From Roseobacter insulae (GTDB lineage: Bacteria; Pseudomonadota; Alphaproteobacteria; Rhodobacterales; Rhodobacteraceae), in the NCBI RefSeq assembly GCF_019375555.1, contig NZ_JAHXDN010000002.1, forward strand, positions 310,001 to 374,000: a DNA stretch of 64,000 bases. Reading direction: 5' to 3'. The translations under genes were made by a program, and so were the position numbers. Below are positions 1 through 64,000 of the stretch, one piece after another (within the stretch, counting starts at the first letter, position 1; each line of letters opens with the position of its first letter). The notes beneath the pieces are model-generated. The model did not search any database, had not been told where the DNA came from, and saw only the letters and a program-made list of their open reading frames with translations.

Positions 1-2
1 CC

Positions 3-653
3 TTGGCGGCTTTGCCCAAACCCACACCCAAGATCCCGGATACATCTGACGTGTCGCCTGAAAAGCCTGTTGGGCGGTACGCGTGGTTCTGGGACAAGGT
101 TTCGCCTTCGATATTCGATTCCGGCCCGGGCCGGTTCCAAGGGGTCATGGATGTCATCATCGGTGCGCGCGATGTGCCGGTACCGCGTTTGCAGCACATG
201 CAGAACATCGCGCAGGCGAACGGGGTGGATATCCTGAAGTCCACGATTGGCACACAGGTGTCACCGGCCCTGGTGCTGGCGGTGATTACGATCGAATCTG
301 CCGGGAAGGCTGACGCGGTAAGCCAGGCGGGGGCTCAGGGTCTGATGCAGCTCATGCCGGATACGGCGGACCGCTTCGGCGTGGAAGACAGCCTTGCCGC
401 GTCAGAGAATATCGCAGGTGGCGTAAAGTACCTTGACTGGCTGATGAGCGAATTTGGCGGCGACCCGGTGTTGGTTCTGGCCGGATACAACGCGGGTGAA
501 GGCTCGGTTAGGACCTACGCGGGCGTGCCACCTTTCGCGGAAACCCGGGATTACGTGCCCAAGGTGCTGGCGGCATTTCAGGTGGCGCGTGGCCTGTGCC
601 TGACCCCGCCGGAGCTCATTACCGATGGGTGCGTGTTCGCCGCGTTGAACTAA
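3..653 (+). CDS. Lytic transglycosylase, SLT family (5' truncated by window)
   Basis: Likely periplasmic or exported murein lytic transglycosylase, cleaving the MurNAc-GlcNAc bond with formation of an anhydro end. The reading frame is already open at the window edge, where the only possible start is a TTG at base 3, so the true start and any signal peptide probably lie upstream. The SLT core is seen in order: the catalytic-Glu segment ITIESAGKADAVS, the GLMQLMPDTADRFGV motif, GGVKYLDWLM and the AGYNAGEGSV motif. About 40 residues follow the domain. The stop overlaps the stop region of the convergent GNAT gene by 4 bases. The family is clear; the cellular role (cell-wall remodelling or a secretion-linked murein hydrolase) cannot be decided without the upstream sequence. 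Confidence 0.85.
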   Translation: MAALPKPTPKIPDTSDVSPEKPVGRYAWFWDKVSPSIFDSGPGRFQGVMDVIIGARDVPVPRLQHMQNIAQANGVDILKSTIGTQVSPALVLAVITIESAGKADAVSQAGAQGLMQLMPDTADRFGVEDSLAASENIAGGVKYLDWLMSEFGGDPVLVLAGYNAGEGSVRTYAGVPPFAETRDYVPKVLAAFQVARGLCLTPPELITDGCVFAALN

Positions 654-943
654 ACGTTGAACACATCTGCCCATTCCGGGTGCCGCTGCCGCTGTGCATT
701 TACAAAGGGGCAGAGCGGGACAATCCGCACACCTTCGGCCCGCGCATCCTCCACCAGTCTTGTGACAAGGGCGAGGCCCGCACCCGTGGAGCGCAGCGCC
801 TCCGGCACCCCGGTGTGATCGGCGATGATGCTGGTGGGGGAGAGGATCGAATAGGTCAGCTCCGCTTCCTGCCCGTCCCTTTTCAGCAGGTAACGGCCTT
901 TCGATCCGTCGACGTGGCGGGTGATCTCGGCATCAGCAGACAC
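650..943 (-). CDS. Small GNAT-fold N-acetyltransferase (COG2388/YjdJ-like)
   Basis: Short acyl-CoA-dependent N-acetyltransferase of the minimal type. The sequence shows a beta-rich N half (RYLLKRDGQEAELTYS), the acetyl-CoA loop-like segment HTGVPEALRSTGAGLALV and the ending IVPLCPFVNAQRQRHPEW, which is the hallmark C-terminus of this family (PLCPFV near the end). A GTG start at 943 gives 97 residues, close to the usual family length; an ATG at 1018 adds 25 residues with no family character and no visible ribosome binding site, so I prefer the GTG, without certainty. Substrate unknown. It is convergent with the transglycosylase. Confidence 0.75.
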   Translation of the reverse strand: MSADAEITRHVDGSKGRYLLKRDGQEAELTYSILSPTSIIADHTGVPEALRSTGAGLALVTRLVEDARAEGVRIVPLCPFVNAQRQRHPEWADVFNV

Positions 944-1118
944 GTCTTGTCCCGGCGGCGGTCCGCAGGCCCGACCGGGAGACCTGATGAGCGATCCCCC
1001 GTTCGCCTGGCACAGCATTCGGCGCGCCGGGCTTCATAACAAACCTGTCCGGAACGCAGGAAGCAGTCGCTGGCGCGGCATCAGGGTCACCGGGTTTCGG
1101 ATCCACGACACGGCCGCG

Positions 1119-2144
1119 CTACTCCGCGAGCGACGCACCTGCGGGCACGTCGATTGCGATGAAACTGCCCGCAGCGCCGCGGCTCAGTTGCAGCGTCCCT
1201 TCCAGACCTTCAATCAGCCCACTGATCATGCGCCCGCCCACCGAACCGGTGTCCGGCCATCTCATGAAGCTGGGAATGCCCAGACCGTCGTCGGAGACGG
1301 TCAGGCGCAAACCGCCCGCGCTCAGCTGCGACATGCGCACCTCAATCAGGCCGGTCTCGATACGGTCAAAGGCATGCTGATAGGCATTGGCCAAAAGCTC
1401 GGACGCGACAAGCCCCACGCGGGAGGCCGTTTCGATCGGCACATCCACTGGATCGATCTGAAGGTTCAACCGAATGCCGGATCGCCCATATGCATGCCCA
1501 ATGGCGCAGCAGAGCCGGGACAGATAGCTGGCCAAGTGGATGATGTCGCGATTGGATTGCACATCCGACAGCTTCATTTCCTCGTAGAGCAGTTGCAGGG
1601 TTTCAATCCGGCGCGTGAGTGCTTCGTATTCCTCCGGCAGTGAAGTCGAGTTCGATTGCTGTCGGATCATGCTGATGATTATCGACATATCGGTTTCAAC
1701 GCGGTCTTGTATTTCCACAAGTTGGGCGTCTATTTCTTCCGCCGCCGCGCCCATTTGACCGGACTTGAGCTCCTTCTGGATCCCGACGAAATACGTCAGG
1801 TGACCACCTTCGTCGGCGAGCGGTGCAACCAGCAGCCGGTTCATGAATGGTTCACCGTTCGCGCGGTAATTCAGAATATCGACCGAGACCGACTCGCGCC
1901 GTGAGATACCGTCACGCAGCCTGTCTACAGCGAGCTTGTCGGAACCTTCACCTTGCAGAAAGCGGCAATTCCGCCCGATTACGGAACTGCGGGCGTAGCC
2001 AGTCTGTTGCGTAAATGCATGATTCACATAGACGATAGGATTGTCTTCCAAATTCGGGTTGGTCACGACCATCGGCAACTGGGTTTTGGCAAACCCGTCA
2101 AAGGACGTATCTTCCTTGAGAATTTCCTGGATCGAATCTGCCAT
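1119..2144 (-). CDS. LOV blue-light sensor with a degenerate HisKA_2-type kinase module
   Basis: 341-residue soluble photosensor. The N-terminal PAS/LOV domain (about residues 15-125) carries the flavin-adduct motif GRNCRFLQG with Cys60, so FMN binding and a cysteinyl photocycle are expected. A linker leads to a HisKA_2-like two-helix region (about 140-200) and a GHKL ATPase (about 230-340) with N box ELLANAYQHAF and G box DDGLGIP. In HisKA_2 and HWE kinases the first helix contains E-(I/V)-H-H-R-V-K-N; here it reads EIQDRVETD, so both possible phosphoacceptor histidines are replaced by Gln146 and Asp147. Autophosphorylation at that site is therefore not expected. The start at 2144 is chosen because GAGGGAGG lies 5 bases upstream; an ATG at 2147 and a TTG at 2159 are alternatives. 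The 59-aa gene just upstream ends inside this ribosome binding site, implying translational coupling. Confidence 0.88.
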   Translation of the reverse strand: MADSIQEILKEDTSFDGFAKTQLPMVVTNPNLEDNPIVYVNHAFTQQTGYARSSVIGRNCRFLQGEGSDKLAVDRLRDGISRRESVSVDILNYRANGEPFMNRLLVAPLADEGGHLTYFVGIQKELKSGQMGAAAEEIDAQLVEIQDRVETDMSIIISMIRQQSNSTSLPEEYEALTRRIETLQLLYEEMKLSDVQSNRDIIHLASYLSRLCCAIGHAYGRSGIRLNLQIDPVDVPIETASRVGLVASELLANAYQHAFDRIETGLIEVRMSQLSAGGLRLTVSDDGLGIPSFMRWPDTGSVGGRMISGLIEGLEGTLQLSRGAAGSFIAIDVPAGASLAE

Positions 2145-2155
2145 CATTGCCTCCC

Positions 2156-2335
2156 TCAAGCGGCGCGCGCACTGCGCTGTTCGATACGACTGTCACGAGT
2201 TTCCTGGATCAACGGGTGCATCGGGCCCACGGCGGGGTGAGTGCCAACCGGCGCGCCACTGCGCGTCGGGGTCACCATGCCGTTGCGCAACACGCCACCC
2301 GGCATATCGGACGCGGGTCCGAAATTCTTTATCAT
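2156..2335 (-). CDS. 59-aa protein of unknown function, coupled to the LOV sensor gene
   Basis: Short ORF directly upstream of the LOV sensor on the same strand. ATG at 2335 is preceded by GAGGAAGCTGT, a good ribosome binding site 6 bases away, and the TGA at 2158-2156 overlaps the ribosome binding site of the next gene, so the two are probably translated together. The product starts MIKNFGPASDMPGGVLRNGM and ends with a charged segment ETRDSRIEQRSARAA. There is no signal peptide, membrane segment or recognised motif. Small proteins next to HisKA_2/HWE kinases are often NepR anti-sigma factors, but I do not see the NepR pattern here. An overlapping 76-aa ORF in another frame (2193-2423) lacks an equally good start. 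Function unknown. Confidence 0.6.
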   Translation of the reverse strand: MIKNFGPASDMPGGVLRNGMVTPTRSGAPVGTHPAVGPMHPLIQETRDSRIEQRSARAA

Positions 2336-2429
2336 ACAGCTTCCTCAGATCCGGTCGGCTCACCGGAATCTCCCCTAGCGTACTCAATCGGTTGGAATGA
2401 TTGGTCCGACTGTCCACGTTCACGATTAA

Positions 2430-2457
2430 TTTATAGGTCGCAAAAGTTGTTGGTCAA
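2430..2457 (-). promoter_or_regulatory. Probable sigma70 promoter of the 59-aa gene/LOV unit
   Basis: On the minus strand TTGACC (2457-2452) is followed after 16 bases by TATAAA (2435-2430), near consensus for the housekeeping sigma factor. It lies about 95 bases upstream of the ATG at 2335 and downstream of the topA terminator, so the small gene and LOV sensor appear to form an independent transcription unit. Confidence 0.6.
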
Positions 2458-2466
2458 ACCAGTTCG

Positions 2467-2496
2467 AAAAAGAATAGTCCCAAGCTGCACTATTCT
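2467..2496 (-). terminator. Rho-independent terminator after topA
   Basis: On the minus strand AGAATAGT, a 10-base loop and ACTATTCT form a perfect 8-bp stem followed by a run of five T, 18 bases after the topA stop. This is a textbook intrinsic terminator and separates topA from the 59-aa gene/LOV unit. Confidence 0.8.
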
Positions 2497-2513
2497 GCAC
2501 AAATGGGAGGAGA

Positions 2514-5099
2514 TCAGGCTTTTTTTGCGGTGGCCTTCTTCTTGGCGGGCGCTTTTTTCTTTGCAGGTGCCTTGCGGCGCCCAGTGCCCTTCTTCGCGGC
2601 CTTTTCTTCGATCAGCAGAACGGCGGCGTCCAGGGTAAGATCTTCCGGCGAAGTTTCCTTGGGCAGCGTGGCATTGACCTTGTCCCATTTTACGTAAGGC
2701 CCGTATTTGCCTTCCATGATGCTGACAGCCCCTCCCTGATCGGGATGTTCGCCCAGTTCACGAAGGGTTTTTGCCGCGGTTCCACGGCCGCCGCGGCTTG
2801 CGACCTTTTCGGCGAGAAGCTGCACAGCGCGGTTCATGCCGACGGTGAAGACCTCTTCAATGCTTTCAAGATTAGCGTTGGTGCCGCCGCGTTCCGATGT
2901 GCTGGCAGCGTGTTTGAGGTAGGGGCCGTAGCGACCGATATTGGACCAGACCATGACACCATCTTCCGGATGCGGGCCCAGTTCGCGGGGTAGAGACAGC
3001 AGTCTGACGGCTTGCGGCAGATCCACATCCTCGGGGGGCCATTCCTTTGGAATCGATTGCCGCGGTGGCTTTTTGTTGTCCTCAGTGACTTCGCCGCGCT
3101 GAACATATGGACCAAAGCGGCCCTTGTGCACCCATATCTTGTCGCCTGCATCTTCGCCAAGCAGCTTTCCTTCGGGTGGAATCGCGCTGGCCTCGGCCTC
3201 CGGGTCCGGCGGGCCAAACGGGCGGGTGTAGCGGCATTCGGGGTAGTTTGAGCAGCCGATGAAGGCCCCACCCGACCGGGCCGTGCGCATGGAGAGCCGG
3301 CCAGCGCCACAGTTGGGACAAAGGCGCGGGTCGGTTCCGTCTTCATTGGGCGGGAACAGGTGCGGCTCCAGCACTTCGTTGATTTTTTCCAGCACTTCGG
3401 TGATCCGCAGATCGGCGGTCTCGGCGACGGCTGCCGAGAAGTCGCGCCAGAAACGCCGCAGCACCTCTTTGTAGTTGGCGTCCCCCGCGCTCACATCATC
3501 GAGCTGGTCTTCCAGATCCGCGGTAAAGCCATAGCCCACGTATTTGCGGAAGTAGTTCTCCAGAAACGCCGTGACCAAGCGTCCCTTGTCTTCGGGGATC
3601 AGGCGGTTCTTGTCCTTGCGCACATACTCGCGGTCCTGAATCGTGGTGACGATAGAGGCATAGGTGGAAGGCCGCCCGATCCCGAGTTCCTCCATCTTCT
3701 TGACCAGCGTGGCCTCCGTGTAGCGGGGCGGGGGCTGGGTGAAATGCTGCTCCGGCGTGACGGCGCGCTTGTCCATCTTGTCACCTTGGTCGATCTGGGG
3801 CAGGCGCTTGTCGTCCTCATCCACCACATCGTCGCGGCCCTCCTCATAAACCCGCAGGAACCCATCAAAGAGCACCACCTGACCGGTGGCGCGCAGAATG
3901 ACCTGGCCATCTGTGCTGCCCACATCCACGGTCGTCCGTTCCATCCGCGCGGCTTCCATCTGGCAGGCCAGCGTGCGTTTCCAGATCAGGTCGTAGAGCT
4001 TGCGCTGATCCGCGTCGGAGGTCTTCAGATCCTCCGCCTTGGTCATCATATCGGTGGGGCGCACGCATTCGTGGGCCTCCTGCGCGTTCTTGGCCTTGTT
4101 CTTGTACATCCGCGGGCTGCCGGGCACGTAGTCCTTGCCATAAAGCGTCTCGATCGCGTCGCGGGCGGCCTGCACCGCCTCGGGCGCCATGTCGATGCCG
4201 TCGGTCCGCATATACGTAATGTAGCCTGCCTCATAAAGCCGCTGTGCTGTGGACATGGTCTGGCGCGCGCCCATGCCGAACTTGCGGCTGGCTTCCTGCT
4301 GCAGCGTCGAGGTCATGAAGGGGGCGGAGGGATTGCGGTTCGCCGGTTTGGCCTCCACCGACGTGACGCTCAGGTCGCGGCTGCTGATCGCCTGCACCGC
4401 CATTTCGGCCTGTGTCTGATTCTCGATGTCGAACTTGTCGAGCTTCTTGCCCGCCAGAACGGTAAGCCGTGCCTCGAACTCCTGACCCCGCGGGGTCGCA
4501 AGCATCGCCTTAACCGACCAGTATTCGCGGTTGCGAAACGCCTCGATTTCCATCTCGCGTTCGACAATGAGGCGCAGGGTCACCGATTGCACCCGCCCGG
4601 CAGACCGCGCCCCGGGCAGTTTGCGCCAGAGCACCGGGCTGAGGTTGAACCCCACGAGATAATCCAGCGCGCGGCGGGCAAGATATGCCTCCACCAGCGG
4701 CATGTCGACCTCGCGCGGGTTCGCCATTGCCTCTGTCACCGCCTTTTTCGTGATCTGGTTGAAGACCACGCGGCTGACCGGCGTATCCTTCTTGATCGAC
4801 TTGCGTTTGGTCAGTGCTTCCTGCAGGTGCCAGCTGATCGCCTCGCCTTCGCGGTCGGGGTCGGTTGCGAGAATGAGTTCATTATCCTCTTTCAGCGCAT
4901 CGGCAATCGCTTTGACATGTTTTTTGCTGTCGCTGGCGACCTCCCACAGCATCTCAAATTCTTGCTCGGGGTCGACCGATCCATCCTTCGGAGGCAGGTC
5001 GCGCACGTGCCCATACGACGCTAAAACGGTGTAGTTGTCCCCCAAATAGGTGTTGATCGTCTTGGCTTTGGCGGGCGATTCGACAACAACTACTGGCAT
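2514..5099 (-). CDS. topA: DNA topoisomerase I (type IA)
   Basis: Relaxes negative supercoils by single-strand passage through a 5'-phosphotyrosine intermediate. The 861-residue product starts MPVVVVESPAKAK, the standard N-terminus of the TOPRIM domain; the frame is open for 21 more codons upstream but these are not family-like. TOPRIM acidic residues are in ILATDPDREGE (about 77-86). The catalytic tyrosine is Tyr296 in YITYMRTD. One four-Cys zinc finger (CPNCG...CSNYPEC) is followed by three copies of the G-(R/K)-(F/Y)-GPY repeat typical of alphaproteobacterial enzymes, and then a Lys/Ala tail (KKKAPAKKKATAKKA) likely to bind DNA. dprA lies upstream on the same strand, a common neighbour. 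A strong terminator follows. Confidence 0.98.
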   Translation of the reverse strand: MPVVVVESPAKAKTINTYLGDNYTVLASYGHVRDLPPKDGSVDPEQEFEMLWEVASDSKKHVKAIADALKEDNELILATDPDREGEAISWHLQEALTKRKSIKKDTPVSRVVFNQITKKAVTEAMANPREVDMPLVEAYLARRALDYLVGFNLSPVLWRKLPGARSAGRVQSVTLRLIVEREMEIEAFRNREYWSVKAMLATPRGQEFEARLTVLAGKKLDKFDIENQTQAEMAVQAISSRDLSVTSVEAKPANRNPSAPFMTSTLQQEASRKFGMGARQTMSTAQRLYEAGYITYMRTDGIDMAPEAVQAARDAIETLYGKDYVPGSPRMYKNKAKNAQEAHECVRPTDMMTKAEDLKTSDADQRKLYDLIWKRTLACQMEAARMERTTVDVGSTDGQVILRATGQVVLFDGFLRVYEEGRDDVVDEDDKRLPQIDQGDKMDKRAVTPEQHFTQPPPRYTEATLVKKMEELGIGRPSTYASIVTTIQDREYVRKDKNRLIPEDKGRLVTAFLENYFRKYVGYGFTADLEDQLDDVSAGDANYKEVLRRFWRDFSAAVAETADLRITEVLEKINEVLEPHLFPPNEDGTDPRLCPNCGAGRLSMRTARSGGAFIGCSNYPECRYTRPFGPPDPEAEASAIPPEGKLLGEDAGDKIWVHKGRFGPYVQRGEVTEDNKKPPRQSIPKEWPPEDVDLPQAVRLLSLPRELGPHPEDGVMVWSNIGRYGPYLKHAASTSERGGTNANLESIEEVFTVGMNRAVQLLAEKVASRGGRGTAAKTLRELGEHPDQGGAVSIMEGKYGPYVKWDKVNATLPKETSPEDLTLDAAVLLIEEKAAKKGTGRRKAPAKKKAPAKKKATAKKA

Positions 5100-5161
5100 G
5101 TACTGCGGCACCTCTGGGTAAAAACGTTTTGTGTCTATGCTCAAGCCAGATGTGCTGTGCA

Positions 5162-5182
5162 AGCGGATTTTGTCAATCCGCT
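5162..5182. other. Perfect 8-bp hairpin in the dprA-topA spacer
   Basis: AGCGGATT, a 5-base loop and AATCCGCT form a perfect stem in the 237-bp spacer between dprA and topA. No T tract follows on either strand, so it is not a classical terminator. On the minus strand a TTGACA hexamer (5176-5171) sits inside it, so it may overlap a topA promoter or act in the leader; I cannot tell which. The rest of the spacer shows no further gene. Confidence 0.4.
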
Positions 5183-5336
5183 AGAGTTTGTCGCACCAGT
5201 TCCGTGACGTTTGCGGATATTTGCCAGTTGCGCTCGGTGCCGCAAAAATCATAGCCGAGGGCTGGGCTGACGGTGCCGCATCTCCACGTGGTGCTGTGGC
5301 ATGATAAGTGTATGACAAGAAGCCGATAATTGTGGG

Positions 5337-6500
5337 TCAGGCGCGTTCGGTACGCGACAAAAGGCCACCAGATCGACGTGTGATGCGCCCCTCCATCTCC
5401 AGATCCAGCAACGCGGGCGCCGCATCGGCCGGGGCGATGGCGAGATCGCGGATAAGCTGGTCTTCAGCCACGGGTGACGGGCTGAGACGGGACAGGATCT
5501 TGCGGTGCAATGCGGCTGCATCGCGGATCGAGTGTCTGGCTTTGGGAGGGGCCGGTTTCGCTTTTGGCGGCGCCAGCGGCAGTTCCGGCGCGTTACCATG
5601 CAGGGGCGTGAGCGCTTCCAGAACATCATCGGCGGAACGCACCAGGGTGGCGCCGTCCCGGATAAGCTGATTGCAGCCCGCGGCCCGGGCGTCAAAAGGG
5701 TTTCCAGGCACCGCCAGCACGTCGCGTCCCTGATCAAGCGCGTCGCGCGCCGTGATGAGACTGCCTGACTTGGCCGCGGCTTCTACTACGATCGTGGCCT
5801 GGCTGAGACCTGAGATAATGCGGTTTCGGCTGGGGAAATGACGGGCGATGGGTTGCAGACCCATGGGCTGTTCCGACAGGCGCAGGCCGGATTTTGCCAG
5901 ATCCAGCGCAAGTTCGGTGTTTTCGGCAGGGTAGATCACATCGACACCGCCAGCCTGTACGGCCACGGTACCGGTCGGGAGCGCTGCCAGATGTGCTGCC
6001 GCATCGACGCCGCGCGCCAGGCCGGAGACGATGACATAGCCTGCCGCGCCCAGATCGCGGGCCAGCGCCCTCGCCATCCGCGTGCCCAGAGACGACGCGT
6101 TGCGCGCCCCGACAAGCGAGATCATGGGGCGCTTCAGCAAGCTCGCATCGCCCAGCACCCATAAAAACGGTGGTGCGTCGTCGATGTCGTTGAGATGTTC
6201 GGGATACGCGGACGTGCCCTGCATGATCAGGCGCGCGCCTGCATCGCGTGCGGTATTCAGCTCCGCCTGTACGACCGCTTCTGGGCAGACTTCGTATTTC
6301 TGAACGCCGGCGGCACGCGCTACCTCAGGTAGCGCGGCCAGCGCGTTCTGCGCAGTGCCGTGTTCAGTTAGCAGTCGTTTATACGTCGTTACGCCAACCC
6401 GGCGGGATCGCAGCAGACGGAGACGGGAGAACTGTTCAGCTTCCGAGGTGGGTGGGAGTGGGGGGTGAGTGGAAGAAGGATTGTAGTCCTTATCAGTCAT
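5337..6500 (-). CDS. dprA: DNA-processing protein DprA (Smf)
   Basis: Loads RecA onto incoming single-stranded DNA during transformation and protects it; in species without known competence the role is less clear. The 387-residue product has the extended Rossmann fold of the family: LVGARNASSLGTRMARALA, then GYVIVSGLARGVDAAAH, and FPSRNRIISGLSQATIVVEA, all diagnostic. A C-terminal winged-helix segment (about 320-385: LSRLSPSPVAEDQLIRDLA ... GRITRRSGG) is typical of alphaproteobacterial DprA. The ATG at 6500 has GGAGACGAGG just upstream. It lies upstream of topA on the same strand, a common pairing. Confidence 0.96.
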   Translation of the reverse strand: MTDKDYNPSSTHPPLPPTSEAEQFSRLRLLRSRRVGVTTYKRLLTEHGTAQNALAALPEVARAAGVQKYEVCPEAVVQAELNTARDAGARLIMQGTSAYPEHLNDIDDAPPFLWVLGDASLLKRPMISLVGARNASSLGTRMARALARDLGAAGYVIVSGLARGVDAAAHLAALPTGTVAVQAGGVDVIYPAENTELALDLAKSGLRLSEQPMGLQPIARHFPSRNRIISGLSQATIVVEAAAKSGSLITARDALDQGRDVLAVPGNPFDARAAGCNQLIRDGATLVRSADDVLEALTPLHGNAPELPLAPPKAKPAPPKARHSIRDAAALHRKILSRLSPSPVAEDQLIRDLAIAPADAAPALLDLEMEGRITRRSGGLLSRTERA

Positions 6501-6602
6501 CCTCGTCTCCGTCCGTTGCAGAATCAGGTTTAAGCCGAGTTGGTTAACAACGCATGAATCAAGCTGGTCTGACGCCCTCGCTATTTTTGGGGAGGAATCG
6601 CG

Positions 6603-8024
6603 CTACGAGGCTGATCCGCCGACAGTCAGACCGCCGATCATCAAGGTGGGCTGACCCACGCCGACCGGCACCCATTGCCCGGCCTTGCCACAGTTCCCCA
6701 TGCCCGGGTCAAGCGCCATATCGTTTCCGATCGCCCGGATATGCTGCAAGGCCGTTGCCCCGTCACCGATCAGTGTTGCACCTTTGACGGGCGCGCCCAC
6801 CTTGCCGTTTTCGACCCTGTAGGCCTCGGTACAACTGAACACGAACTTGCCGTTGGTGATGTCGACCTGGCCACCGCCGAACCCGACCGCGTAAATCCCG
6901 TCCTCGAGATCGGCAACAATATCCTGTGGATCGGTTGCACCGCCCAGCATGTAGGTGTTTGTCATCCGGGGCATCGGCGCATGGGCATAGCTTTCGCGGC
7001 GTCCGTTGCCCGTCGGTGCGACCCCCATCAGACGCGCATTCTGACGATCCTGCATGTAACCTACGAGAATACCGTCCTCGATCAGAACGTTCTTGCCCGA
7101 CGGCGTACCTTCGTCATCGATCGTGATGGACCCGCGCCTGTCCGGGATCGTGCCGTCATCCAGAACCGTGACGCCCTTGCTGGCGATCCGCTGCCCCATC
7201 AGACCGGCAAAGGCAGAAGACCCTTTTCGATTGAAATCACCTTCCAGCCCATGGCCGATGGCCTCATGCAGCAGAATACCGGGCCAGCCTGGCCCCAGCA
7301 CAACGTCCATCACGCCCGCAGGAGCCGGCACGGCCTCGAGGTTCACACAGGCGATACGCAGCGCTTCCTTGGTCTTCGACTGCCAGTCGGTCGGGTCCAG
7401 CAGACCAGCAAGACCCACGCGGCCGCCGCCACCGGCAGAGCCGGATTCGCGCCGCCCGTTCTGCTCGACGATGACCGAGACATTGACGCGCGTCATCGGC
7501 CGCACATCGCGCAGCGATCGTCCGTCAGGCCGCAATATCTCCACCTCCTGCAGGCTGGCGGCGATGGTGGCGGAGACCTGAACGACACGTGCATCAAGTC
7601 CGCGCGCATACCCGTCGATTTCGCGAAGGGTTTCCACCTTGACCGGAAAGCTTGCGCCGGCAATCGGATCTGCGTCGGTGTATAGGCGTGTATTCGTTGG
7701 GGTCGGTGCATCGGCCCAGGTCCCGCCGCCGTCACCGACAGCCAGACGCGCGGTCTCGGCCGCGCGGCGCAAGGCACTTGCCGAGACATCCGTCGAATGC
7801 GCATAACCTGCTACCTCTCCGCAGACCGCGCGCAAGCCAAATCCTTCCGACGCATTGTAATTGGCGGTCTTGAGTCTGCCGTCGTCAAAGACCAGGGCTT
7901 CCGAGCGCCGACGCTCCAGAAACAGCTCCCCATCATCTGCACCGCTGGTGGCGTCGCGCAGCACATCCAGGGCTTCATCGCGGTCCAGCGCATCGTCAAA
8001 CGGCTTGAAAGGAGCGTCGGTCAT
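6603..8024 (-). CDS. tldD: Metalloprotease TldD
   Basis: Zinc metalloprotease subunit that, with TldE/PmbA, degrades unfolded peptides and matures some ribosomal peptides (microcin B17, CcdA in E. coli). The 473-residue product contains the HExxxH zinc motif in LLHEAIGHGLEGD, flanked by RKGSSAFAG and by the C-terminal catalytic region (VGFGGGQVDITNGKFVFS, CTEAYRVENG). Start ATG at 8024 has AAGGATATCACGA upstream. No tldE lies nearby. The gene diverges from ctaC across a 178-bp spacer that must hold both promoters. Confidence 0.96.
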   Translation of the reverse strand: MTDAPFKPFDDALDRDEALDVLRDATSGADDGELFLERRRSEALVFDDGRLKTANYNASEGFGLRAVCGEVAGYAHSTDVSASALRRAAETARLAVGDGGGTWADAPTPTNTRLYTDADPIAGASFPVKVETLREIDGYARGLDARVVQVSATIAASLQEVEILRPDGRSLRDVRPMTRVNVSVIVEQNGRRESGSAGGGGRVGLAGLLDPTDWQSKTKEALRIACVNLEAVPAPAGVMDVVLGPGWPGILLHEAIGHGLEGDFNRKGSSAFAGLMGQRIASKGVTVLDDGTIPDRRGSITIDDEGTPSGKNVLIEDGILVGYMQDRQNARLMGVAPTGNGRRESYAHAPMPRMTNTYMLGGATDPQDIVADLEDGIYAVGFGGGQVDITNGKFVFSCTEAYRVENGKVGAPVKGATLIGDGATALQHIRAIGNDMALDPGMGNCGKAGQWVPVGVGQPTLMIGGLTVGGSAS

Positions 8025-8202
8025 TCGTGATATCCTTAAATGGGGGCGTAAAAGTGCACTCAGCGTCTGTTTGACGCAAGCTCAAGTCTTTATCTCGCGA
8101 TCAGAATATGATTGTAAGAGCAGGAATTACAACGGACAGGGTGTCGGCGACGCGTGATCCTGTTCTGCGTGCGCAACATCGATCCCAAGATCAGGACGAC
8201 AC

Positions 8203-9084
8203 ATGAAACGTTTTTTCACACTCCCAGGTGTTTTGGCCGCCTTTGCGGCGACGACGGCTCAGGCACAGGACAACCTTGAAATCATCGGCGTGCCGGTTGA
8301 TGGCAAAATGGGGTTTCAGCCTGCCGCGACCGAGCTGGCATCAGACATCCACTGGCTGGACGGTATGTTACTGGTGATCATCACGGTGATTTCGTTGTTC
8401 GTCACGGCGCTGATTCTCTGGGTGGCGATCCGGTACAACGCCAAACGGAACCCGGAGTCGGCCAGTTTCACGCATAATACGCCGGTTGAGATCGCCTGGA
8501 CGGTCATTCCCATCGTGATACTCGTGTTCATTGGTGCCTTCTCCCTGCCCATTCTGTTCAAACAGCAGGAAATTCCTGAAGCGGATGTGACGATCAAGGT
8601 CACCGGATACCAGTGGTACTGGGACTACGAGTATGTCGACGAAGGCTTCGAGTTCTCTTCTTACATGATCGGCGCGCCTGCGACCGGAGGCAACAATGCC
8701 AAATCACCAGAGGTGATCGCGCAACTGGAAGAAGCCGGGTATTCCGAAGCGGAGTTTCTTCTGGCGACGGACACCTCCGTTGTTGTGCCGGTGAACCAGA
8801 CCATCGTGATGCAGGTGACCGGGGGCGACGTGATCCACGCGTGGACGATCCCGGCCTTTGGCGTCAAGCAGGACGCTGTGCCCGGCCGTTTGGCTGAACT
8901 GTGGTTCAAAGCCGAACAGGAAGGCGTCTATTTCGGTCAATGTTCCGAACTGTGCGGGCTGAACCACGCCTATATGCCGATCACCGTGAAAGTTGTGTCC
9001 GAAGAAGCCTATGCGGAATGGCTGGAAGGCGCGCGCGAAGAATATGCGGGCATCCCGCAAACACGTGTGATCGCGTCGAAATGA
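8203..9084 (+). CDS. ctaC: Cytochrome c oxidase subunit II (CuA subunit)
   Basis: Accepts electrons from cytochrome c at the binuclear CuA centre of the aa3-type terminal oxidase. The 293-residue product has a cleavable signal ([21 protein letters not shown]), two transmembrane helices ([20 protein letters not shown] and the following [19 protein letters not shown]) and a periplasmic cupredoxin domain. CuA ligands are visible as the His in [10 protein letters not shown] and the cluster [15 protein letters not shown]. The aromatic YQWYWDYEY electron-entry motif is intact. A ribosome binding site CAGGACGAC precedes the ATG. First gene of the oxidase cluster; subunit I (ctaD) is not in this window. 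Confidence 0.98.
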
Positions 9085-9137
9085 GCAGGGGCGGCCCCGC
9101 GGCCGCGCCGACCCGAGACTGTCAGCGAGGCGCCTGA

Positions 9138-10076
9138 ATGGCTGATGCAAGCTACACAACACCCGCCGGGGAATATGACACGCAACTGGGCGATTACTTT
9201 GCCCTGCTGAAGCCACGCGTCATGTCTCTGGTCGTGTTCACGGCGCTGGTGGGCCTGCTCGCTGCACCGCAGTCCGTGCACCCGGTGATTGCCTTTGCGT
9301 CCATCCTTTTCGTCGCCATCGGGGCAGGAGCCTCCGGTGCGCTGAACATGTGGTGGGATGCCGACATCGACGCGGTGATGCGGCGCACGGCCAAACGGCC
9401 GATCCCGTCCGGCCGGGTGCCGGCGGGCGAAGCATTGTCGCTGGGGCTCGCGCTCTCTGGTCTGTCGGTGATGATGCTGGCGCTGTCCGCAAACCTGCTG
9501 GCTGCCGGGCTTCTGGCCTTTACGATTTTCTTCTATGCGGTGATCTATTCAATGTGGCTCAAGCGTTCCACGCCGCAGAATATCGTCATTGGCGGTGCCG
9601 CCGGGGCTTTCCCACCGGTCATCGGCTGGGTGATCGCGACGGGCAGTTTTTCTGTCGAAGCGTGGTTGATGTTTGCTCTGATCTTCATGTGGACGCCGCC
9701 GCATTTCTGGGCGCTGGCGCTGTTCATGAAGTCTGACTACGATGACGCGGACGTGCCCATGCTGACGGTGACCCACGGGCGCCGGGCCACCCGGGTGCAT
9801 GTCATCGTCTACACCATATTGCTCACATTGCTTGCGGTAGGTACCGGGTTCACCGCGATTGGCGGACCGTTTTACCTTGCAACCGCCGTTGTTCTCAACG
9901 CGCTGTTTCTGAAGGGCGCCGTGGATATCTCGCGGCGTGACGAAATGGCGGCCGAAGCGGATGGCTACAAGGTCGAGAAGAAGTTTTTCCGCCTGTCGCT
10001 GTGGTATCTTTTTGCGCATTTCGGGATGATCCTTGTCGAGGCGATGCTACGCCCGGTCGGATTGGGGGGCTGGTAA
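9138..10076 (+). CDS. ctaB: Protoheme IX farnesyltransferase (heme O synthase)
   Basis: Integral membrane UbiA-family enzyme that adds a farnesyl group to heme b, giving heme O, the precursor of heme A in the aa3 oxidase. The 312-residue protein has about nine transmembrane helices. The first Asp-rich prenyl-diphosphate site is NMWWDADIDAVMRRTAKRP and the second is KSDYDDADVPML, with the TPPHFWALALF segment typical of heme O synthases. It lies 53 bases after ctaC and four bases before the next small gene, in the usual alphaproteobacterial cta order. Confidence 0.97.
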   Translation: MADASYTTPAGEYDTQLGDYFALLKPRVMSLVVFTALVGLLAAPQSVHPVIAFASILFVAIGAGASGALNMWWDADIDAVMRRTAKRPIPSGRVPAGEALSLGLALSGLSVMMLALSANLLAAGLLAFTIFFYAVIYSMWLKRSTPQNIVIGGAAGAFPPVIGWVIATGSFSVEAWLMFALIFMWTPPHFWALALFMKSDYDDADVPMLTVTHGRRATRVHVIVYTILLTLLAVGTGFTAIGGPFYLATAVVLNALFLKGAVDISRRDEMAAEADGYKVEKKFFRLSLWYLFAHFGMILVEAMLRPVGLGGW

Positions 10077-10079
10077 TCC

Positions 10080-10244
10080 ATGACCTTTCGCCCGGAACAT
10101 GAACTGCACAAGCGCCGCAAGGGTCGCAACATTGGTGTCGGGCTGATGCTGGCCGCGTTTGTCGTGCTTGTTCTGGCCCTGACGTTCACCAAGGTGACCA
10201 GCGGCGATTTCGAACTGCCCAAAGCCGGGGAGGTTGCGGACTGA
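10080..10244 (+). CDS. CoxF-like small membrane protein of the oxidase operon
   Basis: 54-residue single-pass membrane protein between ctaB and ctaG, a position where Paracoccus and Rhodobacter relatives also carry a short ORF. It begins MTFRPEHELHKRRKGRNIGV, with a basic cytoplasmic end, followed by one hydrophobic helix (LMLAAFVVLVLALTF) and a short periplasmic tail (TKVTSGDFELPKAGEVAD). Its TGA shares the A with the ATG of ctaG, so translation is coupled. A role in oxidase assembly is inferred from position only. Confidence 0.8.
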   Translation: MTFRPEHELHKRRKGRNIGVGLMLAAFVVLVLALTFTKVTSGDFELPKAGEVAD

Positions 10245-10828
10245 TGGCACTCTCCGGCCCCGCGAAAACCGTTGCACAGACCGTCAGCCTTGTGATCGTC
10301 ATGGGCGCGCTGGCATGGGCGTCCGTGCCGTTTTACGACTGGTTCTGCCGGGTGACAGGTTTTGGTGGTGTCACCGGCGTGTCTGATGTTGCACCGGATA
10401 ACGTGCTCGACCAGACGATTACGGTCCGCTTTGACGGATCGCTGCACAGCCAGATGCCATGGAGCTTCAAACCGGTTGTGCGGGAGATGGACGTCCGCAT
10501 CGGCGAGACGGGGCTGGCATTTTATGAGGCCTACAACCCGACGAACCGTCCGATTGCGGGATCTGCCAGCTATAACGTCACCCCCTATCAGGCGGGTGGC
10601 TTCTTCAACAAGATCCAGTGTTTCTGCTTTGAAGAGCAGGTGCTGCAGCCCGGCGAACGGGTGCAGATGCCGGTGACCTTCTACGTGGACCCGGAAATCG
10701 TCGAGGACCGCGATGGAAAATATGTGCATACCATCACGCTCTCCTATACATTCTACGAAATTGATCTGCCCGAAGGTTATGCCGCCGCGCAGGACATGGA
10801 ACCAACCTCAGACACAAGTCTGAACTGA
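10244..10828 (+). CDS. ctaG: Cytochrome c oxidase assembly protein CtaG (Cox11 type)
   Basis: Copper chaperone needed to build the CuB centre in subunit I. The 194-residue protein has an N-terminal membrane anchor ([19 protein letters not shown]) and a periplasmic immunoglobulin-like domain. The copper-binding CFCFEEQ motif of the Cox11 family is intact, as are [13 protein letters not shown] near the membrane and the FYVDPEI segment. The start overlaps the stop of the small gene upstream by one base, and ctaE follows after 25 bases. Confidence 0.97.
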
Positions 10829-10853
10829 CCAGGATAAGGCAAGGGACGAAGAC

Positions 10854-11675
10854 ATGGCCCATGAAAAGAACCACGATTATCACATTCTGAACCCCTCAGT
10901 CTGGCCCCTTCTGGGCGCTGTAAGCGGTTTCGCGATGCTTTTTGGCGCAGTCCTGTGGATGCAGGACATCACGCCGTTCCTCTTCCTTGCGGGCCTGGCA
11001 GGCGTGCTCTATGTCATGTTCGGCTGGTGGACCGAGGTCGTGCATGAAAGCCGCATCGGTGACCACACACCTGTCGTTCGCATCGGCTTGCGCTACGGTT
11101 TCATTCTGTTCATCATGTCCGAAGTCATGTTCTTCGCGGCGTGGTTCTGGTCTTTCTTCAAGAACGCCATCTATCCGATGAGCGGCTACGTCGGCACGGA
11201 ATATGTTCAGCCGGAAATCTACCACGTGGATGCCTTCCACCTGCCGCTGATCAACACGCTGATCCTGCTGTTGTCGGGCTGCGCGGTGACATGGGCGCAC
11301 CACGCGCTGGTGCATGAGAACAACCGCAAGGACCTGATCTGGGGTCTCACGATCTCCATCATCCTCGGCGTGCTCTTCACCGCGCTGCAGGCCTACGAAT
11401 ACTCTTACCTGCTCTACAAGGGCTGGGAGTTCGGCGGAGACAAGTTTTACTCCAACTTCTTCATGGCGACAGGATTTCACGGCGCGCATGTGATCATCGG
11501 GACGATCTTTCTGACGGTCTGTCTGGTTCGGGCGCTGAAGGGGCATTTCACGCCGGAAAAACACGTAGGCTTCGAGGCGGCCGCCTGGTATTGGCACTTC
11601 GTTGACGTGGTGTGGCTGTTTCTCTTCTTCGCCGTCTACATCTGGGGCGTGGGGCAGATGCCCGGCGCGCATTAA
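10854..11675 (+). CDS. ctaE: Cytochrome c oxidase subunit III
   Basis: Third core subunit of the aa3 oxidase, which binds lipid and stabilises proton uptake by subunit I. The 273-residue protein has seven transmembrane helices. Family motifs include [18 protein letters not shown] at the start, [31 protein letters not shown] (with the conserved Glu), [22 protein letters not shown] and [14 protein letters not shown] near the end. A hairpin with a T tract lies 28 bases after the stop, before surf1. Confidence 0.98.
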
Positions 11676-11702
11676 GCGCCGCCACAGGTTTCAAGTCTAA
11701 AG

Positions 11703-11724
11703 CGCGCGGCTCTCGCGCGTTTTT
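11703..11724 (+). terminator. Intrinsic terminator between ctaE and surf1
   Basis: CGCGCG, a 5-base loop and CGCGCG form a 6-bp GC-only stem followed by five T. It ends 18 bases before the surf1 ATG, so transcription of surf1 and thrC from the oxidase promoter is probably partial, or those genes have their own promoter. Confidence 0.7.
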
Positions 11725-11742
11725 CTTTGGTGCGGAGCGGTC

Positions 11743-12423
11743 ATGCGACGACTGGCGTTTCTGGTGATATTCGGGTTGGGGGGCGGTGCCATCCTGATCA
11801 GCCTCGGCATATGGCAAGTGCAGCGACTGGCCTGGAAAGAGGGTGTGATCGCCGATATCGAAAGCCGGATCGCGGCCACGCCGGTTGCCTTGCCCGAAAC
11901 ACCGGAGCCCGCGCGCGACGCCTATCTGCCGGTTGAGGTCACCGGCGTTCTTGGCGCGCGTCACTTGCGGGTGCTTGTGTCGCAAAAGCAAATCGGCGCC
12001 GGGTACCGCATCATCCGCCCGATGCTGCGCGACGAGGGAGCCATCATGATTGACATGGGCTTTGTCCCCGTGGCGGAGGCGGATGCCCTGAAGTTTGACG
12101 AAGGCCCGGCCGTGACCCTTGTGGGGAACCTGCAATGGCCTCAGGAAACCGACGGCTTCACACCGGCACCGGACATGAAAGAAAACATCTGGTTTGCGCG
12201 CGACGTCGGAGCGATGGCACGGGTGCTCGAAACGAATCCGGTACTGGTCGTGCGCCGGGATGCGCCGCAATCAGGCAGCCCGGTGACGCCAATGCCGGTA
12301 GACACGGCGGCCATTCCGAACGATCACTTGCAATACGCCATTACCTGGTTCTCATTGTCGGCGATCTGGCTGGCAATGACAGCCGTTTTTCTGCGCCGCA
12401 AACCCGGTGCCAACAAAAGCTGA
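11743..12423 (+). CDS. SURF1 family cytochrome oxidase biogenesis protein
   Basis: Heme A-binding assembly factor for aa3 oxidase. The 226-residue protein has the family's two terminal transmembrane helices (FLVIFGLGGGAILISLGIWQ and ITWFSLSAIWLAMTAVFL) flanking a periplasmic domain. The N-terminal LGIWQVQRLAWKEGVI motif and the C-terminal NDHLQYAITWFSLS motif are the standard SURF1 signatures. It follows ctaE behind a terminator hairpin and is five bases ahead of thrC. Confidence 0.95.
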   Translation: MRRLAFLVIFGLGGGAILISLGIWQVQRLAWKEGVIADIESRIAATPVALPETPEPARDAYLPVEVTGVLGARHLRVLVSQKQIGAGYRIIRPMLRDEGAIMIDMGFVPVAEADALKFDEGPAVTLVGNLQWPQETDGFTPAPDMKENIWFARDVGAMARVLETNPVLVVRRDAPQSGSPVTPMPVDTAAIPNDHLQYAITWFSLSAIWLAMTAVFLRRKPGANKS

Positions 12424-12428
12424 GACCC

Positions 12429-13817
12429 ATGCGTTACATCTCTACCCGGGGCACCGCGCCCGTCTTGAACTTTGAAGAAGCGATGCTGACCGGCCTTGCA
12501 CGCGATGGCGGTCTGTATGTGCCCGAAGCGATCCCGCAAATGACAGCGTCGGAAATCGCGAAGCTCGAAGGGTTGAGCTACGAGGCGATCGCCTATCGGG
12601 TGATGCGGCCCTTCGTGGGCGAGGTCTTCACCGACGAAGAATTCGAAGGGATCATCGCGCGGGCCTATACCGGGTTTGGGCACGCGGCGCGCGCGCCGCT
12701 GGTGCAGCTGGATCAGGGGCATTTCCTGCTGGAGCTGTTCCACGGGCCGACACTGGCGTTCAAGGATTTCGCGATGCAGCTCATCGGGCAGATGTTCCAG
12801 ACCGCCCTGGGGCGCAAGGGCGAACGCGTGACCATTGTCGGCGCGACCAGCGGGGACACCGGCTCCGCCGCCATCGAGGCTTTTCGGGGACTGGACAATG
12901 TGGATGTGTTCATCCTCTACCCGCATGGTCGCATCTCCGAGGTGCAACGGCGGCAGATGACAACGCCCAAAGAAGCCAATGTGCATGCCTTGGCGATGGA
13001 TGGCGATTTCGACGACTGCCAGGCGCGGCTTAAGGATATGTTCAATGACTTCGACTTCCGGGACGAGGTGAAGCTGGCGGGGGTCAACTCGATCAACTGG
13101 GGCAGGGTGTTGGCGCAGGTGGTCTACTACTTTTCGGCGGCCGTGTCGCTTGGCGCGCCGCATCGTCCGGTGAGTTTCACTGTGCCAACAGGCAACTTCG
13201 GTGATATCTTCGCTGGCTATATCGCCAAGCGCATGGGGCTGCCGATCGACAAGCTGGTGGTTGCCACAAACCAGAACGATATCCTGCACCGCTGCCTGAG
13301 CGGGCAGGGGTATCATAAGGGCGAGACGGTGCCATCGATCAGCCCGTCGATGGATATTCAGGTCAGTTCCAATTTTGAGCGTGCACTTTTTGATGCCTAT
13401 GACCGTGATGCCAAAGCCATCGTGCAGTTGATGGACGAATTGAAGGCGGGTGGCTTCACCGTAAGCCAGGGCGCGATGCAGGTGTTGCAATCACATTACC
13501 TTTCAGGGCGCGCCTCTGAGGAGGAGACAATGGCGACGATTGCTGGCGCGCTGAAGACCACCGGCGAGCTGCTCTGCCCGCATACGGCGGTGGGGGTGAA
13601 GGTGGCAGAGGCGCATCGCGTGACCGGCACGCCGATGATCACGCTGGCCACGGCGCATCCTGCGAAGTTTCCTGACGCAGTGGAAGAGGCCGCCGGGCGA
13701 CACCCCCCCTTGCCTCCGCGCATGGCGGACCTGTATGAACGCGCCGAACGGGTGAGCCGGGTGCCGAACGATCTGGCAGCTCTCACCGCGCATATCAAAG
13801 GGCACAGAGCTGCGTGA
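12429..13817 (+). CDS. thrC: Threonine synthase
   Basis: PLP enzyme converting O-phosphohomoserine to threonine, the last step of threonine synthesis. The ATG at 12429 gives 462 residues beginning MRYISTRGTAPVLNFEEAM, the normal family start; the frame is open further upstream through surf1 but that is shadow sequence. The PLP lysine lies in GPTLAFKDFAMQ, and the phosphate-binding region VGATSGDTGSAAIEAF and the PTGNFGDIFAGYIAKRMG loop are intact. The stop overlaps the GTG start of the M16 peptidase by four bases, indicating translational coupling. Confidence 0.97.
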   Translation: MRYISTRGTAPVLNFEEAMLTGLARDGGLYVPEAIPQMTASEIAKLEGLSYEAIAYRVMRPFVGEVFTDEEFEGIIARAYTGFGHAARAPLVQLDQGHFLLELFHGPTLAFKDFAMQLIGQMFQTALGRKGERVTIVGATSGDTGSAAIEAFRGLDNVDVFILYPHGRISEVQRRQMTTPKEANVHALAMDGDFDDCQARLKDMFNDFDFRDEVKLAGVNSINWGRVLAQVVYYFSAAVSLGAPHRPVSFTVPTGNFGDIFAGYIAKRMGLPIDKLVVATNQNDILHRCLSGQGYHKGETVPSISPSMDIQVSSNFERALFDAYDRDAKAIVQLMDELKAGGFTVSQGAMQVLQSHYLSGRASEEETMATIAGALKTTGELLCPHTAVGVKVAEAHRVTGTPMITLATAHPAKFPDAVEEAAGRHPPLPPRMADLYERAERVSRVPNDLAALTAHIKGHRAA

Positions 13818-15076
13818 CACTGAACCAACACCGCCTGCCAAACGGCTTTCGTATTGTAACCGAAGAAATGCCCGGCCTTGCCTCCGCCTCGGTCGGCGTG
13901 TGGGTCACGGCCGGCGCGCGCCACGAGACGCCGGAACAGAATGGCATCGCCCATTTCCTTGAGCACATGGCCTTCAAGGGCACCAAGCGCCGCACAGCCC
14001 TTCAGATTGCTGAAAGCATCGAGGACGTGGGGGGCTATATCAATGCCTACACCTCGCGCGAGGTCACGGCCTACTATGCGCGGGTGCTGCAGAATGACGT
14101 GCCGCTGGCGCTCGACGTGATCGCGGATATCCTGCTGAACCCGACGCTGGATGAAGCGGAAATCGAGATTGAGCGCGGCGTGATCCTGCAGGAGATCGGG
14201 CAGGCGCTGGACACGCCGGATGACGTGATCTTCGACTGGTTGCAGGAGGAGGCCTATCCCGATCACCCGATGGGCCGCACTATTCTGGGACCAAGCGAGC
14301 GCGTAGCCAGTTTCAACCGCAGCGATCTGCAGGGCTTCATCGCGGAGCACTACGGGCCGGGGCAGATGATCCTGTCCGCTGCCGGAGCGGTTGATCACGA
14401 AGCGATCGTGGCGCTCGCAGAAAGCCTCTTTGGTGACATGGAAGCCAAACCGGCCTTTGACGTGCACGCTGCGCGTTTTCTCGGTGGCGAACGCCGCCAG
14501 CCCAAAGCGTTGGAGCAGGCGCATTTCGCGCTGGCCTTCGAAAGCCCGGGCTACCGCGACGACAGCATCTACACCGCGCAGATTTACGCCTCGGCCCTGG
14601 GGGGCGGCATGTCGAGCCGGCTGTTCCAGGAAATCCGGGAAAACCGGGGGTTGTGCTACTCAATCTTCGCGCAGGCGGGCGCCTATGCGGATACGGGCAT
14701 GACTACGATCTACGCAGGTACCAGTGCCGAGCAGTTGCCGCAGCTGGCCGAGATCACCATTGACGAGATGAAACGTGCCGCGGCTGACATGACACCGGCG
14801 GAGGTGGCCCGCGCGCGTGCCCAGATGAAGGCAGGTCTGCTGATGGGGCTGGAGAGTCCCTCCAACCGGGCGGAACGGCTGGCCCGACTGGTCCAGATAT
14901 GGGACAGGGTGCCGCCGCTGGAAGAAACGGTTGCGATGATTGACGCGGTCACAACCGGGGACGTGCGCGAATTCGCGCAGAGCATGGCCTCGGCAGCGCC
15001 CGCGGCCCTGGCGCTTTACGGACCTATCGAGACGGCGCCCAGCCTGGCCCAGTTGCAGGAGCGTCGGGCTGCCTGA
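13814..15076 (+). CDS. M16 family zinc peptidase (mitochondrial processing peptidase-like)
   Basis: 420-residue inverzincin peptidase related to the beta subunit of mitochondrial processing peptidase and to alphaproteobacterial RPP. The inverted zinc motif HxxEH is His47-Phe-Leu-Glu50-His51 (AHFLEHMAFKGT), with the distal Glu in EIEIERGVILQEI. The glycine-rich loop GGGMSSRLFQEIRENRGLCY of the C-terminal half is also present, so both halves of the clamshell are intact. GTG start at 13814 overlaps the thrC stop, and the TGA overlaps the ATG of the GNAT gene. No signal peptide, hence likely cytoplasmic. Confidence 0.95.
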   Translation: MTLNQHRLPNGFRIVTEEMPGLASASVGVWVTAGARHETPEQNGIAHFLEHMAFKGTKRRTALQIAESIEDVGGYINAYTSREVTAYYARVLQNDVPLALDVIADILLNPTLDEAEIEIERGVILQEIGQALDTPDDVIFDWLQEEAYPDHPMGRTILGPSERVASFNRSDLQGFIAEHYGPGQMILSAAGAVDHEAIVALAESLFGDMEAKPAFDVHAARFLGGERRQPKALEQAHFALAFESPGYRDDSIYTAQIYASALGGGMSSRLFQEIRENRGLCYSIFAQAGAYADTGMTTIYAGTSAEQLPQLAEITIDEMKRAAADMTPAEVARARAQMKAGLLMGLESPSNRAERLARLVQIWDRVPPLEETVAMIDAVTTGDVREFAQSMASAAPAALALYGPIETAPSLAQLQERRAA

Positions 15077-15660
15077 TGCTGCGCGGGTTTCGCAAGCTTC
15101 GGATCGAGACGGAACGCATGACCCTGCGGCCGCCGATACATTCGGACTTTCGCCCCTGGGCGAGCTTGCGGGCCCAGAGCAATGAGTACCTGACACCGTG
15201 GGAACCCAGTTGGGCCAAAGACCACCTGACCCGCAAAGCCTTCACCAATCGGGTGTATTGGGCGCAACGATCAGTTTCCAGCGGCACGGCGGTCCCGCTC
15301 TTCCTGATCCGGCGTCATGACGATGCGCTTTTGGGGGCCATCACGCTCGACAATATCCGGCGAGGCCCGGCGCAGGCAGGGACACTGGGCTACTGGACGG
15401 GGCAACCCTTTGCACGTCAGGGATACATGCAGGAGGCGATCAAGGCGCTGGTGCATCATGCGTTCACGCGGCTTGACCTGAGCCGCATCGAAGCGGCCTG
15501 TCTGCCCGAGAATACAGCATCCCGGGGGTTGCTGGAGACCTCCGGCTTCAAATACGAGGGCGTGGCGCAAAGCTATCTGCAGATCGACGGTCGTTGGCGC
15601 ACGCATGTCTTATACGCCGCCCTGCGCGGCGATCGCCGTGGCAAAACCGGCGCTGGTTAA
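15076..15660 (+). CDS. GNAT acetyltransferase, RimJ-like
   Basis: 194-residue protein of the RimJ/RimL branch, which acetylates ribosomal protein N-termini or small molecules. It starts with a basic segment then ERMTLRPPIHSDFRPWASLR, has the W-P-S/T-like NEYLTPWEPSW, the TLGYWTGQPFARQGYMQEAI acetyl-CoA region and the ENTASRGLLETSGFKYEG ending that marks this branch. The ATG shares its A with the M16 peptidase stop. The order thrC-M16-GNAT is a compact unit; substrate is not known. Confidence 0.9.
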   Translation: MLRGFRKLRIETERMTLRPPIHSDFRPWASLRAQSNEYLTPWEPSWAKDHLTRKAFTNRVYWAQRSVSSGTAVPLFLIRRHDDALLGAITLDNIRRGPAQAGTLGYWTGQPFARQGYMQEAIKALVHHAFTRLDLSRIEAACLPENTASRGLLETSGFKYEGVAQSYLQIDGRWRTHVLYAALRGDRRGKTGAG

Positions 15661-15688
15661 AGGCGCGGCTGCGCCGCACACGACGTTT

Positions 15689-15709
15689 GCGCCTTTCTCC
15701 GAAAGGCGC
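15689..15709 (+). terminator. Strong hairpin after the thrC-M16-GNAT unit
   Basis: GCGCCTTTC, a 3-base loop TCC and GAAAGGCGC form a perfect 9-bp stem 29 bases after the GNAT stop. There is no T run after it. It probably ends the thrC unit, by intrinsic or Rho-aided termination. Confidence 0.5.
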
Positions 15710-15757
15710 GTTGGGCGCCTGAACCGGCGCGACACCCCAAACCGGCCTGCTGCATAT

Positions 15758-15803
15758 TTCGGCGGTGACCCGGAAAATTCCGGCGAAGTGACGAATTCCG
15801 GCG
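15758..15803 (+). repeat. Three near-regular TTC(C)GGCG direct repeats upstream of the MBL-fold gene
   Basis: TTCGGCG (15758), TTCCGGCG (15778) and TTCCGGCG (15796) recur at 20- and 18-base intervals, each followed a few bases later by a GAC. They lie 46-91 bases upstream of the ATG at 15849, where a promoter and operator should be. A repeated activator site is possible; this is an inference from spacing. Confidence 0.4.
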
Positions 15804-15848
15804 GAAAGACATCAACGATGCGCTAATATCTGTGGCAGGGAGGAAATC

Positions 15849-16664
15849 ATGCTGATCAGACTGGCTGTTCTGTTTCTCATCCTTGCACAGGGCGCACTCG
15901 CCCAGGAGCGCACGCCAAGCCATTGCATTGCGCTGGCGGATGCTGCACCGGGGATCGACTACATTGTGCCCGCGAGCCTTGGCCCGGTGGCAGCGGAGAC
16001 AGTGCGTATTCATTACGTCTCGCACGCCAGTTTCCTGATCCGCAGCCACGGCGGCTTGAATATTGTCACCGATTACACCGGTTTCACAGGCTCGGCCCCA
16101 CTGATCCCGGACGTGGTGACGATGAACCACGCTCACGACACGCATTGGACAGCAAACCCGGATCCGGCAATTCCCCATGTATTGACCGGGTGGGGGCCCT
16201 TCGGCGAAGGGATCGACCACCGGCTCGATCTTGGAGAAATCCTGATCCGGAATGTGTCGACTGACATCCGTTCGCAATTTTCGGGCATTGAAACGGAAGG
16301 CAATTCCATTTTCGTCTTCGAGATGGCCGGACTGTGTATTGGCCACCTGGGGCACCTGCATCACGAACCGGATGCCGCGCAATACGCGGCGCTGGGACGG
16401 TTGGATGTGGTGATGGCGCCGGTTGACGGAGGTTACACGCTGGATTTGCCCACAATGACCCGCGTGCTCAAACGCCTGAAGTCTTCTATTGTCATCCCGA
16501 TGCATTGGTTTTCGCTGTTTGCCCTCGATGATTTTCTGGCCGGCATGTCGGACGAATTTGCGATTGTGGAGGTTGGCGGCCCCGCGCTGGATGTGTCCCT
16601 GGACAGGCTGCCGGGCCGACCGACGATCATGGTTTTGCGTCCCGCCTGGCTCAGCGCGGATTAG
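15849..16664 (+). CDS. Exported metallo-beta-lactamase-fold hydrolase (UlaG-like)
   Basis: 271-residue protein with a clear signal peptide (MLIRLAVLFLILAQGALAQE), so it acts in the periplasm, which is unusual for this subfamily. The metallo-beta-lactamase core is visible: the strand HYVSHASFLIRSHGGLNIVT followed by TDYTGF, then the metal site MNHAHDTHW (H-x-H-D-x-H), a later His in GHLGHLHH, the Asp in VMAPVDGG and a His in VIPMHWFSLFAL. This pattern fits the UlaG/DUF-type lactonase branch rather than true beta-lactamases. The start has GGGAGGAAATC directly before it. Substrate unknown. Confidence 0.85.
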   Translation: MLIRLAVLFLILAQGALAQERTPSHCIALADAAPGIDYIVPASLGPVAAETVRIHYVSHASFLIRSHGGLNIVTDYTGFTGSAPLIPDVVTMNHAHDTHWTANPDPAIPHVLTGWGPFGEGIDHRLDLGEILIRNVSTDIRSQFSGIETEGNSIFVFEMAGLCIGHLGHLHHEPDAAQYAALGRLDVVMAPVDGGYTLDLPTMTRVLKRLKSSIVIPMHWFSLFALDDFLAGMSDEFAIVEVGGPALDVSLDRLPGRPTIMVLRPAWLSAD

Positions 16665-16705
16665 ACGGCGCTTGCATCCGTGATCGGCGCGGGGGATCAA
16701 GGGCC

Positions 16706-18121
16706 ATGACCTTGAACGCCGCCGATTCCGATTTTCACGATCTCCTGCAGCAGCGATTACCCGACGGGAGCGTCCGCCCGGCGGAGCCACGCTATCTTGA
16801 AGAGCCGCGGGGGCGGTATCACGGACGACCCACCACCGTGGTGGTCCCGAAGACAGCTGAAGAGGTGGCCGAGGTCGTGCGCCTGGCGGCGCAGGAGCGT
16901 GTCGGTATCGTGCCTTATGGCGGGGGCACCGGTCTGGTCGGGGGGCAGATATCACCCGAGGGCCCGGTGCCGCTGCTGCTGTCGCTGGAGCGCATGACGG
17001 CGCTGCGCGGCGTCTATCCGGAGGAAAACGTGCTGATCTGCGAAGCGGGCGCGGTGCTGGCCAGCGTGCAGACGGCGGCAGCGGCGGCCGGGCGTCTGTT
17101 CCCGCTGTCTCTTGCGTCAGAAGGCTCTGCCAGTATCGGCGGCAATCTGGCGACGAATGCGGGTGGCACGGCCGTGCTGCGCTACGGCAACATGCGCGAC
17201 CTGTGCCTGGGATTGGAAGCGGTACTGCCGGACGGCCAGATATGGCATGGCCTGAAACGGTTGCGCAAAGACAATACCGGCTACGATCTGCGCCATCTGC
17301 TGATCGGTTCGGAAGGTACGCTGGGCGTGATCACCGCCGCGTCCCTGAAGCTTTGCCCGCAACCTGTGGCGACTGGCACGGCGGTTTTCGTCGTGCCGAC
17401 CCCGGACGCCGCCTTGTCCCTGCTGGCCCTGGCGCAGCAACAGCTTGGTGAGATGGTCAGCGGGTTCGAGTTGATCAACGGGCAGGGGCTGGCCTTCCTG
17501 TCCGAGGTGCTGCCGGATATCCGCCAGCCATTTGACGCGGCGCCCGAATGGTCGGTGTTGATGGAAGTGGGGCTGGCGCACGGCATGAATGCGCAAACCG
17601 AACTGGAGACACTGTTTGCAGAGGCAGCGGATCGCGGGATGGTGCTTGACGGGGTGATTGCGCAATCCCAACAACAGTCGCAGGACTTCTGGTCTGTCCG
17701 AGAACATATCCCCGAAGCGAACAAGCGGGTTGGCGCGGTGATTTCAAGTGACGTGTCGGTGCCTCTGGGCAGCCTTCCGGACTTCATCACCAAGGGAAAG
17801 CAGGTGATTTCCGAGATCGGAGAGTTTCGCATCAACTGTTTTGGCCACGTCGGCGACGGTAACCTGCACTACAACGTATTTCCCCTGCCGGGCGGGACGT
17901 CGTCCGATCACGCCAATCAACGTGCGGCACTTCAAAGGGCGGTGCATGACCTCGCACATGCTCTGGGTGGCTCGGTGAGCGCGGAACACGGCGTCGGACG
18001 GCTGAAGGTGGCGGATCTCGAACGATACGGGGATCCCGCAAAGCTTGCGGCGATGCGGGCGATCAAATCGGCCCTCGATCCGCTGGGGATTATGAACCCC
18101 GGCGCGGTGCTCAGAACATGA
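16706..18121 (+). CDS. FAD-binding oxidase, GlcD/D-lactate dehydrogenase type
   Basis: 471-residue FAD-linked 2-hydroxyacid dehydrogenase or oxidase. The N-terminal PCMH-type FAD domain shows RPTTVVVPKTAEEVAEVVRL, GIVPYGGGTGLVGGQ and SEGSASIGGNLATNAGGTAV; the C-terminal domain shows FGHVGDGNLHYNVF with metal-binding His residues and VSAEHGVGRLKVADLERYG. This matches the GlcD, Dld2 and D-2-hydroxyglutarate dehydrogenase group; glcE and glcF are absent, so a D-lactate or D-2-hydroxyglutarate enzyme is more likely than glycolate oxidase. It starts 41 bases after the MBL gene and may share its transcript. Confidence 0.9.
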   Translation: MTLNAADSDFHDLLQQRLPDGSVRPAEPRYLEEPRGRYHGRPTTVVVPKTAEEVAEVVRLAAQERVGIVPYGGGTGLVGGQISPEGPVPLLLSLERMTALRGVYPEENVLICEAGAVLASVQTAAAAAGRLFPLSLASEGSASIGGNLATNAGGTAVLRYGNMRDLCLGLEAVLPDGQIWHGLKRLRKDNTGYDLRHLLIGSEGTLGVITAASLKLCPQPVATGTAVFVVPTPDAALSLLALAQQQLGEMVSGFELINGQGLAFLSEVLPDIRQPFDAAPEWSVLMEVGLAHGMNAQTELETLFAEAADRGMVLDGVIAQSQQQSQDFWSVREHIPEANKRVGAVISSDVSVPLGSLPDFITKGKQVISEIGEFRINCFGHVGDGNLHYNVFPLPGGTSSDHANQRAALQRAVHDLAHALGGSVSAEHGVGRLKVADLERYGDPAKLAAMRAIKSALDPLGIMNPGAVLRT

Positions 18122-18148
18122 GGCGCTGCCGCGCCAAGTGATGCTTTT

Positions 18149-18172
18149 CAAATCCTTCCAGGATTTGGTTTT
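18149..18172 (+). terminator. Terminator between convergent GlcD-like gene and apt
   Basis: CAAATCCT, loop TCC and AGGATTTG form an 8-bp perfect stem followed by GTTTT on the plus strand. On the minus strand an A-rich flank (TTTTC on plus side) follows the mirror hairpin only weakly, so it mainly serves the plus-strand gene while separating it from apt. Confidence 0.7.
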
Positions 18173-18181
18173 CGGGCCGCC

Positions 18182-18712
18182 TTACAGCCCGTCGAACGCG
18201 CAGAGCGCGTGCACGTCCATTCCCAGGGCTTCAAGTCGGTGTCGCCCGCCCAAGTCCGGCAGGTCGATGATGAAGGCGCAGGAAATGATTTCGCCGCCCA
18301 GTCTTTCAATCAGCTTGATACCCGCCTCGGCAGTGCCGCCGGTGGCCAGAAGGTCGTCGACAACGAGGATTTTCTCACCGGGTTGAATCGCGTCGTCGTG
18401 AATTTCGACAATCGCCTCGCCATATTCGAGCTTGTAATCCTGGCTGATCGTGGTGCCGGGAAGCTTGCCCTTCTTGCGGATGGGCACGAAGCCCACCGAC
18501 AACTGGTGCGCGATGGCGCCGCCAAGGATGAAGCCACGAGCCTCCAAGCCCACCACCTTGTCGATTTGCAGACCGGCGTAGGGATGCAGCATCTGATCAA
18601 TGGCCACCCGGAAACCGCGCGCATCCGCGAACAGCGTCGTGACATCGCGAAACATGATGCCTTCATGCGGGAAATCCACGATTGTGCGGATGTAGTCCTG
18701 AACATTTTTCAT
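18182..18712 (-). CDS. apt: Adenine phosphoribosyltransferase
   Basis: Salvages adenine to AMP using PRPP. The product (176 residues from the ATG at 18712) reads [20 protein letters not shown] at its start, with [14 protein letters not shown], the [20 protein letters not shown] segment and the PRPP loop [17 protein letters not shown], all diagnostic for Apt. AAAGG lies 8 bases before this ATG; another ATG six bases upstream (18718) is only 2 bases from it and so less likely. A long in-frame extension runs into the LysE gene and is not coding. It follows the LysE-type exporter on the same strand and could share its transcript. Confidence 0.96.
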
Positions 18713-18723
18713 TGACATGACCT

Positions 18724-19344
18724 TTAAGTTGCGCGGCGCAGCGTGGCAGTAAGGAGCCCCATGCCGATCAGGGTGGCGCCACCGGCGCGGGTGATCCAGG
18801 CCAGTATCGAAGGTCTCGAAATGACGCGGCGCAGACGGTCCGCGATCAAGGCGTAGGCCAGTGCGTTCAGGGCTGCCAGACCCACGAATGTTGCAATGAG
18901 AATGCCGAACTGCGGGATCAACGGTGCTTCGGGGCGCAGGAACTGCGGCACGAAGGCGATGAAAAAGGCGATGGATTTGGGATTGAGTGCAGTTACCGCG
19001 GTTGCGTGACCAAAAACGCCGCGCGCATCGACCTCCGCGAGGGGGCGCAGTCCTTCGCGCGGTGCCGAGCGGATCAGTTTGACACCCAGCCAGATCAGGT
19101 AGACCGCGCCGACCCACTTGAGCAGGGTAAAGAAGGTTGCAGAGGCCAGAACAAGTGCCCCAAGACCGGCGAGGGAGGCTGACATGGCGATCAGGTCTCC
19201 GAAGGCTACACCGGCGGCGGATGCAACCGCCACCGACCTGCCCTTGGAGAGCGCGTAGCTCAGCACAAGTAAAACCGTCGGCCCGGGGATCAGCAACAGG
19301 GCGGTCGATGCCGCAACGAAAGTCAGCCAGAGATCGAGGGGCAT
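18724..19344 (-). CDS. LysE/RhtB-family amino acid exporter
   Basis: 206-residue inner-membrane protein with about six transmembrane helices. It begins [20 protein letters not shown], continuing [16 protein letters not shown], the family's conserved first helix and GP motif, and includes [20 protein letters not shown] and [16 protein letters not shown] as in homoserine/threonine exporters. Substrate cannot be told. It ends 11 bases ahead of apt and diverges from the Cys-rich peptide gene. Confidence 0.93.
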
Positions 19345-19494
19345 GCGAATGTTCCTTCTGTTACATCAACACATTAGTTCCAGTTCGCGCCGTAAACATC
19401 AAGCGCGCGCATGTGATCTTGTTCACAGACAAATTCCCGCATGCGTGGAATCATCACTGCATTATCCAAAATTTCACTCAAATGGAGAATAGTC

Positions 19495-19611
19495 ATGCGT
19501 GCTATTTTTGCTCTGGCAATTGCTGCTTTTTTTATTTCCTCCGCCGCAGCCTATGCTGCCTGTCCACCCGGCTACTACAACTGCGGTAGTAACCTTTGCT
19601 GCCCGCAGTGA
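19495..19611 (+). CDS. Secreted 38-aa Cys-rich peptide
   Basis: Short gene with GGAGAATAGTC directly before the ATG. The product is a signal peptide (MRAIFALAIAAFFISSAAAY, cleavage likely after AYA) followed by a mature peptide of about 16 residues, CPPGYYNCGSNLCCPQ. Four cysteines in the pattern C-x6-C-x4-CC suggest two disulfides formed after export; the CPPGYYNCG and CC elements recall half of a granulin or knottin-like module, which is only a resemblance. The stop is six bases before the ATG of the membrane-anchored gene at 19617, so the two are likely co-translated. Function unknown; a secreted signal, toxin or envelope peptide are all possible. Confidence 0.7.
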   Translation: MRAIFALAIAAFFISSAAAYAACPPGYYNCGSNLCCPQ

Positions 19612-19616
19612 CCGTC

Positions 19617-20312
19617 ATGGAACAAGCGGAAAAATCCAAGCTGTCCGAAAGGATCGATTACAAGTTCTGGACCATCGCGATCATGGTCCTCACCGTTTTG
19701 GTGTTCAACGTCACCGAGCGGGTTCTGCTGGATGCCGATGAGGCAGACATCAGCTATGCCCGGCTGATCGTGCCGGCCAACAAGATATCCAACCCGCTGC
19801 CCGGTGATGTCTTTGTTTTCAATCATCAAAACGAGCGGTTTGAGGACAGCAGATTCTGTTCCTTGCAAACTTTCTCGCCCGAGTTACCCCCGATCGAAGA
19901 CAGGCTGTCTGCGTCAAATCTGTGGGGCAGCAGCGTGAACGATACGCTTGCGACGGTTGGCGACTACGTCCCGCAGAAAATCGCCAGCTGGGTGACCGTG
20001 CAAAGCCCCGAAAAAAGCTGGACCTACTTCAAGAGGCATCGCACGGCGGTCAATGCACCGATGGAACCCTCGTGCCTGCAGACTGTCGTGGCGGCATCGA
20101 CGAACCCGAACCTGACGCCCTTCGTGGTGGATTCGATCTACGAGGTGCAGGACACAACGGGTCAGGCGAAATGGGTGCGGTTTGCAAACCCGCTGATGAT
20201 CGATCCGGCGACCTGCAGCGATTGCCCGCAGCCTAAAACGCTGCGCGATATCGTTCAGGTTGACCCTTTCACCCGCCTGAAAGCCAAGCTGAACATCGTC
20301 ACGATCAACTAG
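19617..20312 (+). CDS. Membrane-anchored protein of unknown function with Cys-containing outer domain
   Basis: 231-residue protein from the ATG at 19617 (an upstream in-frame TTG at 19596 would overlap the peptide gene). A charged 20-residue N-terminus is followed by one transmembrane helix (WTIAIMVLTVLVFNVTERVL) and then about 190 residues that should be periplasmic. That domain has Cys in SRFCSLQ, EPSCLQT and PATCSDCPQPKT, so disulfides or a metal site are plausible. No family is recognised. It is next to, and probably translationally coupled with, the Cys-rich secreted peptide gene, which suggests a joint role in the envelope. A strong hairpin follows 19 bases after the stop. Confidence 0.7.
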   Translation: MEQAEKSKLSERIDYKFWTIAIMVLTVLVFNVTERVLLDADEADISYARLIVPANKISNPLPGDVFVFNHQNERFEDSRFCSLQTFSPELPPIEDRLSASNLWGSSVNDTLATVGDYVPQKIASWVTVQSPEKSWTYFKRHRTAVNAPMEPSCLQTVVAASTNPNLTPFVVDSIYEVQDTTGQAKWVRFANPLMIDPATCSDCPQPKTLRDIVQVDPFTRLKAKLNIVTIN

Positions 20313-20330
20313 CGTCCGGTGATGACGCGT

Positions 20331-20357
20331 ACGTAGGGGGAGCCTCTCTCCCTACGT
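20331..20357. terminator. Long convergent hairpin between the membrane-protein gene and mtnP
   Basis: ACGTAGGGGGAG, loop CCT and CTCTCCCTACGT form a 12-bp stem with a single G-U wobble. No T run follows on either strand. The mtnP stop codon lies inside the right arm, so the hairpin probably blocks read-through in both directions between these convergent genes. Confidence 0.6.
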
Positions 20358-21227
20358 GAGCACGCGCCCGGCGACCGCGTCCAGTTTCCCGACCATGTCA
20401 GCATCGCGCGCCTCGGGTGCCGTGAGGATGGCAAACTCCAGCGCCCGGTCGCAGCCGTGCGGGCAGGGGTTTCGCTCTGCCCCCAGCAGGGCTGGCAGAC
20501 GGCGCACCAGATCGCGGCCCTTGTCGGCGTTCCCCGTCAAAGTCCTAATGATTTCAGGCACATCCACCTCGCCATGATCGGGATGCCAGCTGTCATAGTC
20601 GGTGATCATCGCGACGGAGGCATAGCAGAGCTCGGCTTCGCGGGCGAGTTTGGCTTCGGGCATATTGGTCATGCCGATCACATCCGCCCCCCAGCTTTCA
20701 CGGTACATCCGGGATTCGGCCAGCGTCGAGAATTGCGGACCTTCCATCGCGAGGTATGTGCCGCCCTGGTGCACGCTGATCCCGGCGTCCGTTGCGGCCT
20801 TGTAACAGGCTTCGGTCAAGCGTGGGCAGGTCGGATGCGCCACCGAGACATGGGCCACACAGCCCGTCCCGAAGAAGGATTTCTCGCGCGCGAAAGTGCG
20901 GTCAATGAACTGATCCACAAGCACAAAATCGCCCGGCGCCATATCCTCGCGGAACGATCCGCAGGCGGAAACAGACACCACATCCGTGCAGCCCAGCCGT
21001 TTGAGCGCGTCGATGTTGGCACGGTAAGGCACGGTGGAGGGGCTGTGCACATGACCGCGCCCGTGACGCGGCAGGAAGACCATATCGACGCCGTCCAGCA
21101 CGCCGGTCAGAAGAGCATCCGAGGGCGCGCCCCAGGGCGTTTTCACCTCCGTCCAGCGGGCGTCTTGCAGGCCGTCGATGTCGTAAAGTCCGGATCCGCC
21201 GATCACGGCGATCTTTGTTCTGGTCAT
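20352..21227 (-). CDS. mtnP: S-methyl-5'-thioadenosine phosphorylase
   Basis: Phosphorolysis of methylthioadenosine to adenine and methylthioribose-1-phosphate, the first salvage step after polyamine or homoserine-lactone synthesis. The 291-residue product from the ATG at 21227 begins MTRTKIAVIGGSGLYDIDGL, with phosphate-binding FLPRHGRGHVHSPSTVPYRA, the AMEGPQFSTLAESRMYR base/sugar site and VIGMTNMPEAKLAREAELCY, as in the MTAP branch of the trimeric PNP family. The frame is open for 28 further codons upstream that carry the GTGCAC array and are unlikely to be coding. The adenine produced would feed apt, encoded 1.6 kb away. Confidence 0.95.
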   Translation of the reverse strand: MTRTKIAVIGGSGLYDIDGLQDARWTEVKTPWGAPSDALLTGVLDGVDMVFLPRHGRGHVHSPSTVPYRANIDALKRLGCTDVVSVSACGSFREDMAPGDFVLVDQFIDRTFAREKSFFGTGCVAHVSVAHPTCPRLTEACYKAATDAGISVHQGGTYLAMEGPQFSTLAESRMYRESWGADVIGMTNMPEAKLAREAELCYASVAMITDYDSWHPDHGEVDVPEIIRTLTGNADKGRDLVRRLPALLGAERNPCPHGCDRALEFAILTAPEARDADMVGKLDAVAGRVLT

Positions 21228-21305
21228 GTCTGGGGAGGCTCCGAAATTGCGCGTATCGCGCGAATGGTGGCGAGGTTTCGAGGGGAAATCAAGCGTATGA
21301 CATAT

Positions 21306-21333
21306 GTGCACGGACTGTGCACCGGCCGTGCAC
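21306..21333. repeat. 11-bp-periodic GTGCAC array upstream of mtnP
   Basis: The palindrome GTGCAC occurs at 21306, 21317 and 21328, exactly 11 bases apart, with similar spacer bases (CGGACT, CGGCC). A matching array is found inside valS at 46373-46411. The two copies share the core of the unit, so this looks like a small dispersed tandem repeat. It lies about 80 bases upstream of the mtnP ATG and could also be a protein-binding array, since 11 bases is about one helical turn. Confidence 0.6.
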
Positions 21334-22030
21334 CGAATTGCATACGAGCGGGCGCTGACCGCTGAACCAATCTGGTGGCCTCAATTGGAGATTTGCTGCG
21401 TGACAAGACCGGCAGCCCGTGGATCAGATATATGGCGAAACGCAGTCTGATACGGCTCGGCAACAAGGTGGTGGGCTCGGGGCGCCACCGGCGGCGTTTC
21501 GACCTGAGAGGAGGTTCTGAAAATTCTGCCGGCGACGCGGTATCGCGGTGGTCTGTAGCGCCATCCCGAAAATGCGATCCGCTTGCCCTCAGGTGAAGTC
21601 TTACCCTTCGGGCATCCCGGCGCGTGTCATGCACTGGCCATGGAAAACACCGCCCGCTGTAATGGTATATGCCAAGCCTTCGCGGGAGGGCAGATTTGAT
21701 CCAAGAACCCGGTTTCACGAGGCTTGCCGGAAACCCGCAGAAGAAATGGCCGCTGATCTGTCCAGTGCGTGTGAGCGCAGGTGCGGTCGATCTGCTGAAT
21801 GCACCCGCTATGGATGCTGACGTTCCTGTCGTTGCGCAGATGGCAAATCGCCCCGAAATCAGCAATGCAGCGCCCGTCCTGCTCGCTTGTTCAAGGCATC
21901 ATCCCATCGCGCCTCGGGCCAAGGCCCAAGTTGAGAGGCAAGCTGACGACCTTCATGGATGGCCTGTTTGGCGCATCCCTGCGGGGGACCGCTTTGATCC
22001 CGGAGCGACCAATGCCGCACCTTGTATGAA
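21334..22030. other. Orphan region without a convincing gene
   Basis: About 700 bases between mtnP and the yjhQ-like gene. Several frames are open (for example plus-strand 21548-21820, 21669-22097 and 21799-22029), but none has a good ribosome binding site plus a recognisable protein, and the longest one runs through the downstream hairpin. A strong terminator-like hairpin with plus-strand polarity ends the region, which suggests that something here is transcribed rightwards: an untranslated RNA or the remains of a decayed gene. I recognise neither. Confidence 0.35.
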
Positions 22031-22038
22031 CCTCGGCG

Positions 22039-22079
22039 GCAAAGCCCTCCTCCACCTGCGTGGAGAAGGGCTTTGCTTT
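22039..22079 (+). terminator. Strong bidirectional-type hairpin after the orphan region
   Basis: GCAAAGCCCT-c-CTCCAC, loop CTGC, GTGGAG-a-AGGGCTTTGC: 16 paired bases with one mismatch, followed by TTTA on the plus strand. It touches the stop of the convergent yjhQ-like gene at 22078. It may end transcripts from both sides, with a better T tract for plus-strand RNA. Confidence 0.7.
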
Positions 22080-22545
22080 ATCGCAGAGCTTTTCTGAAGA
22101 TCACTTTGTCGTCGCCCGCCGACCAGAAGTCACGGATACGGGCTTCTTCTGCGTAGCCGTTTCGCGCATAGAACTTGCGTGTCGACGCGAAATCATCTGT
22201 TCCGGATGTATCGACGACAAGTATCCGCTGGCCGGTGCGCCGCAGGTATTCTTCGGCAGCGCCCACCAGCGCGGTGCCCAGTCCCTTGCCCTGAAGATCG
22301 GGCCGAACGGCGAGCGCGCGCATGTTCCAGGTGCCATCGGTCAGGTCTTCCGGCACCGTGTAGCAGAGGCCTGCGGCGGTTCCGTCCAGATGGCACGTGA
22401 GCCAGAACGCGTCGGTCGCGCCGTGCAGGGATGGTGAAAGCATTTCCGGCAGCAGGTCCCCCGGGAACAGCTCGGTCTGATCCAGCACACGCCGCAGCGC
22501 CGGAATGTCGTCTTTGGTGGTTGGTTTGATCGCTGGTTTTGTCAT
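22078..22545 (-). CDS. GNAT acetyltransferase, probable YjhQ-type antitoxin partner
   Basis: 155-residue GNAT protein. Visible elements are RRVLDQTELFPGDLLPEML near the N-terminus, LTCHLDGTAAGLCYTVPEDL, the acetyl-CoA loop VRPDLQGKGLGTALVGAAEE and the ending SGTDDFASTRKFYARNGYAEE. It lies 10 bases downstream of a yjhX homologue. In E. coli the yjhX-yjhQ pair is a predicted toxin-antitoxin module in which YjhQ is a GNAT protein, so the same arrangement here supports an antitoxin or toxin-modifying role. That assignment rests on gene order; enzyme substrate is unknown. Confidence 0.8.
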   Translation of the reverse strand: MTKPAIKPTTKDDIPALRRVLDQTELFPGDLLPEMLSPSLHGATDAFWLTCHLDGTAAGLCYTVPEDLTDGTWNMRALAVRPDLQGKGLGTALVGAAEEYLRRTGQRILVVDTSGTDDFASTRKFYARNGYAEEARIRDFWSAGDDKVIFRKALR

Positions 22546-22555
22546 GGTTGTGTCC

Positions 22556-22813
22556 TTAACGATTGTCCTGTTGAGAGTTGACAGAGCTGATCCCCAGCCG
22601 CGTGGCGCGATAGGGCTGTCCGCTCACTGATTTGATGAATCGCCGCTTTTTCAGGCGGTCGAATAGCTGCAAGTCGCAATCGGCCAGAACATGGCCTTCG
22701 CGGGTAAAGCAGCGGATGTTACATATTTTGCCGTTCGGCAGGCGCTTGAAATGGATCGCTCCACCCTGCGCCAGAACGTGCAAAACACGCTGTTCGCGTT
22801 TTGAGATATTCAA
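22556..22813 (-). CDS. yjhX: YjhX family (UPF0386) putative toxin
   Basis: Starting at the TTG at 22813 the product is 85 residues, the same length as E. coli YjhX, and begins with the family sequence (M/L)NISKREQRVLHVLAQGG, followed by AIHFKRLPNGKICNIRCFTR, DCDLQLFDRLKKRRFIKS and PYRATRLGISSVNSQQDNR. The ATG at 22858 adds 15 residues outside the family and is less likely. YjhX proteins are small DNA-binding-like proteins, listed as the toxin of a YjhX-YjhQ toxin-antitoxin pair. The GNAT partner follows 10 bases downstream on the same strand. Confidence 0.85.
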   Translation of the reverse strand: MNISKREQRVLHVLAQGGAIHFKRLPNGKICNIRCFTREGHVLADCDLQLFDRLKKRRFIKSVSGQPYRATRLGISSVNSQQDNR

Positions 22814-23244
22814 CGGATTGTCTCTTGAGTTTATGTCGCTCGAAAAGGCTCCCGGCATCGCGCGCGGAAGTCTCTTTGTTCAGAACGGTTCAGTCTTGTG
22901 AACCTTAGCGGCGGGCCACAATCGTCGACATAAAATCTCCATCGTCCCGCTTTGGGTGTGGGACGTAGCGGTCAGATAAACCATGCTTGAGTATCAGGCA
23001 AGCGGACATTCAACCCACAAGGACTGATGGCGGCTTACGCCCGTCCTTGGGCGGTTCGGTACGGGGGCCGCAATTGGCTGGAACAGGTCCGCGACGCGGC
23101 CCGGTGTTAAGATTTTGTCCGCCGGGCTTGGCCAGGGGCGGCGGCACGGCGGGGTTTTCATTCCACGCGAAAGGGTCTAGGGAGCGGGCCAAGAGGATCC
23201 GGCTGGAACCGGTCCGCCCCTTGACCCGACATTAGGATAGCGAC
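22814..23244. other. 431-bp spacer between yjhX and the SulP gene
   Basis: Divergent spacer that must hold the promoters of yjhX (minus) and the transporter (plus). I see no credible ORF; a 60-aa minus ORF (23010-23192) is Pro-rich and lacks a ribosome binding site. It contains a 17-base direct repeat with one mismatch, GGCTGGAACAGGTCCGC at 23076 and GGCTGGAACCGGTCCGC at 23201, each followed about 15-20 bases later by a TTAAGAT/TTAGGAT-like element. The meaning of the repeat is not known. Confidence 0.4.
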
Positions 23245-24879
23245 ATGGCGCGTACGACGTTCCGCGACTTTACCAAGAATTTGGACGTGACAGATCTGCG
23301 CTGGATGCCGGAGGACGGGTTCTCGCCCGCGCGGCTGCGGATCGAGCTGCTGTCGGGCCTGACCGTGGCGCTGGCGCTGGTGCCGGAAGCGGTGGCCTTT
23401 GCCTTTGTCGCCGGGGTGCATCCGCTGGTGGGGCTTTACGCGGCCTTTCTGGTCGGGCTGATCACCGCACTCATCGGCGGGCGGCCGGGGATGATTTCCG
23501 GGGCGACGGGGGCTCTGGCCGTGGTCATGGTGGCGCTGGTGGCGCAGCACGGGGTGGAATATCTTTTCGCGACGGTGGTGCTGATGGGGCTGTTGCAGGT
23601 CTTTGCCGGCGTGATGCAATGGGGCAAGTTCATCCGGCTGGTGCCGCATCCGGTGATGCTGGGCTTCGTCAACGGCCTTGCGATCGTGATTTTCCTCGCG
23701 CAGCTGAGCCAGTTCAAGGTGCCCGGCACGATGGTCGACACCGGGCACGGCATGGGCGGGGGCGAATGGCTGTCCGGCCAGCCGCTGTTTCTGATGCTGA
23801 CGCTGGTGGCGGCGACGATGGCGATCATCTGGGTGATGCCGCGCATCACGCGCACCATTCCCGCACCGCTGGCGGGGATCGGGATTGTCGCGGCGGTGGT
23901 GATCGGCTTCGGGCTGGAGGTGCCGCGGGTGGGGGATCTGGCCTCCATCCAGGGCGGCTTGCCGAGCTTGCATATTCCGATGGTGCCGCTGACCTGGGAG
24001 ACCCTCGAGATCATCCTGCCCTACGCGGTGATCCTCGCGGCGATCGGGCTGATCGAGAGCCTGCTGACGCTGAACCTGGTGGGCGACATGACCAACCAGC
24101 GCGGGGGGGCGAGCCAGGAGTGCATCGCACAAGGCGTGGCCAATACGGTGACCGGGTTTTTTGGCGGCATGGGCGGCTGCGCGATGATCGGGCAGTCGAT
24201 GATCAACGTGAAATCGGGTGGCCGGACGCGGGTCGCGGGGATCGCGGCGGCGGTGTTTTTGCTGCTGTTCATCCTTGTGGGGTCGCCGATCATCGAGCTT
24301 ATTCCGCTGGCCGCGCTGGTGGGGGTGATGTTCATGGTGGTGATCGGGACCTTCGCGTGGAACAGCCTGACGATTCTGCGCAAGGTGCCGCTGACAGATG
24401 CTTTCGTGATCCTGCTGGTGACGGTGGTGACCGTCTATGAAGACCTTGCGGTGGCGGTGGTTGTTGGCGTGATCGTGAGTGCGCTGGCCTATGCGTGGAA
24501 CAATGCCCGGCGCATCTACGCGACCACCCGGGAATCGCAAACAGAGAAAGGCGCGAAGGTCTATGAGATCAACGGGCCGCTGTTCTTTGGCTCCTCGGAC
24601 GGGTTCATGGAGCTTTTCGACGTGGCGGGGGACCCGGACAAGGTGATCGTGGATTTCGCCGAGAGCCGCGTGGTCGATCAGTCGGCGCTGCAGGCCATCG
24701 AAGCGCTTGCCGCCAAATACGAGGAGGCGGGCAAGACCGTGATGCTGCGCCACCTGAGCCGTGATTGTCACCGGTTGCTGCAGAAAGCCGGGCAGCTGAT
24801 GATCGACAGCGACGACGACCCCGATTATGCGCTGGCGGTGGATTATTCGGTGCGCACCGGGAGCCTGGGCGGGCACTGA
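23245..24879 (+). CDS. SulP family anion transporter with STAS domain
   Basis: 544-residue inner-membrane transporter, likely for sulfate, bicarbonate or another small anion. The membrane domain (about residues 30-420, some 11-12 helices) carries the SulP signature ALALVPEAVAFAFVAGVHPL continuing GLYAAF, the GGRPGMISGATGALAVVMV motif and QSMINVKSGGRTRVAGI. The C-terminal cytoplasmic STAS domain (about 430-540) reads YEINGPLFFGSSDGFMELF, VIVDFAESRVVDQSALQAIE. AGGATAGCGAC precedes the ATG. No carbonic anhydrase or sulfate assimilation gene is adjacent, so the substrate cannot be assigned. Confidence 0.93.
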   Translation: MARTTFRDFTKNLDVTDLRWMPEDGFSPARLRIELLSGLTVALALVPEAVAFAFVAGVHPLVGLYAAFLVGLITALIGGRPGMISGATGALAVVMVALVAQHGVEYLFATVVLMGLLQVFAGVMQWGKFIRLVPHPVMLGFVNGLAIVIFLAQLSQFKVPGTMVDTGHGMGGGEWLSGQPLFLMLTLVAATMAIIWVMPRITRTIPAPLAGIGIVAAVVIGFGLEVPRVGDLASIQGGLPSLHIPMVPLTWETLEIILPYAVILAAIGLIESLLTLNLVGDMTNQRGGASQECIAQGVANTVTGFFGGMGGCAMIGQSMINVKSGGRTRVAGIAAAVFLLLFILVGSPIIELIPLAALVGVMFMVVIGTFAWNSLTILRKVPLTDAFVILLVTVVTVYEDLAVAVVVGVIVSALAYAWNNARRIYATTRESQTEKGAKVYEINGPLFFGSSDGFMELFDVAGDPDKVIVDFAESRVVDQSALQAIEALAAKYEEAGKTVMLRHLSRDCHRLLQKAGQLMIDSDDDPDYALAVDYSVRTGSLGGH

Positions 24880-24887
24880 CGCCGCAC

Positions 24888-24916
24888 GGCGCTGTTGGCC
24901 TTGCGGCCAAGGCGCC
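24888..24916 (+). terminator. GC-rich hairpin after the SulP gene
   Basis: Inner stem TTGGCC, loop TTGC, GGCCAA inside an outer GGCGC/GCGCC stem, starting 9 bases after the SulP stop. No T tract. It probably ends the transporter transcript before the convergent nuclease-fold gene. Confidence 0.5.
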
Positions 24917-25005
24917 CCGCCCGCCGTCCCATCGGGGCGGAGCGCCCTGCCGCAACCGGGTGCGGGCGTGCGGGTGCGCTGTGCACCCCCCTTGTCCGGG
25001 CGACC

Positions 25006-25833
25006 TCAGTAAATCTTGAAGCTGGCGACGAAGGGCAAATGGTCGGACACGTTCTTGCGGAAGGATTCGCGCCCCATGTCCATGGTCCAGTGCATCGGAA
25101 ACAGCCTCAGGCTGCCCTTGATGTAATCGGTGGAGTAATTGCGGCTGACGGCGAAACCGTCGAGCAGGTTGGCGCGGCCTTTTTCGAGAATATGCGAAAA
25201 CCGGTCCTGCAGGTCCCAGCTGGAGACGAAATCCATCGTATCGTCACCGCCGAGGTGGTGGAAGTTCGACACATCCTGACCGGGGATCATGTTGAAATCC
25301 CCCATCAGGAAGATCGCCCGCCGCATTGAGCCGGGGGTCTGGTGCACCTGCGCGATATATTCGCCGATGACCTTGCACTGGCTGTCGCGCATCTTCTGTT
25401 CCTGCCGGTCGCGTCCCGATTTCAGATGCACACCGATCACGATGGCCCTGAGCTTGGCGATTTTCACATCTACCGCAAAAGCCTGCCGCCCGCGGGAATA
25501 GGCGCCTTCGGAACCGGGGATGAAACGCGGGTTGGTCACCTCGATCCCGGGCTTGTGCAAGAAACCGATGTGGATGTTGCCACTGTGCTGCGGCAGGATC
25601 GTGTAGTTGTAGTCGACCCCGTAATTTTTCAGCCTGGCGACCAGAGTCTCTATGTAGGTTACCGGTGACACTTCGACGAGCGTGACGAATTCCGCGTCGA
25701 GCAGGGCGAGACCTTCGGCCTGTTTCTCCGCCTTTTTGGAGCGCGCTGAAATGCCCACCGGCTGCCCCGGGCGGGTAAAGCCCGCAAGGTTCCAGACGGC
25801 CGCGCGAATAATGGAATGGTTGAAATTGGTCAT
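25006..25833 (-). CDS. Endonuclease/exonuclease/phosphatase-fold protein
   Basis: 275-residue protein from the ATG at 25833, which has GGAGGGGCATT before it. The EEP (DNase I-like) fold is indicated by AAVWNLAGFTRPGQ at the N-terminus, the Glu in LVEVSPVTY, the RAIVIGVHLKSGRD strand, FLMGDFNMIPGQD (the GDFN motif with the metal Asp/Asn) and the C-terminal VSDHLPFVASF, containing the catalytic SDH. The set is complete, so a metal-dependent nuclease or phosphatase is likely. No signal peptide; substrate unknown. Confidence 0.88.
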   Translation of the reverse strand: MTNFNHSIIRAAVWNLAGFTRPGQPVGISARSKKAEKQAEGLALLDAEFVTLVEVSPVTYIETLVARLKNYGVDYNYTILPQHSGNIHIGFLHKPGIEVTNPRFIPGSEGAYSRGRQAFAVDVKIAKLRAIVIGVHLKSGRDRQEQKMRDSQCKVIGEYIAQVHQTPGSMRRAIFLMGDFNMIPGQDVSNFHHLGGDDTMDFVSSWDLQDRFSHILEKGRANLLDGFAVSRNYSTDYIKGSLRLFPMHWTMDMGRESFRKNVSDHLPFVASFKIY

Positions 25834-25948
25834 AATGCCCCTCCGCAAAAACAATCGCGGACCGTGGCAATACGCTGATCACGCCCGCGTGCGGGGCAGT
25901 CTAGCACAGGTTGGGACGGTGTTGCGCATGCCGCACATCCAGCGACGA

Positions 25949-26554
25949 TCAGTCGTCCGGGCGGGCCAGCTCGAAGAGCTCTGTCACGCGGGTGTAATCG
26001 CGGTAGCCAAGGCGGCTGAGCGGGTGATAGGTGCGCACGTCGAACCGCCCGTCGACAAGGGTGTCATTGCGGATGTGCACGCCCACGACCTCGCCGAAGA
26101 CCACGAAGTTGCTGACGCCTTCTATCGCGACGATCTGGGTCATCCGGCATTCCAGTGCGGCGGGCGCATCGGCAACACGGGCACAGTCGATTTCGGTGCA
26201 TTCGGCGATCTGCACGCCCGCGGCGGCGAATTCGTCCGTGTCTTTCGGCAGCGTCGCGGAGGAAGCGTTCATCGCCTCGCGCATCGCATATTCGACGATG
26301 TTCACGCAGAACACCCCGGTCTCGCGGATATTGGCGACGGAATCCTTGGTATCCCCCTGATCGTCCTTGTTGCTGGTGGAGGCGAACATTACCTGTGGCG
26401 GCGTATAGGCGACGCCGTTGAAAAAGGAATAGGGCGCGAGGTTGTTCCGGCCCTGCACGTCGCGCGTCGAAATCCAGCCGATGGGCCGCGGCGTCACGAT
26501 GGCATTGAAGGGATTGTGCGGCAGGCCGTGGCCGTCCTGTGGGCGATAGAACAT
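25949..26554 (-). CDS. Flavin reductase-like (FMN-binding split barrel) protein
   Basis: 201-residue protein. The ATG at 26554 has AGGAG 6 bases upstream; the open frame extends far upstream but only through the antisense of the GNAT gene. It shows the flavin reductase domain: FNAIVTPRPIGWISTRDVQG, NLAPYSFFNGVAYTPPQVMF, ETGVFCVNIVEYAMREAMNA and GEVVGVHIRNDTL. This matches the DIM6/NTAB group often annotated as flavoprotein oxygenase; it probably binds FMN and uses NADH. It diverges from the GNAT gene at 26641; no partner monooxygenase is next to it. Confidence 0.9.
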   Translation of the reverse strand: MFYRPQDGHGLPHNPFNAIVTPRPIGWISTRDVQGRNNLAPYSFFNGVAYTPPQVMFASTSNKDDQGDTKDSVANIRETGVFCVNIVEYAMREAMNASSATLPKDTDEFAAAGVQIAECTEIDCARVADAPAALECRMTQIVAIEGVSNFVVFGEVVGVHIRNDTLVDGRFDVRTYHPLSRLGYRDYTRVTELFELARPDD

Positions 26555-26640
26555 CGTTTTCTCCTGATCGTTTGCAGGCCATGTAGCGCATGTGCTAGGG
26601 CCGGACCACCCGAAACCCAAGCTGAGATTCTGCGTCGCCC

Positions 26641-27147
26641 GTGTATAATTTGAGTGTCGAAACCGCGCAGGATGTATATGAGGTCGAAGCCCTTTTCGAC
26701 CTGTGCTTTGCGCCCGGGCGGGAAGCGCTGTCGTCGTACCGGTTACGCGATGACGTGCCGTCGGTGGCCACGCTGAACCAGGTGGCGCGGGACGCGGCGG
26801 GCATTCTGGCCGGGGCCATCCGGTTCTGGCCGGTGCACATCGGCGCGGCGGACGCGCTGCTGCTGGGGCCGGTTGCCGTGCACCCGACCCGTCAGGGCGA
26901 GGGTCTGGCGGCGCAGCTGATCCGGGATACCCTGCAGCTTGCGGCATCGCAGGACTGGGACCGGGTGATGCTGGTCGGAGACGCCCCCTATTACGCACGG
27001 TTCGGCTTTGCGCGGCTGGAGCATGTGGTGATGCCGCCCCCCACCAATCCGGAGCGGGTTTTGGGGCAGGCGCTGGTGGCGGGGGCGTGGGACGGCGTCG
27101 CGGGCGAGGTGACCCGCTGGACCGGACCGGGGCGCGGCGTGGATTGA
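26641..27147 (+). CDS. GNAT acetyltransferase (YhbS-like)
   Basis: 168-residue GNAT protein of the COG3153 type. It contains the family pattern EALFDLCFAPGREALSSYRL, AIRFWPVHIGAADALLLGPV, AVHPTRQGEGLAAQLI (acetyl-CoA loop) and RVMLVGDAPYYARFGFARLE. The start is a GTG at 26641 with only weak ribosome binding features; leaderless or poorly translated initiation is possible. It stands 43 bases ahead of the EcsC gene and may share its transcript. Substrate unknown. Confidence 0.85.
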   Translation: MYNLSVETAQDVYEVEALFDLCFAPGREALSSYRLRDDVPSVATLNQVARDAAGILAGAIRFWPVHIGAADALLLGPVAVHPTRQGEGLAAQLIRDTLQLAASQDWDRVMLVGDAPYYARFGFARLEHVVMPPPTNPERVLGQALVAGAWDGVAGEVTRWTGPGRGVD

Positions 27148-27189
27148 AATGCGCCACGCGGTGCCCATCTTGAAGGAAAGGGGGCCGAC

Positions 27190-27957
27190 ATGAATGACAT
27201 CACGCATATCCAGCCCGTAGACGTGGACGGTCAGCTCGACGATCTGGCCCATCGTTACCGGCGTGCCGGCGGCGGGGCCATTGAACTGCTGAACCTTTTT
27301 GGCGGGAAGGCAGAGGGGCTTCTGGACAAACTGCCCGACGCGGCGCGTGCCGGTCTGCAAGACGCGACACGCCGCGCCCTGGAGCAGGCGATGAAGGCCG
27401 CGCATTCCAGCCGCGACATCGTACCGGACCAGAAACGCTGGATGAACACCGCCGTGGGCACCGCAATGGGGGCGGTGGGTGGTGCGGGCGGCCTGCCAAC
27501 CGCCCTTGCGGAGCTGCCGGTGACCACGACCCTGCTGTTGCGGATCATTCAGGGGGTTGCGGTCGATTACGATTTTGACCCGACCGCGCAGAACGTGCAG
27601 TTCGATTGTATCGAGGTGTTTGCCTCCGCCGGTCCGCTGTCGCAGGACGATGGTGCCGATCTTGGCTTTCTGTCCGCCCGTGTCACCCTGAGCGGGGTGG
27701 CCGTGCAGGGCATCATCGCGCGCGTGGCCCCCCGGCTGGCGACAGCGCTCGGCCAGAAACTGGCGGCGCAAACCGTGCCGGTTCTGGGGGCCGTTGCCGG
27801 GGCCGCGACCAATTACGCCTATACCAACTACTACCAGGAAATGGCGCATGTGCATTTCGGCCTGCGCAAACTGGCGATCGACGCGGATGTGCCGATCGAA
27901 ACGCTGGTGGCGCGGCTGCGCGAGCGCATGCCGGTGCGGGGTGACCTGACGTCCTGA
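27190..27957 (+). CDS. EcsC family protein
   Basis: 255-residue protein matching the EcsC family, whose biochemical role is not established. Family features are LQDATRRALEQAMKAAHSSR, a glycine-rich central helix WMNTAVGTAMGAVGGAGGLP, VTTTLLLRIIQGVAVDYDFD and the C-terminal NYAYTNYYQEMAHVHFGLRK. The central and C-terminal helices are amphipathic to moderately hydrophobic, compatible with peripheral membrane attachment. A GGAAAGGGGG ribosome binding site is just upstream of the ATG. Confidence 0.88.
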   Translation: MNDITHIQPVDVDGQLDDLAHRYRRAGGGAIELLNLFGGKAEGLLDKLPDAARAGLQDATRRALEQAMKAAHSSRDIVPDQKRWMNTAVGTAMGAVGGAGGLPTALAELPVTTTLLLRIIQGVAVDYDFDPTAQNVQFDCIEVFASAGPLSQDDGADLGFLSARVTLSGVAVQGIIARVAPRLATALGQKLAAQTVPVLGAVAGAATNYAYTNYYQEMAHVHFGLRKLAIDADVPIETLVARLRERMPVRGDLTS

Positions 27958-28098
27958 CAAGGCCCGCAACCACTACATCATGTGTCGCCGCGAAAGATTA
28001 TGGGCATCATTTGTTGGCAAGGGTGCAAATATAGGGCATAATTTCAAGACATGGGTGCCTGTCTGTACCGGCGGGCCGTAAACGCGCGTGAACGAGCT

Positions 28099-28560
28099 AT
28101 GATCAAGCAACTTCCCATCTCCATTTCCGGTGCGCGCAAAAGCGATGTGCGCACGCAGTTTGCGGCCCTGTGCTACCGTATCCATCACAAGAAGGTGCAG
28201 GTGCTGATGATCACCTCCCGCGGGTCGAGGCGGTGGATCGTGCCGAAGGGCTGGCCGATGGATGGCATGACGCCGGCGGATTCCGCCGCGCAGGAAGCCT
28301 GGGAAGAGGCAGGGGTGCGCGGAAAATCGGATGGCCGGTGTCTCGGTATCTTCTCCTACAACAAGGAAACCGATGATAATGGCGCCTTTCCGTGCCTGGT
28401 GATGGTCTATGCGGTTCAGGTGCAGGAACTGGCCTCCGACTTCCCCGAAATGGGACAGCGTCACCGCAAGTGGATGTCGCGCAAAAAGGCGGCGAAAGTG
28501 GTCGATGAGCCTGAATTGGCGCGCATTTTGCTGGATTTCGATCCGCGCATACCCACCTGA
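28099..28560 (+). CDS. NUDIX hydrolase
   Basis: 153-residue protein from the ATG at 28099. The Nudix box is G-W-P-M-D-G-M-T-P-A-D-S-A-A-Q-E-A-W-E-E-A-G-V (residues about 51-73), matching Gx5Ex7REUxEExGU except that the first Glu position is Asp (GWPMDG) and the REU Arg is Gln-Glu-Ala, a variant common in the diphosphoinositol-polyphosphate/Ap6A-like alphaproteobacterial group. The catalytic EExG is intact. Likely hydrolyses a nucleoside or inositol diphosphate linkage; substrate unknown. It is followed by the DUF1178 gene 73 bases downstream. Confidence 0.9.
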   Translation: MIKQLPISISGARKSDVRTQFAALCYRIHHKKVQVLMITSRGSRRWIVPKGWPMDGMTPADSAAQEAWEEAGVRGKSDGRCLGIFSYNKETDDNGAFPCLVMVYAVQVQELASDFPEMGQRHRKWMSRKKAAKVVDEPELARILLDFDPRIPT

Positions 28561-28633
28561 TCTGCTTGACGCAGCCGCGATATCGCCCCATCTGGTAAAT
28601 GAATGGTAACGACACCGGAGTAGCTTGCGCGCC

Positions 28634-29059
28634 ATGATCCACTACGCGCTCAAATGTGAAAACGGACATTCCTTCGAAAGCTGGTTCCAGTCGGCATCCG
28701 CTTTCGACGGGTTGAAAAAGGCCGGACATCTGGCCTGTACGGTCTGTGGCAGTGCCGATGTTACCAAGGCGATCATGGCGCCGCGGGTGTCAACGGCGCC
28801 CGACGCCGAGAACGCGAAACCGTTGACCGGCGCGAAGACGGCGCAGGAACAAGCGCTTGCGGATATCCGGCGTCACGTCGAGGAAAACGCCGTTTACGTT
28901 GGTCCCAAATTCGCCGAGGAGGCGCGGTCCATGTATCTTGGGGCCACGCCGGAGCGCGCCATCTACGGAGAGGCCAACCAGGCCGAAGCGAAGGCCCTGA
29001 TCGAAGATGGTGTGCCGGTGGCCCCCTTGCCGTTCCTGCCCAACCGAAAGGCGAACTGA
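28634..29059 (+). CDS. DUF1178 family protein
   Basis: 141-residue protein of the DUF1178 family. The ATG at 28634 (third codon after an in-frame upstream ATG at 28625) gives the usual start MIHYALKCENGHSFESWFQS. A zinc-ribbon-like N-terminus has Cys8 and the CTVCG knuckle (LACTVCGSADVTKAIMAPRV). The C-terminal half carries YVGPKFAEEARSMYLG and GEANQAEAKALIEDGVPVAP, typical of the family. Its function is not known; it is conserved in alphaproteobacteria and here sits between the NUDIX and SDR genes. Confidence 0.92.
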   Translation: MIHYALKCENGHSFESWFQSASAFDGLKKAGHLACTVCGSADVTKAIMAPRVSTAPDAENAKPLTGAKTAQEQALADIRRHVEENAVYVGPKFAEEARSMYLGATPERAIYGEANQAEAKALIEDGVPVAPLPFLPNRKAN

Positions 29060-29063
29060 TCTG

Positions 29064-29702
29064 ATGAAAGTGGTGATTACCGGCACCAGCCGCGGTATTG
29101 GCGCGGGACTGGCACGGGCCTATGCGGCGCGGGGCGACGAGGTGGTCGGCACGTCCCGTCAGGGACCCCATGCGCTGGATGTCACATCGCCTGAGAGCCA
29201 GCGCGCTTTTGCCGCCGGCCTCGGAAGTGCGCCGGTCGATCTGCTGGTGTGCAATGCCGGTGTCTACCTTGACAAGGGGCATCGGCTGGAGACGGGCTAT
29301 GCCGCGGATCTCTGGGCCGAGAGCTTTGCCACCAATGTCACCGGCGTCTTCCTGACCATCCAGTCCCTGCTGCCGCAGTTGCGCGCCGCCCGGTCCGCCC
29401 GGATCGCGATACTCTCGTCACAGATGGCGTCACATGAGCGGGCACCGGGCGGCAGCTATATCTACCGCGCCTCGAAGGCGGCGGTGCTGAACCTGGGGCG
29501 CAATCTTGCGAGCGATCTGCGGGGCGAGGGGATCGCGGTGGGGATTTATCACCCGGGATGGGTGGAGACCGATATGGGCGGACCGGGGGCCGATATCCCG
29601 GTCGCGGAAGCGGTGGCCGGGTTGACGCGGCGGTTCGACGAGTTGTCCTTGGCCGACAGCGGCGTCTTCAAAACCTGGGACGGGCGGGTGCACCCCTACT
29701 AG
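29064..29702 (+). CDS. Short-chain dehydrogenase/reductase
   Basis: 212-residue Rossmann-fold NAD(P)-dependent oxidoreductase. It starts four bases after the DUF1178 stop. TGTSRGIGAGLARAYAARG is the cofactor loop (TGxxxGIG), CNAGVYLDKG the NAG motif, then the Ser in AILSSQMASHE and the catalytic YIYRASKAAVLNLGRNL (YxxxK), followed by PGWVETDMGG. All catalytic residues are present. This branch (C-factor/sniffer-like) has no agreed substrate. Confidence 0.93.
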   Translation: MKVVITGTSRGIGAGLARAYAARGDEVVGTSRQGPHALDVTSPESQRAFAAGLGSAPVDLLVCNAGVYLDKGHRLETGYAADLWAESFATNVTGVFLTIQSLLPQLRAARSARIAILSSQMASHERAPGGSYIYRASKAAVLNLGRNLASDLRGEGIAVGIYHPGWVETDMGGPGADIPVAEAVAGLTRRFDELSLADSGVFKTWDGRVHPY

Positions 29703-29724
29703 CGCCGGGGTCCTCAAGACCGGA

Positions 29725-29771
29725 GGCGGCTGACGCCGCCACACGATGTTTTCAGCCGCGTCCCGCGGCTG
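29725..29771 (+). terminator. Two successive hairpins after the SDR gene
   Basis: GGCGGC-tgac-GCCGCC (29725-29740) and CAGCCGCG-tcc-CGCGGCTG (29753-29771) follow the SDR stop and precede lysC by about 110 bases. Neither has a T tract. They probably separate the NUDIX-DUF1178-SDR unit from lysC. Confidence 0.45.
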
Positions 29772-29879
29772 GCCTGGCGCATCCTTGCCCGTTGTTTCAC
29801 AATTTGTTCCGGTTTCGGTGGCTTGTGGTTCACCGCAACAGCGCGTACACCCGCCGCGATTGATGCGAGGGACATGAAT

Positions 29880-31118
29880 ATGCCTGTTCTGGTGATGAAA
29901 TTTGGTGGAACTTCCGTGGCCACGCTGGACCGGATTCGCCGCGCGGCCAAGAGGGTCGGTGTCGAGGTTGCCAAGGGCTATGATGTCATCGTCATCGTCT
30001 CCGCCATGTCCGGCAAAACCAACGAGCTGGTGGGCTGGGTCGCCGAAACATCGCCGCTGTTTGACGCGCGCGAGTACGATGCTGTTGTCTCTTCGGGCGA
30101 GAATGTCACCGCCGGGCTGATGGCGCTGACGCTGCAGGAAATGGATGTTCCCGCGCGCAGCTGGCAGGGCTGGCAGGTGCCGGTGAAGACCACCTCGGCC
30201 CATTCCGCCGCGCGTATCGAAGACATCCCGCCGGACAACATCAGGGCGAAATTCGACGAAGGCATGAAGGTGGCCATTGTCGCGGGCTTCCAGGGGGTCA
30301 GCCCCGAGGGCCGGATCACGACGCTGGGCCGGGGCGGCTCCGACACGACCGCGGTGGCTTTTGCTGCCGCTTTCGATGCGGAGCGCTGTGATATCTACAC
30401 GGATGTGGACGGTGTCTATACCACCGATCCGCGCGTTTCCGCCAAGGCGCGCAAACTTGACAGGATCGCCTTTGAAGAGATGCTGGAGCTGGCCTCTCTG
30501 GGCGCGAAGGTTTTGCAGACGCGGTCGGTCGAGCTGGCGATGCGGTACAAGGTGAAACTGCGGGTGCTGAGCAGTTTCGAGGAGCAATCTGATGACGCGG
30601 GCACGCTGGTCTGCGACGAGGAGGAAATCATGGAAAGCAATGTGGTGGCCGGTGTGGCCTTTTCGCGCGATGAGGCGAAGATGACCCTCGTCAGCGTCGC
30701 GGACCGGCCCGGGATCGCGGCCCGTATTTTCACGGCGCTGAGCGAAGGCGGGGTGAATGTCGACATGATCGTTCAGAACATCGCCGAGGAAGGCCGCACC
30801 GATATGACCTGGTCCTGCCCGACCGATCAGGTCGCCCGGGCGCAAAAGGCCGTCGAAGACGCCAAGTCGGACGGCATCATCAATTATCACGAGGTGATCG
30901 CGGACACCGATGTGGCCAAGGTGTCGGTGGTGGGGATCGGCATGCGCAGCCACACCGGCGTGGCGGCGAAGATGTTCGACGTGCTGAGTGCCGAAGGGAT
31001 CAACATCAAGGTGATTACCACCTCGGAAATCAAAATTTCGGTGCTGATCGACCGGAAATACATGGAACTTGCGGTACAGGCGCTGCATGATGCCTTCGAG
31101 CTGGAAAAAGCTGCCTGA
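29880..31118 (+). CDS. lysC: Aspartate kinase
   Basis: Phosphorylates aspartate, the first step to lysine, threonine and methionine. The 412-residue product begins MPVLVMKFGGTSVATLDRI with the kinase core FTLGRGGSDTT-like segment (TTLGRGGSDTTAVAFAAAFD) and YTDVDGVYTTDPR, followed by two ACT domains (from about residue 265: AKMTLVSVADRPGIAARIFT and VAKVSVVGIGMRSHTGVAAK) expected to mediate feedback inhibition. A GAGGGACATGAAT sequence precedes the ATG. ptsP follows 47 bases later. thrC and metF in the same window serve the same pathway. Confidence 0.97.
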   Translation: MPVLVMKFGGTSVATLDRIRRAAKRVGVEVAKGYDVIVIVSAMSGKTNELVGWVAETSPLFDAREYDAVVSSGENVTAGLMALTLQEMDVPARSWQGWQVPVKTTSAHSAARIEDIPPDNIRAKFDEGMKVAIVAGFQGVSPEGRITTLGRGGSDTTAVAFAAAFDAERCDIYTDVDGVYTTDPRVSAKARKLDRIAFEEMLELASLGAKVLQTRSVELAMRYKVKLRVLSSFEEQSDDAGTLVCDEEEIMESNVVAGVAFSRDEAKMTLVSVADRPGIAARIFTALSEGGVNVDMIVQNIAEEGRTDMTWSCPTDQVARAQKAVEDAKSDGIINYHEVIADTDVAKVSVVGIGMRSHTGVAAKMFDVLSAEGINIKVITTSEIKISVLIDRKYMELAVQALHDAFELEKAA

Positions 31119-31165
31119 TCCCTGCGTCTTGCGGGACAAGTGGTTTTCTTGGGAGGGACGCACGC

Positions 31166-33409
31166 GTGGCTGAACGTCTGGAGACCGGATCGCGCAAGCT
31201 GCTGGGGCGGCTGCGCGATGCCATGGCCAGCGATGTCGAAGGGCAGGCGCGGCTTGACAAGATCACCCACCTGATCGGCGACAGCATGGGCTGTGAGGTC
31301 TGCTCCATCTACCTGTTCCGGGATGAGGACACGCTGGAGCTGTGCGCCACGGAAGGGCTGAACAAGGACGCGGTGCACCAGACCCGCATGAAACTGGGCG
31401 AGGGACTGGTGGGGATGGTGGCGCGGGACCGCCAGGTCGTGAATGCGGCCGATGCGCCGCAGGCCAAGGGTTTCCGCTATATGCCGGAAACCGGAGAGGA
31501 GATTTTTTCGAGCTTTCTGGGCGTGCCGGTGCAGCGGCTGGGCGAAGTCCTGGGGGTTCTGGTGGTCCAGTCCAAATCGTCGCGGGCCTATTCGGCGGAT
31601 GAGGTCTATGCGCTGGAAGTCGTGGCCATGGTTCTGGCGGAGATGACCGAGCTGGGGGCCTTTGTCGGTGAAGGCGCCGCGATGTCGGCGCGACATTCGC
31701 AACCGGTCATGTTCAAGGGCACCATCGGTCAGGAGGGCGCGGCGGAAGGCCATGTCTGGCTGCATGAGCCCCGGGTCGTGGTCACCAACCCGATTGCCGA
31801 TGACCCGCACCGCGAAATGGAGCGTCTGCGCGAGGCGGTCGAGCAGTTGCGGGTCGGTGTCGACAAGATGCTGGAACTGGCGGGGCAACAGGACAATGAC
31901 CAGCGGCAGGTGCTGGAAGCCTATCGGATGTTTGCCAATTCCAAGGGGTGGATGCGGCGCATGGAGGAAGACATCTCCAACGGGCTGTCCGCCGAGGCGG
32001 CGGTCGAAAAAGAACAGTCGCTGGCGCGCGCGCGGATGGGGAAGGTCACGGATAACTACCTGCGCGAACGGCTGAGCGATCTGGATGACCTGAGCAACCG
32101 GCTGCTGCGGATCCTGACCGGACAGGGTGCCGATACCGGTGCGGAGATGCCTGCCGATCCGATCCTGATCGCACGTAACATCGGCCCGGCGGAGCTGCTG
32201 GATTACGGTCGCAGCCTCAAGGGCATCATTCTCGAACAGGGGTCCGTCGGCAGCCACGCGGCGATTGTTGCGCGCGCGCTGGCCATTCCGCTGGTGGTGC
32301 ATGCCAACCGGATCACCACCGAGGCGCTGAACGGCGATCACATCATGGTCGACGGTGAGCAGGGTGTTGTGCACCTGCGCCCCGACGACAACGTGGTCAC
32401 CGCCTTCCGCGACAAGATCGCGATGCTTGCCGCCGCACAGGAACGCTATGCCTCGATCCGCGACAAACCTGCGGAAACCCGGGACGGCGCGGTATTGTCC
32501 TTGCAGATGAACGCGGGCCTGATGGCGGATTTGCCGTCCTTGCCCAACTCGGGCGCCGAGGGGGTCGGGCTGTTCCGCACCGAGTTGCAGTTCCTGGTGC
32601 GCAACCAGATGCCCCGGCGCTCGGAGCTGGTCGCGCTCTATGCGCGGGTGCTGGACGCGGCGCAGGGCAAGCGCGTGGTGTTCCGCACGCTCGACATCGG
32701 GTCCGACAAGGTGCTGCCCTACATGAAACCCAACGACGAGCCCAACCCCGCGTTAGGCTGGCGCGCCATTCGGGTTGGTCTGGACAAACCCGGCATCATG
32801 CGGATGCAGCTGCAGGCGTTGATCCGGGCTGCGGACGGGCGGCCGCTGACGGTCATGTTCCCCTTCGTCGCCCAGTTCGAGGAGTACCGCGAAGCGCGCA
32901 AGCTGATGGAAAAGACCCTGGCGGCCGAGGAACGGCTGGGCCACGTGATGCCCGCATCCATCGAAATCGGCGCGATGCTGGAAACGCCCAGCCTTGCCTT
33001 TGCCCCGGTGAAATTCTTCGAAGAGGTGGACTTTCTGTCGATTGGCGGCAACGATCTCAAGCAGTTCTTTTTTGCCGCCGACCGGGAGAACGAGCGGGTG
33101 CGCCGGCGGTATGACACACTGAACGTGTCGTTCCTCAGCTTTCTGGAAGGCATCGTTGAACGCTGCCATGCAACCGGAACCGCCCTGTCCTTTTGCGGCG
33201 AGGATGCAGGACGGCCGGTCGAAGCGCTTTGCCTTGCGGCCATCGGCCTGCGCAGCCTGTCGATGCGTCCGGCCTCCATCGGCCCGGTGAAAAACCTGTT
33301 GCGACGCAGCAATCTGGCGGAGGTGCGCAAGGTCATCGCAGACGCGCGTCACCGTGGCGAGATGTCGGTGCGCCCGTCGATCATGGAGTGGCTGCGCGAG
33401 CAGACGTGA
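31166..33409 (+). CDS. ptsP: PEP-protein phosphotransferase PtsP (EI-Ntr) with GAF domain
   Basis: First enzyme of the nitrogen-related phosphotransferase system; autophosphorylates with PEP and passes phosphate to NPr. The 747-residue product starts at a GTG behind GGGAGGGACGC. An N-terminal GAF domain (about 20-160: MGCEVCSIYLFRDEDTLELC) is followed by the EI region with the phospho-His in GSVGSHAAIVARALAIP (His364), and the PEP-binding barrel with LFRTELQFLVRN, GSDKVLPYM, IGGNDLKQFF and the catalytic Cys in SFCGEDAG. GAF and glutamine sensing is known for the family. It follows lysC, a common alphaproteobacterial order. Confidence 0.96.
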   Translation: MAERLETGSRKLLGRLRDAMASDVEGQARLDKITHLIGDSMGCEVCSIYLFRDEDTLELCATEGLNKDAVHQTRMKLGEGLVGMVARDRQVVNAADAPQAKGFRYMPETGEEIFSSFLGVPVQRLGEVLGVLVVQSKSSRAYSADEVYALEVVAMVLAEMTELGAFVGEGAAMSARHSQPVMFKGTIGQEGAAEGHVWLHEPRVVVTNPIADDPHREMERLREAVEQLRVGVDKMLELAGQQDNDQRQVLEAYRMFANSKGWMRRMEEDISNGLSAEAAVEKEQSLARARMGKVTDNYLRERLSDLDDLSNRLLRILTGQGADTGAEMPADPILIARNIGPAELLDYGRSLKGIILEQGSVGSHAAIVARALAIPLVVHANRITTEALNGDHIMVDGEQGVVHLRPDDNVVTAFRDKIAMLAAAQERYASIRDKPAETRDGAVLSLQMNAGLMADLPSLPNSGAEGVGLFRTELQFLVRNQMPRRSELVALYARVLDAAQGKRVVFRTLDIGSDKVLPYMKPNDEPNPALGWRAIRVGLDKPGIMRMQLQALIRAADGRPLTVMFPFVAQFEEYREARKLMEKTLAAEERLGHVMPASIEIGAMLETPSLAFAPVKFFEEVDFLSIGGNDLKQFFFAADRENERVRRRYDTLNVSFLSFLEGIVERCHATGTALSFCGEDAGRPVEALCLAAIGLRSLSMRPASIGPVKNLLRRSNLAEVRKVIADARHRGEMSVRPSIMEWLREQT

Positions 33410-33485
33410 ACGCGCACCTGCCCGCAACTCGTATCCCAAAGCATTGGCTGGCCTGCGGAAATTACGCGATTTTCGGATCCGGTTT

Positions 33486-33559
33486 TGGAGGCGAGTACCG
33501 GAATCGAACCGGTGTACACGGATTTGCAATCCGCTGCGTCACCACTCCGCCAACTCGCC
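33486..33559 (-). tRNA. tRNA-Cys (anticodon GCA)
   Basis: On the minus strand GGCGAGT (33559-33553) pairs with ACTCGCC (33496-33490) as acceptor stem, with U73 as discriminator, as usual for tRNA-Cys, and an encoded CCA (33488-33486). The anticodon arm CGGAT-TTGCAAA-TCCG has anticodon GCA, and the T arm is CCGGTTCGATTCCGG. Length 74 with CCA. All four arms can be drawn. Confidence 0.97.
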
Positions 33560-33577
33560 GCCCATGGTGTGAACGGA

Positions 33578-33606
33578 GTGCTATCTGATAAACCTGAGTG
33601 CTGCAA
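33578..33606 (-). promoter_or_regulatory. Candidate promoter of tRNA-Cys
   Basis: On the minus strand TTGCAG (33606-33601) and TAGCAC (33583-33578) are 17 bases apart, with TAGCAC about 18 bases before the tRNA 5' end. Position and spacing fit; the -10 match is modest. Confidence 0.4.
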
Positions 33607-33705
33607 GAGCCATAGATTGGCAAAATACCACGCATGAGCGTTGCCGCAGGCAGATGAATGTGGCACATCTGATGGAAACATAACTGAACGGATGAGTTTA
33701 GCCGC

Positions 33706-34359
33706 ATGACCAATTTCGCCGCCCGCCGTACGATGATGGTAGACACCCAGGTCAGGCCCTCTGACGTCACCAAGTTTCCGATCATTGATGCGATGCTGAA
33801 GGTGCAACGTGAGAACTTTGTACCCGCGGCGAAACGGGAAGCCGCCTACATGGGGGAGAACCTTGAATTGGGCGGGGGCAGGGTGCTGCTGGAACCGCGC
33901 ACATTGGCCAAAATGCTGGACGCACTGGATATTTCCGGCGCTGAAATGGTGATCGATATCGGTGCCGCCATGGGGTATTCCGCGGCCGTCATCGCGCATA
34001 TGGCCGAAGCGGTGGTGGCTGTCGAAGAAGATGGCAGCATGGCCGCCGAAGCGCAGGATGCCCTGAGCGACGCCGGGATCGACAATGTTATCGTGCACAC
34101 TGCGGCCCTGTCCGAAGGGGCGCCCCAGCATGGCCCCTATGACGTGATGATCGTGCAGGGCGGCATCGAACATCTGCCGCTCGCTCTGCAGAACCAGATC
34201 AAAGACGGCGGCCGCGTGGCCTGTCTGTTCATGGAGGGCGCGCTGGGTGAGGTGCGCATCGGCTACAAGCGGGAGGGCGCGATTTCCTGGCGCATGGCAT
34301 TTAACGCCAGCGCCCCGCTGCTGCCCGACTTCAGACGCGAAGACGTATTCGAGTTTTAA
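33706..34359 (+). CDS. pcm: Protein-L-isoaspartate O-methyltransferase
   Basis: SAM-dependent repair methyltransferase for isoaspartyl residues. The 217-residue product has the family N-terminus (NFAARRTMMVDTQVRPSDVT), the substrate loop REAAYMGENLELGGGRVLLE, the SAM site VIDIGAAMGYSAAVIAHMAE and the acidic VVAVEEDGSM. Several canonical PCMT residues differ (for example ENLELGGG in place of the usual NxPLPIGxGQTIS), as is common in the alphaproteobacterial branch found upstream of tolC, so the methyl acceptor may not be isoaspartate. tolC follows 44 bases later. Confidence 0.85.
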   Translation: MTNFAARRTMMVDTQVRPSDVTKFPIIDAMLKVQRENFVPAAKREAAYMGENLELGGGRVLLEPRTLAKMLDALDISGAEMVIDIGAAMGYSAAVIAHMAEAVVAVEEDGSMAAEAQDALSDAGIDNVIVHTAALSEGAPQHGPYDVMIVQGGIEHLPLALQNQIKDGGRVACLFMEGALGEVRIGYKREGAISWRMAFNASAPLLPDFRREDVFEF

Positions 34360-34403
34360 AAATTTCGCCCGGAGTATCGAGGCGACCAAAAAAGAGGCGA
34401 GCG

Positions 34404-35849
34404 ATGATGGCCGCGATGAACAAGAAATCTGGACTTCGACGGCTGTTGCGGGGCGTTGCGATGTCCGCGGGGTTTGCCGTCGTTTTCGCGGGGCAGGGCG
34501 TCCGGGCGGAGACGCTTGCCGACGCGCTGGTCGGCGCCTATAAAACCAGCGGGTTGCTGGACCAGAACCGCGCGCTTTTGCGGGCCGCGGACGAAGATGT
34601 GGCCTCTGCCGTTGCGGCGCTGCGTCCGATCCTGAACTATAGTGCAAGCGTGGGGCGCGATTTCGGCGACCGCCGGTCCGTGCAATCAACCGGCTTGCCC
34701 ACCACCACGAACCTGGAATCCACCACCGGCACGCTTGGCTTGGCGGCATCCTTGCTGCTGTATGATGGCGGCGCAACAAAGCTCGGCACCGAGGCCGCCA
34801 AGGAAACGGTGCTGGCCACGCGCCAGCAACTGATCAGCATCGAACAATCCGTGCTGCTGCGCGCGGTGTCGGCCTATCTGAACGTGGTGTCGACCCGTGA
34901 GTTTGTCGCCTTGCGGCAGAACAACCTGCGTCTGCTGACGCAGGAACTGAGGGCCGCGCAGGACCGTTTCGAGGTCGGCGAAGTGACCCGGACGGACGTG
35001 GCGCAGGCCGAAGCGAGCCTTGCCGAAGCTCGCAGCGGGCTGGCGACGGCACAGGGCGATCTCCAGCAGGCCATTGAGGAATACCGCAACGTGGTCGGGC
35101 GGACACCGGGACAGTTGTCGCCGCCGCCGTCCCTGCCGCGCATTGACGCCAATGTCGAAAACGCGCGCGCCGTGGCGGTCCAGACCCACCCCGATCTGCG
35201 CGCCGCCCAGCATCAGGTGGCGGTGGCAGAGCTGAATATCCTGCGCGCCAAGGCGGCCCTGAACCCGACCCTGTCGGCGGTCGGGTCGTTGAACGTGACC
35301 GAGGATTTCGGCAGCAGCAATTTTACGCGCTCCGGTACTGTTGGGATTGAACTCACCGGGCCGATTTACCGCGGCGGCGCCTTGTCATCCGCCATCCGGT
35401 CGGCCATGGCGTCGCGCGATGCACAGCGCGGCAATCTCCTGGAAGTGCGCAGAACCGTTTCGCAGAATGTGGGCAACGCCTATGCCGCGCTGACCGCGCA
35501 ACGCGCCAGCCTGCAGGCCAGCGAAGAGCGTATTCGGGCCGCGCGGATCGCCTTTGAAGGGGTGCGCGAGGAGGCAACCCTTGGTGCCCGGACAACCCTG
35601 GACGTTCTGGATGCGGAACAGGAGCTTCTGGACGCTGAAACCTCGCGTATCTCGGCGCAGTCGAATGTCTATGTGGCAGCCTACACGGTGCTGCAGGCGA
35701 CAGGACGGCTGACCGCGAGGGATCTGTCGCTGGGGGTGCAGATCTACGATCCGAACGCGTATTATGATTTGGTCAAGGATGCGCCTGTACCCTCCTCGGC
35801 GCAGGGGCAAAAACTGGACCGGGTGCTGAGGTCACTGCAAAAACAATAA
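34404..35849 (+). CDS. tolC: TolC family outer membrane efflux protein
   Basis: 481-residue outer-membrane channel for type I secretion or RND efflux. It has a signal peptide (RGVAMSAGFAVVFAGQGVRA, cleavage before ETLADAL) and the two-fold repeated helical architecture of TolC: ETLADALVGAYKTSGLLDQN, LLLYDGGATKLGTEAAKETV, and in the second repeat TGPIYRGGALSSAIRSAMAS and EEATLGARTTLDVLDAEQEL. These pairs are the standard OEP repeats. AAAGAGGCGAGCG is the ribosome binding site. It lies between pcm and the popZ-like gene, an order seen across alphaproteobacteria. Confidence 0.95.
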   Translation: MMAAMNKKSGLRRLLRGVAMSAGFAVVFAGQGVRAETLADALVGAYKTSGLLDQNRALLRAADEDVASAVAALRPILNYSASVGRDFGDRRSVQSTGLPTTTNLESTTGTLGLAASLLLYDGGATKLGTEAAKETVLATRQQLISIEQSVLLRAVSAYLNVVSTREFVALRQNNLRLLTQELRAAQDRFEVGEVTRTDVAQAEASLAEARSGLATAQGDLQQAIEEYRNVVGRTPGQLSPPPSLPRIDANVENARAVAVQTHPDLRAAQHQVAVAELNILRAKAALNPTLSAVGSLNVTEDFGSSNFTRSGTVGIELTGPIYRGGALSSAIRSAMASRDAQRGNLLEVRRTVSQNVGNAYAALTAQRASLQASEERIRAARIAFEGVREEATLGARTTLDVLDAEQELLDAETSRISAQSNVYVAAYTVLQATGRLTARDLSLGVQIYDPNAYYDLVKDAPVPSSAQGQKLDRVLRSLQKQ

Positions 35850-35919
35850 GGGTGCGGCCGCCCATTGTGCGACGCAGACCCGGGCGTTAGACTGAGATGC
35901 GGGCAAGAGTGGTAGTAAT

Positions 35920-36741
35920 ATGTCGAAACCGGTTTCAAATTCAGATGTGGAGGACGTGTTATCGTCTATCCGCCGCTTGGTGAGTGATAACAAGCGCGCG
36001 GGCGCAGACCCCGCCAGATCAGAGCCGACAGACCGGTTTATCCTGTCGCCGCAGCTACGGGTTGAATCCAGAGATGTCCTTCGGTTGCAGCCCGAAAATG
36101 CAGTAGATACAAGCGAAAACTGGGATGAATTCGAAGAGCCGCCGCATGTCGCTGACAGTGGGGACAGCGGCGCGCCGGAGGCATCTGAGCCGAGAGCGGC
36201 GCGGGAAGATAGCCGTGTGAACGGGACAGAACCGCAGGCATTCGCGCCGGATGCAGGCCCAGCCTCTGGTGAGGCAGGCGACATGCCCGCCGGGCTGCGG
36301 GATACACCCGCCGCGATCCCGGGCGAGGCCACGCCCGGCAAAGCATCCCGGGTGGAGGAACTGACCGCCAAGATCGCCGCGTTGGAAACCGCCATTGCGC
36401 GGACATCGGACCAGTGGGAACCGGATGGCGATAGCCGCGACGCATACTCTGGGACGCAGTCCAAGGGCATGACGTGGCAGGACAGTGTCGACCTGGATGC
36501 AACCGGCGTTCCCGTGGAACAGACGACCGACAGCCAGCCATCAGATAAAACGGAGGCACGCGCGGCGGTGGATGCACTGACGGATGAGCAGATACTGGAT
36601 GAGATCGCGCTGCGTGATCTCGTGTCCGAAATCGTCCGCTCCGAATTGCAGGGGGCGTTGGGAGAACGCATCACCCGCAATGTCCGCAAGCTGGTGCGGC
36701 GGGAAATCCACCGGGCGCTGGCGGCGAAGGAACTGGAATAA
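35920..36741 (+). CDS. PopZ-like polar organising protein (DUF2497-type)
   Basis: 273-residue acidic protein with the PopZ layout: a short N-terminal helix (NSDVEDVLSSIRRLVSDNKR, matching the E-(D/E)-(I/V)-L-x-S-I-R-R pattern), a long disordered Pro/Glu/Asp-rich middle (about 30-220, for example ARSEPTDRF, EEPPHVADSGDSGAPEASEP) and a helical C-terminus (LTDEQILDEIALRDLVSEIV, then RITRNVRKLVRREIHRALAA). In Caulobacter and relatives popZ lies by tolC and valS; here it follows tolC by 70 bases, while valS is 9 kb away. PopZ forms a pole-anchoring condensate for ParB and cell-cycle kinases. Sequence divergence means this is a strong suggestion, not proof. Confidence 0.65.
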   Translation: MSKPVSNSDVEDVLSSIRRLVSDNKRAGADPARSEPTDRFILSPQLRVESRDVLRLQPENAVDTSENWDEFEEPPHVADSGDSGAPEASEPRAAREDSRVNGTEPQAFAPDAGPASGEAGDMPAGLRDTPAAIPGEATPGKASRVEELTAKIAALETAIARTSDQWEPDGDSRDAYSGTQSKGMTWQDSVDLDATGVPVEQTTDSQPSDKTEARAAVDALTDEQILDEIALRDLVSEIVRSELQGALGERITRNVRKLVRREIHRALAAKELE

Positions 36742-36772
36742 GCTTCGGCATCAGGGTGTTGCGGGGCGATGC

Positions 36773-38248
36773 TCAGCGCGCGAACGCACCTGCCGGTTCA
36801 TCGGCCAGTTGCAGCAGCAAATCCAGATCGAGATGCGTTTCGAGGTGATCCGCCAGCCTGTCCAGCGTCTCCTCGACCAGTTGATCATGTGCAATTCGGG
36901 CAGTTTTCCCAAACTGCGCCATCCAGGCAGCGCGGAAGGCGTCTGAACTGAAAATACCGTGCAGGTAGCATCCCTGCACCTGTCCGCTCACAGATGCTGC
37001 GCCTTGGGGGATGCCATCCAGCGACAGCCAGGGGCGGGCGCAATCGGGTCCCGTGGTGCGCCCCATGTGAATTTCGTACCCGTTCAGGGGGGCACCGCTG
37101 GCAAGATGGCTGCCCTTGCTGATCGTCAGCGTTTTGCGCGGCGTCAAAACGGTGTCAACGTCAAGGTGGCCCAGTCCCGTCGCCGTGCCGGGAGTGCCCT
37201 CAAGGCCATCAGGATCGGAAACGGACCGGCCCAACATCTGGTATCCGCCGCAAAGGCCCAACACATGCCCGCCGCGCCGAAGATGCGCCGCGATGTCGAT
37301 GTCCCACCCGGCTGCCTTCAGAGCGGCAAGATCGGCCAGCGTCGCCTTGCTGCCGATCAGCATTACGACATCGGCGTCCGCGGGCAGGGGCTGGTCGGGC
37401 GGAACGATGCTGAGATCGACCGAGGGCTCCGCCGCCAGCGGATCAAGGTCGTCAAAGTTCGAAATGCGCGGCAGATGCGGCACAACGATCCTGAGGCCGG
37501 ACCCGCCTGAGCGGGCACGCGCGGGCAGGTCCGCCACGTCCTCTGCGGGCAACCTGTGTGCCTGCGGGAACCAGGGGATAACGCCAAGACAGGGCCATCC
37601 GGTGCGGGTGCAGATATCGTCGCGGCCCTTGTCGAACAGGCGCACGTCGCCGCGGAACTTGTTGATGGAAAACCCTTTTATCATCCCGTTGTCTGCATCA
37701 CTCAACACCGCTCGGGTGCCGACGATCTGGGCGATCACACCCCCTCTGTCTATGTCACCCATCAGCAGGACGGGAACGCCCGTTTGGCTGGCAAACCCCA
37801 TGTTCGCGATGTCGCGCGCACGCAGATTTGTCTCTGCCGGGCTGCCCGCGCCTTCCACCAGGACCAGATCGCATTGGCGCGTGATGCGCTCGAAGCTTTC
37901 CAGAACGAAGGGCATCAGCGCGTCCTTGCGCGCCCCGAAATCGCCGGCTTCCTGAACCCCGCGCACCTGTCCCTGCACAACGATCTGCGCGCCCGTACTG
38001 GATTGCGGCTTGAGCAACACCGGGTTCATATCCGTGTGCGGCATCACGCCAGCGGCTCGTGCCTGCAGCGCCTGGGCGCGCCCGATCTCGCCACCGTCCA
38101 CCGTCACAGCGGCGTTGTTCGACATATTCTGCGGCTTGAACGGCCGCACCGACAGGCCGCGCCGCGTATAAGCGCGTGCAAGCCCCGCCACGATGATGGA
38201 TTTTCCGACATTGCTGCCGGTGCCTTGGATCATTATCGCGCGCGCCAC
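36773..38248 (-). CDS. cobQ: Cobyric acid synthase
   Basis: Amidates four carboxyl groups of adenosylcobyric acid precursor using glutamine and ATP in the aerobic cobalamin pathway. The GTG at 38248, preceded by GGAAGGGACGAGCC, gives 491 residues beginning (V)[20 protein letters not shown]; the ATG at 38308 adds 20 residues of no family character. The N-terminal CobQ-type ATPase has this P-loop and [20 protein letters not shown]; the C-terminal class I glutamine amidotransferase-like domain has [12 protein letters not shown] (active Cys) and [14 protein letters not shown] (His). No other cob genes lie in the window. Confidence 0.95.
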
Positions 38249-38310
38249 GGCTCGTCCCTTCCTGTTTGCCGCAACCTGCCGCATGATCGGCCCGAGGAAA
38301 AGGAGCAATC

Positions 38311-38889
38311 ATGAACACTCCGGCACATTTACTGATCGGCGCGGCCGCGCTGGGGCACAAAGGCGACGCTGCTCTGGTGTGGGCGGCGATGGTGGGAGCG
38401 CTGTTGCCGGATCTGTCGCTTTACCTGCTGGCTGGCGGGGCGCTGTACCTGTTCGATATCGCACCATCCATTGTGTTCAATGAGCTATATTTTTCAACCA
38501 CGTGGCAGATTGTCTTCGCCATCGACAATTCAATTGTCCTGTGGGGGCTGTTGGTCGGTGTGGCGATCTGGCGGCGTGTCCCCTGGGCAATCGCGCTGAC
38601 CGGCGCGGCCCTGTTGCATCTGTTGCTCGATTTTCCGCTGCACCATGATGATGGGCGCGCGCATTTCTGGCCCTTGACCGGGTGGGTTTTCGAAAGTCCG
38701 GTCAGCTACTGGGACCGGGACCACGGGGCAATGTGGATTGCGCCGCTGGAGGCTTTCGTGGCCGTGGGCGCGGCGATGTTGCTGTGGAAACGGCAGTTTG
38801 GCTGGCGTGTGCTCGTCCCGGTCGGCGTGCTGGTAATGGCCGAACTCTGGGTGGTGCGCCAGTGGCTCTTCATCTTCGTGGACAGCTGA
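38311..38889 (+). CDS. YdjM/DUF457-like membrane protein
   Basis: 192-residue membrane protein with about five hydrophobic helices. The start MNTPAHLLIGAAALGHKGDA and the clustered His/Asp residues (ALLHLLLDFPLHHDDGRAHF) resemble the YdjM-like integral-membrane metal-dependent hydrolases, which share His/Asp motifs in transmembrane helices. FWPLTGWVFESPVSYWDRDH is a conserved-looking loop. It diverges from cobQ across 62 bases. Enzyme activity and substrate are not known. Confidence 0.7.
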   Translation: MNTPAHLLIGAAALGHKGDAALVWAAMVGALLPDLSLYLLAGGALYLFDIAPSIVFNELYFSTTWQIVFAIDNSIVLWGLLVGVAIWRRVPWAIALTGAALLHLLLDFPLHHDDGRAHFWPLTGWVFESPVSYWDRDHGAMWIAPLEAFVAVGAAMLLWKRQFGWRVLVPVGVLVMAELWVVRQWLFIFVDS

Positions 38890-38892
38890 AAA

Positions 38893-38931
38893 CACAAAAG
38901 CACGCCCGGGGTGGGGCGCGCTTTTGTTTTT
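38893..38931 (+). terminator. Strong intrinsic terminator after the YdjM-like gene
   Basis: ACAAAAGC-(a)-CGCCC ... GGGGCG-(c)-GCTTTTGT followed by TTTTT. A long stem with internal mismatch and a T run 4 bases after the stop: a clear Rho-independent terminator. On the minus strand the mirror image ends the convergent 106-aa gene with the AAAA-rich flank, so it may serve both. Confidence 0.85.
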
Positions 38932-38946
38932 AAAATCAACGATTTG

Positions 38947-39267
38947 TCAGGCTGCTTCTGCCTGCTGGGCGGCGTTGCGGCGCTCGGATTCTTCACGCGA
39001 CAGTGCCACGGAAGTCCGTACCCCTTTGCCCACGAAATCCATCAATCCCGATACAACCCGCTCGTTGGGGTCGATCCCGGCACAGCTCAGCACTTCGCGG
39101 CCGTCGCGCGAGCGCGCCCAGCGTGCGATTTGCTCAGGACCATTGCCATACTTCTTGTCGTCCGCGATGGCGTCGTCCAGTGCAGCCAGTACCACGGCTG
39201 CGAAAAGTTTGCGTGCACGGTTGCCTTGCTCGTTGTTAAAGGCCGTGCCGTCAACGAAATCCTTCAT
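38947..39267 (-). CDS. DUF6280-like small protein
   Basis: 106-residue protein from the ATG at 39267 (AAAGGACGACGA upstream), beginning MKDFVDGTAFNNEQGNRARK. It is mainly helical and charged: LFAAVVLAALDDAIADDKKY, then GPEQIARWARSRDGREVLSC and a coil-like ending REESERRNAAQQAEAA. It matches what I know as a Rhodobacterales-restricted conserved gene (DUF6280), without known function. No signal or membrane segment. Convergent with the YdjM-like gene. Confidence 0.75.
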   Translation of the reverse strand: MKDFVDGTAFNNEQGNRARKLFAAVVLAALDDAIADDKKYGNGPEQIARWARSRDGREVLSCAGIDPNERVVSGLMDFVGKGVRTSVALSREESERRNAAQQAEAA

Positions 39268-39416
39268 TCGTCGTCCTTTCAATTATTCTTGCTCTTGTGT
39301 TTTCGGCGTGACGTTCCTTATGAAGGACTTTAGTCGATTCGGATACCCCGTTTTTGCATAGCATGCTTGCAATTCGTGCATAGCTTTTTGCGCCTGCAGC
39401 ACGAGATATCGTTGTC

Positions 39417-39445
39417 TTGTCACCACACATCCCGCCAGATATAGG
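39417..39445 (+). promoter_or_regulatory. Probable promoter of efp
   Basis: TTGTCA (39417-39422) and TATAGG (39440-39445) are separated by 17 bases, about 45 bases upstream of the efp ATG. Consensus-like sigma70 spacing. Confidence 0.55.
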
Positions 39446-39487
39446 GTGCGTCAACAATTCATCAACCTTTTGCCATGGTTCGGTCAT

Positions 39488-40051
39488 ATGCCTAAAATTA
39501 ACGGAAACGAGATCCGCCCCGGGAATGTTCTGGAGCATAACGGCGGTTTATGGGCGGCTGTTAAAGTCGATCACGTGAAGCCCGGCAAGGGCGGTGCTTT
39601 CGCGCAGGTGGAAATGCGCAACCTGCGCAACGGTTCCAAGCTGAACGAACGGTTCCGCAGCGCCGACAAGGTCGAGCGGGTGCGTCTGGAGCAAAAGGAC
39701 CAGCAGTTTCTCTATGAAGATGCCGGCATGCTGATCGTGATGGACACTGAAACCTACGAGCAGGTGCAACTGCCCGCGGAATTGCTGGGCGAGCGGCGGC
39801 CGTTCCTGCAGGACGGTATGACCATCGTCGTCGAATTCTACGAGGAGGAAGCGCTGAACGCGACCCTGCCGCAGAAGGTCACCTGCCGGATCGTGGAAAC
39901 GGAGCCGGTGGTCAAAGGCCAGACGGCGGCCAATTCGTTCAAACCGGCCGTGCTGGACAATGGCGTCAAGGTGATGGTGCCGCCGTTTGTCGGTCAGGAT
40001 GAAGATATCATCGTAAACACCGAAACCATGGAATACGCCGAACGCGCGTAA
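39488..40051 (+). CDS. efp: Elongation factor P
   Basis: Relieves ribosome stalling at polyproline stretches. The 187-residue product from the ATG at 39488 starts [20 protein letters not shown]; 14 upstream in-frame codons are not family-like. The modification loop is VKPGKGGAF with Lys34, the residue beta-lysylated in E. coli. [20 protein letters not shown] closes the third OB domain. The KPGKG form of the loop is that used by EpmA-type organisms, but no epmA/epmB gene is in the window. Confidence 0.97.
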
Positions 40052-40091
40052 CGGCCTTGCAGAGCCGCCGGCGCGCCGCGCGCGGGTGGCT

Positions 40092-40832
40092 TTACGGGTC
40101 CAGGCGGGTGACGGTGGCTTCCCCGGCCTGCAGATCCCCCTTGGCGCGGTCAAAGCGCAGGTAGGCGATGGCGGTGTCCTCGGTACGGCTCAGCAGGGTG
40201 CCCGCCGGTTTGCCATTCGCCGTGATGTCGCTGCCGGTTTCTGCGGGCCCGGAGACGGCGACTTTGGCCAGCCCTTTGCGCAGCTCGGTCTTGTGCTTCA
40301 TCCGGGCGGTGACTTCCTGCCCGACATAGCATCCCTTGCGGAAATCGACACCGGAAAGACGTTCGAACCCAACCTCGAGAATGAAGGTGTCAGGTGTCAG
40401 TTCGATGCCGGTTTCCGGGATCAGATGGGCGACCCGCACCGCCGTCCAGTCCGTGGTGTCATCCGTCTGCGCGCTGTCGCGATAGGCGCGCCATCCAAGC
40501 GCGTCGTGACGCGGATCGGCAAACCCGTCTTCGGGCACCGGGCCAAGACCACGGTGCAGGTGCAGGTTGGTGGGCGCGATCGTCACATCCGCGCGCAGCT
40601 TATACATGGTCAACCGCTGCACCAGCATGTCGGCGAGGCTGTCGTCGACGTCCAGATATATGCCATCGGGGGCGGCAGACAGGAAGAAATCGGCAATATA
40701 CTTGCCTTGCGGGGTCAGAATGGCGGCATAGACCAACCCGGTGTCAATGCCCGCGATGTCATTGGTGATCAACCCTTGCAGGAAGTCCCGGGCATCGGAG
40801 CCGGATAGCTGCAATATGCGACGTTTGGTCAT
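40092..40832 (-). CDS. ygfZ: YgfZ/GcvT-domain folate-binding protein
   Basis: Tetrahydrofolate-binding protein involved in repair or synthesis of certain iron-sulfur enzymes. The 246-residue product from the ATG at 40832 begins MTKRRILQLSGSDARDFLQG, continuing LITNDI, and holds the signature KGCYVGQEVTARMKHK (K-G-C-Y-x-G-Q-E, with the functional Cys). AGAGGAACCCCCC precedes the start. Convergent with efp over 40 bases, where a modest hairpin (AGCCGCC/GGGTGGCT) could terminate both. Confidence 0.93.
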   Translation of the reverse strand: MTKRRILQLSGSDARDFLQGLITNDIAGIDTGLVYAAILTPQGKYIADFFLSAAPDGIYLDVDDSLADMLVQRLTMYKLRADVTIAPTNLHLHRGLGPVPEDGFADPRHDALGWRAYRDSAQTDDTTDWTAVRVAHLIPETGIELTPDTFILEVGFERLSGVDFRKGCYVGQEVTARMKHKTELRKGLAKVAVSGPAETGSDITANGKPAGTLLSRTEDTAIAYLRFDRAKGDLQAGEATVTRLDP

Positions 40833-40900
40833 GGGGGGTTCCTCTTTGGGTGTTGCATGACATATAAACGCTGCGCCGCAAAGAAGAAGGGGCATAACCT

Positions 40901-41575
40901 ATGCGTGCACCTATTTCGGTGGTCGTGCCGACATTGAATGCCGAGCCACATCTTGGCGCATGCCTGACGGCACTGATGCCGGGGCTGGAGGCCGGGCTGA
41001 TCCGCGAATTGATTGTCACGGATGGCGGATCGCAGGATGCGACGGTGGCTATTGCAAAAGCCTGGGGTGCCGAAGTGGTGCAGGGGCCAGCCTCGCGCGG
41101 CGGGCAATTGGCGCGGGGATGTGCGCAGGCGCAGGGTAGCTGGCTGCTGGTTCTGCATGCCGATACCGTGTTGCGCCCGGGATGGGTGGGGCCGGTCATC
41201 CGACATCTTGAAACGCGCCGCGCGGGATGGTTCCGACTGGCCTTTGAAAAAGGCGGTGTCGCGGGGCGTATCGTGGCCGGTTGGGCCAACCTGCGCAGCC
41301 GGTTGGGGTTGCCCTACGGTGACCAGGGGCTGCTGATCCCGCGTGCGCTTTACGCGGAAATCGGCGGCTATTCCGATCAGCCGTTGATGGAAGACGTGGC
41401 CATCGCCGGCGCGCTCAGGGGACACCTGCATCCGGTTGACGCGGTGGCGGAGACCAGCGCTGCAAGATATCGTCGTCAGGGCTGGTTTCGCCGGGGGACG
41501 CGGAACCTGTGGACTTTGATGCGATATTTCAGCGGCGTGTCACCGCATTCCCTTGCCGAAAGCTACCGCCGCTGA
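40901..41575 (+). CDS. Family 2 glycosyltransferase, arsenosugar-type (TIGR04283-like)
   Basis: 224-residue GT-A glycosyltransferase. The donor site is PTLNAEPHLGACLTALMPGL and ELIVTDGGSQDATVAIAKAW; the metal-binding DxD-like motif is LLVLHADTVLRPGW; the C-terminal YGDQGLLIPRALYAEIGGYS and PLMEDVAIAGALRG match the compact group that TIGR04283 links to arsenosugar synthesis. No arsM, arsS or other arsenic gene is adjacent, so the role in arsenosugar formation is uncertain. It diverges from ygfZ. Confidence 0.85.
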   Translation: MRAPISVVVPTLNAEPHLGACLTALMPGLEAGLIRELIVTDGGSQDATVAIAKAWGAEVVQGPASRGGQLARGCAQAQGSWLLVLHADTVLRPGWVGPVIRHLETRRAGWFRLAFEKGGVAGRIVAGWANLRSRLGLPYGDQGLLIPRALYAEIGGYSDQPLMEDVAIAGALRGHLHPVDAVAETSAARYRRQGWFRRGTRNLWTLMRYFSGVSPHSLAESYRR

Positions 41576-41684
41576 CGGCTTCGGACAGGTGCCTGCCGGT
41601 GGGACAACAGTTATGCACGAAAAGGTGTAATTGACCCTCGCGATCCGTCAGCTAGTGTTGCCCGAGAACAAAAGGACAGCACTT

Positions 41685-42893
41685 ATGCCCCAAAAACCGA
41701 ATTTGTCCTCCGGCGTTGGCTATCTGGCCATTCCCGGCCCCTCCGTGATGCCCGAGGCCGTACTGAACGCGATGCATCGGCCCGCGCCCAACATCTATGC
41801 GGGCGAGTTGCCGGAGATGATGCCGGGGATTGTCGCGGATCTGAAACGGGTTGCCCGCACCGATGGTGAGGTGGCGCTCTACATCGCCAACGGGCACGGT
41901 GTCTGGGAGGCGGCATTGTCCAACGTGATTGGCCCCGGCGACAAGGTTCTCGTGCCGTCAACCGGGCATTTCGGGCAGGGCTGGGCTGGCATTGCGCGCG
42001 GTCTCGGGGCCGAGGCGCAGGTGATCGACTTTGGCAAGGCGGCAGGAATGGACATGGCGCAGATCGCCGATGCGCTGATGGCGGACACCGCCCATCAGAT
42101 CAAGGCCGTGCTGGCCGTGCATGTGGATACGTCAAGTTCGGTGCGCAATGATATCGCGGCCCTGCGGGCGACGCTGGATGATGTGGGGCACCCGGCGCTG
42201 CTGATGGCCGATTGCATCGCGTCGCTGGGGTGCGATGTGTTCGAAATGGATGCCTGGGGTGTCGATGTGATGGTGACCGCCTGCCAGAAGGGGCTGATGG
42301 TGCCGCCGGGCATGGGCTTTGTGTTTTTTAACGACAAGGCGGCGGAGATGCGCGCGGCCATGCCGCGTGTCAGCGAGTACTGGGACTGGACCCGCCGCGC
42401 CAATCCGCAGGACTTCTACCAGTACTGGGATGGCACGGCGCCCACCCATCACGTCTACGGGCTGCGCACGGCGCTCGACATGATTCACGCAGAGGGTATC
42501 GAGGCGGTCTGGGCACGTCACGCGACGCTTGCCCGTGCGATCTGGGCGGCGTGCGACGCATGGGCCACCAAGGGCTCGCTGCGGGTGAACATCGCCGATC
42601 CCGGGCAGCGCAGCCACGCGGTGACCGCCCTGCGGCTGGAGGCCCCTCAGGCGACGGCGTTGCGCGACTGGACCGCCCAGCAGGTCGGTCTGACGCTTGG
42701 GATCGGGTTGGGCATGGCCGCCCCTGGTGATCCCGCATGGCACGGGTTTTTCAGGCTGGGCCACATGGGACATGTCAACGGGCATATGATCATGGGCCTT
42801 CTGGGCGGAATAGAGGCCGGTTTCAAAGCCCTTGGCATTGCCCATGGTGGTGGCGCATTATCCGCCGCGGCGGAGGTGATTGGCGGCGCCTAG
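41685..42893 (+). CDS. Class V PLP aminotransferase (serine/alanine-glyoxylate type)
   Basis: 402-residue PLP enzyme. From the ATG at 41685 (AAAGGACAGCACTT upstream) the sequence reads GYLAIPGPSVMPEAVLNAMH, VALYIANGHGVWEAALSNVI, then VHVDTSSSVRNDIAAL with the cofactor Asp-like ADCIASLGCDVF and the Schiff-base Lys in TACQKGLMVPPGMGF. This is the alanine-glyoxylate/serine-glyoxylate (SgaA) branch, which uses glyoxylate as amino acceptor, fitting the C1/glyoxylate metabolism common in these bacteria. It ends 4 bases into the convergent small membrane gene. Confidence 0.9.
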   Translation: MPQKPNLSSGVGYLAIPGPSVMPEAVLNAMHRPAPNIYAGELPEMMPGIVADLKRVARTDGEVALYIANGHGVWEAALSNVIGPGDKVLVPSTGHFGQGWAGIARGLGAEAQVIDFGKAAGMDMAQIADALMADTAHQIKAVLAVHVDTSSSVRNDIAALRATLDDVGHPALLMADCIASLGCDVFEMDAWGVDVMVTACQKGLMVPPGMGFVFFNDKAAEMRAAMPRVSEYWDWTRRANPQDFYQYWDGTAPTHHVYGLRTALDMIHAEGIEAVWARHATLARAIWAACDAWATKGSLRVNIADPGQRSHAVTALRLEAPQATALRDWTAQQVGLTLGIGLGMAAPGDPAWHGFFRLGHMGHVNGHMIMGLLGGIEAGFKALGIAHGGGALSAAAEVIGGA

Positions 42894-43108
42894 TCGTTCG
42901 GCTGGCGCGGGGCGAAACGCGCTTCGGCGATGCGCCGCCGGAAGTCCAGCCAGTTCAGCCAGTGATTGATCGCAAGGCTCAGAAATACGGCGGCAATCAG
43001 CCCCCAGATCGCAAAGAGAAACAACAGGACCCAGGCGAGGTTGACCCCGAACATGACGATACAGGCATTGGTGTAATTGGGCGCACGGCCCAGCTTGTGG
43101 CGTTCCAT
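42890..43108 (-). CDS. Small membrane protein downstream of the HisC-like gene
   Basis: 72-residue protein with a hydrophobic core that could span the membrane twice (ACIVMFGVNLAWVLLFLFAI and IAAVFLSLAINHWLNWL) between a basic N-terminus (MERHKLGRAPNYTN) and a charged C-terminus (RRRIAEARFAPRQPND). It lies 54 bases after the aminotransferase gene on the same strand, so may be co-transcribed. The stop region overlaps the convergent class V aminotransferase by 4 bases. Function unknown. Confidence 0.6.
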   Translation of the reverse strand: MERHKLGRAPNYTNACIVMFGVNLAWVLLFLFAIWGLIAAVFLSLAINHWLNWLDFRRRIAEARFAPRQPND

Positions 43109-43162
43109 CCCGCACCTCGCGGCCAGAGTGATGCCGCAACTATATCCAACCAGATACCGTCG

Positions 43163-44266
43163 TCAGCAATTTTCTGCGGCTCTGAGGGCTACCGGCAGAA
43201 CCTCGGCCAGAATGTCCAGATTGGCGGGGGTGCCGCAGCTGATGCGGATACAGCGATTTTGCGGAGCCGCCATCGGCATCCGGATGAACACGCCCCGCGC
43301 CACCATCTCGTGCAGGACGGCCTTGGCGAACTCGGCATCACGGTTGCAGTCGACGGCGACAAAATTCGCGGCGGATGGCAGGGGCTTGAGCCCGGTGGAG
43401 CGCGCGATGTCCCATATCCGGTTGCGCGCGGCGGCAATGCGCGCCTGAACCGAGCGCAGCCATGTCTGGTCTTCCAGCGCCGCCAGGGCACCGGCCTGGG
43501 CCGCGCGGTTCATGCCAAAGTGATTGCGGACCTTGTTGAAGGCGGCGATCAGGTCAGGGTGCCCAAGCGCGTATCCCACCCGTGCGCCCGCCAGCCCGTA
43601 GACCTTCGAGAAGGTGCGCAGCCGGATCACCCGGGGGTCGTCCATCGGCAACGGCAGCGGCGTGCCCTGCGGCGCACATTCGATGTAGGCTTCATCCAGC
43701 ACCAGCAAGGTTCCCTCAGGCAGCTTTTCCATTGCCGCGACAATGTCCTTGCCGGGATGCGCGGTGCCCATCGGATTGTCGGGATTTGCCAGGTAGACCA
43801 GCTTGGCGTCGACGTCCGCCGCCTTGGCGAAAAGCGCCTCGGGGTCTTCGAAATCCTTCTTGTAGGGCACCTTGTGCAGCACCCCGCCATATCCCGCCAC
43901 GTGGTAATTGAATGTCGGATAGGCCCCGTCGGAGGTCACCACAGCATCACCGGGACCCACCATCAGCCGCACCAGATAGCCCAGCAACCCGTCTATCCCT
44001 TCGCCCACCATGATCATGTCCGGCGTGATGCCGTAATGGCCCGCGAGCGCCTCGCGCAATTCGAAGCTTTCCGGGTCACCGTACATCCATTGCGCCGTTT
44101 CCGCCATCGCGCGGGTCGCAACCGGCGACGGGCCGAAAACATTCTCGTTCGCCCCCAGCCGCGCATCGAAGAGACGCGACCGGGCGCGCTCCTGCGATTC
44201 TGGCCCCACAAAGGGAACGGTTGCGGGAAGCGATTGCGCGAGCGGTGTTAGTCGAAACTGGGTCAT
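43163..44266 (-). CDS. hisC: HisC-like aminotransferase
   Basis: 367-residue class I/II PLP aminotransferase. Recognisable: the N-terminal RLGANENVFGPSPVATRAMA, substrate/cofactor segments VGEGIDGLLGYLVRLMVGPG, NPDNPMGTAHPGK, LVLDEAYIECAP and the PLP lysine in TFSKVYGLAGARVGYALG. This is the histidinol-phosphate aminotransferase family; since no other his gene is here and such paralogues often act on phenylalanine or tyrosine, histidine synthesis is not certain. Diverges from the crotonase gene. Confidence 0.85.
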   Translation of the reverse strand: MTQFRLTPLAQSLPATVPFVGPESQERARSRLFDARLGANENVFGPSPVATRAMAETAQWMYGDPESFELREALAGHYGITPDMIMVGEGIDGLLGYLVRLMVGPGDAVVTSDGAYPTFNYHVAGYGGVLHKVPYKKDFEDPEALFAKAADVDAKLVYLANPDNPMGTAHPGKDIVAAMEKLPEGTLLVLDEAYIECAPQGTPLPLPMDDPRVIRLRTFSKVYGLAGARVGYALGHPDLIAAFNKVRNHFGMNRAAQAGALAALEDQTWLRSVQARIAAARNRIWDIARSTGLKPLPSAANFVAVDCNRDAEFAKAVLHEMVARGVFIRMPMAAPQNRCIRISCGTPANLDILAEVLPVALRAAENC

Positions 44267-44378
44267 GGCGTCTCTTAAAACGCCGGGCAGGTGCTGAGCA
44301 AGACCCCGATTGCCCCAACGTTTCGCTGGTCAAAAACTTGCTGCTGCGGTCTGATGGCGGCACCAGCAGGAGATATCA

Positions 44379-45167
44379 ATGCCCCGTGTTCTCGTCACCA
44401 TTTCCGACCATATCGCGCATGTGCAGCTCAGCCGCCCGGACAAGCGCAACGCGGTGGATCAGGAGATGTTTACCGCGCTGATCGAGGCAGGTCAGCAGGT
44501 CGCGGCCTCGGAAGCGCGGGTCGTGGTCCTGTCGGGGCAGGGCGCGGTGTTCTGTGCAGGGATCGACATCGGCAGCCTTGGGGCCATGCTGGGCAAGGAC
44601 ATCGCCACGCAGATCATGGATCGCACCCACGGGGAGGGCACCACGAACCAGTGGCAGGAGGCGGCACTGGTGTGGCACCGTCTGGGCATTCCGGTTATTG
44701 CCGCTCTGCACGGGGTGGCCTTCGGGGCCGGGATGCAGATTGCGCTGGGGGCCGATATCCGGATCGCGGACCCGGACACCCAGCTTGCCGTGATGGAGAT
44801 GAAATGGGGCATTATTCCCGACATGGGCGGGATGGTGCTGCTGCCGCGACTGGTGCGCTCTGACGTGATGCGCCAGTTGATCTACACGGCGGCGCCGGTC
44901 TCTGCGCAACAGGCAGAACGGTGGGGGCTGGTCACTGAGATTGCCCCTGATCCGATCACGCGCGCCTTTGCCCTGGCCGGGCAGATTGCGGGCCAGAGCC
45001 CCAGGGCGATCCGGGCTGCCAAGTCACTGATAGATATCGCGGAAAACGAGGACGCCACGGAGGTTCTGCTGGCTGAATCCCGCCTTCAGGGGACATTGCT
45101 GGGCAAGCCGGAGCAGATGGAGGTCATCGCTGCGCAATTCGCCAAACGAGCGCCTGTCTTTGAATGA
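44379..45167 (+). CDS. Enoyl-CoA hydratase/isomerase family protein
   Basis: 262-residue crotonase. The oxyanion-hole strands are AVFCAGIDIGSLG and ALHGVAFGAGMQIALGADIR, with AVMEMKWGIIPDMGGMVLLP continuing the active-site helices; the Glu at QLAVMEMKWG sits where hydratases carry a catalytic acid. Likely a fatty-acid or aromatic CoA intermediate enzyme. It is convergent with the DUF1992 gene 12 bases away. No adjacent CoA ligase or dehydrogenase tells the substrate. Confidence 0.9.
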   Translation: MPRVLVTISDHIAHVQLSRPDKRNAVDQEMFTALIEAGQQVAASEARVVVLSGQGAVFCAGIDIGSLGAMLGKDIATQIMDRTHGEGTTNQWQEAALVWHRLGIPVIAALHGVAFGAGMQIALGADIRIADPDTQLAVMEMKWGIIPDMGGMVLLPRLVRSDVMRQLIYTAAPVSAQQAERWGLVTEIAPDPITRAFALAGQIAGQSPRAIRAAKSLIDIAENEDATEVLLAESRLQGTLLGKPEQMEVIAAQFAKRAPVFE

Positions 45168-45179
45168 TCCGACGGGCGC

Positions 45180-45509
45180 TCACGTCATGAATTTGCGCCG
45201 CGCCTCCCGGGCGATTTCATAGCGCAGCTCAAGGTCAGCCAACCGCGCCATGGCTTCTTTGCGCGCCGCGTCGGTCCGGCAGTCTGCATAGGCCTTGCGC
45301 GCCGCGTCCAATTGCTTCTTCAGGCCAAACTCCTCCGGCACGACGCCCGCCTCGGCCATGATCCGCATGCCGGCGGACATCGATGCCTCCTGTGCGTTTT
45401 CAACCGGGCGGTCGGGCAGCGGTTTGCCCTCGCCCTTCAGCCCGCTGAGGCCCCCGGCGGCCCGCGCCTTGGCGATCTGGCGTTCGATAAGAGAGCGAAA
45501 GCTGCGCAT
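45180..45509 (-). CDS. DUF1992 (DnaJ-related) protein
   Basis: 109-residue protein of the DUF1992 family, the conserved domain of mitochondrial DNAJC28-like proteins, without a J domain. The signature is IERQIAKARAAGGLSGLKGE-G-KPLPDRP near the N-terminus and a helical C-terminal region (AYADCRTDAARKEAMARLAD, LELRYEIAREARRKF). It begins 9 bases after valS ends on the same strand and may be read from the valS transcript. Function unknown. Confidence 0.88.
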   Translation of the reverse strand: MRSFRSLIERQIAKARAAGGLSGLKGEGKPLPDRPVENAQEASMSAGMRIMAEAGVVPEEFGLKKQLDAARKAYADCRTDAARKEAMARLADLELRYEIAREARRKFMT

Positions 45510-45518
45510 GGCGGCATG

Positions 45519-48500
45519 TTACCCCAATTCGGCCAGACGCGCGAGCGCCTCTCTCAGCTTGCTGTCCTCTTCCTCGCGCAGGGCAAGATTTGCGCGGGTT
45601 TCTTCGACCACTTCGGCGGGGGCGGAGGCGGCGAACTTGGGGTTGTTCAACCGTCCGCGCAGCCCGCCCAGTTCCTTTGCCAGCTTGTCGAGTGTCTTTT
45701 GCAGCCGGGCTTTTTCTTCTGCCACGTCAATGACATCCGCCAAAGGCAGGCCGAAGTTGCCGCCGGTCACCGCCAGCGTTGCCGACCCCTTGGGAAAGGC
45801 CTCCGCTTCGCGCATCTGCTCTACCCGTGCCAGCCGTTTGATCATCGCTTCATTGGCCTCGAAGGCCGCCCGTGCCTGATCTTCAAGATCGGTGACGACA
45901 AGCGGCACGTAGGCCCCGGCGGGCACGTGCATCTGCGCGCGCACTGAGCGGATCGCCTCGATCAGGCTGACCACCCAGTTCAGTTCCCGGTCAGCGGCCT
46001 CGTCGATCAGATCTGCCGCCGTGTAGGTCGGCCAGTCAGCGTGCACCAGCATCTTGTCGCGGGTTCCGGTGGCCCCCCACAGCTCTTCGGTGATAAAGGG
46101 CATGACCGGGTGCAGCAGGATCATGCACTGGTCCAGCACCCATGCCATGGTCTCGCGGGTCTCGGGGGCCAGAGGGGCGTTGGCCGCATCCTGCAACAGC
46201 GGTTTGCTGAGCTCCACATACCAGTCGCAGACCTTGCCCCAGACAAAGCTGTAGGCGGCATTCGCGGCGTCGTTGAAGCGGTAATTATCGAGGGCCGCGT
46301 CGATCTCTTCGCGCACTTTGGCGGTCTCGCCGATGATCCACTTGTTGACCGCGGCGGTGGGGGTCACAGGGCATGCACCATCTGTGCACGGGCTGTGCAC
46401 CGCCGATGCACGCGCCTCGAAGACGCCGTTCATCTCGGCAAAGCGGCAGGCGTTCCAGAGCTTGGTGCCGAAATTGCGGTAGCCGGCGATGCGCTGGGTG
46501 GAGAGTTTCAGATCGCGGCCCATCGCGGCCATCGCCGTCAGGGTAAAGCGCACGGCATCGGCACCGTATTCGTCGATCATGTCGAGCGGGTCGAGCACGT
46601 TGCCCAAGCTCTTGGACATCTTCTTGCCGGTCTCGTCGCGGACAAGGGCGTGCACATAGACCGTGTCGAAGGGTTTCTGGCCGACGACGGCGTATTGCAT
46701 CATCATCATCCGGGCGACCCAGAAGAAGATGATGTCGAAGCCGGTGATCAGCACGGAGGTGGGGAAGTATTTCTGCAGCGCCTCGTTCTGCGCATCCTGT
46801 TCCGCGTACCCGGTCCAGCCCAGCGTGCCGATGGGCCAAAGGCCAGAGGAGAACCATGTGTCGAGGACGTCCGGGTCGCGAACGATTTCAACAGTAAGCG
46901 TATCGTTATCTTCAAGTTTGCCATCCTGACCTTCAACCCGAGCGTCAACTCTGTTGATTTCAAAGTGAATCTTGCATTGCTCATGCATAGACTTGGTCGG
47001 ATCATGATTAACCGGAATGATTTTCGCATGCGGGCCATAAAAGCGCTGTGCCTGCTCAATCAGGGCAGCGTCTGAGGCTGCGCAAAAAGTCTTGCCAGCA
47101 CCAAACAAGGTTTCATGTGATCTGCCGCTATCCCGCATCACTGTAACGATATTTTCGACGCCCGCGGGGGTGATGTCCGGCCCGTACCAGACCGGTATCT
47201 GATGCCCCCACCAGAGCTGGCGCGAGATGCACCAGGGTTCGATGTTTTCCAACCAGTTGAAGTAGACCTTCTTGTCCTGCTCGGGGAAAATCTCCACCTC
47301 GCCCGAGCGGACCGCGTTGATGGCGGGCTGGACGATCTGGGCGGTGTCCACGAACCACTGGTCGGTCAGCATTGGTTCGATGACCACCTTGGACCGGTCA
47401 CCGAAAGGCTGCATGATCTTCTTCGCCTCGACGAAAGGCATCATCAGCGGCACGTCGCTTTCGTCGAAAGTGTCGCTTGGGTCGGGGGAGGTGACGGGCA
47501 CCATCACTGCAAGCCCTTCGACGGTGATCTGTTTCACAACCGCCTTGCGGGCCTCAAAGCGGTCGAGGCCGCGCAGATCGTCTGGCACCAGATTGACCGT
47601 ATCGGCCTCGGCCTCCGATAGCTCCCGCTCCCCCTTGGCCACGGCCATGGCAATGCCCGCCGCTTCGGCATAGGGCGCACCATCGTCGCGCATCGCGCCC
47701 TTGGTGTCCATCAGCCGGTAGAGCGGGATGTTGCCGCGCTTGGCGACGGCGTAGTCGTTGAAGTCGTGCGCGCCGGTGATCTTCACCGCACCCGAGCCGA
47801 AATCGGGGTCCGGATAGGCGTCGGTGATGATCGGGATCAGGCGGCGATGCTCTTTTGGGCCTACCGGGATTTCACAAAGTTTTCCGACAATTGGCGCGTA
47901 ACGTTCATCTGATGGATGAACTGCGACCGCCCCGTCGCCCAGCATGGTTTCAGGGCGCGTGGTGGCGATGGAGATATAATCGCGGGTCTCGCGCAGCGTC
48001 TCGTTGCCGTCCGCGTCCTTTTCGACGTATTGGTAGGTTGCAGGTTTCCCGGTGTCAGGATCGGCCGCGAGCGGGTACTTGAAGTGCCACATGTGACCGT
48101 TGACTTCGAGGTTCTCCACCTCCAGATCGGAAATCGCGGTCTCGAAATGCGGGTCCCAGTTGACCAGCCGCTTGCCGCGGTAGATGAGGCCCTTGTTGTA
48201 CATGTCGACAAAGACCTTGATCACGGCGTCGTGGAAATTCGGGCCTTTACCGGCCTCCGGATCACCGGGCGCGCCGCCCATGGTGAAGGCTTCGCGCGAC
48301 CAGTCGCAGGAGGCGCCCAGGCTTTTCAGCTGGCCGATGATCGTGCCGCGCGACTTGACCTTCTGCTGCCAGACCCGTTCGAGGAATTGCTCGCGGCCCA
48401 TCTCGCGGCGCGAGGGTTCCTGGTTGGCGGCCATCTCGCGTTCGGTGACCATCTGCGTGGCAATGCCCGCGTGGTCGGTGCCGGGCTGCCAGAGCGTATC

Positions 48501-48722
48501 GAAGCCGCGCATCCGGTGCCAGCGGACAAGGATGTCCTGCAGCGTGTTGTTGAAGGCGTGGCCCATGTGCAGCGAGCCGGTGACATTGGGCGGCGGGATC
48601 ATGATCGAAAACGTCTCGTCCCGCGTGGCGTTGGCCCCGGCCTTGAAGGCTCCTGATTTTTCCCAGGCGGCATAGAGGCGGGCTTCGGCCTCTTTCGCGT
48701 CAAATGTCTTGTTCAGCGCCAT
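45519..48722 (-). CDS. valS: Valyl-tRNA synthetase
   Basis: 1067-residue class Ia aminoacyl-tRNA synthetase, longer than the roughly 900-1000 residues usual in related bacteria. ATG at 48722 gives [20 protein letters not shown]. The HIGH-like motif is [16 protein letters not shown], the KMSKS motif is KKMSKSLGN, the editing domain has the expected [10 protein letters not shown], and the C-terminal coiled coil is [20 protein letters not shown]. Two unusual parts: a lower-GC insert at residues about 521-614 (46880-47160, for example [20 protein letters not shown]) just before the [16 protein letters not shown] segment, and a Cys-containing peptide ([15 protein letters not shown]) at about 770-783 encoded by the GTGCAC array. 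Confidence 0.96.
46373..46411. repeat. 11-bp-periodic (G/A)TGCAC array inside valS
   Basis: ATGCAC (46373), GTGCAC (46384), GTGCAC (46395) and ATGCAC (46406) are exactly 11 bases apart, with the same CGG-CT type spacers as the intergenic array at 21306-21333. The array is translated in frame as the Cys-rich peptide [11 protein letters not shown] of valyl-tRNA synthetase. A dispersed repeat that has become part of a coding sequence is the simplest reading. Confidence 0.6.
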
Positions 48723-48873
48723 GGTCGCATCCTTTGTCACTTTGCCCGCGCGGTCTACCCGAGGATGTGGAAAAGGGGAAGGTGGCTGGCGCTGAATTCT
48801 TCACCCCAAGCGGGCTTGCTGCGCGGCCCGTGGCCCGGTGCAGAAGGATGATCGGGCAGGTCCCCCGGCGTGA

Positions 48874-49491
48874 TCAGCGCGGCGTGGTGACGAGCGGTTC
48901 ACGCTGGCCTTTTCGCAGAACCGCCGGATCGTAAGGGGTGCGGTCGAAGACCTCTTCGACCATCGGGGCAAAGTGGTCCAGCGGCAGCGTGTCATAGCCG
49001 GGATCGAAACTCGCCTGATCCCAGCGTTCACAAAATGCCGCGCAATCGTCGAAATAGGGGTGGCCTGTGTATTTGTCGCGTTTGTGGGGGTCGGCACCGA
49101 CGTGATGCCCGTAGTAGACCATCTGGAAATCGCCGTGTTTTTCAACGACCCATGTGCATTGTTCGCGCACGAAGGGGCGCAGGATGGTCGCGGCGTATTC
49201 ATCGTGGTTGTAGGGCGCGTAGATATCCCCGATGTCATGCAGCAGCGCCGATGCCACCCAGTCGGTATCGGCCCCGTCGCGCCAGGCCCGCGTGGCCGAT
49301 TGCAGCGAATGGCCGAGCCGGGTGACCTGATAGCCCGACAGGCTTTCATCCAGCGCCACCAGCGCCTTGAGCAGACGTGCGGCGGTGCCGCGCGTGTAGG
49401 CCACTTCGTGCTCGGTCAGAAAGGCGTAATCCTCGGCGGAGCCGTCCTTCATCTGGGTAAAGCCCACGTGTTTCATGTTTTTCGAGGTCAT
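48874..49491 (-). CDS. PhnZ-like HD-domain oxygenase
   Basis: 205-residue HD-domain protein. The metal-ligand pattern resembles the mixed-valence di-iron oxygenases PhnZ and TmpB rather than hydrolytic HD enzymes: GHSLQSATRAW (His61), LLHDIGD (His85-Asp86), YNHDEYA (His96), further His at KHGDFQMVYYGHH, and RWDQASFDPGYDTLPLDHF, where members of this group have a conserved WD..a..P Asp ligand. PhnZ cleaves 2-amino-1-hydroxyethylphosphonate to glycine and phosphate. Its ATG at 49491 overlaps the stop of the PhyH-family dioxygenase gene by four bases, as expected for a coupled two-enzyme pathway like phnY-phnZ. The actual substrate is unknown; no phosphonate transporter is adjacent. Confidence 0.78.
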   Translation of the reverse strand: MTSKNMKHVGFTQMKDGSAEDYAFLTEHEVAYTRGTAARLLKALVALDESLSGYQVTRLGHSLQSATRAWRDGADTDWVASALLHDIGDIYAPYNHDEYAATILRPFVREQCTWVVEKHGDFQMVYYGHHVGADPHKRDKYTGHPYFDDCAAFCERWDQASFDPGYDTLPLDHFAPMVEEVFDRTPYDPAVLRKGQREPLVTTPR

Positions 49492-50366
49492 CCGTAAAGC
49501 CCCCTGGCGCTGTCGGTTCCGGCCATCATCACCTTGGCCTGAGCCTGCCGGATTTCGTCGTAGATGGCCAGCGCTTCGGGCGCAAAGAGCGCGCTCGGCG
49601 GGTCGAACTGCCGGAAATGGCCGTGCCTGTCCGTGCCCCGGGCCAGCAGCGCGTAATCGGTGTCGCCGACATTCTGTGTCACCGCCGGCGTGCAGTAGCG
49701 GATCACGGCGGCGATGCGGCGGTCATCCGTCGTATTGGGGCCGGAGCCGTGGATCGTCAGGCCGTGGTGCAGCGATATCTGACCGGGATGGATTTCGATG
49801 GGGGTTTTCTGGTCGTCGGTGACATCCACCCTGACCTCCTGCCCGCGGCTGAGCAGGTTGTCCTCCGCGAAGGTGTCCCTGTGCGGCAGGATCGGGTTCT
49901 TGTGGGAGCCTTTCACGAAATCCATGCAGCCCGAGGCGGGGGTTGCGGGCGACAGGGACAGCCATGCGGTGACCAGCCCGTCGATCGCGCCCAGACCCCA
50001 GTAGGTCAGGTCCTGATGCATGGAGACCCTGTGGCGGGTCTGCGGCTCCTTGATGAAGAATTCCACTGCGTAGATCATGATATCCGGCCCGAGAATCCCT
50101 TCAACCACGTCGAGAATGCGCGGGTCCGACCCGATGCGGTAGGCCAGCGGCATCACGCAATGCGCGTTGACGCGTTTGTAGGTATTGAGCGGCAGCGGCA
50201 GCCCGGCGTCGCGCCAGGTGCTTTCGATGTCCTCAAGCTCGGCGCGCAGGGTGCGTGCTTCCGTGGCGGGCAGGACCGGGATCGGGAAGAGATAGCCATC
50301 GTCCCAATAGGATGTCTTTTGCGCGTCGCTGAGACGGCCATTCACGAGGGTCAGGGGGGGTGGCAT
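49488..50366 (-). CDS. PhyH-family Fe(II)/2-oxoglutarate dioxygenase
   Basis: 292-residue dioxygenase from the ATG at 50366, which has GGAGG five bases upstream; the long open frame beyond it is shadow. The facial triad is His117-x-Asp119 (VSMHQDLTYWG) and a distal His206 (LTIHGSGPN), with Arg216/217 (TTDDRRIAAV) placed to bind 2-oxoglutarate. PhyH-family enzymes include phytanoyl-CoA hydroxylase and PhnY, which hydroxylates 2-aminoethylphosphonate. The overlap with the downstream PhnZ-like gene suggests hydroxylation by this enzyme followed by oxidative C-X cleavage. Substrate unproven. Confidence 0.82.
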   Translation of the reverse strand: MPPPLTLVNGRLSDAQKTSYWDDGYLFPIPVLPATEARTLRAELEDIESTWRDAGLPLPLNTYKRVNAHCVMPLAYRIGSDPRILDVVEGILGPDIMIYAVEFFIKEPQTRHRVSMHQDLTYWGLGAIDGLVTAWLSLSPATPASGCMDFVKGSHKNPILPHRDTFAEDNLLSRGQEVRVDVTDDQKTPIEIHPGQISLHHGLTIHGSGPNTTDDRRIAAVIRYCTPAVTQNVGDTDYALLARGTDRHGHFRQFDPPSALFAPEALAIYDEIRQAQAKVMMAGTDSARGLYG

Positions 50367-50732
50367 TATGTCCTCCGGGTTTCGCAGTGATGTTTGCGCA
50401 GGCGCGCCACCACCGCTTTGTTGTTTGCGACCCGGTGCGGGGTCGGATTCGGACGGTTCCGCGGCTGCGGCTGTCATCGCGCTATGGCGGGTCGGGGCCT
50501 TCGCGCGGCGGTCGTCGCGCAGGGCGAAGGGCTGCCACCGCGCCGAATGGTCATGATCGCGGATCACCCACTTGCCGTTGTGCCGCCGGGTTCCTAAGTC
50601 GTCGGGAGGCAGTGAGGCGCGCGTCTGCATCCCGCAGGCGGCATTCGTCCCCGTAGCATTGGCGACCACTGGACAAGCGCGCTTGGGCCGCTAGTGTCCG
50701 CGGGATCGCACCCGGCATAAAAGGAGCCTTCC
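50367..50732. other. 366-bp divergent spacer between the PhyH and CoxL-like genes
   Basis: Holds the promoters and any operators for both units. I see no credible ORF: frames are open on the plus strand but Arg/Pro-rich with no ribosome binding site. There is no long inverted repeat that I can point to. Two good ribosome binding sites mark its ends (GGAGGACATA on minus, AAAAGGAGCCTTCC on plus). Confidence 0.4.
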
Positions 50733-53030
50733 ATGGAAAAGTTTGGCAAATCACAATCAATCACACGTGTGGAAGACCTGCGTTTCCTGACCGGACATGG
50801 CCGCTATGTCGATGATATCGCCCCGGAGAACGCGCTGCGGGCCTTCGTCTTCCGGGCGCCGGTTGCGCATGCCACGATCACGGGTCTGAACGTCGATGCG
50901 GCACGGGATGCCGATGGCGTTCACGCGGTGCTGACGGTCGCCGATCTCGAAGCGGCGGGCATGGACATCAATATGTTCGGGGCGACGGTGAAAAATCGCG
51001 ATGGTTCCGCCGGTGCCGCCCCCAAGCGCCCGTTGCTGGCGAAAGACAAGATGCGGTTTGTCGGCGAGCCGGTTGCGTTTATCGTGGCCGACACGCTCGA
51101 CCAGGCCCGCGATGCGGCGGAAATGATCGAACTGGACTACGAGGATCTGCCGGCCAAGATGGATCTGGCCACCGGCGGCACAGCGGTGCATGACGAGGCG
51201 CCGGACAACCGGGCGTTCGACTGGGGCCTTGGTGATGAAGCGGCCACCGACGCGGCCTTCAGGGCGGCGGCCAGAACGGTCAGCCTGGAGGTTGGCGACA
51301 ACCGGATCATCGTGAACTCGCTGGAACCGCGCGGCTGCTTTGCCGAGTGGGAGGGCGACAGGGTGCATGTCTCTCTGGGCGGCCAGGGTGTCTGGGGGCA
51401 GAAGGAATTCATCGCCAGGGCGCTGGCGCTGCCCGAAGAGCGGGTCCGGGTGACCACGCCGGATGTTGGCGGCGGGTTCGGGATGAAGGGGTTTCCCTAT
51501 CCCGAATATGCGCTTGCCGCGCAGGCCGCGCGCGCCGTGGGCAGGCCGGTGCGGTGGATGTCGGAGCGCACCGAGGCGATGCTGTCGGACAACGCGGGCC
51601 GCGATCTGACCTCGACCGCCGAGTTTGCCTTTGACGAAAACCACAGGATTACCGGCTACCGCGTGCACACACGCTGCAACATGGGCGCTTACAACAGCCA
51701 TTTCGCGCAGTACATTCAGAGCCAGTTGTTCAGCCGGGTGCTGTCGGGCGTTTACGATGTGCCGAACACGTGGCTGCGGGTCGAGGGGTTCTATACCAAC
51801 ACCACCTATGTCGATGCCTACCGGGGTGCGGGACGACCCGAGGCGATTTACGTGCTGGAACGCCTGATGGACCGTGCGGCGCGCGAGCTGGGGGTGGACC
51901 CGATCGCGTTGCGGCGGCGCAATTTCATCAAGCCCGACCAGTTCCCCTATGCCACCACCGTGGGCGAAACCTACGATGTCGGCGACTTTGACAAGGTGAT
52001 GGACCGCGGCGTCGCGGAGGCCGATCTGTCCGGGTTTGATGCGCGCAAAAAAGCCGATGCGGCGCGGGGACTGCTCAGGGGCGTCGGTTTGTGTTACTAT
52101 ATTGAAAGTATTTTGGGTGATCCTTCGGAAGGCGCGAAGGTGACATTTAATGAGGATGGTACGGTGACGATTTACGTGGGCACGCAATCCACAGGGCAGG
52201 GACATGAGACGGTTTATGCGTCTTTCCTGGCCGATCAGACCGGAATCCCGGCAGAAATGATCACCGTGGTGCAGGGCGACAGCGACCTGATCGCCACGGG
52301 CGGCGGTACCGGCGGGTCCCGCTCCGTCACCGTGCAGAACAACGCGACACTGGCGGCGGTTGCCGAGATGACGGAGAAATTCACCGCCTTCCTGTCGGAT
52401 GAAATGGGCGTGCCTGCGTCCGAGATCAGCTTTGACGATGAACGGTTTCGCGCCGATGGGTCGAACCTGACGCCGACGATGCTGGAGGTTGCGGAGATGG
52501 CCCGCGCGGCCGGTCGTGACGATCTGCTGACGCATGAGGCCCGCGCCACGCTGCCTGCCCGAAGCTTTCCCAACGGTTGCCATGTTTCAGAGGTAGTGGT
52601 GGACCCGGAGACCGGGAGAGTAACCGTGGACCGCTATACTGTTGTTGATGATTTTGGCAATCTTATCAACCCCATGCTGGCCGAAGGTCAGGTGCATGGC
52701 GGGGTGGTTCAGGGCATCGGGCAAGCGATTACCGAGCATGTTGTCTTTGATGAAGACGGCCAGTTGCTCACGGCATCGTTCATGGACTACGCCTTGCCGC
52801 GTGCCGACGACGTGCCCACTATTAGTTTTACATCGGAACCGGTGCCATCCACGGCCAACATCATGGGAATGAAGGGATGTGGCGAAGCGGGCACCGTTGG
52901 CGCGCTGGCCGCTGTTGCCAACGCGGTACAGGATGCGCTTTGGGAGCGGGGCGTGCGGCAGGCCGACATGCCGTTTACCCCGCATAGAGTTTGGGAGCTG
53001 TTGCACAGTGAGGTCCTCGCGGCGGAATAA
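50733..53030 (+). CDS. Form II CoxL-like molybdenum hydroxylase large subunit (orphan)
   Basis: 765-residue molybdopterin-binding subunit of the xanthine oxidase family, starting MEKFGKSQSITRVEDLRFLT with AAAAGGAGCC upstream. The substrate-site loop is DAYRGAGRPEAIYVLERLMD; true (form I) CO dehydrogenases have AYRCSFR with the Cu-binding Cys, so this is a form II enzyme, which may oxidise other compounds and whose substrate is not known. The moco-binding GTQSTGQGHETV, GGTGGSRSV and MKGCGEAGTVG (catalytic Glu) are intact. The medium (FAD) and small (2Fe-2S) subunits that normally lie next to it are absent. Two stretches (about 52090-52180, 52595-52880) use AT-richer codons than the rest. Confidence 0.85.
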   Translation: MEKFGKSQSITRVEDLRFLTGHGRYVDDIAPENALRAFVFRAPVAHATITGLNVDAARDADGVHAVLTVADLEAAGMDINMFGATVKNRDGSAGAAPKRPLLAKDKMRFVGEPVAFIVADTLDQARDAAEMIELDYEDLPAKMDLATGGTAVHDEAPDNRAFDWGLGDEAATDAAFRAAARTVSLEVGDNRIIVNSLEPRGCFAEWEGDRVHVSLGGQGVWGQKEFIARALALPEERVRVTTPDVGGGFGMKGFPYPEYALAAQAARAVGRPVRWMSERTEAMLSDNAGRDLTSTAEFAFDENHRITGYRVHTRCNMGAYNSHFAQYIQSQLFSRVLSGVYDVPNTWLRVEGFYTNTTYVDAYRGAGRPEAIYVLERLMDRAARELGVDPIALRRRNFIKPDQFPYATTVGETYDVGDFDKVMDRGVAEADLSGFDARKKADAARGLLRGVGLCYYIESILGDPSEGAKVTFNEDGTVTIYVGTQSTGQGHETVYASFLADQTGIPAEMITVVQGDSDLIATGGGTGGSRSVTVQNNATLAAVAEMTEKFTAFLSDEMGVPASEISFDDERFRADGSNLTPTMLEVAEMARAAGRDDLLTHEARATLPARSFPNGCHVSEVVVDPETGRVTVDRYTVVDDFGNLINPMLAEGQVHGGVVQGIGQAITEHVVFDEDGQLLTASFMDYALPRADDVPTISFTSEPVPSTANIMGMKGCGEAGTVGALAAVANAVQDALWERGVRQADMPFTPHRVWELLHSEVLAAE

Positions 53031-54087
53031 CAGATGGCTCGGCTGGCTGCGCAGCAGGTTCTGGCGCCGGCCCGACAGCGATTTCGGCCCAAGACGCGGC
53101 CCGGTTGTTCATGTCGTGATCCTCGATGGCACCATGTCGTCGCTGAAACCAGGGTGCGAAACCAACGCCGGGCGCGCGTATCACCTGTGCCGCGAAGTGG
53201 GCAGCCCGCTGTCGATCTACTACGAACCCGGCCTGCAATGGAGCAACTGGCGGTCCGCCGTGGATGTGATGCAGGGTCGGGGGATCAACCGTCAGATACG
53301 CCGCGCCTATGGCTATCTTGCCTCGCGGTACCGGCCTGGCGACAAGATTTTCCTGATGGGCTATTCGCGCGGCGCCTATGCGGTGCGCAGTCTCGCGGGG
53401 GTGATCGACCGGATGGGGCTGCTGCGCGCGGAGGGAGCGACGGAGCGCAACATCCGCGATGTCTACCGCCACTATGAAGGGGATCCCGACAGTACCAGCG
53501 CCCGAAGTTTCGTTTCGGCCCATTGTCTGACCGGGGTGGAGATCGAGATGATCGGGGTGTGGGATACGGTCAAATCGCTGGGTTTCAATGCGCCGGTGCT
53601 GTGGCGTCTGAGCGAAAAACGCCATGCTTTCCACAACCATCACCTCAGCCATAACGTCAAGGCCGGGTATCATGCGCTGGCGCTGGACGAGACCCGCGTG
53701 GTCTACGCGCCGGTCATGTGGTCCTCGCCCGATGCGTTCGAGGGTCATGTGGAGCAGATGTGGTTTCCCGGCACGCATGGCGATGTCGGTGGACAGTTGG
53801 GCGGCTACGAGGTCGCCCGCAGCCTCGCGAACATCCCGCTGGTGTGGATGCTGGAACGGGCGCAGATCCGCGGCCTGCCGCTGCCGGACGGATGGGCCCG
53901 GCGGTTTGCGCAGGATGCCACGGCGCCCTCAACCGGGACCTTCCGGGGGTATGGCAAATGGTTCATTTCCCGCCGGGCCAGAAAAGTGGGGACCGACGGG
54001 TCCGAGCGTCTGCATGACAGCGTGGCGATACGGGCGGCGGCCTTGCCAACGCCACGCAGGATCATGCGCGGCCTGAAACGCGCCTGA
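53008..54087 (+). CDS. DUF2235 alpha/beta-hydrolase
   Basis: 359-residue protein starting at GTG 53008, inside the last 23 bases of the CoxL-like gene, which points to translational coupling; the in-frame ATG at 52879 lies deeper in that gene and is unlikely. The DUF2235 domain shows ILDGTMSSL at the start, GYLASRYRPGDKIFLMGYSR (nucleophile elbow GYSRG), IGVWDTVKSLGF and FPGTHGDVGGQLGG (catalytic Asp/His region). The family includes T6SS phospholipase effectors (Tle1), but no vgr, PAAR or immunity gene is nearby, so an intracellular lipase/esterase or stand-alone hydrolase is more likely. Confidence 0.85.
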   Translation: MRSSRRNNRWLGWLRSRFWRRPDSDFGPRRGPVVHVVILDGTMSSLKPGCETNAGRAYHLCREVGSPLSIYYEPGLQWSNWRSAVDVMQGRGINRQIRRAYGYLASRYRPGDKIFLMGYSRGAYAVRSLAGVIDRMGLLRAEGATERNIRDVYRHYEGDPDSTSARSFVSAHCLTGVEIEMIGVWDTVKSLGFNAPVLWRLSEKRHAFHNHHLSHNVKAGYHALALDETRVVYAPVMWSSPDAFEGHVEQMWFPGTHGDVGGQLGGYEVARSLANIPLVWMLERAQIRGLPLPDGWARRFAQDATAPSTGTFRGYGKWFISRRARKVGTDGSERLHDSVAIRAAALPTPRRIMRGLKRA

Positions 54088-54091
54088 CCGC

Positions 54092-54751
54092 TCAGGTGAA
54101 CGGATTGTCGTAATAGGCGGCCAGATGCTCGTATTCCGGTTGCAGGAAGGTGCCGATCACCGCCTGCGTCCGGGGGGTCAGATCGTCGAGCCGCAGCGGG
54201 CGTTTGCTGGAATTGAAGCGCGGGACAGTGACGGGATGTCCAACCCGTGCCGACAGATCCTTCTGCAGGTCCGGTATGCGCGCCACCGTATAGACCGCGT
54301 CGAAATCCAGCGGCTGCACCCCGACAAACAGCCGCGTCGGCAAGGCGTGATGCTTTATCACCGAAGACAGCTGCATGTAGGTTTCGATGTTCTGAAAGAA
54401 GAAATCCGGATCCGGGTCATCCGTGACGTCGCTTTGCCGCCGGATCCTGGGGCTCTTCAGCAGGTCTTTGCGGCCATCCACCCGGTCGGAATAAACCGCC
54501 AGAAGCCGTTTCAGCGGATCGCGTACCACGGTAAAGCGCCACCAGTCGCTGTATTTGCGCCACCTGTGCGGCCGAAAACGCCGGGTGTGGTAGGCCTTGT
54601 GAATCAGATCATGATCCTGCGCGACCTGCTCAAGGGTGACCGGCGCACCCGGATCGATGGACGCAAGTGCCGCCTTCACCGAGGTGCAGGCAGCCTTCGG
54701 CACCGCCATATAGGCGATCTTATGGGCTGAAACTGCAATTACCATGGGCAT
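54092..54751 (-). CDS. Sulfotransferase family 2 protein
   Basis: 219-residue PAPS-dependent sulfotransferase domain protein. The 5'-phosphosulfate loop is MAVPKAACTSVKAALASID and the 3'-phosphate site is RFTVVRDPLKRLLAVYSDRV; both are the hallmarks of the HNK-1/carbohydrate (family 2) branch. VARIPDLQKDLSARVG is a typical late helix. It is convergent with the DUF2235 gene (5 bases). Such enzymes decorate surface sugars; the acceptor is unknown. Confidence 0.85.
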   Translation of the reverse strand: MPMVIAVSAHKIAYMAVPKAACTSVKAALASIDPGAPVTLEQVAQDHDLIHKAYHTRRFRPHRWRKYSDWWRFTVVRDPLKRLLAVYSDRVDGRKDLLKSPRIRRQSDVTDDPDPDFFFQNIETYMQLSSVIKHHALPTRLFVGVQPLDFDAVYTVARIPDLQKDLSARVGHPVTVPRFNSSKRPLRLDDLTPRTQAVIGTFLQPEYEHLAAYYDNPFT

Positions 54752-54830
54752 ACCGCATTTTTGTTATTGCTGTGCACCCGTCCCCTTGGGGAGGCTGCCG
54801 CAGGCCTGTGCCCGCATAACAGGAGAACTC

Positions 54831-54917
54831 ATGGGAAAGTGCAACCCTTGGCCTGAAATGACGCCGGGCTGTCAGGTCATTTTCATGATGATGCAGGTTG
54901 TTGACCCCGTGGCGTAG
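54831..54917 (+). CDS. Possible 28-aa ORF
   Basis: ATG at 54831 follows the good ribosome binding site CAGGAGAACTC. The product would be MGKCNPWPEMTPGCQVIFMM followed by MQVVDPVA, 28 residues, with two Cys and a mildly hydrophobic Met-rich middle. The 3' part overlaps the end of the convergent thioesterase gene. No family recognised. It may be a real short peptide or the remnant of a longer gene. Confidence 0.25.
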   Translation: MGKCNPWPEMTPGCQVIFMMMQVVDPVA

Positions 54918-55351
54918 AGCCGGCCGTCATCGCGCCCGCGTATCTCGCCATGAGCGACCCCGGTGGATCGCCCCGCATGATCGACGTCTGCCGTGCAGAC
55001 AACAGCAGTGCCAATCGGGATGTTCCGCAGGATATTCACCTTGTATTCGAGGGTTGTATAGACCGACCCGCGCGGCACGCAGGTCATCACCGAACATCCC
55101 AGCGCGCTGTCCAGCAAGGCACCGTACCACCCGCCATGTACCGTCCCCATCGGGTTCGTCACGTTGAACTCCGGTGTGCCGGAAAAAACCGCCCGGCCCT
55201 CGGAAACCTCCGTCAGGGTGAATCCCATCGTCTCACCAATCGGTGGCCCGCATTCCTCTCCCGACAGGATGGCCTGCATGAATTCCAGCCCCGATCGCTT
55301 CAGGATCATCTGTGGCGGCGGCAGGTCCGCGGGGCTTCTGGCGATGGGCAT
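54872..55351 (-). CDS. PaaI-family hotdog thioesterase
   Basis: 159-residue acyl-CoA thioesterase. The hotdog helix and active-site loop are FNVTNPMGTVHGGWYGALLD, followed by SALGCSVMTCVPRGSVYTTL and YKVNILRNIPIGTAVVCTAD. The HGG helical motif with the following Asp is characteristic of the PaaI/4HBT branch. It likely hydrolyses an aromatic or acyl-CoA to keep CoA free; the substrate is unknown. Confidence 0.9.
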   Translation of the reverse strand: MPIARSPADLPPPQMILKRSGLEFMQAILSGEECGPPIGETMGFTLTEVSEGRAVFSGTPEFNVTNPMGTVHGGWYGALLDSALGCSVMTCVPRGSVYTTLEYKVNILRNIPIGTAVVCTADVDHAGRSTGVAHGEIRGRDDGRLYATGSTTCIIMKMT

Positions 55352-55415
55352 GGCGTTCTCCGAGACAGGTATCTTGTCCCGAAGGCTAGGCCTTTTCTTC
55401 TTTCGCTCACAAGGG

Positions 55416-56285
55416 TTACGCGACGTCCCGTACGCCTGTCACCGCCTGGGTGACGCCAAGGGCATGGCAGATTTCCCGGGTAAGCTCCGGGCGGTTCAAT
55501 GTGTAGAAATGCAGGTTCTCCACACCTTCGTCCACCAGATCGGAACACATCTCGGCGCATATGGCTTTGGCCAGAAGGTCGTGCCGGTTGTCACGGATCG
55601 CCGCGTCAAAGGCCTGATCAAGCCACGCGGGAATCGATGCGCCACAGCGCAGCGCAAACTTGCGCGCGTTGGTCCAGTTGATCACCGGCAGGATGCCCGG
55701 GGTGATCGGGGCAGTGATTCCCGCCCTGGCGCAGGCATCGCGGAAGCGCAAAAACGTCTCCGTTTCGAAAAAGAACTGCGTGATGGCCTCGTCCGCGCCC
55801 GCGTCGACCTTGGCTTTGAGCCAGTCGATATTGGCCTGCTGGCTGGCCGCGTCAGGGTGCTTTTCGGGGTAGGCGCCGACGCGCAGGGTAAACTGCCCGG
55901 TTTGCGCCAGCGCTTCGATTAACTCGCAGGAATTCGCAAAGCCATCGGGGTGCGGTTGGAAACGGTCCTGGCCCTCGGGGGCGTCACCGCGCAGCGCGAC
56001 GATATCCGTCACACCGGCCTTGGCGAAACGCTGCGCGGTTGCCATGGTTTCGGCCTTTGAGGCCCCGACGCAGGTCAGATGCGCGGCCACCGGCAGCCCG
56101 GAGGATTTGCGCAGCGTATAGGCCGCATCATGGGTCAGATCTCGGGTGCTGCCGCCCGCGCCATAGGTCACCGAAAAGAACCGGGGGTTCAGCGGGGCCA
56201 GCGCCTGCGCGGTCTCCCACAGCTTGAAAGACGCATCAATCGAGCGGGGCGGGAAGACTTCGAACGAAACGGATGGCGTGGGCAT
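55416..56285 (-). CDS. metF: Methylenetetrahydrofolate reductase
   Basis: FAD enzyme reducing 5,10-methylene-THF to 5-methyl-THF for methionine synthesis. The 289-residue product from the ATG at 56285 (GAGGAAACCACCG upstream) shows VSFEVFPPRSIDASFKLWET, FFSVTYGAGGSTRDLT, AAHLTCVGASKAETMATAQR, DIVALRGDAPEGQ and DAGADEAITQFFFETETFLR, the full set of MetF motifs. The upstream in-frame extension runs through metR and is shadow. It diverges from a MetR-type regulator, the classical arrangement. Confidence 0.96.
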   Translation of the reverse strand: MPTPSVSFEVFPPRSIDASFKLWETAQALAPLNPRFFSVTYGAGGSTRDLTHDAAYTLRKSSGLPVAAHLTCVGASKAETMATAQRFAKAGVTDIVALRGDAPEGQDRFQPHPDGFANSCELIEALAQTGQFTLRVGAYPEKHPDAASQQANIDWLKAKVDAGADEAITQFFFETETFLRFRDACARAGITAPITPGILPVINWTNARKFALRCGASIPAWLDQAFDAAIRDNRHDLLAKAICAEMCSDLVDEGVENLHFYTLNRPELTREICHALGVTQAVTGVRDVA

Positions 56286-56331
56286 CGGTGGTTTCCTCTT
56301 GATTTCCTCCCTTGTGCCACACCCCGGATCG

Positions 56332-56344
56332 TGAGACAAATTCA
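56332..56344. promoter_or_regulatory. Candidate MetR-type operator
   Basis: TGAGACAAATTCA matches the MetR consensus TGAA-N5-TTCA at all but one base and has the T-N11-A form of LysR-family sites. It lies between divergent metF and the metR-like gene, where MetR sites are found in enteric bacteria. A second dyad, CTCAT-N7-ATGAG, overlaps the region just before the regulator start. Confidence 0.45.
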
Positions 56345-56372
56345 TAACTCTCATCTTTAACATGAGGATCAT

Positions 56373-57278
56373 ATGCATATCGAGTTCCGGCACCTGCGCA
56401 CGATTCAGGCCATACACGAGGCCGGCGGGCTGGCGCGCGCGGCGGATCAGTTGCACATTACGCAGTCGGCGCTGAGCCATCAGGTCAAGGGGCTGGAGGA
56501 TCAGGCCGGGGTCGAGCTTTTCGTGCGCCGCTCGAAACCGCTGAAACTGTCCCCCGCCGGGATGCGGTTGCTGAAGCTCGCACAGCAGGTTCTGCCCCAG
56601 GTGCAGGCCCTGCAGGATGAGTTCACCGGTCTGCGCGCGGGCAGCACCGGCCGGATGCACATCGCGATCGAGTGCCACGCGTGTTTCGAATGGCTGTTCC
56701 CGGTGCTGGAGAAGTTTCGCAAGAACTGGGCGGACGTGGATGTCGATATCCGCCCGGGGCTGGCCTTTGATGCGCTGCCCGCGCTGCTGAAGGAAGAAGT
56801 CGATCTGGTGGTGTCCTCCGATCCGGAGGATCTGCCCGGCGTTGAATTTGTAGAACTCTTTGATTATGCGCCTGTTTTCGTTGCCGCGAGCACACATCCG
56901 CTGGCCCAGAAACCCTATGTGGACGCGGCGGATTTTCGGGGAGAGACCCTGATCACCTACCCGGTGGAGCGCACGCGGCTGGACGTGTTCAGCCAGCTTC
57001 TGATCCCGGCGAAGGTCGAACCGGCTGCGATTCGGCAGGTGGAACTGACGGCGGTGATCCTACTGCTCGTGGCGTCGAACCGCGGCGTGTCGGTGTTGCC
57101 CGACTGGGTGGTGCGCGAGGTGAAATACTCCTCCGATTACATCACCCGGCCGCTGACCCGGGAGGGTATCACGCGCCGGCTGTATGCCGCGGTTCGTCAG
57201 GACGATCTGGACAAGCCCTTCATGAAACAGCTGCTGAAACTGGCCGGGGAGGAAGCCCGGAAACTTCAGGCGCGGTAA
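56373..57278 (+). CDS. metR: LysR-family regulator, MetR-like
   Basis: 301-residue LysR-type transcriptional regulator. N-terminal winged helix-turn-helix: FRHLRTIQAIHEAGGLARAA, DQLHITQSALSHQVKGLEDQ, as in MetR, followed by the ligand-binding domain (about 90-295) with RMHIAIECHACFEWLFPVLE, VDLVVSSDPEDLPGVEFVEL, a region in which MetR senses homocysteine. The ATG at 56373 has GAGG at its proper distance. Its divergence from metF across 88 bases supports control of methionine genes. Confidence 0.9.
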   Translation: MHIEFRHLRTIQAIHEAGGLARAADQLHITQSALSHQVKGLEDQAGVELFVRRSKPLKLSPAGMRLLKLAQQVLPQVQALQDEFTGLRAGSTGRMHIAIECHACFEWLFPVLEKFRKNWADVDVDIRPGLAFDALPALLKEEVDLVVSSDPEDLPGVEFVELFDYAPVFVAASTHPLAQKPYVDAADFRGETLITYPVERTRLDVFSQLLIPAKVEPAAIRQVELTAVILLLVASNRGVSVLPDWVVREVKYSSDYITRPLTREGITRRLYAAVRQDDLDKPFMKQLLKLAGEEARKLQAR

Positions 57279-57361
57279 GGCGGTGCGAGAGGGCTTTGGC
57301 GGCGCAGGCATCCAGGATAGGGTGACGCAATGGCTGAGACGGGCAGGGAAGGTGTGGCAGG

Positions 57362-58456
57362 ATGAAGGCTGACAAGGCGCGCGCGACGCAGGCTGACACG
57401 GCAACGGTGTCGGTGACCCGGCCGGGCGGCACCCCGTTGCAGACATTGGCCCGGAAAGCCAAGGCCAGCCCAAGCACCGCGGCGCTGGGCGCGCTGCAAC
57501 GTCGGGCGGATGCGCGCGCGGGATCCCTCATGCCGGTTCAGCGCGTTGTGGGCGCGGGGCTGGAGCCCGGCACCCGGGTGCGGGATGGCACTGGGCGGCG
57601 GGGGCGTATCGTGGTGTCGGATAACAATGCCACAGACAGCTACAGCGTCGAGTTTGAAGGCAGCGACGGGCCAGTGACCGTGGCGCGGACCGACCTTGAT
57701 CTGGACGTCGATGCCGGTGCCGGGGCTGTGGCGGAGCCGCAGATTGTCGAGGACCACCCCCCGCCGGACGACGTGGAGTTTCACAAAACACCCTTGAAGC
57801 AGGGCGTCTTTACCGGCTCGATCGAAACCGGCCCTAACCGCAATTGGGCGGATCTTCATGTCACCGGCGAGATTGGTCAACCGGCCAATCCCGATGACCT
57901 CAAGGCCTATTTCGAGGATCTTTATCGACTTATGCTGGGCCATCACAAGTTTTCCGGCGTGCCGGGTGTGCTGGAATGGCACCCGACCGGGGCGGTGGTG
58001 ACCAAGCAGATCGTCGAGCTGCTGGGCGCGAGCCTGGGCGGCTGGTATCACTGGGCGCAGGGTCTGGCCGCGCAGAAGATGCGCAAGGCAGCGGCGCAGA
58101 AAAGCGGGGTGGACCGCAACAATCTGGCGGGCAAGATGGACCGGGACATCGTGCCCGAACATATGCATTTCCTGAAATCCCTGCGCGGCACCAAAGGTCT
58201 GGAGATCGGGTATAAGGGCGGCCCGATCAGCCAGGAAAATCAGGATATCTTGCGCGATCCCGAACAGAATAAACAGCTGACCGATGAGCAGATAAACGCG
58301 ATGATGACACCTGATATGCTGGGCGATACCGAGGGCGCGAAAACTGCGCTGGAGGCCTACGAAGGCGTGCTGATGGACGATCAGAACCCGGTAGGCCCCA
58401 GTCTGATCATCATATTGGATTATCGCAGGCTGCCCAGCCTGATCAAAAAGCTCTGA
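57362..58456 (+). CDS. Protein with eCIS-cargo-like LQ/AD/QR leader, function unknown
   Basis: 364-residue protein. Residues about 20-60 (TPLQTLARKAKASPSTAALG, then ALQRRADARAGSLMPVQRVV) repeat the LQ-x2-AD ... vQR pattern found at the N-termini of DUF4157 and related proteins that travel with extracellular contractile injection systems. After it come a small beta-rich stretch (about 66-110: GTRVRDGTGRRGRIVVSDNN) like KOW/Tudor domains, and a C-terminal region (about 140-364) with HHKFSGVPGVLEWHPTGAVV and IIILDYRRLPSLIKKL, of no recognised family. No HExxH protease and no injection-system gene is seen nearby. AGGTGTGGCAGG before the ATG is a good start. Role as a toxin or cargo is an inference from the leader alone. 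Confidence 0.6.
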   Translation: MKADKARATQADTATVSVTRPGGTPLQTLARKAKASPSTAALGALQRRADARAGSLMPVQRVVGAGLEPGTRVRDGTGRRGRIVVSDNNATDSYSVEFEGSDGPVTVARTDLDLDVDAGAGAVAEPQIVEDHPPPDDVEFHKTPLKQGVFTGSIETGPNRNWADLHVTGEIGQPANPDDLKAYFEDLYRLMLGHHKFSGVPGVLEWHPTGAVVTKQIVELLGASLGGWYHWAQGLAAQKMRKAAAQKSGVDRNNLAGKMDRDIVPEHMHFLKSLRGTKGLEIGYKGGPISQENQDILRDPEQNKQLTDEQINAMMTPDMLGDTEGAKTALEAYEGVLMDDQNPVGPSLIIILDYRRLPSLIKKL

Positions 58457-58562
58457 TCCGGGCGGCAGACCGGAGCGTGACACGCGCGCCCTCAGGTTGA
58501 CCGAGATCAAGGACGCAGGCGTTCAAAAGGTGTCTAATTCCGATGACCGGAACGGAGGCACT

Positions 58563-59456
58563 ATGGCACAACACATCGACATACCCGCAGCGGTAAAACC
58601 CCATCAGGCCGAGGGCGCGGAAATTCTGGGCTTTGAGCAGGGGGAGTACCCCTATGCCGAGCGCATGAAACGCGTCGACTACGAGGCGGAGAAGGCGGCC
58701 TTGCAGGTTGAACTGCTGAAAGTCCAGCACTGGGTGCAGGAGACCGACCAGAAGTTCGTGATGCTTTTCGAGGGGCGCGATGCGGCGGGCAAGGGCGGCA
58801 CCATCAAGCGCTTCATGGAGCATCTGAACCCACGGGCCGCGCGGGTCGTGGCGCTTAACAAACCCACCGAGGAAGAACGCGGTCAGTGGTTTTTTCAGCG
58901 CTATGTCAAACACTTGCCGACCAATGGTGAAATCGTACTCTATGACCGGTCCTGGTACAACCGGGCGGGCGTCGAGCGGGTGATGGATTTCTGCGAGCCC
59001 AATGAATACCTCGAATTCATGCGCCAGACGCCGGAGTTCGAACGGATGCTGGTGCGCAGCGGGACACGGCTTTTCAAGTACTGGTTCTCGGTTACGCAGG
59101 ACGAGCAGCGCAAACGCTTTGCCGCGCGCGAAACCGATCCGTTGAAACGGTGGAAACTGTCGCCCATCGACCGGGCGAGCCTTGATAAGTGGGACGATTA
59201 CACGGAGGCCAAGGAGGCGATGTTCTTTTACACCAACACCGCCGATGCCCCCTGGACGGTCATCCGGTCCAACGACAAGAAGCGCGCGCGGCTCAACTGC
59301 ATGCGCCACTTCCTGTCCTGCCTTGACTATCCCGACAAGGACGAGAGCGTGGCCCGGCAGCCCGACCCCAAGATCGTTCACCAGGCCGAGACCGTCGTGC
59401 ATGCGGCGGACCATATTCTGGCCACTTCCCTTCACCCGAAAATCCGCAAGAAGTAA
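58563..59456 (+). CDS. ppk2: Polyphosphate kinase 2
   Basis: Transfers phosphate between polyphosphate and nucleoside di-/triphosphates. The 297-residue product from the ATG at 58563 (CGGAGGCACT upstream) shows the P-loop FEGRDAAGKGGTIKRF, the Walker B/lid region IVLYDRSWYNRAGVERVMDF, WFSVTQDEQRKRFAARETDP and RARLNCMRHFL. This is single-domain PPK2 (class I-like). It lies between the LQ/AD/QR protein and a YdcH-like gene; no ppk1 is here. Confidence 0.95.
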   Translation: MAQHIDIPAAVKPHQAEGAEILGFEQGEYPYAERMKRVDYEAEKAALQVELLKVQHWVQETDQKFVMLFEGRDAAGKGGTIKRFMEHLNPRAARVVALNKPTEEERGQWFFQRYVKHLPTNGEIVLYDRSWYNRAGVERVMDFCEPNEYLEFMRQTPEFERMLVRSGTRLFKYWFSVTQDEQRKRFAARETDPLKRWKLSPIDRASLDKWDDYTEAKEAMFFYTNTADAPWTVIRSNDKKRARLNCMRHFLSCLDYPDKDESVARQPDPKIVHQAETVVHAADHILATSLHPKIRKK

Positions 59457-59468
59457 CAAGGCGATTAT

Positions 59469-59714
59469 ATGACCCATACCCCACATGAACTGGCCGAAGA
59501 CTTTCCCGACGCGGCTGACCAGATCGCAGCCCTGCGTCAGAACGATGCGCATTTCGCGCGGCTGGCGGATGCCTATCACGCGATCAATCGCGATGTGCAC
59601 CGGGCCGAAACCAACGTGGAACCGACTGCCGACGATCATCTGACGGACATGCGCAAGCAGCGCATGCGCCTGAAGGATGAAATCAGGGCCTATCTGGCGC
59701 GCAGCGACGCCTGA
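59469..59714 (+). CDS. YdcH/DUF465 small protein
   Basis: 81-residue mainly helical protein of the DUF465 (YdcH) family: an N-terminal LAEDFPDAADQIAALRQNDA, HFARLADAYHAINRDVHRAE and a C-terminal KQRMRLKDEIRAYLARSD. Role unknown; its coiled-coil character suggests protein binding. It lies 12 bases after ppk2 and is probably co-transcribed. Confidence 0.88.
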   Translation: MTHTPHELAEDFPDAADQIAALRQNDAHFARLADAYHAINRDVHRAETNVEPTADDHLTDMRKQRMRLKDEIRAYLARSDA

Positions 59715-59862
59715 GCGGGTTCAGCCCCCACTGTCTGCCTGCACGCGCGGGGCATCTCTGCGGGCGCAGGCGGCAAGCGGTCGGGATCATTTTTGGGGAC
59801 CTACAGGCGCATTTCCCTCAACGGGCCGCGATCTGATCGCACTGTGGCGGTGGACCGTCACG

Positions 59863-61011
59863 TCACCCCTGGTCGGGCGGCGTATCCTTGGCCATGGCGC
59901 TGTCGGTATCTTGCGGTACGTCCGTTTCACCCGCGCCGTCTTTGGTGGGTTCGCCCTTGGCAAGCGCGGCGGCGATGGCATCATCGGTGGGATTGGCGGC
60001 GCGCACCGCGTCCAGAACTTTCGCCGCGTCCTCTTCGGTGAGCGTGCCTTTGTAGGCGTCCAGAACAGCCGTCTCTGCGGTGATCACGCCGTCTGCGTCG
60101 GGCGGACCCGCGTGCACGATCGCCTGTGCCTCGGCCAATGCCTCGTCATCGGGACGAGGGGTGCCCGCGATCAATGCCGCAGCCTCGGTGGTGTCGGGAT
60201 AGGCCAGGGTTTCGGTGGCAGCCGCGATCTCTGCCTGTGTGGCGGAGGGATCGGCAAGGATCTCCTTTGCCGCCTCGGTCTCTTGCGCGGTCGGCGCGTT
60301 GTCGATCAGCGCCTGCGCTTGCGTCAGCGCCTCGGCGAGGTCCAGAGCGTCTTGCGCCGCCGCATATGCGCCGGTGGCTGCGTCAAGATTGTAATCCGCC
60401 AGCGCCAGCGCCGCCGCGATGCCGACGGGGCCGTTGAAATTGCCATTGGCGATATGCGCGGCCTTGGCGTTCGGGCTGGCGTTGATCGCACCGTTGAGTT
60501 TGCCCAGGTTGCTGGGGTGCAGGGCGCCCTTGGTCTGCGCGTCAGCGGTGCGGGTCTTGTCCGGTCTGCTGGGAGGCTTGGGCGACGTCGCCGGGGCCCG
60601 CACGGATTTACCGGGTTTTCTGGTGGCCGATTTGGTCGATTTGTCCCCGAAAAGCCCGAAGCCGCGGCTGATATCGCGGCCGAGCGCCTTCACGTCGGAT
60701 TTGAAGCTGCCGCGCGCGGCGCTTTTGCCGCGGGATTTGTCGCCGCCCTTGCCGACGCTTTTGCCTTTATTGCCGTCGCTGCCCTTTTGGCCGCCCCCCT
60801 TGTTGCCGCCGCCGTTGCCGCCGCCATTACCATTGCCGCCGGCGTTTTCGCTTTTGGCATAACCGGGCTCGGCGGTGACAACCACGACAGCAGGCGCCAG
60901 CACAAAAGCCGAGATCGCAAAGGCAGAGGCGCCGATTTTCAGATATGTCAACACAGGCAGCTTTCCTTTCTGGTGCGCGCGCTGGGGCGCGCTGTTCACT
61001 TTCGTCGCCAT
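59863..61011 (-). CDS. Low-complexity, probably exported protein
   Basis: 382-residue protein. N-terminal region MATKVNSAPQRAHQKGKLPV, then a hydrophobic helix (LKIGASAFAISAFVLAPAVV, VVVTAEPGYA) that could be a signal peptide with a late AEPGYA site, followed by a Gly/Asn/Lys-rich stretch (GGNGNGGGNGGGNKGGGQKG, then GKGGDKSRGKSAARG) and a long Ala-rich helical domain (about 190-360). No enzyme motif. The first part is positively charged and glycine-rich, like some nucleic-acid or surface-binding proteins; the second resembles coiled repeat regions. It is a candidate secreted or envelope protein of unknown function. Confidence 0.65.
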   Translation of the reverse strand: MATKVNSAPQRAHQKGKLPVLTYLKIGASAFAISAFVLAPAVVVVTAEPGYAKSENAGGNGNGGGNGGGNKGGGQKGSDGNKGKSVGKGGDKSRGKSAARGSFKSDVKALGRDISRGFGLFGDKSTKSATRKPGKSVRAPATSPKPPSRPDKTRTADAQTKGALHPSNLGKLNGAINASPNAKAAHIANGNFNGPVGIAAALALADYNLDAATGAYAAAQDALDLAEALTQAQALIDNAPTAQETEAAKEILADPSATQAEIAAATETLAYPDTTEAAALIAGTPRPDDEALAEAQAIVHAGPPDADGVITAETAVLDAYKGTLTEEDAAKVLDAVRAANPTDDAIAAALAKGEPTKDGAGETDVPQDTDSAMAKDTPPDQG

Positions 61012-61180
61012 TTCGCTACAGGCGCAATACGTCTAATTTGCGGCAATTGCGCGGTATGCCGCCACGGTTCCGGAGCTTTTCAGAAGTCTTTGATCAGACA
61101 CTGGCCCGATTGTCGCGGGAATACGGGTAATCCCGCCGAAAGCAGCGATTTGATGCCAAAGGCGCGACCTGACGCCCAGA

Positions 61181-61411
61181 TCAGCGCGCCAAACGGGCGG
61201 CGCGGCCGCCCCTTCGTTTGGTGATCAGGCCGGTGCGGGTGGGCAGTTCGGTCATGATCGCGCGGCGCGCCTCGGGGCTCATGCGCGACCATTGCGTGAT
61301 TTCATCGATCGACCGCAGGCAGCCGGTGCAGATGCGCGCCTCCGGATGCACCACGCAGACCTTGATGCAAGGGCTTTCGACCTCGTCGCGGCGCCAGATA
61401 TCGTCGGTCAT
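61181..61411 (-). CDS. DUF1289 family protein
   Basis: 76-residue protein of the DUF1289 family, with the zinc- or metal-binding cysteine set in ESPCIKVCVVHPEARICTGC continuing LRSIDEITQWSRMSPEARRA. The C-terminal tail is basic (RTGLITKRRGGRAARLAR). Its start overlaps the ruvX stop by four bases (ATGA), so the two are coupled. Function not known; conserved in alphaproteobacteria in this same position. Confidence 0.92.
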   Translation of the reverse strand: MTDDIWRRDEVESPCIKVCVVHPEARICTGCLRSIDEITQWSRMSPEARRAIMTELPTRTGLITKRRGGRAARLAR

Positions 61412-61902
61412 GCGTGTCCTTCCGCAGTCATCCGGATCACCCGGATACGGTCCAAAGCTCCCTGCAAGATATACCCGGCCGCCACGTGATCAATAACCTG
61501 CGCGCGACGTTTTCGCGACGTATCCGCCTCCAGAAGGGCGCGTTCAGCGGCCACCGTCGACAGGCGTTCGTCCCAGAAGGTGATCGGCACCCCGATGCCA
61601 TCGGCCCGGTCGAGGTTGCGGGCAAAGGCACGGGTGGACTGGCAGCGCGGCCCCTCGGTGCCGTCCATGTTGCGCGGCAGGCCCAGAACCAGCCCGCCGA
61701 TGTTCCGCTCGCTGATGATCTCGGCCAGCCGTGCCGCATCGAGCGTGAACTTGCGCCGCTTGATGGTCTCAAGCGGCGTGGCGACGGACAGAAACGTGTC
61801 CGACACGGCCACGCCGATGGTCACGGTGCCCAGGTCCAGCCCCGCCAGGCTGCGCATCGGGGCAAGGGCTGCTACGAAGCCGGAAATCTCGTCATAGATC
61901 AT
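61408..61902 (-). CDS. ruvX: Putative Holliday junction resolvase RuvX (YqgF)
   Basis: 164-residue RNase H-fold protein of the YqgF/RuvX family; acts in pre-16S rRNA 5' processing and is also listed as a Holliday junction resolvase. The first acidic strand is LAGLDLGTVTIGVAVSDTFL, with GGLVLGLPRNMDGTEGPRCQ, FWDERLSTVAAERALLEADT and the last acidic position in VIDHVAAGYILQGALD. It overlaps the ccmI stop by 4 bases upstream and DUF1289 downstream. Confidence 0.95.
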   Translation of the reverse strand: MIYDEISGFVAALAPMRSLAGLDLGTVTIGVAVSDTFLSVATPLETIKRRKFTLDAARLAEIISERNIGGLVLGLPRNMDGTEGPRCQSTRAFARNLDRADGIGVPITFWDERLSTVAAERALLEADTSRKRRAQVIDHVAAGYILQGALDRIRVIRMTAEGHA

Positions 61903-63131
61903 TCGGCGACCTGCGCGCGCTGCCCGGCCCGCAACAACAGGTCCAGTGCGCGGGTATCCCCGGCAAACACCTCGACCGCGTTCTCATACACTGCGAGCGC
62001 CTGCGCGCGTTGGCCCAGAACGCCGAGCGCGCTGATCAGCTGCGCCCAGTCCTGCACCGTGCCGCCCTCGGTGGCCAGCCGTTCCGACAGGCCGGTTACC
62101 ATGCTCTGGATCATCTCCAGCCGTTCCGCGGGGCTGAGGTCCTGGGCTGCTTCGACATCGGCGGCGGTGGGGCCGCGCCCGTCACCGATTTCGGGCAACT
62201 GGTAGTTCACACCCGCCCGCTCTGCCATCTCTTCGATCTGGGCGACGATGGGTGCGATCCACGGCGCGTCTTCCGGTCCCTCGCGCAACAGGGCGTCCCA
62301 CAGGCGGAAGGCGGTATCCGGGCGACCGGTCTGCGCCATCATCAGGCCAAGGTAATAGCGTGCTGAACCATTGGTCCGGTCCAGATTGAGCGCGGCGGTC
62401 AGCGCGGTTTCCGCTTCCGGAGAGACATAGCCGCCGGCAGCCAGCACCAGCATATCGGCGTAATCCACGTAGTCGGAGGCGGAACTGTTGTCGCCCTTGA
62501 TGCGCAGCACGTGGGATTGCGCGCGCGCGGCGGCGGCGAAATTGCCGAGGTTCGCTTCGTTCTGGGCCAGCAGGATATGTCCCTGCAGATCGTCCGGGCG
62601 GCGGGCAACCGTTTCGCGCAGCTGCTGGACGAGAGCGACGTAATCGGGGCTTGCGGCGGGGGGCACCTGTGCTGCCGGAAGGCTGGCTTCGGCGGCGTCC
62701 TGGCTGGGCCGGTTTTCGCGCGCTTGCGTGGCCATCTCGATGCGGTTTTGCAGCGCCAGATCGCCGTATCCGGGCGCGCCCAGTTGCGTGTAAAGAGCGA
62801 TGCTGCCGCCCATCAGCACGACCGCCAGCACAGCGGCGACGATACCCGGCGCCCCCTTGCCGGCATCGGCGGAGATGGTATCGGCCCCCAGCGCCGCGTC
62901 AGCCGCGAGGATGCGGCGCGAGACCTCGGCGCGGACGCGTTCGGCATCCGCCGCACTGACAACGCCGCGCGCAAGGTCCTTGTCGACTTCGCGCAGTTGG
63001 TCACGGTAGACCCGCAGATCGTAAGCTGCGGCAGGGTCAACCAGCCCCTTGCGCGGCGCCCGCAGACCCGCCGCCAGTGCCAGCGCCACCATCAACGCCA
63101 AGCCGCCTGCAATGATCCAGAAAATCGTCAT
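61899..63131 (-). CDS. ccmI: Cytochrome c biogenesis protein CcmI
   Basis: 410-residue c-type cytochrome maturation factor that holds apocytochrome c for heme attachment. Two N-terminal transmembrane helices (FWIIAGGLALMVALALAAGL and APGIVAAVLAVVLMGGSIAL) flank a cytoplasmic leucine-zipper-like loop (VYRDQLREVDKDLARGVVSA), then a periplasmic TPR region (about 180-390: LLAQNEANLGNFAAAARAQS, LNLDRTNGSARYYLGLMMAQ). The start of the coupled ccmI-ruvX-DUF1289 unit on this strand. Confidence 0.93.
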   Translation of the reverse strand: MTIFWIIAGGLALMVALALAAGLRAPRKGLVDPAAAYDLRVYRDQLREVDKDLARGVVSAADAERVRAEVSRRILAADAALGADTISADAGKGAPGIVAAVLAVVLMGGSIALYTQLGAPGYGDLALQNRIEMATQARENRPSQDAAEASLPAAQVPPAASPDYVALVQQLRETVARRPDDLQGHILLAQNEANLGNFAAAARAQSHVLRIKGDNSSASDYVDYADMLVLAAGGYVSPEAETALTAALNLDRTNGSARYYLGLMMAQTGRPDTAFRLWDALLREGPEDAPWIAPIVAQIEEMAERAGVNYQLPEIGDGRGPTAADVEAAQDLSPAERLEMIQSMVTGLSERLATEGGTVQDWAQLISALGVLGQRAQALAVYENAVEVFAGDTRALDLLLRAGQRAQVAE

Positions 63132-63216
63132 GATCGCACGCTCCCTCCGTCCCTGATGTATCCGTCAAAGCGCCGGGGCAAAAGAGACAAATGATCACGC
63201 CTGCGCGTGCAACTGT

Positions 63217-63229
63217 CGCAATTGCGCAA
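63217..63229. promoter_or_regulatory. Overlapping palindromes upstream of soxB
   Basis: CGCAATTGCG (63217-63226) and TTGCGCAA (63222-63229) overlap, with a further TGTCGCAA direct copy on each side, in the spacer between ccmI and soxB. This is a plausible operator; no regulator is identified. Confidence 0.3.
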
Positions 63230-63351
63230 GGTGTCGCAAACTTGTTAGAAAGCGACGCGCTCAGTATCCTCTTTTTCAGCGAGTAACGCAGAACAGTGTC
63301 AATCTGAATGCCGGCGCGAATCCGGTTCCTTCGTCTTGGGGTGGTCTTGCC

Positions 63352-64000
63352 ATGAAACGATATTCCGTCTTTGCCGTGGCGCGGGAAGCTGCGCGGTACC
63401 ACACGGGCTGGGAACGGGCGTGGCGCAAGGCCGAGCCGAAGGCCAAATACGAAGTGATCATCATCGGGGCAGGCGGGCATGGTCTGGCCACGGCCTATTA
63501 TCTTGGCAAGCGCTTTGGCATCAAGAACGTGGCGATCCTTGAAAAAGGCTGGCTGGGCGGTGGCAACACCGGGCGCAACACCACGATTATCCGCAGCAAT
63601 TACCTGCAGGACCCGTCTGCGGCGCTTTATGAAAAGGCACGGTCGCTCTACGAAACCATGAGTCAGGACCTGAACTACAACGTGATGTTCAGCCCGCGCG
63701 GCGTGATCATGCTGGCCCAGACCCATCACGAGGTGCGGGGGTACCAGCGCACCGCCCATGCCAATGCGTTGCAGGGCGTCAAAACCGAGTTCATCAATCC
63801 GACCCGCGTGAAGGAGCTGGTGCCGATCATCAACATCGACGGGCCGCGCTACCCGGTGCTGGGCGGTCTCTGGCAGGCGCGCGGCGGCACGGCGCGGCAC
63901 GATGCGGTGGCCTGGGGCTATGCGCGGGCCTGCTCGGACATGGGCATGGATGTGATCCAGCAATGCGAGGTCACGGGCATTCGTCGCGAGGACGGCCGCG
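63352..64000 (+). CDS. soxB: Sarcosine oxidase subunit beta (3' truncated by window)
   Basis: FAD-containing subunit of heterotetrameric sarcosine oxidase, which oxidatively demethylates sarcosine with transfer of the methylene group to THF. The first 216 residues are seen: MKRYSVFAVAREAARYHTGW, the FAD dinucleotide fold EVIIIGAGGHGLATAYYLGK, then LEKGWLGGGNTGRNTTIIRS and GGLWQARGGTARHDAVAWGY, as in the beta subunit. The gene continues beyond the window; soxD, A and G should follow. Its start has GGGGTGG upstream. Confidence 0.93.
   Translation, partial: MKRYSVFAVAREAARYHTGWERAWRKAEPKAKYEVIIIGAGGHGLATAYYLGKRFGIKNVAILEKGWLGGGNTGRNTTIIRSNYLQDPSAALYEKARSLYETMSQDLNYNVMFSPRGVIMLAQTHHEVRGYQRTAHANALQGVKTEFINPTRVKELVPIINIDGPRYPVLGGLWQARGGTARHDAVAWGYARACSDMGMDVIQQCEVTGIRREDGR

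Follow-up and report, generated by a model that had tools for sequence, protein, structure and literature searches.

HD-domain oxygenases are given only for inositol and phosphonates in the excerpts of PMC8177086 (2020) and PMC10574752 (2023) consulted here. As an earlier note on this DNA had pointed out, the gene pair described below resembles PhnY/PhnZ, for 2-aminoethylphosphonate, and TmpA/TmpB of the 2-trimethylaminoethylphosphonate pathway of Leisingera; the predicted fold and ligand positions of its HD protein are the same, and the closest solved folds among the matches listed are PhnZ and TmpB. In TmpA/TmpB, a 2-oxoglutarate dioxygenase also precedes an HD oxygenase, TmpA-like dioxygenases lie directly upstream of some relatives of our HD gene, and a quaternary-amine setting is common to both. 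The TmpB substrate, Me3N-CH2-CH(OH)-PO3, corresponds to carnitine with PO3 in place of CH2COO (excerpt of PMC10574752, and chemistry). Compared with TmpA/TmpB, however, our dioxygenase is of the PhyH and not the TauD/gBBH type, and our HD protein belongs to another clade than TmpB, scores far below its cut-off and lacks the YxxE, HxxxK and Ser-rich segments. The same clade difference and missing segments separate it from PhnZ, in which HDxGH stands in place of HDxGD. MIOX differs in having HDxGK, and our protein reaches 22.9 bits on PF05153 (MIOX), under the gathering cut-off of 25; inositol genes near HD were not noticed by eye. The non-heme monooxygenase ThoJ (6zyk/6zyl), which belongs to a peptide natural-product pathway, is 30% identical. 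Finally, in carnitine catabolism (carnitine 3-dehydrogenase and BKACE), the excerpt of PMC12482172 names neither an HD nor an oxygenase step, and some orthologues of our HD protein lie inside that operon.

The locus and its two proteins

The window, the whole stretch of 64,000 nucleotides that was analysed, comes from a genome of 4.88 Mb. Its minus strand carries a PhyH-family Fe(II)/2-oxoglutarate dioxygenase gene (49488..50366, 292 aa, ATG at 50366 with GGAGG 5 nt ahead), the proposed feeder hydroxylase, followed by an HD-domain gene (48874..49491, 205 aa) for a protein of PhnZ/TmpB/MIOX-like fold, the proposed cleaving di-iron oxygenase. The two genes share a 4-nt ATGA overlap (49488..49491, minus strand), in which the PhyH stop and HD start have positions in common, just as the earlier note had read it. 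The gene valS lies downstream of the HD gene, and a Mo-hydroxylase large subunit gene (50733-53030, plus strand; PF02738/PF20256) is divergent from and upstream of PhyH. Its AYRGAGR motif is one that we take to mark form II, and no medium or small subunit genes were seen beside it by eye. Of the 80 named loci (the best of 473; Roseobacter, Yoonia and Roseovarius are among them), 33 have a Mo-hydroxylase gene within 9 kb of HD, and it is also present in loci without PhyH. It was rejected as a pathway partner and assigned to conserved synteny, being retained in two loci (L271 and L277) where HD is absent, and no tie between it and the proposed pathway was found in the loci compared. A sarcosine oxidase beta-subunit gene (63352-64000, plus strand; TIGR01373, 330 bits over the part inside the window) starts some 13 kb away from PhyH and HD and runs past the window edge.

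The PhyH protein matches PF05721 at 2.3e-27. Its iron motif H117-Q-D119 (50010..50018, minus strand) and distal iron ligand H206 (49749..49751, minus strand) were located by alignment, and H117, D119, H206, R216 and R217 show no variation across an alignment of 40 sequences, the window included; the dioxygenase motif HxD...H read in the earlier note was thereby confirmed. The marks of the PhyH dioxygenase class, namely PF05721, HxD...H and the distal Arg, are all present. As a general rule, HxD rather than HxA/G indicates a hydroxylase rather than a halogenase, and the HxD found here thus argues for the former and against the latter. On the model of the PhnY-type methylphosphonate hydroxylase (NF052437), the protein scored 19.6 bits, below the cut-off of 500.

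Domain models pick up the HD protein only weakly, with 22.7 bits on PF01966 (cut-off 22) and, as its best NCBIfam match, 38.9 bits on TIGR03276 (cut-off 214.6); database names for its relatives are 'HD domain-containing protein' or 'inositol oxygenase family protein'. By alignment, its ligand positions are H61 (49309..49311), H85 and D86 in HDIGD, together with D89 (49225..49239), H96 in NHDEY (49204..49206; compare GHDEY in MIOX), H119 in HGDFQ (49135..49137) and D158 in RWDQASFD (49018..49020), all on the minus strand. The H..HD..H..H..D ligand set of HD di-iron oxygenases is therefore complete in the alignment, including H119, which the earlier note had left out of its otherwise correct pattern, and the RWDxAS motif occurs as RWDQAS at residues 156-161. 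A missing iron ligand had been named as grounds for refutation, and no ligand position is missing as judged by alignment. We sorted HD relatives by identity into tiers of our own setting, group A (>65%), group B (about 49-65%) and group C (<49%). In the window's subgroup, group A, the six ligands, D89 and Q123 are kept in 134/134 rows, which represent 134 of 139 loci with the window included, the other five being short or with stops. H96, H119 and D158 align with the corresponding positions of TmpB, Phn-HD and MIOX, while D89 stands where PhnZ and MIOX have H/K, and Q123 is K in PhnZ/TmpB rows.

The six ligands alone do not tell oxygenases from two-metal HD hydrolases (excerpt of PMC8177086). 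Against solved structures, the predicted fold scored 17.4 with PhnZ, 16.4 with TmpB and 11.5 and 10.5 with MIOX, and the remaining structures among the matches listed scored 8.1 or less. A place among phosphohydrolases, the other refuting outcome in the earlier note, was not borne out, as the predicted fold groups with oxygenases; this check rests on the fold comparison because the tree had no hydrolases, all such rows having been left out since alignment with them was unreliable. In the tree, 51 rows of the window HD family form one clade (support 96/91), and 36 Phn-HD and TmpB rows form a separate clade (support 97/94). The tree covers 16 of the 20 Phn-HD loci, since 17 yielded a row and one of these, in antisense, was discarded, and two of three MIOX loci. 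Several of its branches are long, above all those of the MIOX rows. On modelled fold and aligned ligands, membership of the HD protein in the di-iron oxygenase class is well supported, and we infer that it would have oxygenase activity. As a minor observation, a protein between MIOX and the window HD family (L238/L283, genome G712), which has HDTGK and NHDEF and is over the PF05153 cut-off, joins MIOX in the tree via long branches.

Linkage of PhyH and HD and partners in other loci

The PhyH and HD genes are linked far beyond chance. Among 394 genomes of the same family, 127 carry the HD protein and 69 have PhyH at E <= 1e-30; a close PhyH was found in 56 (55 at E <= 1e-64 and one partial match, G375, added by hand), and HD is also present in 54 of these (Fisher p 2e-28), which upholds the pairing claimed in the earlier note. 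HD lies downstream on the same strand in 49 of the 56, and this HD is of group A in 31 and of group B in 18. Counted by matches, PhyH is upstream of HD on the same strand in 49/75 (75 of 76 were analysed, fragment G296:C50 being left out, as were the two HD fragments of G224:C27 and the second piece of G281), and the gap between match edges is 69 nt or less in 48/49 and 1570 in one. Pairs occur next to valS and away from it (e.g. L059, L066, L078, L086 and L099), and recur in group B with a PhyH identity of 42-51%. Many roseobacters among the named loci (best 80 of 473) have HD upstream of valS, whether PhyH is present or not.

The two distributions are nested, though with exceptions. HD is found without adjacent PhyH in 32/63 group-A genomes, and 7/56 close-PhyH genomes have no adjacent HD; in one of these (G139), the contig stops where the PhyH match does. 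PhyH stands alone in L271, L277 and L163, where no HD remnant was found. For example, L271 (G043:C25) has the synteny of the window (DUF2235-like, CoxL, PhyH, valS) with the HD gene missing, and a group-C HD and TmpB are still encoded in this genome. On the group-A tree, the PhyH label requires 27 changes compared with a shuffled mean of 40.9 (the lowest of 40 shuffles was 35), so the PhyH partner has been gained and lost often. Co-divergence of PhyH and HD beyond that of valS is weak (partial r 0.26, 9/2000 permutations as high, 21 loci).

Partners were recorded within 1 kb of HD (200 nt for PhyH) in 233 distinct HD loci pooled from several searches, which are not a random sample. Among the 139 group-A loci, the partner is PhyH in 54, BKACE-type and/or carnitine 3-dehydrogenase in 21, a PF04116 hydroxylase in 6 and none in 58. 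The 47 group-B loci have PhyH in 15, a TmpA/gamma-butyrobetaine-dioxygenase-like gene in 3 and none in 29, and the 47 group-C loci have the TmpA/gamma-butyrobetaine-dioxygenase-like gene in 1 and none of the four partner types in 46. The categories are exclusive, with no locus among the 233 in two. The labels BKACE, GbdR-like, lipocalin-like, PanB-like, class II aldolase and sterol-desaturase-like rest on family-level matches or on inspection by eye, not on equivalogs; BKACE-type proteins, for example, reach 230-245 bits on NF052387 (cut-off 382).

A TmpA/gBBH-like dioxygenase is directly upstream of HD in L156, L224/L251, L241 and L338/L362; against the TmpA model, those of L156 and L251 reach 347-358 bits (cut-off 400), and against the model of gamma-butyrobetaine dioxygenase 266-278 bits (cut-off 415). 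L156 is a Pseudomonas plasmid that encodes, after HD, a choline-binding protein passing its cut-off and a choline dehydrogenase that passes the subfamily cut-off but stays under that of the betA equivalog. In Rhizobium sp. NXC24 (L284; HD 74%), the neighbours are a Rieske protein and a reductase resembling glycine betaine monooxygenase reductase (304 of 500 bits), without a carnitine operon. In L262 and L263, a GbdR-like regulator (below cut-off) and genes for sarcosine oxidase lie no more than about 3 kb from HD. An FAD/GcvT enzyme of the dimethylglycine-dehydrogenase type lies nearby in L272, L081, L067 and seven group-C loci; as a pathway clue it is suggestive only, and the group-C loci share synteny.

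HD genes in carnitine operons

In 21 of the 139 group-A loci, from two families, HD lies beside carnitine-dehydrogenase and/or BKACE-type genes. One is the window's family (f1), roseobacter-like to judge from named relatives, and the other (f10) is a second family of the same class, taken for Rhizobiaceae, in which 30/151 genomes have HD. The typical order in f10 is GbdR-like regulator / BKACE-type - HD - carnitine 3-dehydrogenase - acyl-CoA dehydrogenase - CoA-ligase-type gene, some loci having additional genes in between. In 13 of the 14 group-A genomes of f10, a BKACE-type gene and/or the dehydrogenase is within 1 kb of HD; the exception, L350, is like L284 a group-A member outside carnitine operons. 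Within the window's own family, L371 has the order BKACE-type - HD (75%) - dehydrogenase - acyl-CoA dehydrogenase - ligase, and L372, L381 and L384 have HD with carnitine dehydrogenase. The carnitine 3-dehydrogenase is over the NCBIfam cut-off in L247 and L371, and the HD proteins of L245-L247 (f10) nest with the window HD (support 100/97).

The window pair itself lies outside such an operon, with no BKACE-type or carnitine dehydrogenase gene adjoining HD. Elsewhere in the same genome, locus L373 encodes a carnitine 3-dehydrogenase of full length (798 bits) together with BKACE-type and GbdR-like genes, and a small lipocalin-like ORF (named by eye) is in HD's place. Position 137 is A or S in 19/21 carnitine-operon rows and K in 110/113 other group-A rows. 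This switch may be a candidate for changed specificity or a lineage effect only, and the difference counts against identical function of the window and carnitine-operon HD proteins. Co-occurrence with the dehydrogenase was rejected as evidence; it is found (E <= 1e-60) in 37/37 HD-bearing genomes and is confounded by lineage, because the TmpB-bearing genomes show the same (18/18; both tallies made by hand).

Proposed module and rival explanations

On balance, we favour the reading that the pair is a two-step oxidative module acting on an N-methylated amine, and that the HD protein represents a non-phosphonate branch of the PhnZ/TmpB/MIOX kind of oxygenase. The logic of a dioxygenase followed by an HD oxygenase, already suggested in the earlier note, is supported by the gene pairing, ligand positions and predicted fold, and the suggested substrate other than the known ones agrees with the loss of phosphonate features and the presence of some orthologues in carnitine operons. 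First, PhyH would hydroxylate a methylene of a small N-methylated (quaternary ammonium) zwitterion. Second, the HD di-iron oxygenase would bind the resulting alcohol and split the neighbouring bond, probably C-C, with O2, giving a carboxylate such as glycine betaine. Other lineages would pair the same HD with a different hydroxylase, either TmpA/gamma-butyrobetaine-dioxygenase-like or PF04116, and in carnitine operons without an adjoining hydroxylase, the alcohol (carnitine) would already be supplied. The quaternary-amine substrate, the step order and the bond cut are what we infer; for the substrate this is because relatives, and not the window locus, lie among carnitine genes, and judged from these relatives it is the best supported of the substrate readings. 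C-N cleavage, which the earlier note had allowed for, is not favoured, as nothing speaks for it.

A more specific version can be put forward only tentatively, namely that HD cleaves a C-C bond of carnitine or of a hydroxylated analogue with O2, yielding glycine betaine and a two-carbon acid, with PhyH, gamma-butyrobetaine-dioxygenase-like and PF04116 enzymes as interchangeable feeders. Another way of making betaine from carnitine seems superfluous in carnitine operons, which already encode dehydrogenase, BKACE-type and thioesterase functions. If true, TmpA/TmpB would represent a more general betaine-forming reaction applied to phosphonates. The HD branch, present in 127/394 genomes of the window's family and in 40/299 genomes of a phylum sample, and with some members among carnitine genes, would extend HD oxygenases to another class of substrate and add an aerobic reaction to carnitine/betaine turnover in sea and soil. 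Among the open-access papers listed, we found none linking an HD-domain protein to carnitine or giving a PhyH-HD pair a non-phosphonate role.

It is rather unlikely that HD is instead a hydrolase of a carnitine/betaine pathway, acting for example on betainyl-CoA or phosphorylated choline. Two-metal HD hydrolases have the same ligand pattern, and the L247 carnitine 3-dehydrogenase covers only 1-339 of the 495-position model, the missing end being presumably the betainyl-CoA thioesterase part. The S. meliloti carnitine dehydrogenase is described as having a dual function (excerpt of PMC12482172). However, the dehydrogenase of L371 is full length (4-494 of 495) with HD present too, and 477-aa forms occur in L351 and L354, and HD as the thioesterase missing from L247 was lowered on these grounds. 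The predicted fold is also nearest to oxygenases, and a hydrolase would leave the coupling to three unrelated hydroxylase families unexplained.

The C-P cleavage put forward in the earlier note, in which PhyH would hydroxylate a phosphonate next to P and HD would cleave the C-P bond as in PhnY/PhnZ, is unlikely. The gene order is as in the known pairs, the nearest solved folds among the matches listed are PhnZ and TmpB, and TIGR03276 is the top NCBIfam match, but the HD protein missed all three phosphonate equivalog models (38.9/214.6, 33.3/300 and 24.9/300 bits). The HxxxK and LSxxSxxSLxxQGG segments, which bind the phosphonate group, are absent from it and present in the four Phn-HD/TmpB rows compared. 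The YxxE loop, tied to binding of the substrate amine in phosphonate HD oxygenases (excerpt of PMC8177086), is also absent, its positions being L51 and Y54. On cut-offs, residues and clade, membership in PhnZ/TmpB was rejected. True TmpB is over its cut-off in 25/198 same-family genomes, and 19 of the 25 also have a window-HD relative (10 group A, 6 group B and 4 group C, one genome holding both A and C); since HD shares genomes with TmpB and falls in a separate clade, it is a paralogue that serves a different function. In the window's own genome, the Phn-HD model found only the window protein (30.6 bits) and one 13-bit match. No phosphonate genes were recognised by eye in the HD neighbourhoods inspected, and several relatives lie in carnitine/choline/betaine neighbourhoods.

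We give a similarly low probability to a trimethyllysine route, in which the hydroxylase would make 3-hydroxytrimethyllysine and HD would cleave it to gamma-butyrobetaine entering the carnitine operon. The TmpA-like partners match trimethyllysine dioxygenase at 171-177 bits (cut-off 268), and the acyl-CoA-dehydrogenase- and CoA-ligase-type genes of the f10 operon could serve gamma-butyrobetaine, but HD proteins without a hydroxylase in carnitine operons would be left without substrate unless one is encoded elsewhere. Least probable is that the neighbours mislead and HD does an unrelated job, with PhyH upstream by synteny next to valS; HD keeps its place by valS with or without PhyH and many loci have no partner (58/139 in A, 29/47 in B, 46/47 in C), but pairs away from valS, their recurrence in group B and a position kept through 27 gains and losses of PhyH argue against it.

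Several further arrangements were observed around HD and PhyH relatives. A class II aldolase/adducin-like gene adjoins group-C HD in L158, L161, L250, L258 and L261 (by eye, uncounted), and perhaps belongs to a different pathway; an aldolase query across the 233 HD loci gave no assigned match. HD is directly 5' of a PF04116 fatty-acid-hydroxylase-like gene in L155, L081, L110, L377 and L380, and also in L013 and L389; a LysR-type gene precedes HD in L155, L081, L377 and L380, and a PanB-like gene follows the PF04116 gene in L110 and L155. In L272 (5617-12725), a PhyH (60% identical) lies away from HD with class II aldolase, SBD_N/NBD_C kinase-like and dehydrogenase-like genes, and this cluster also has the divergent FAD/GcvT enzyme.
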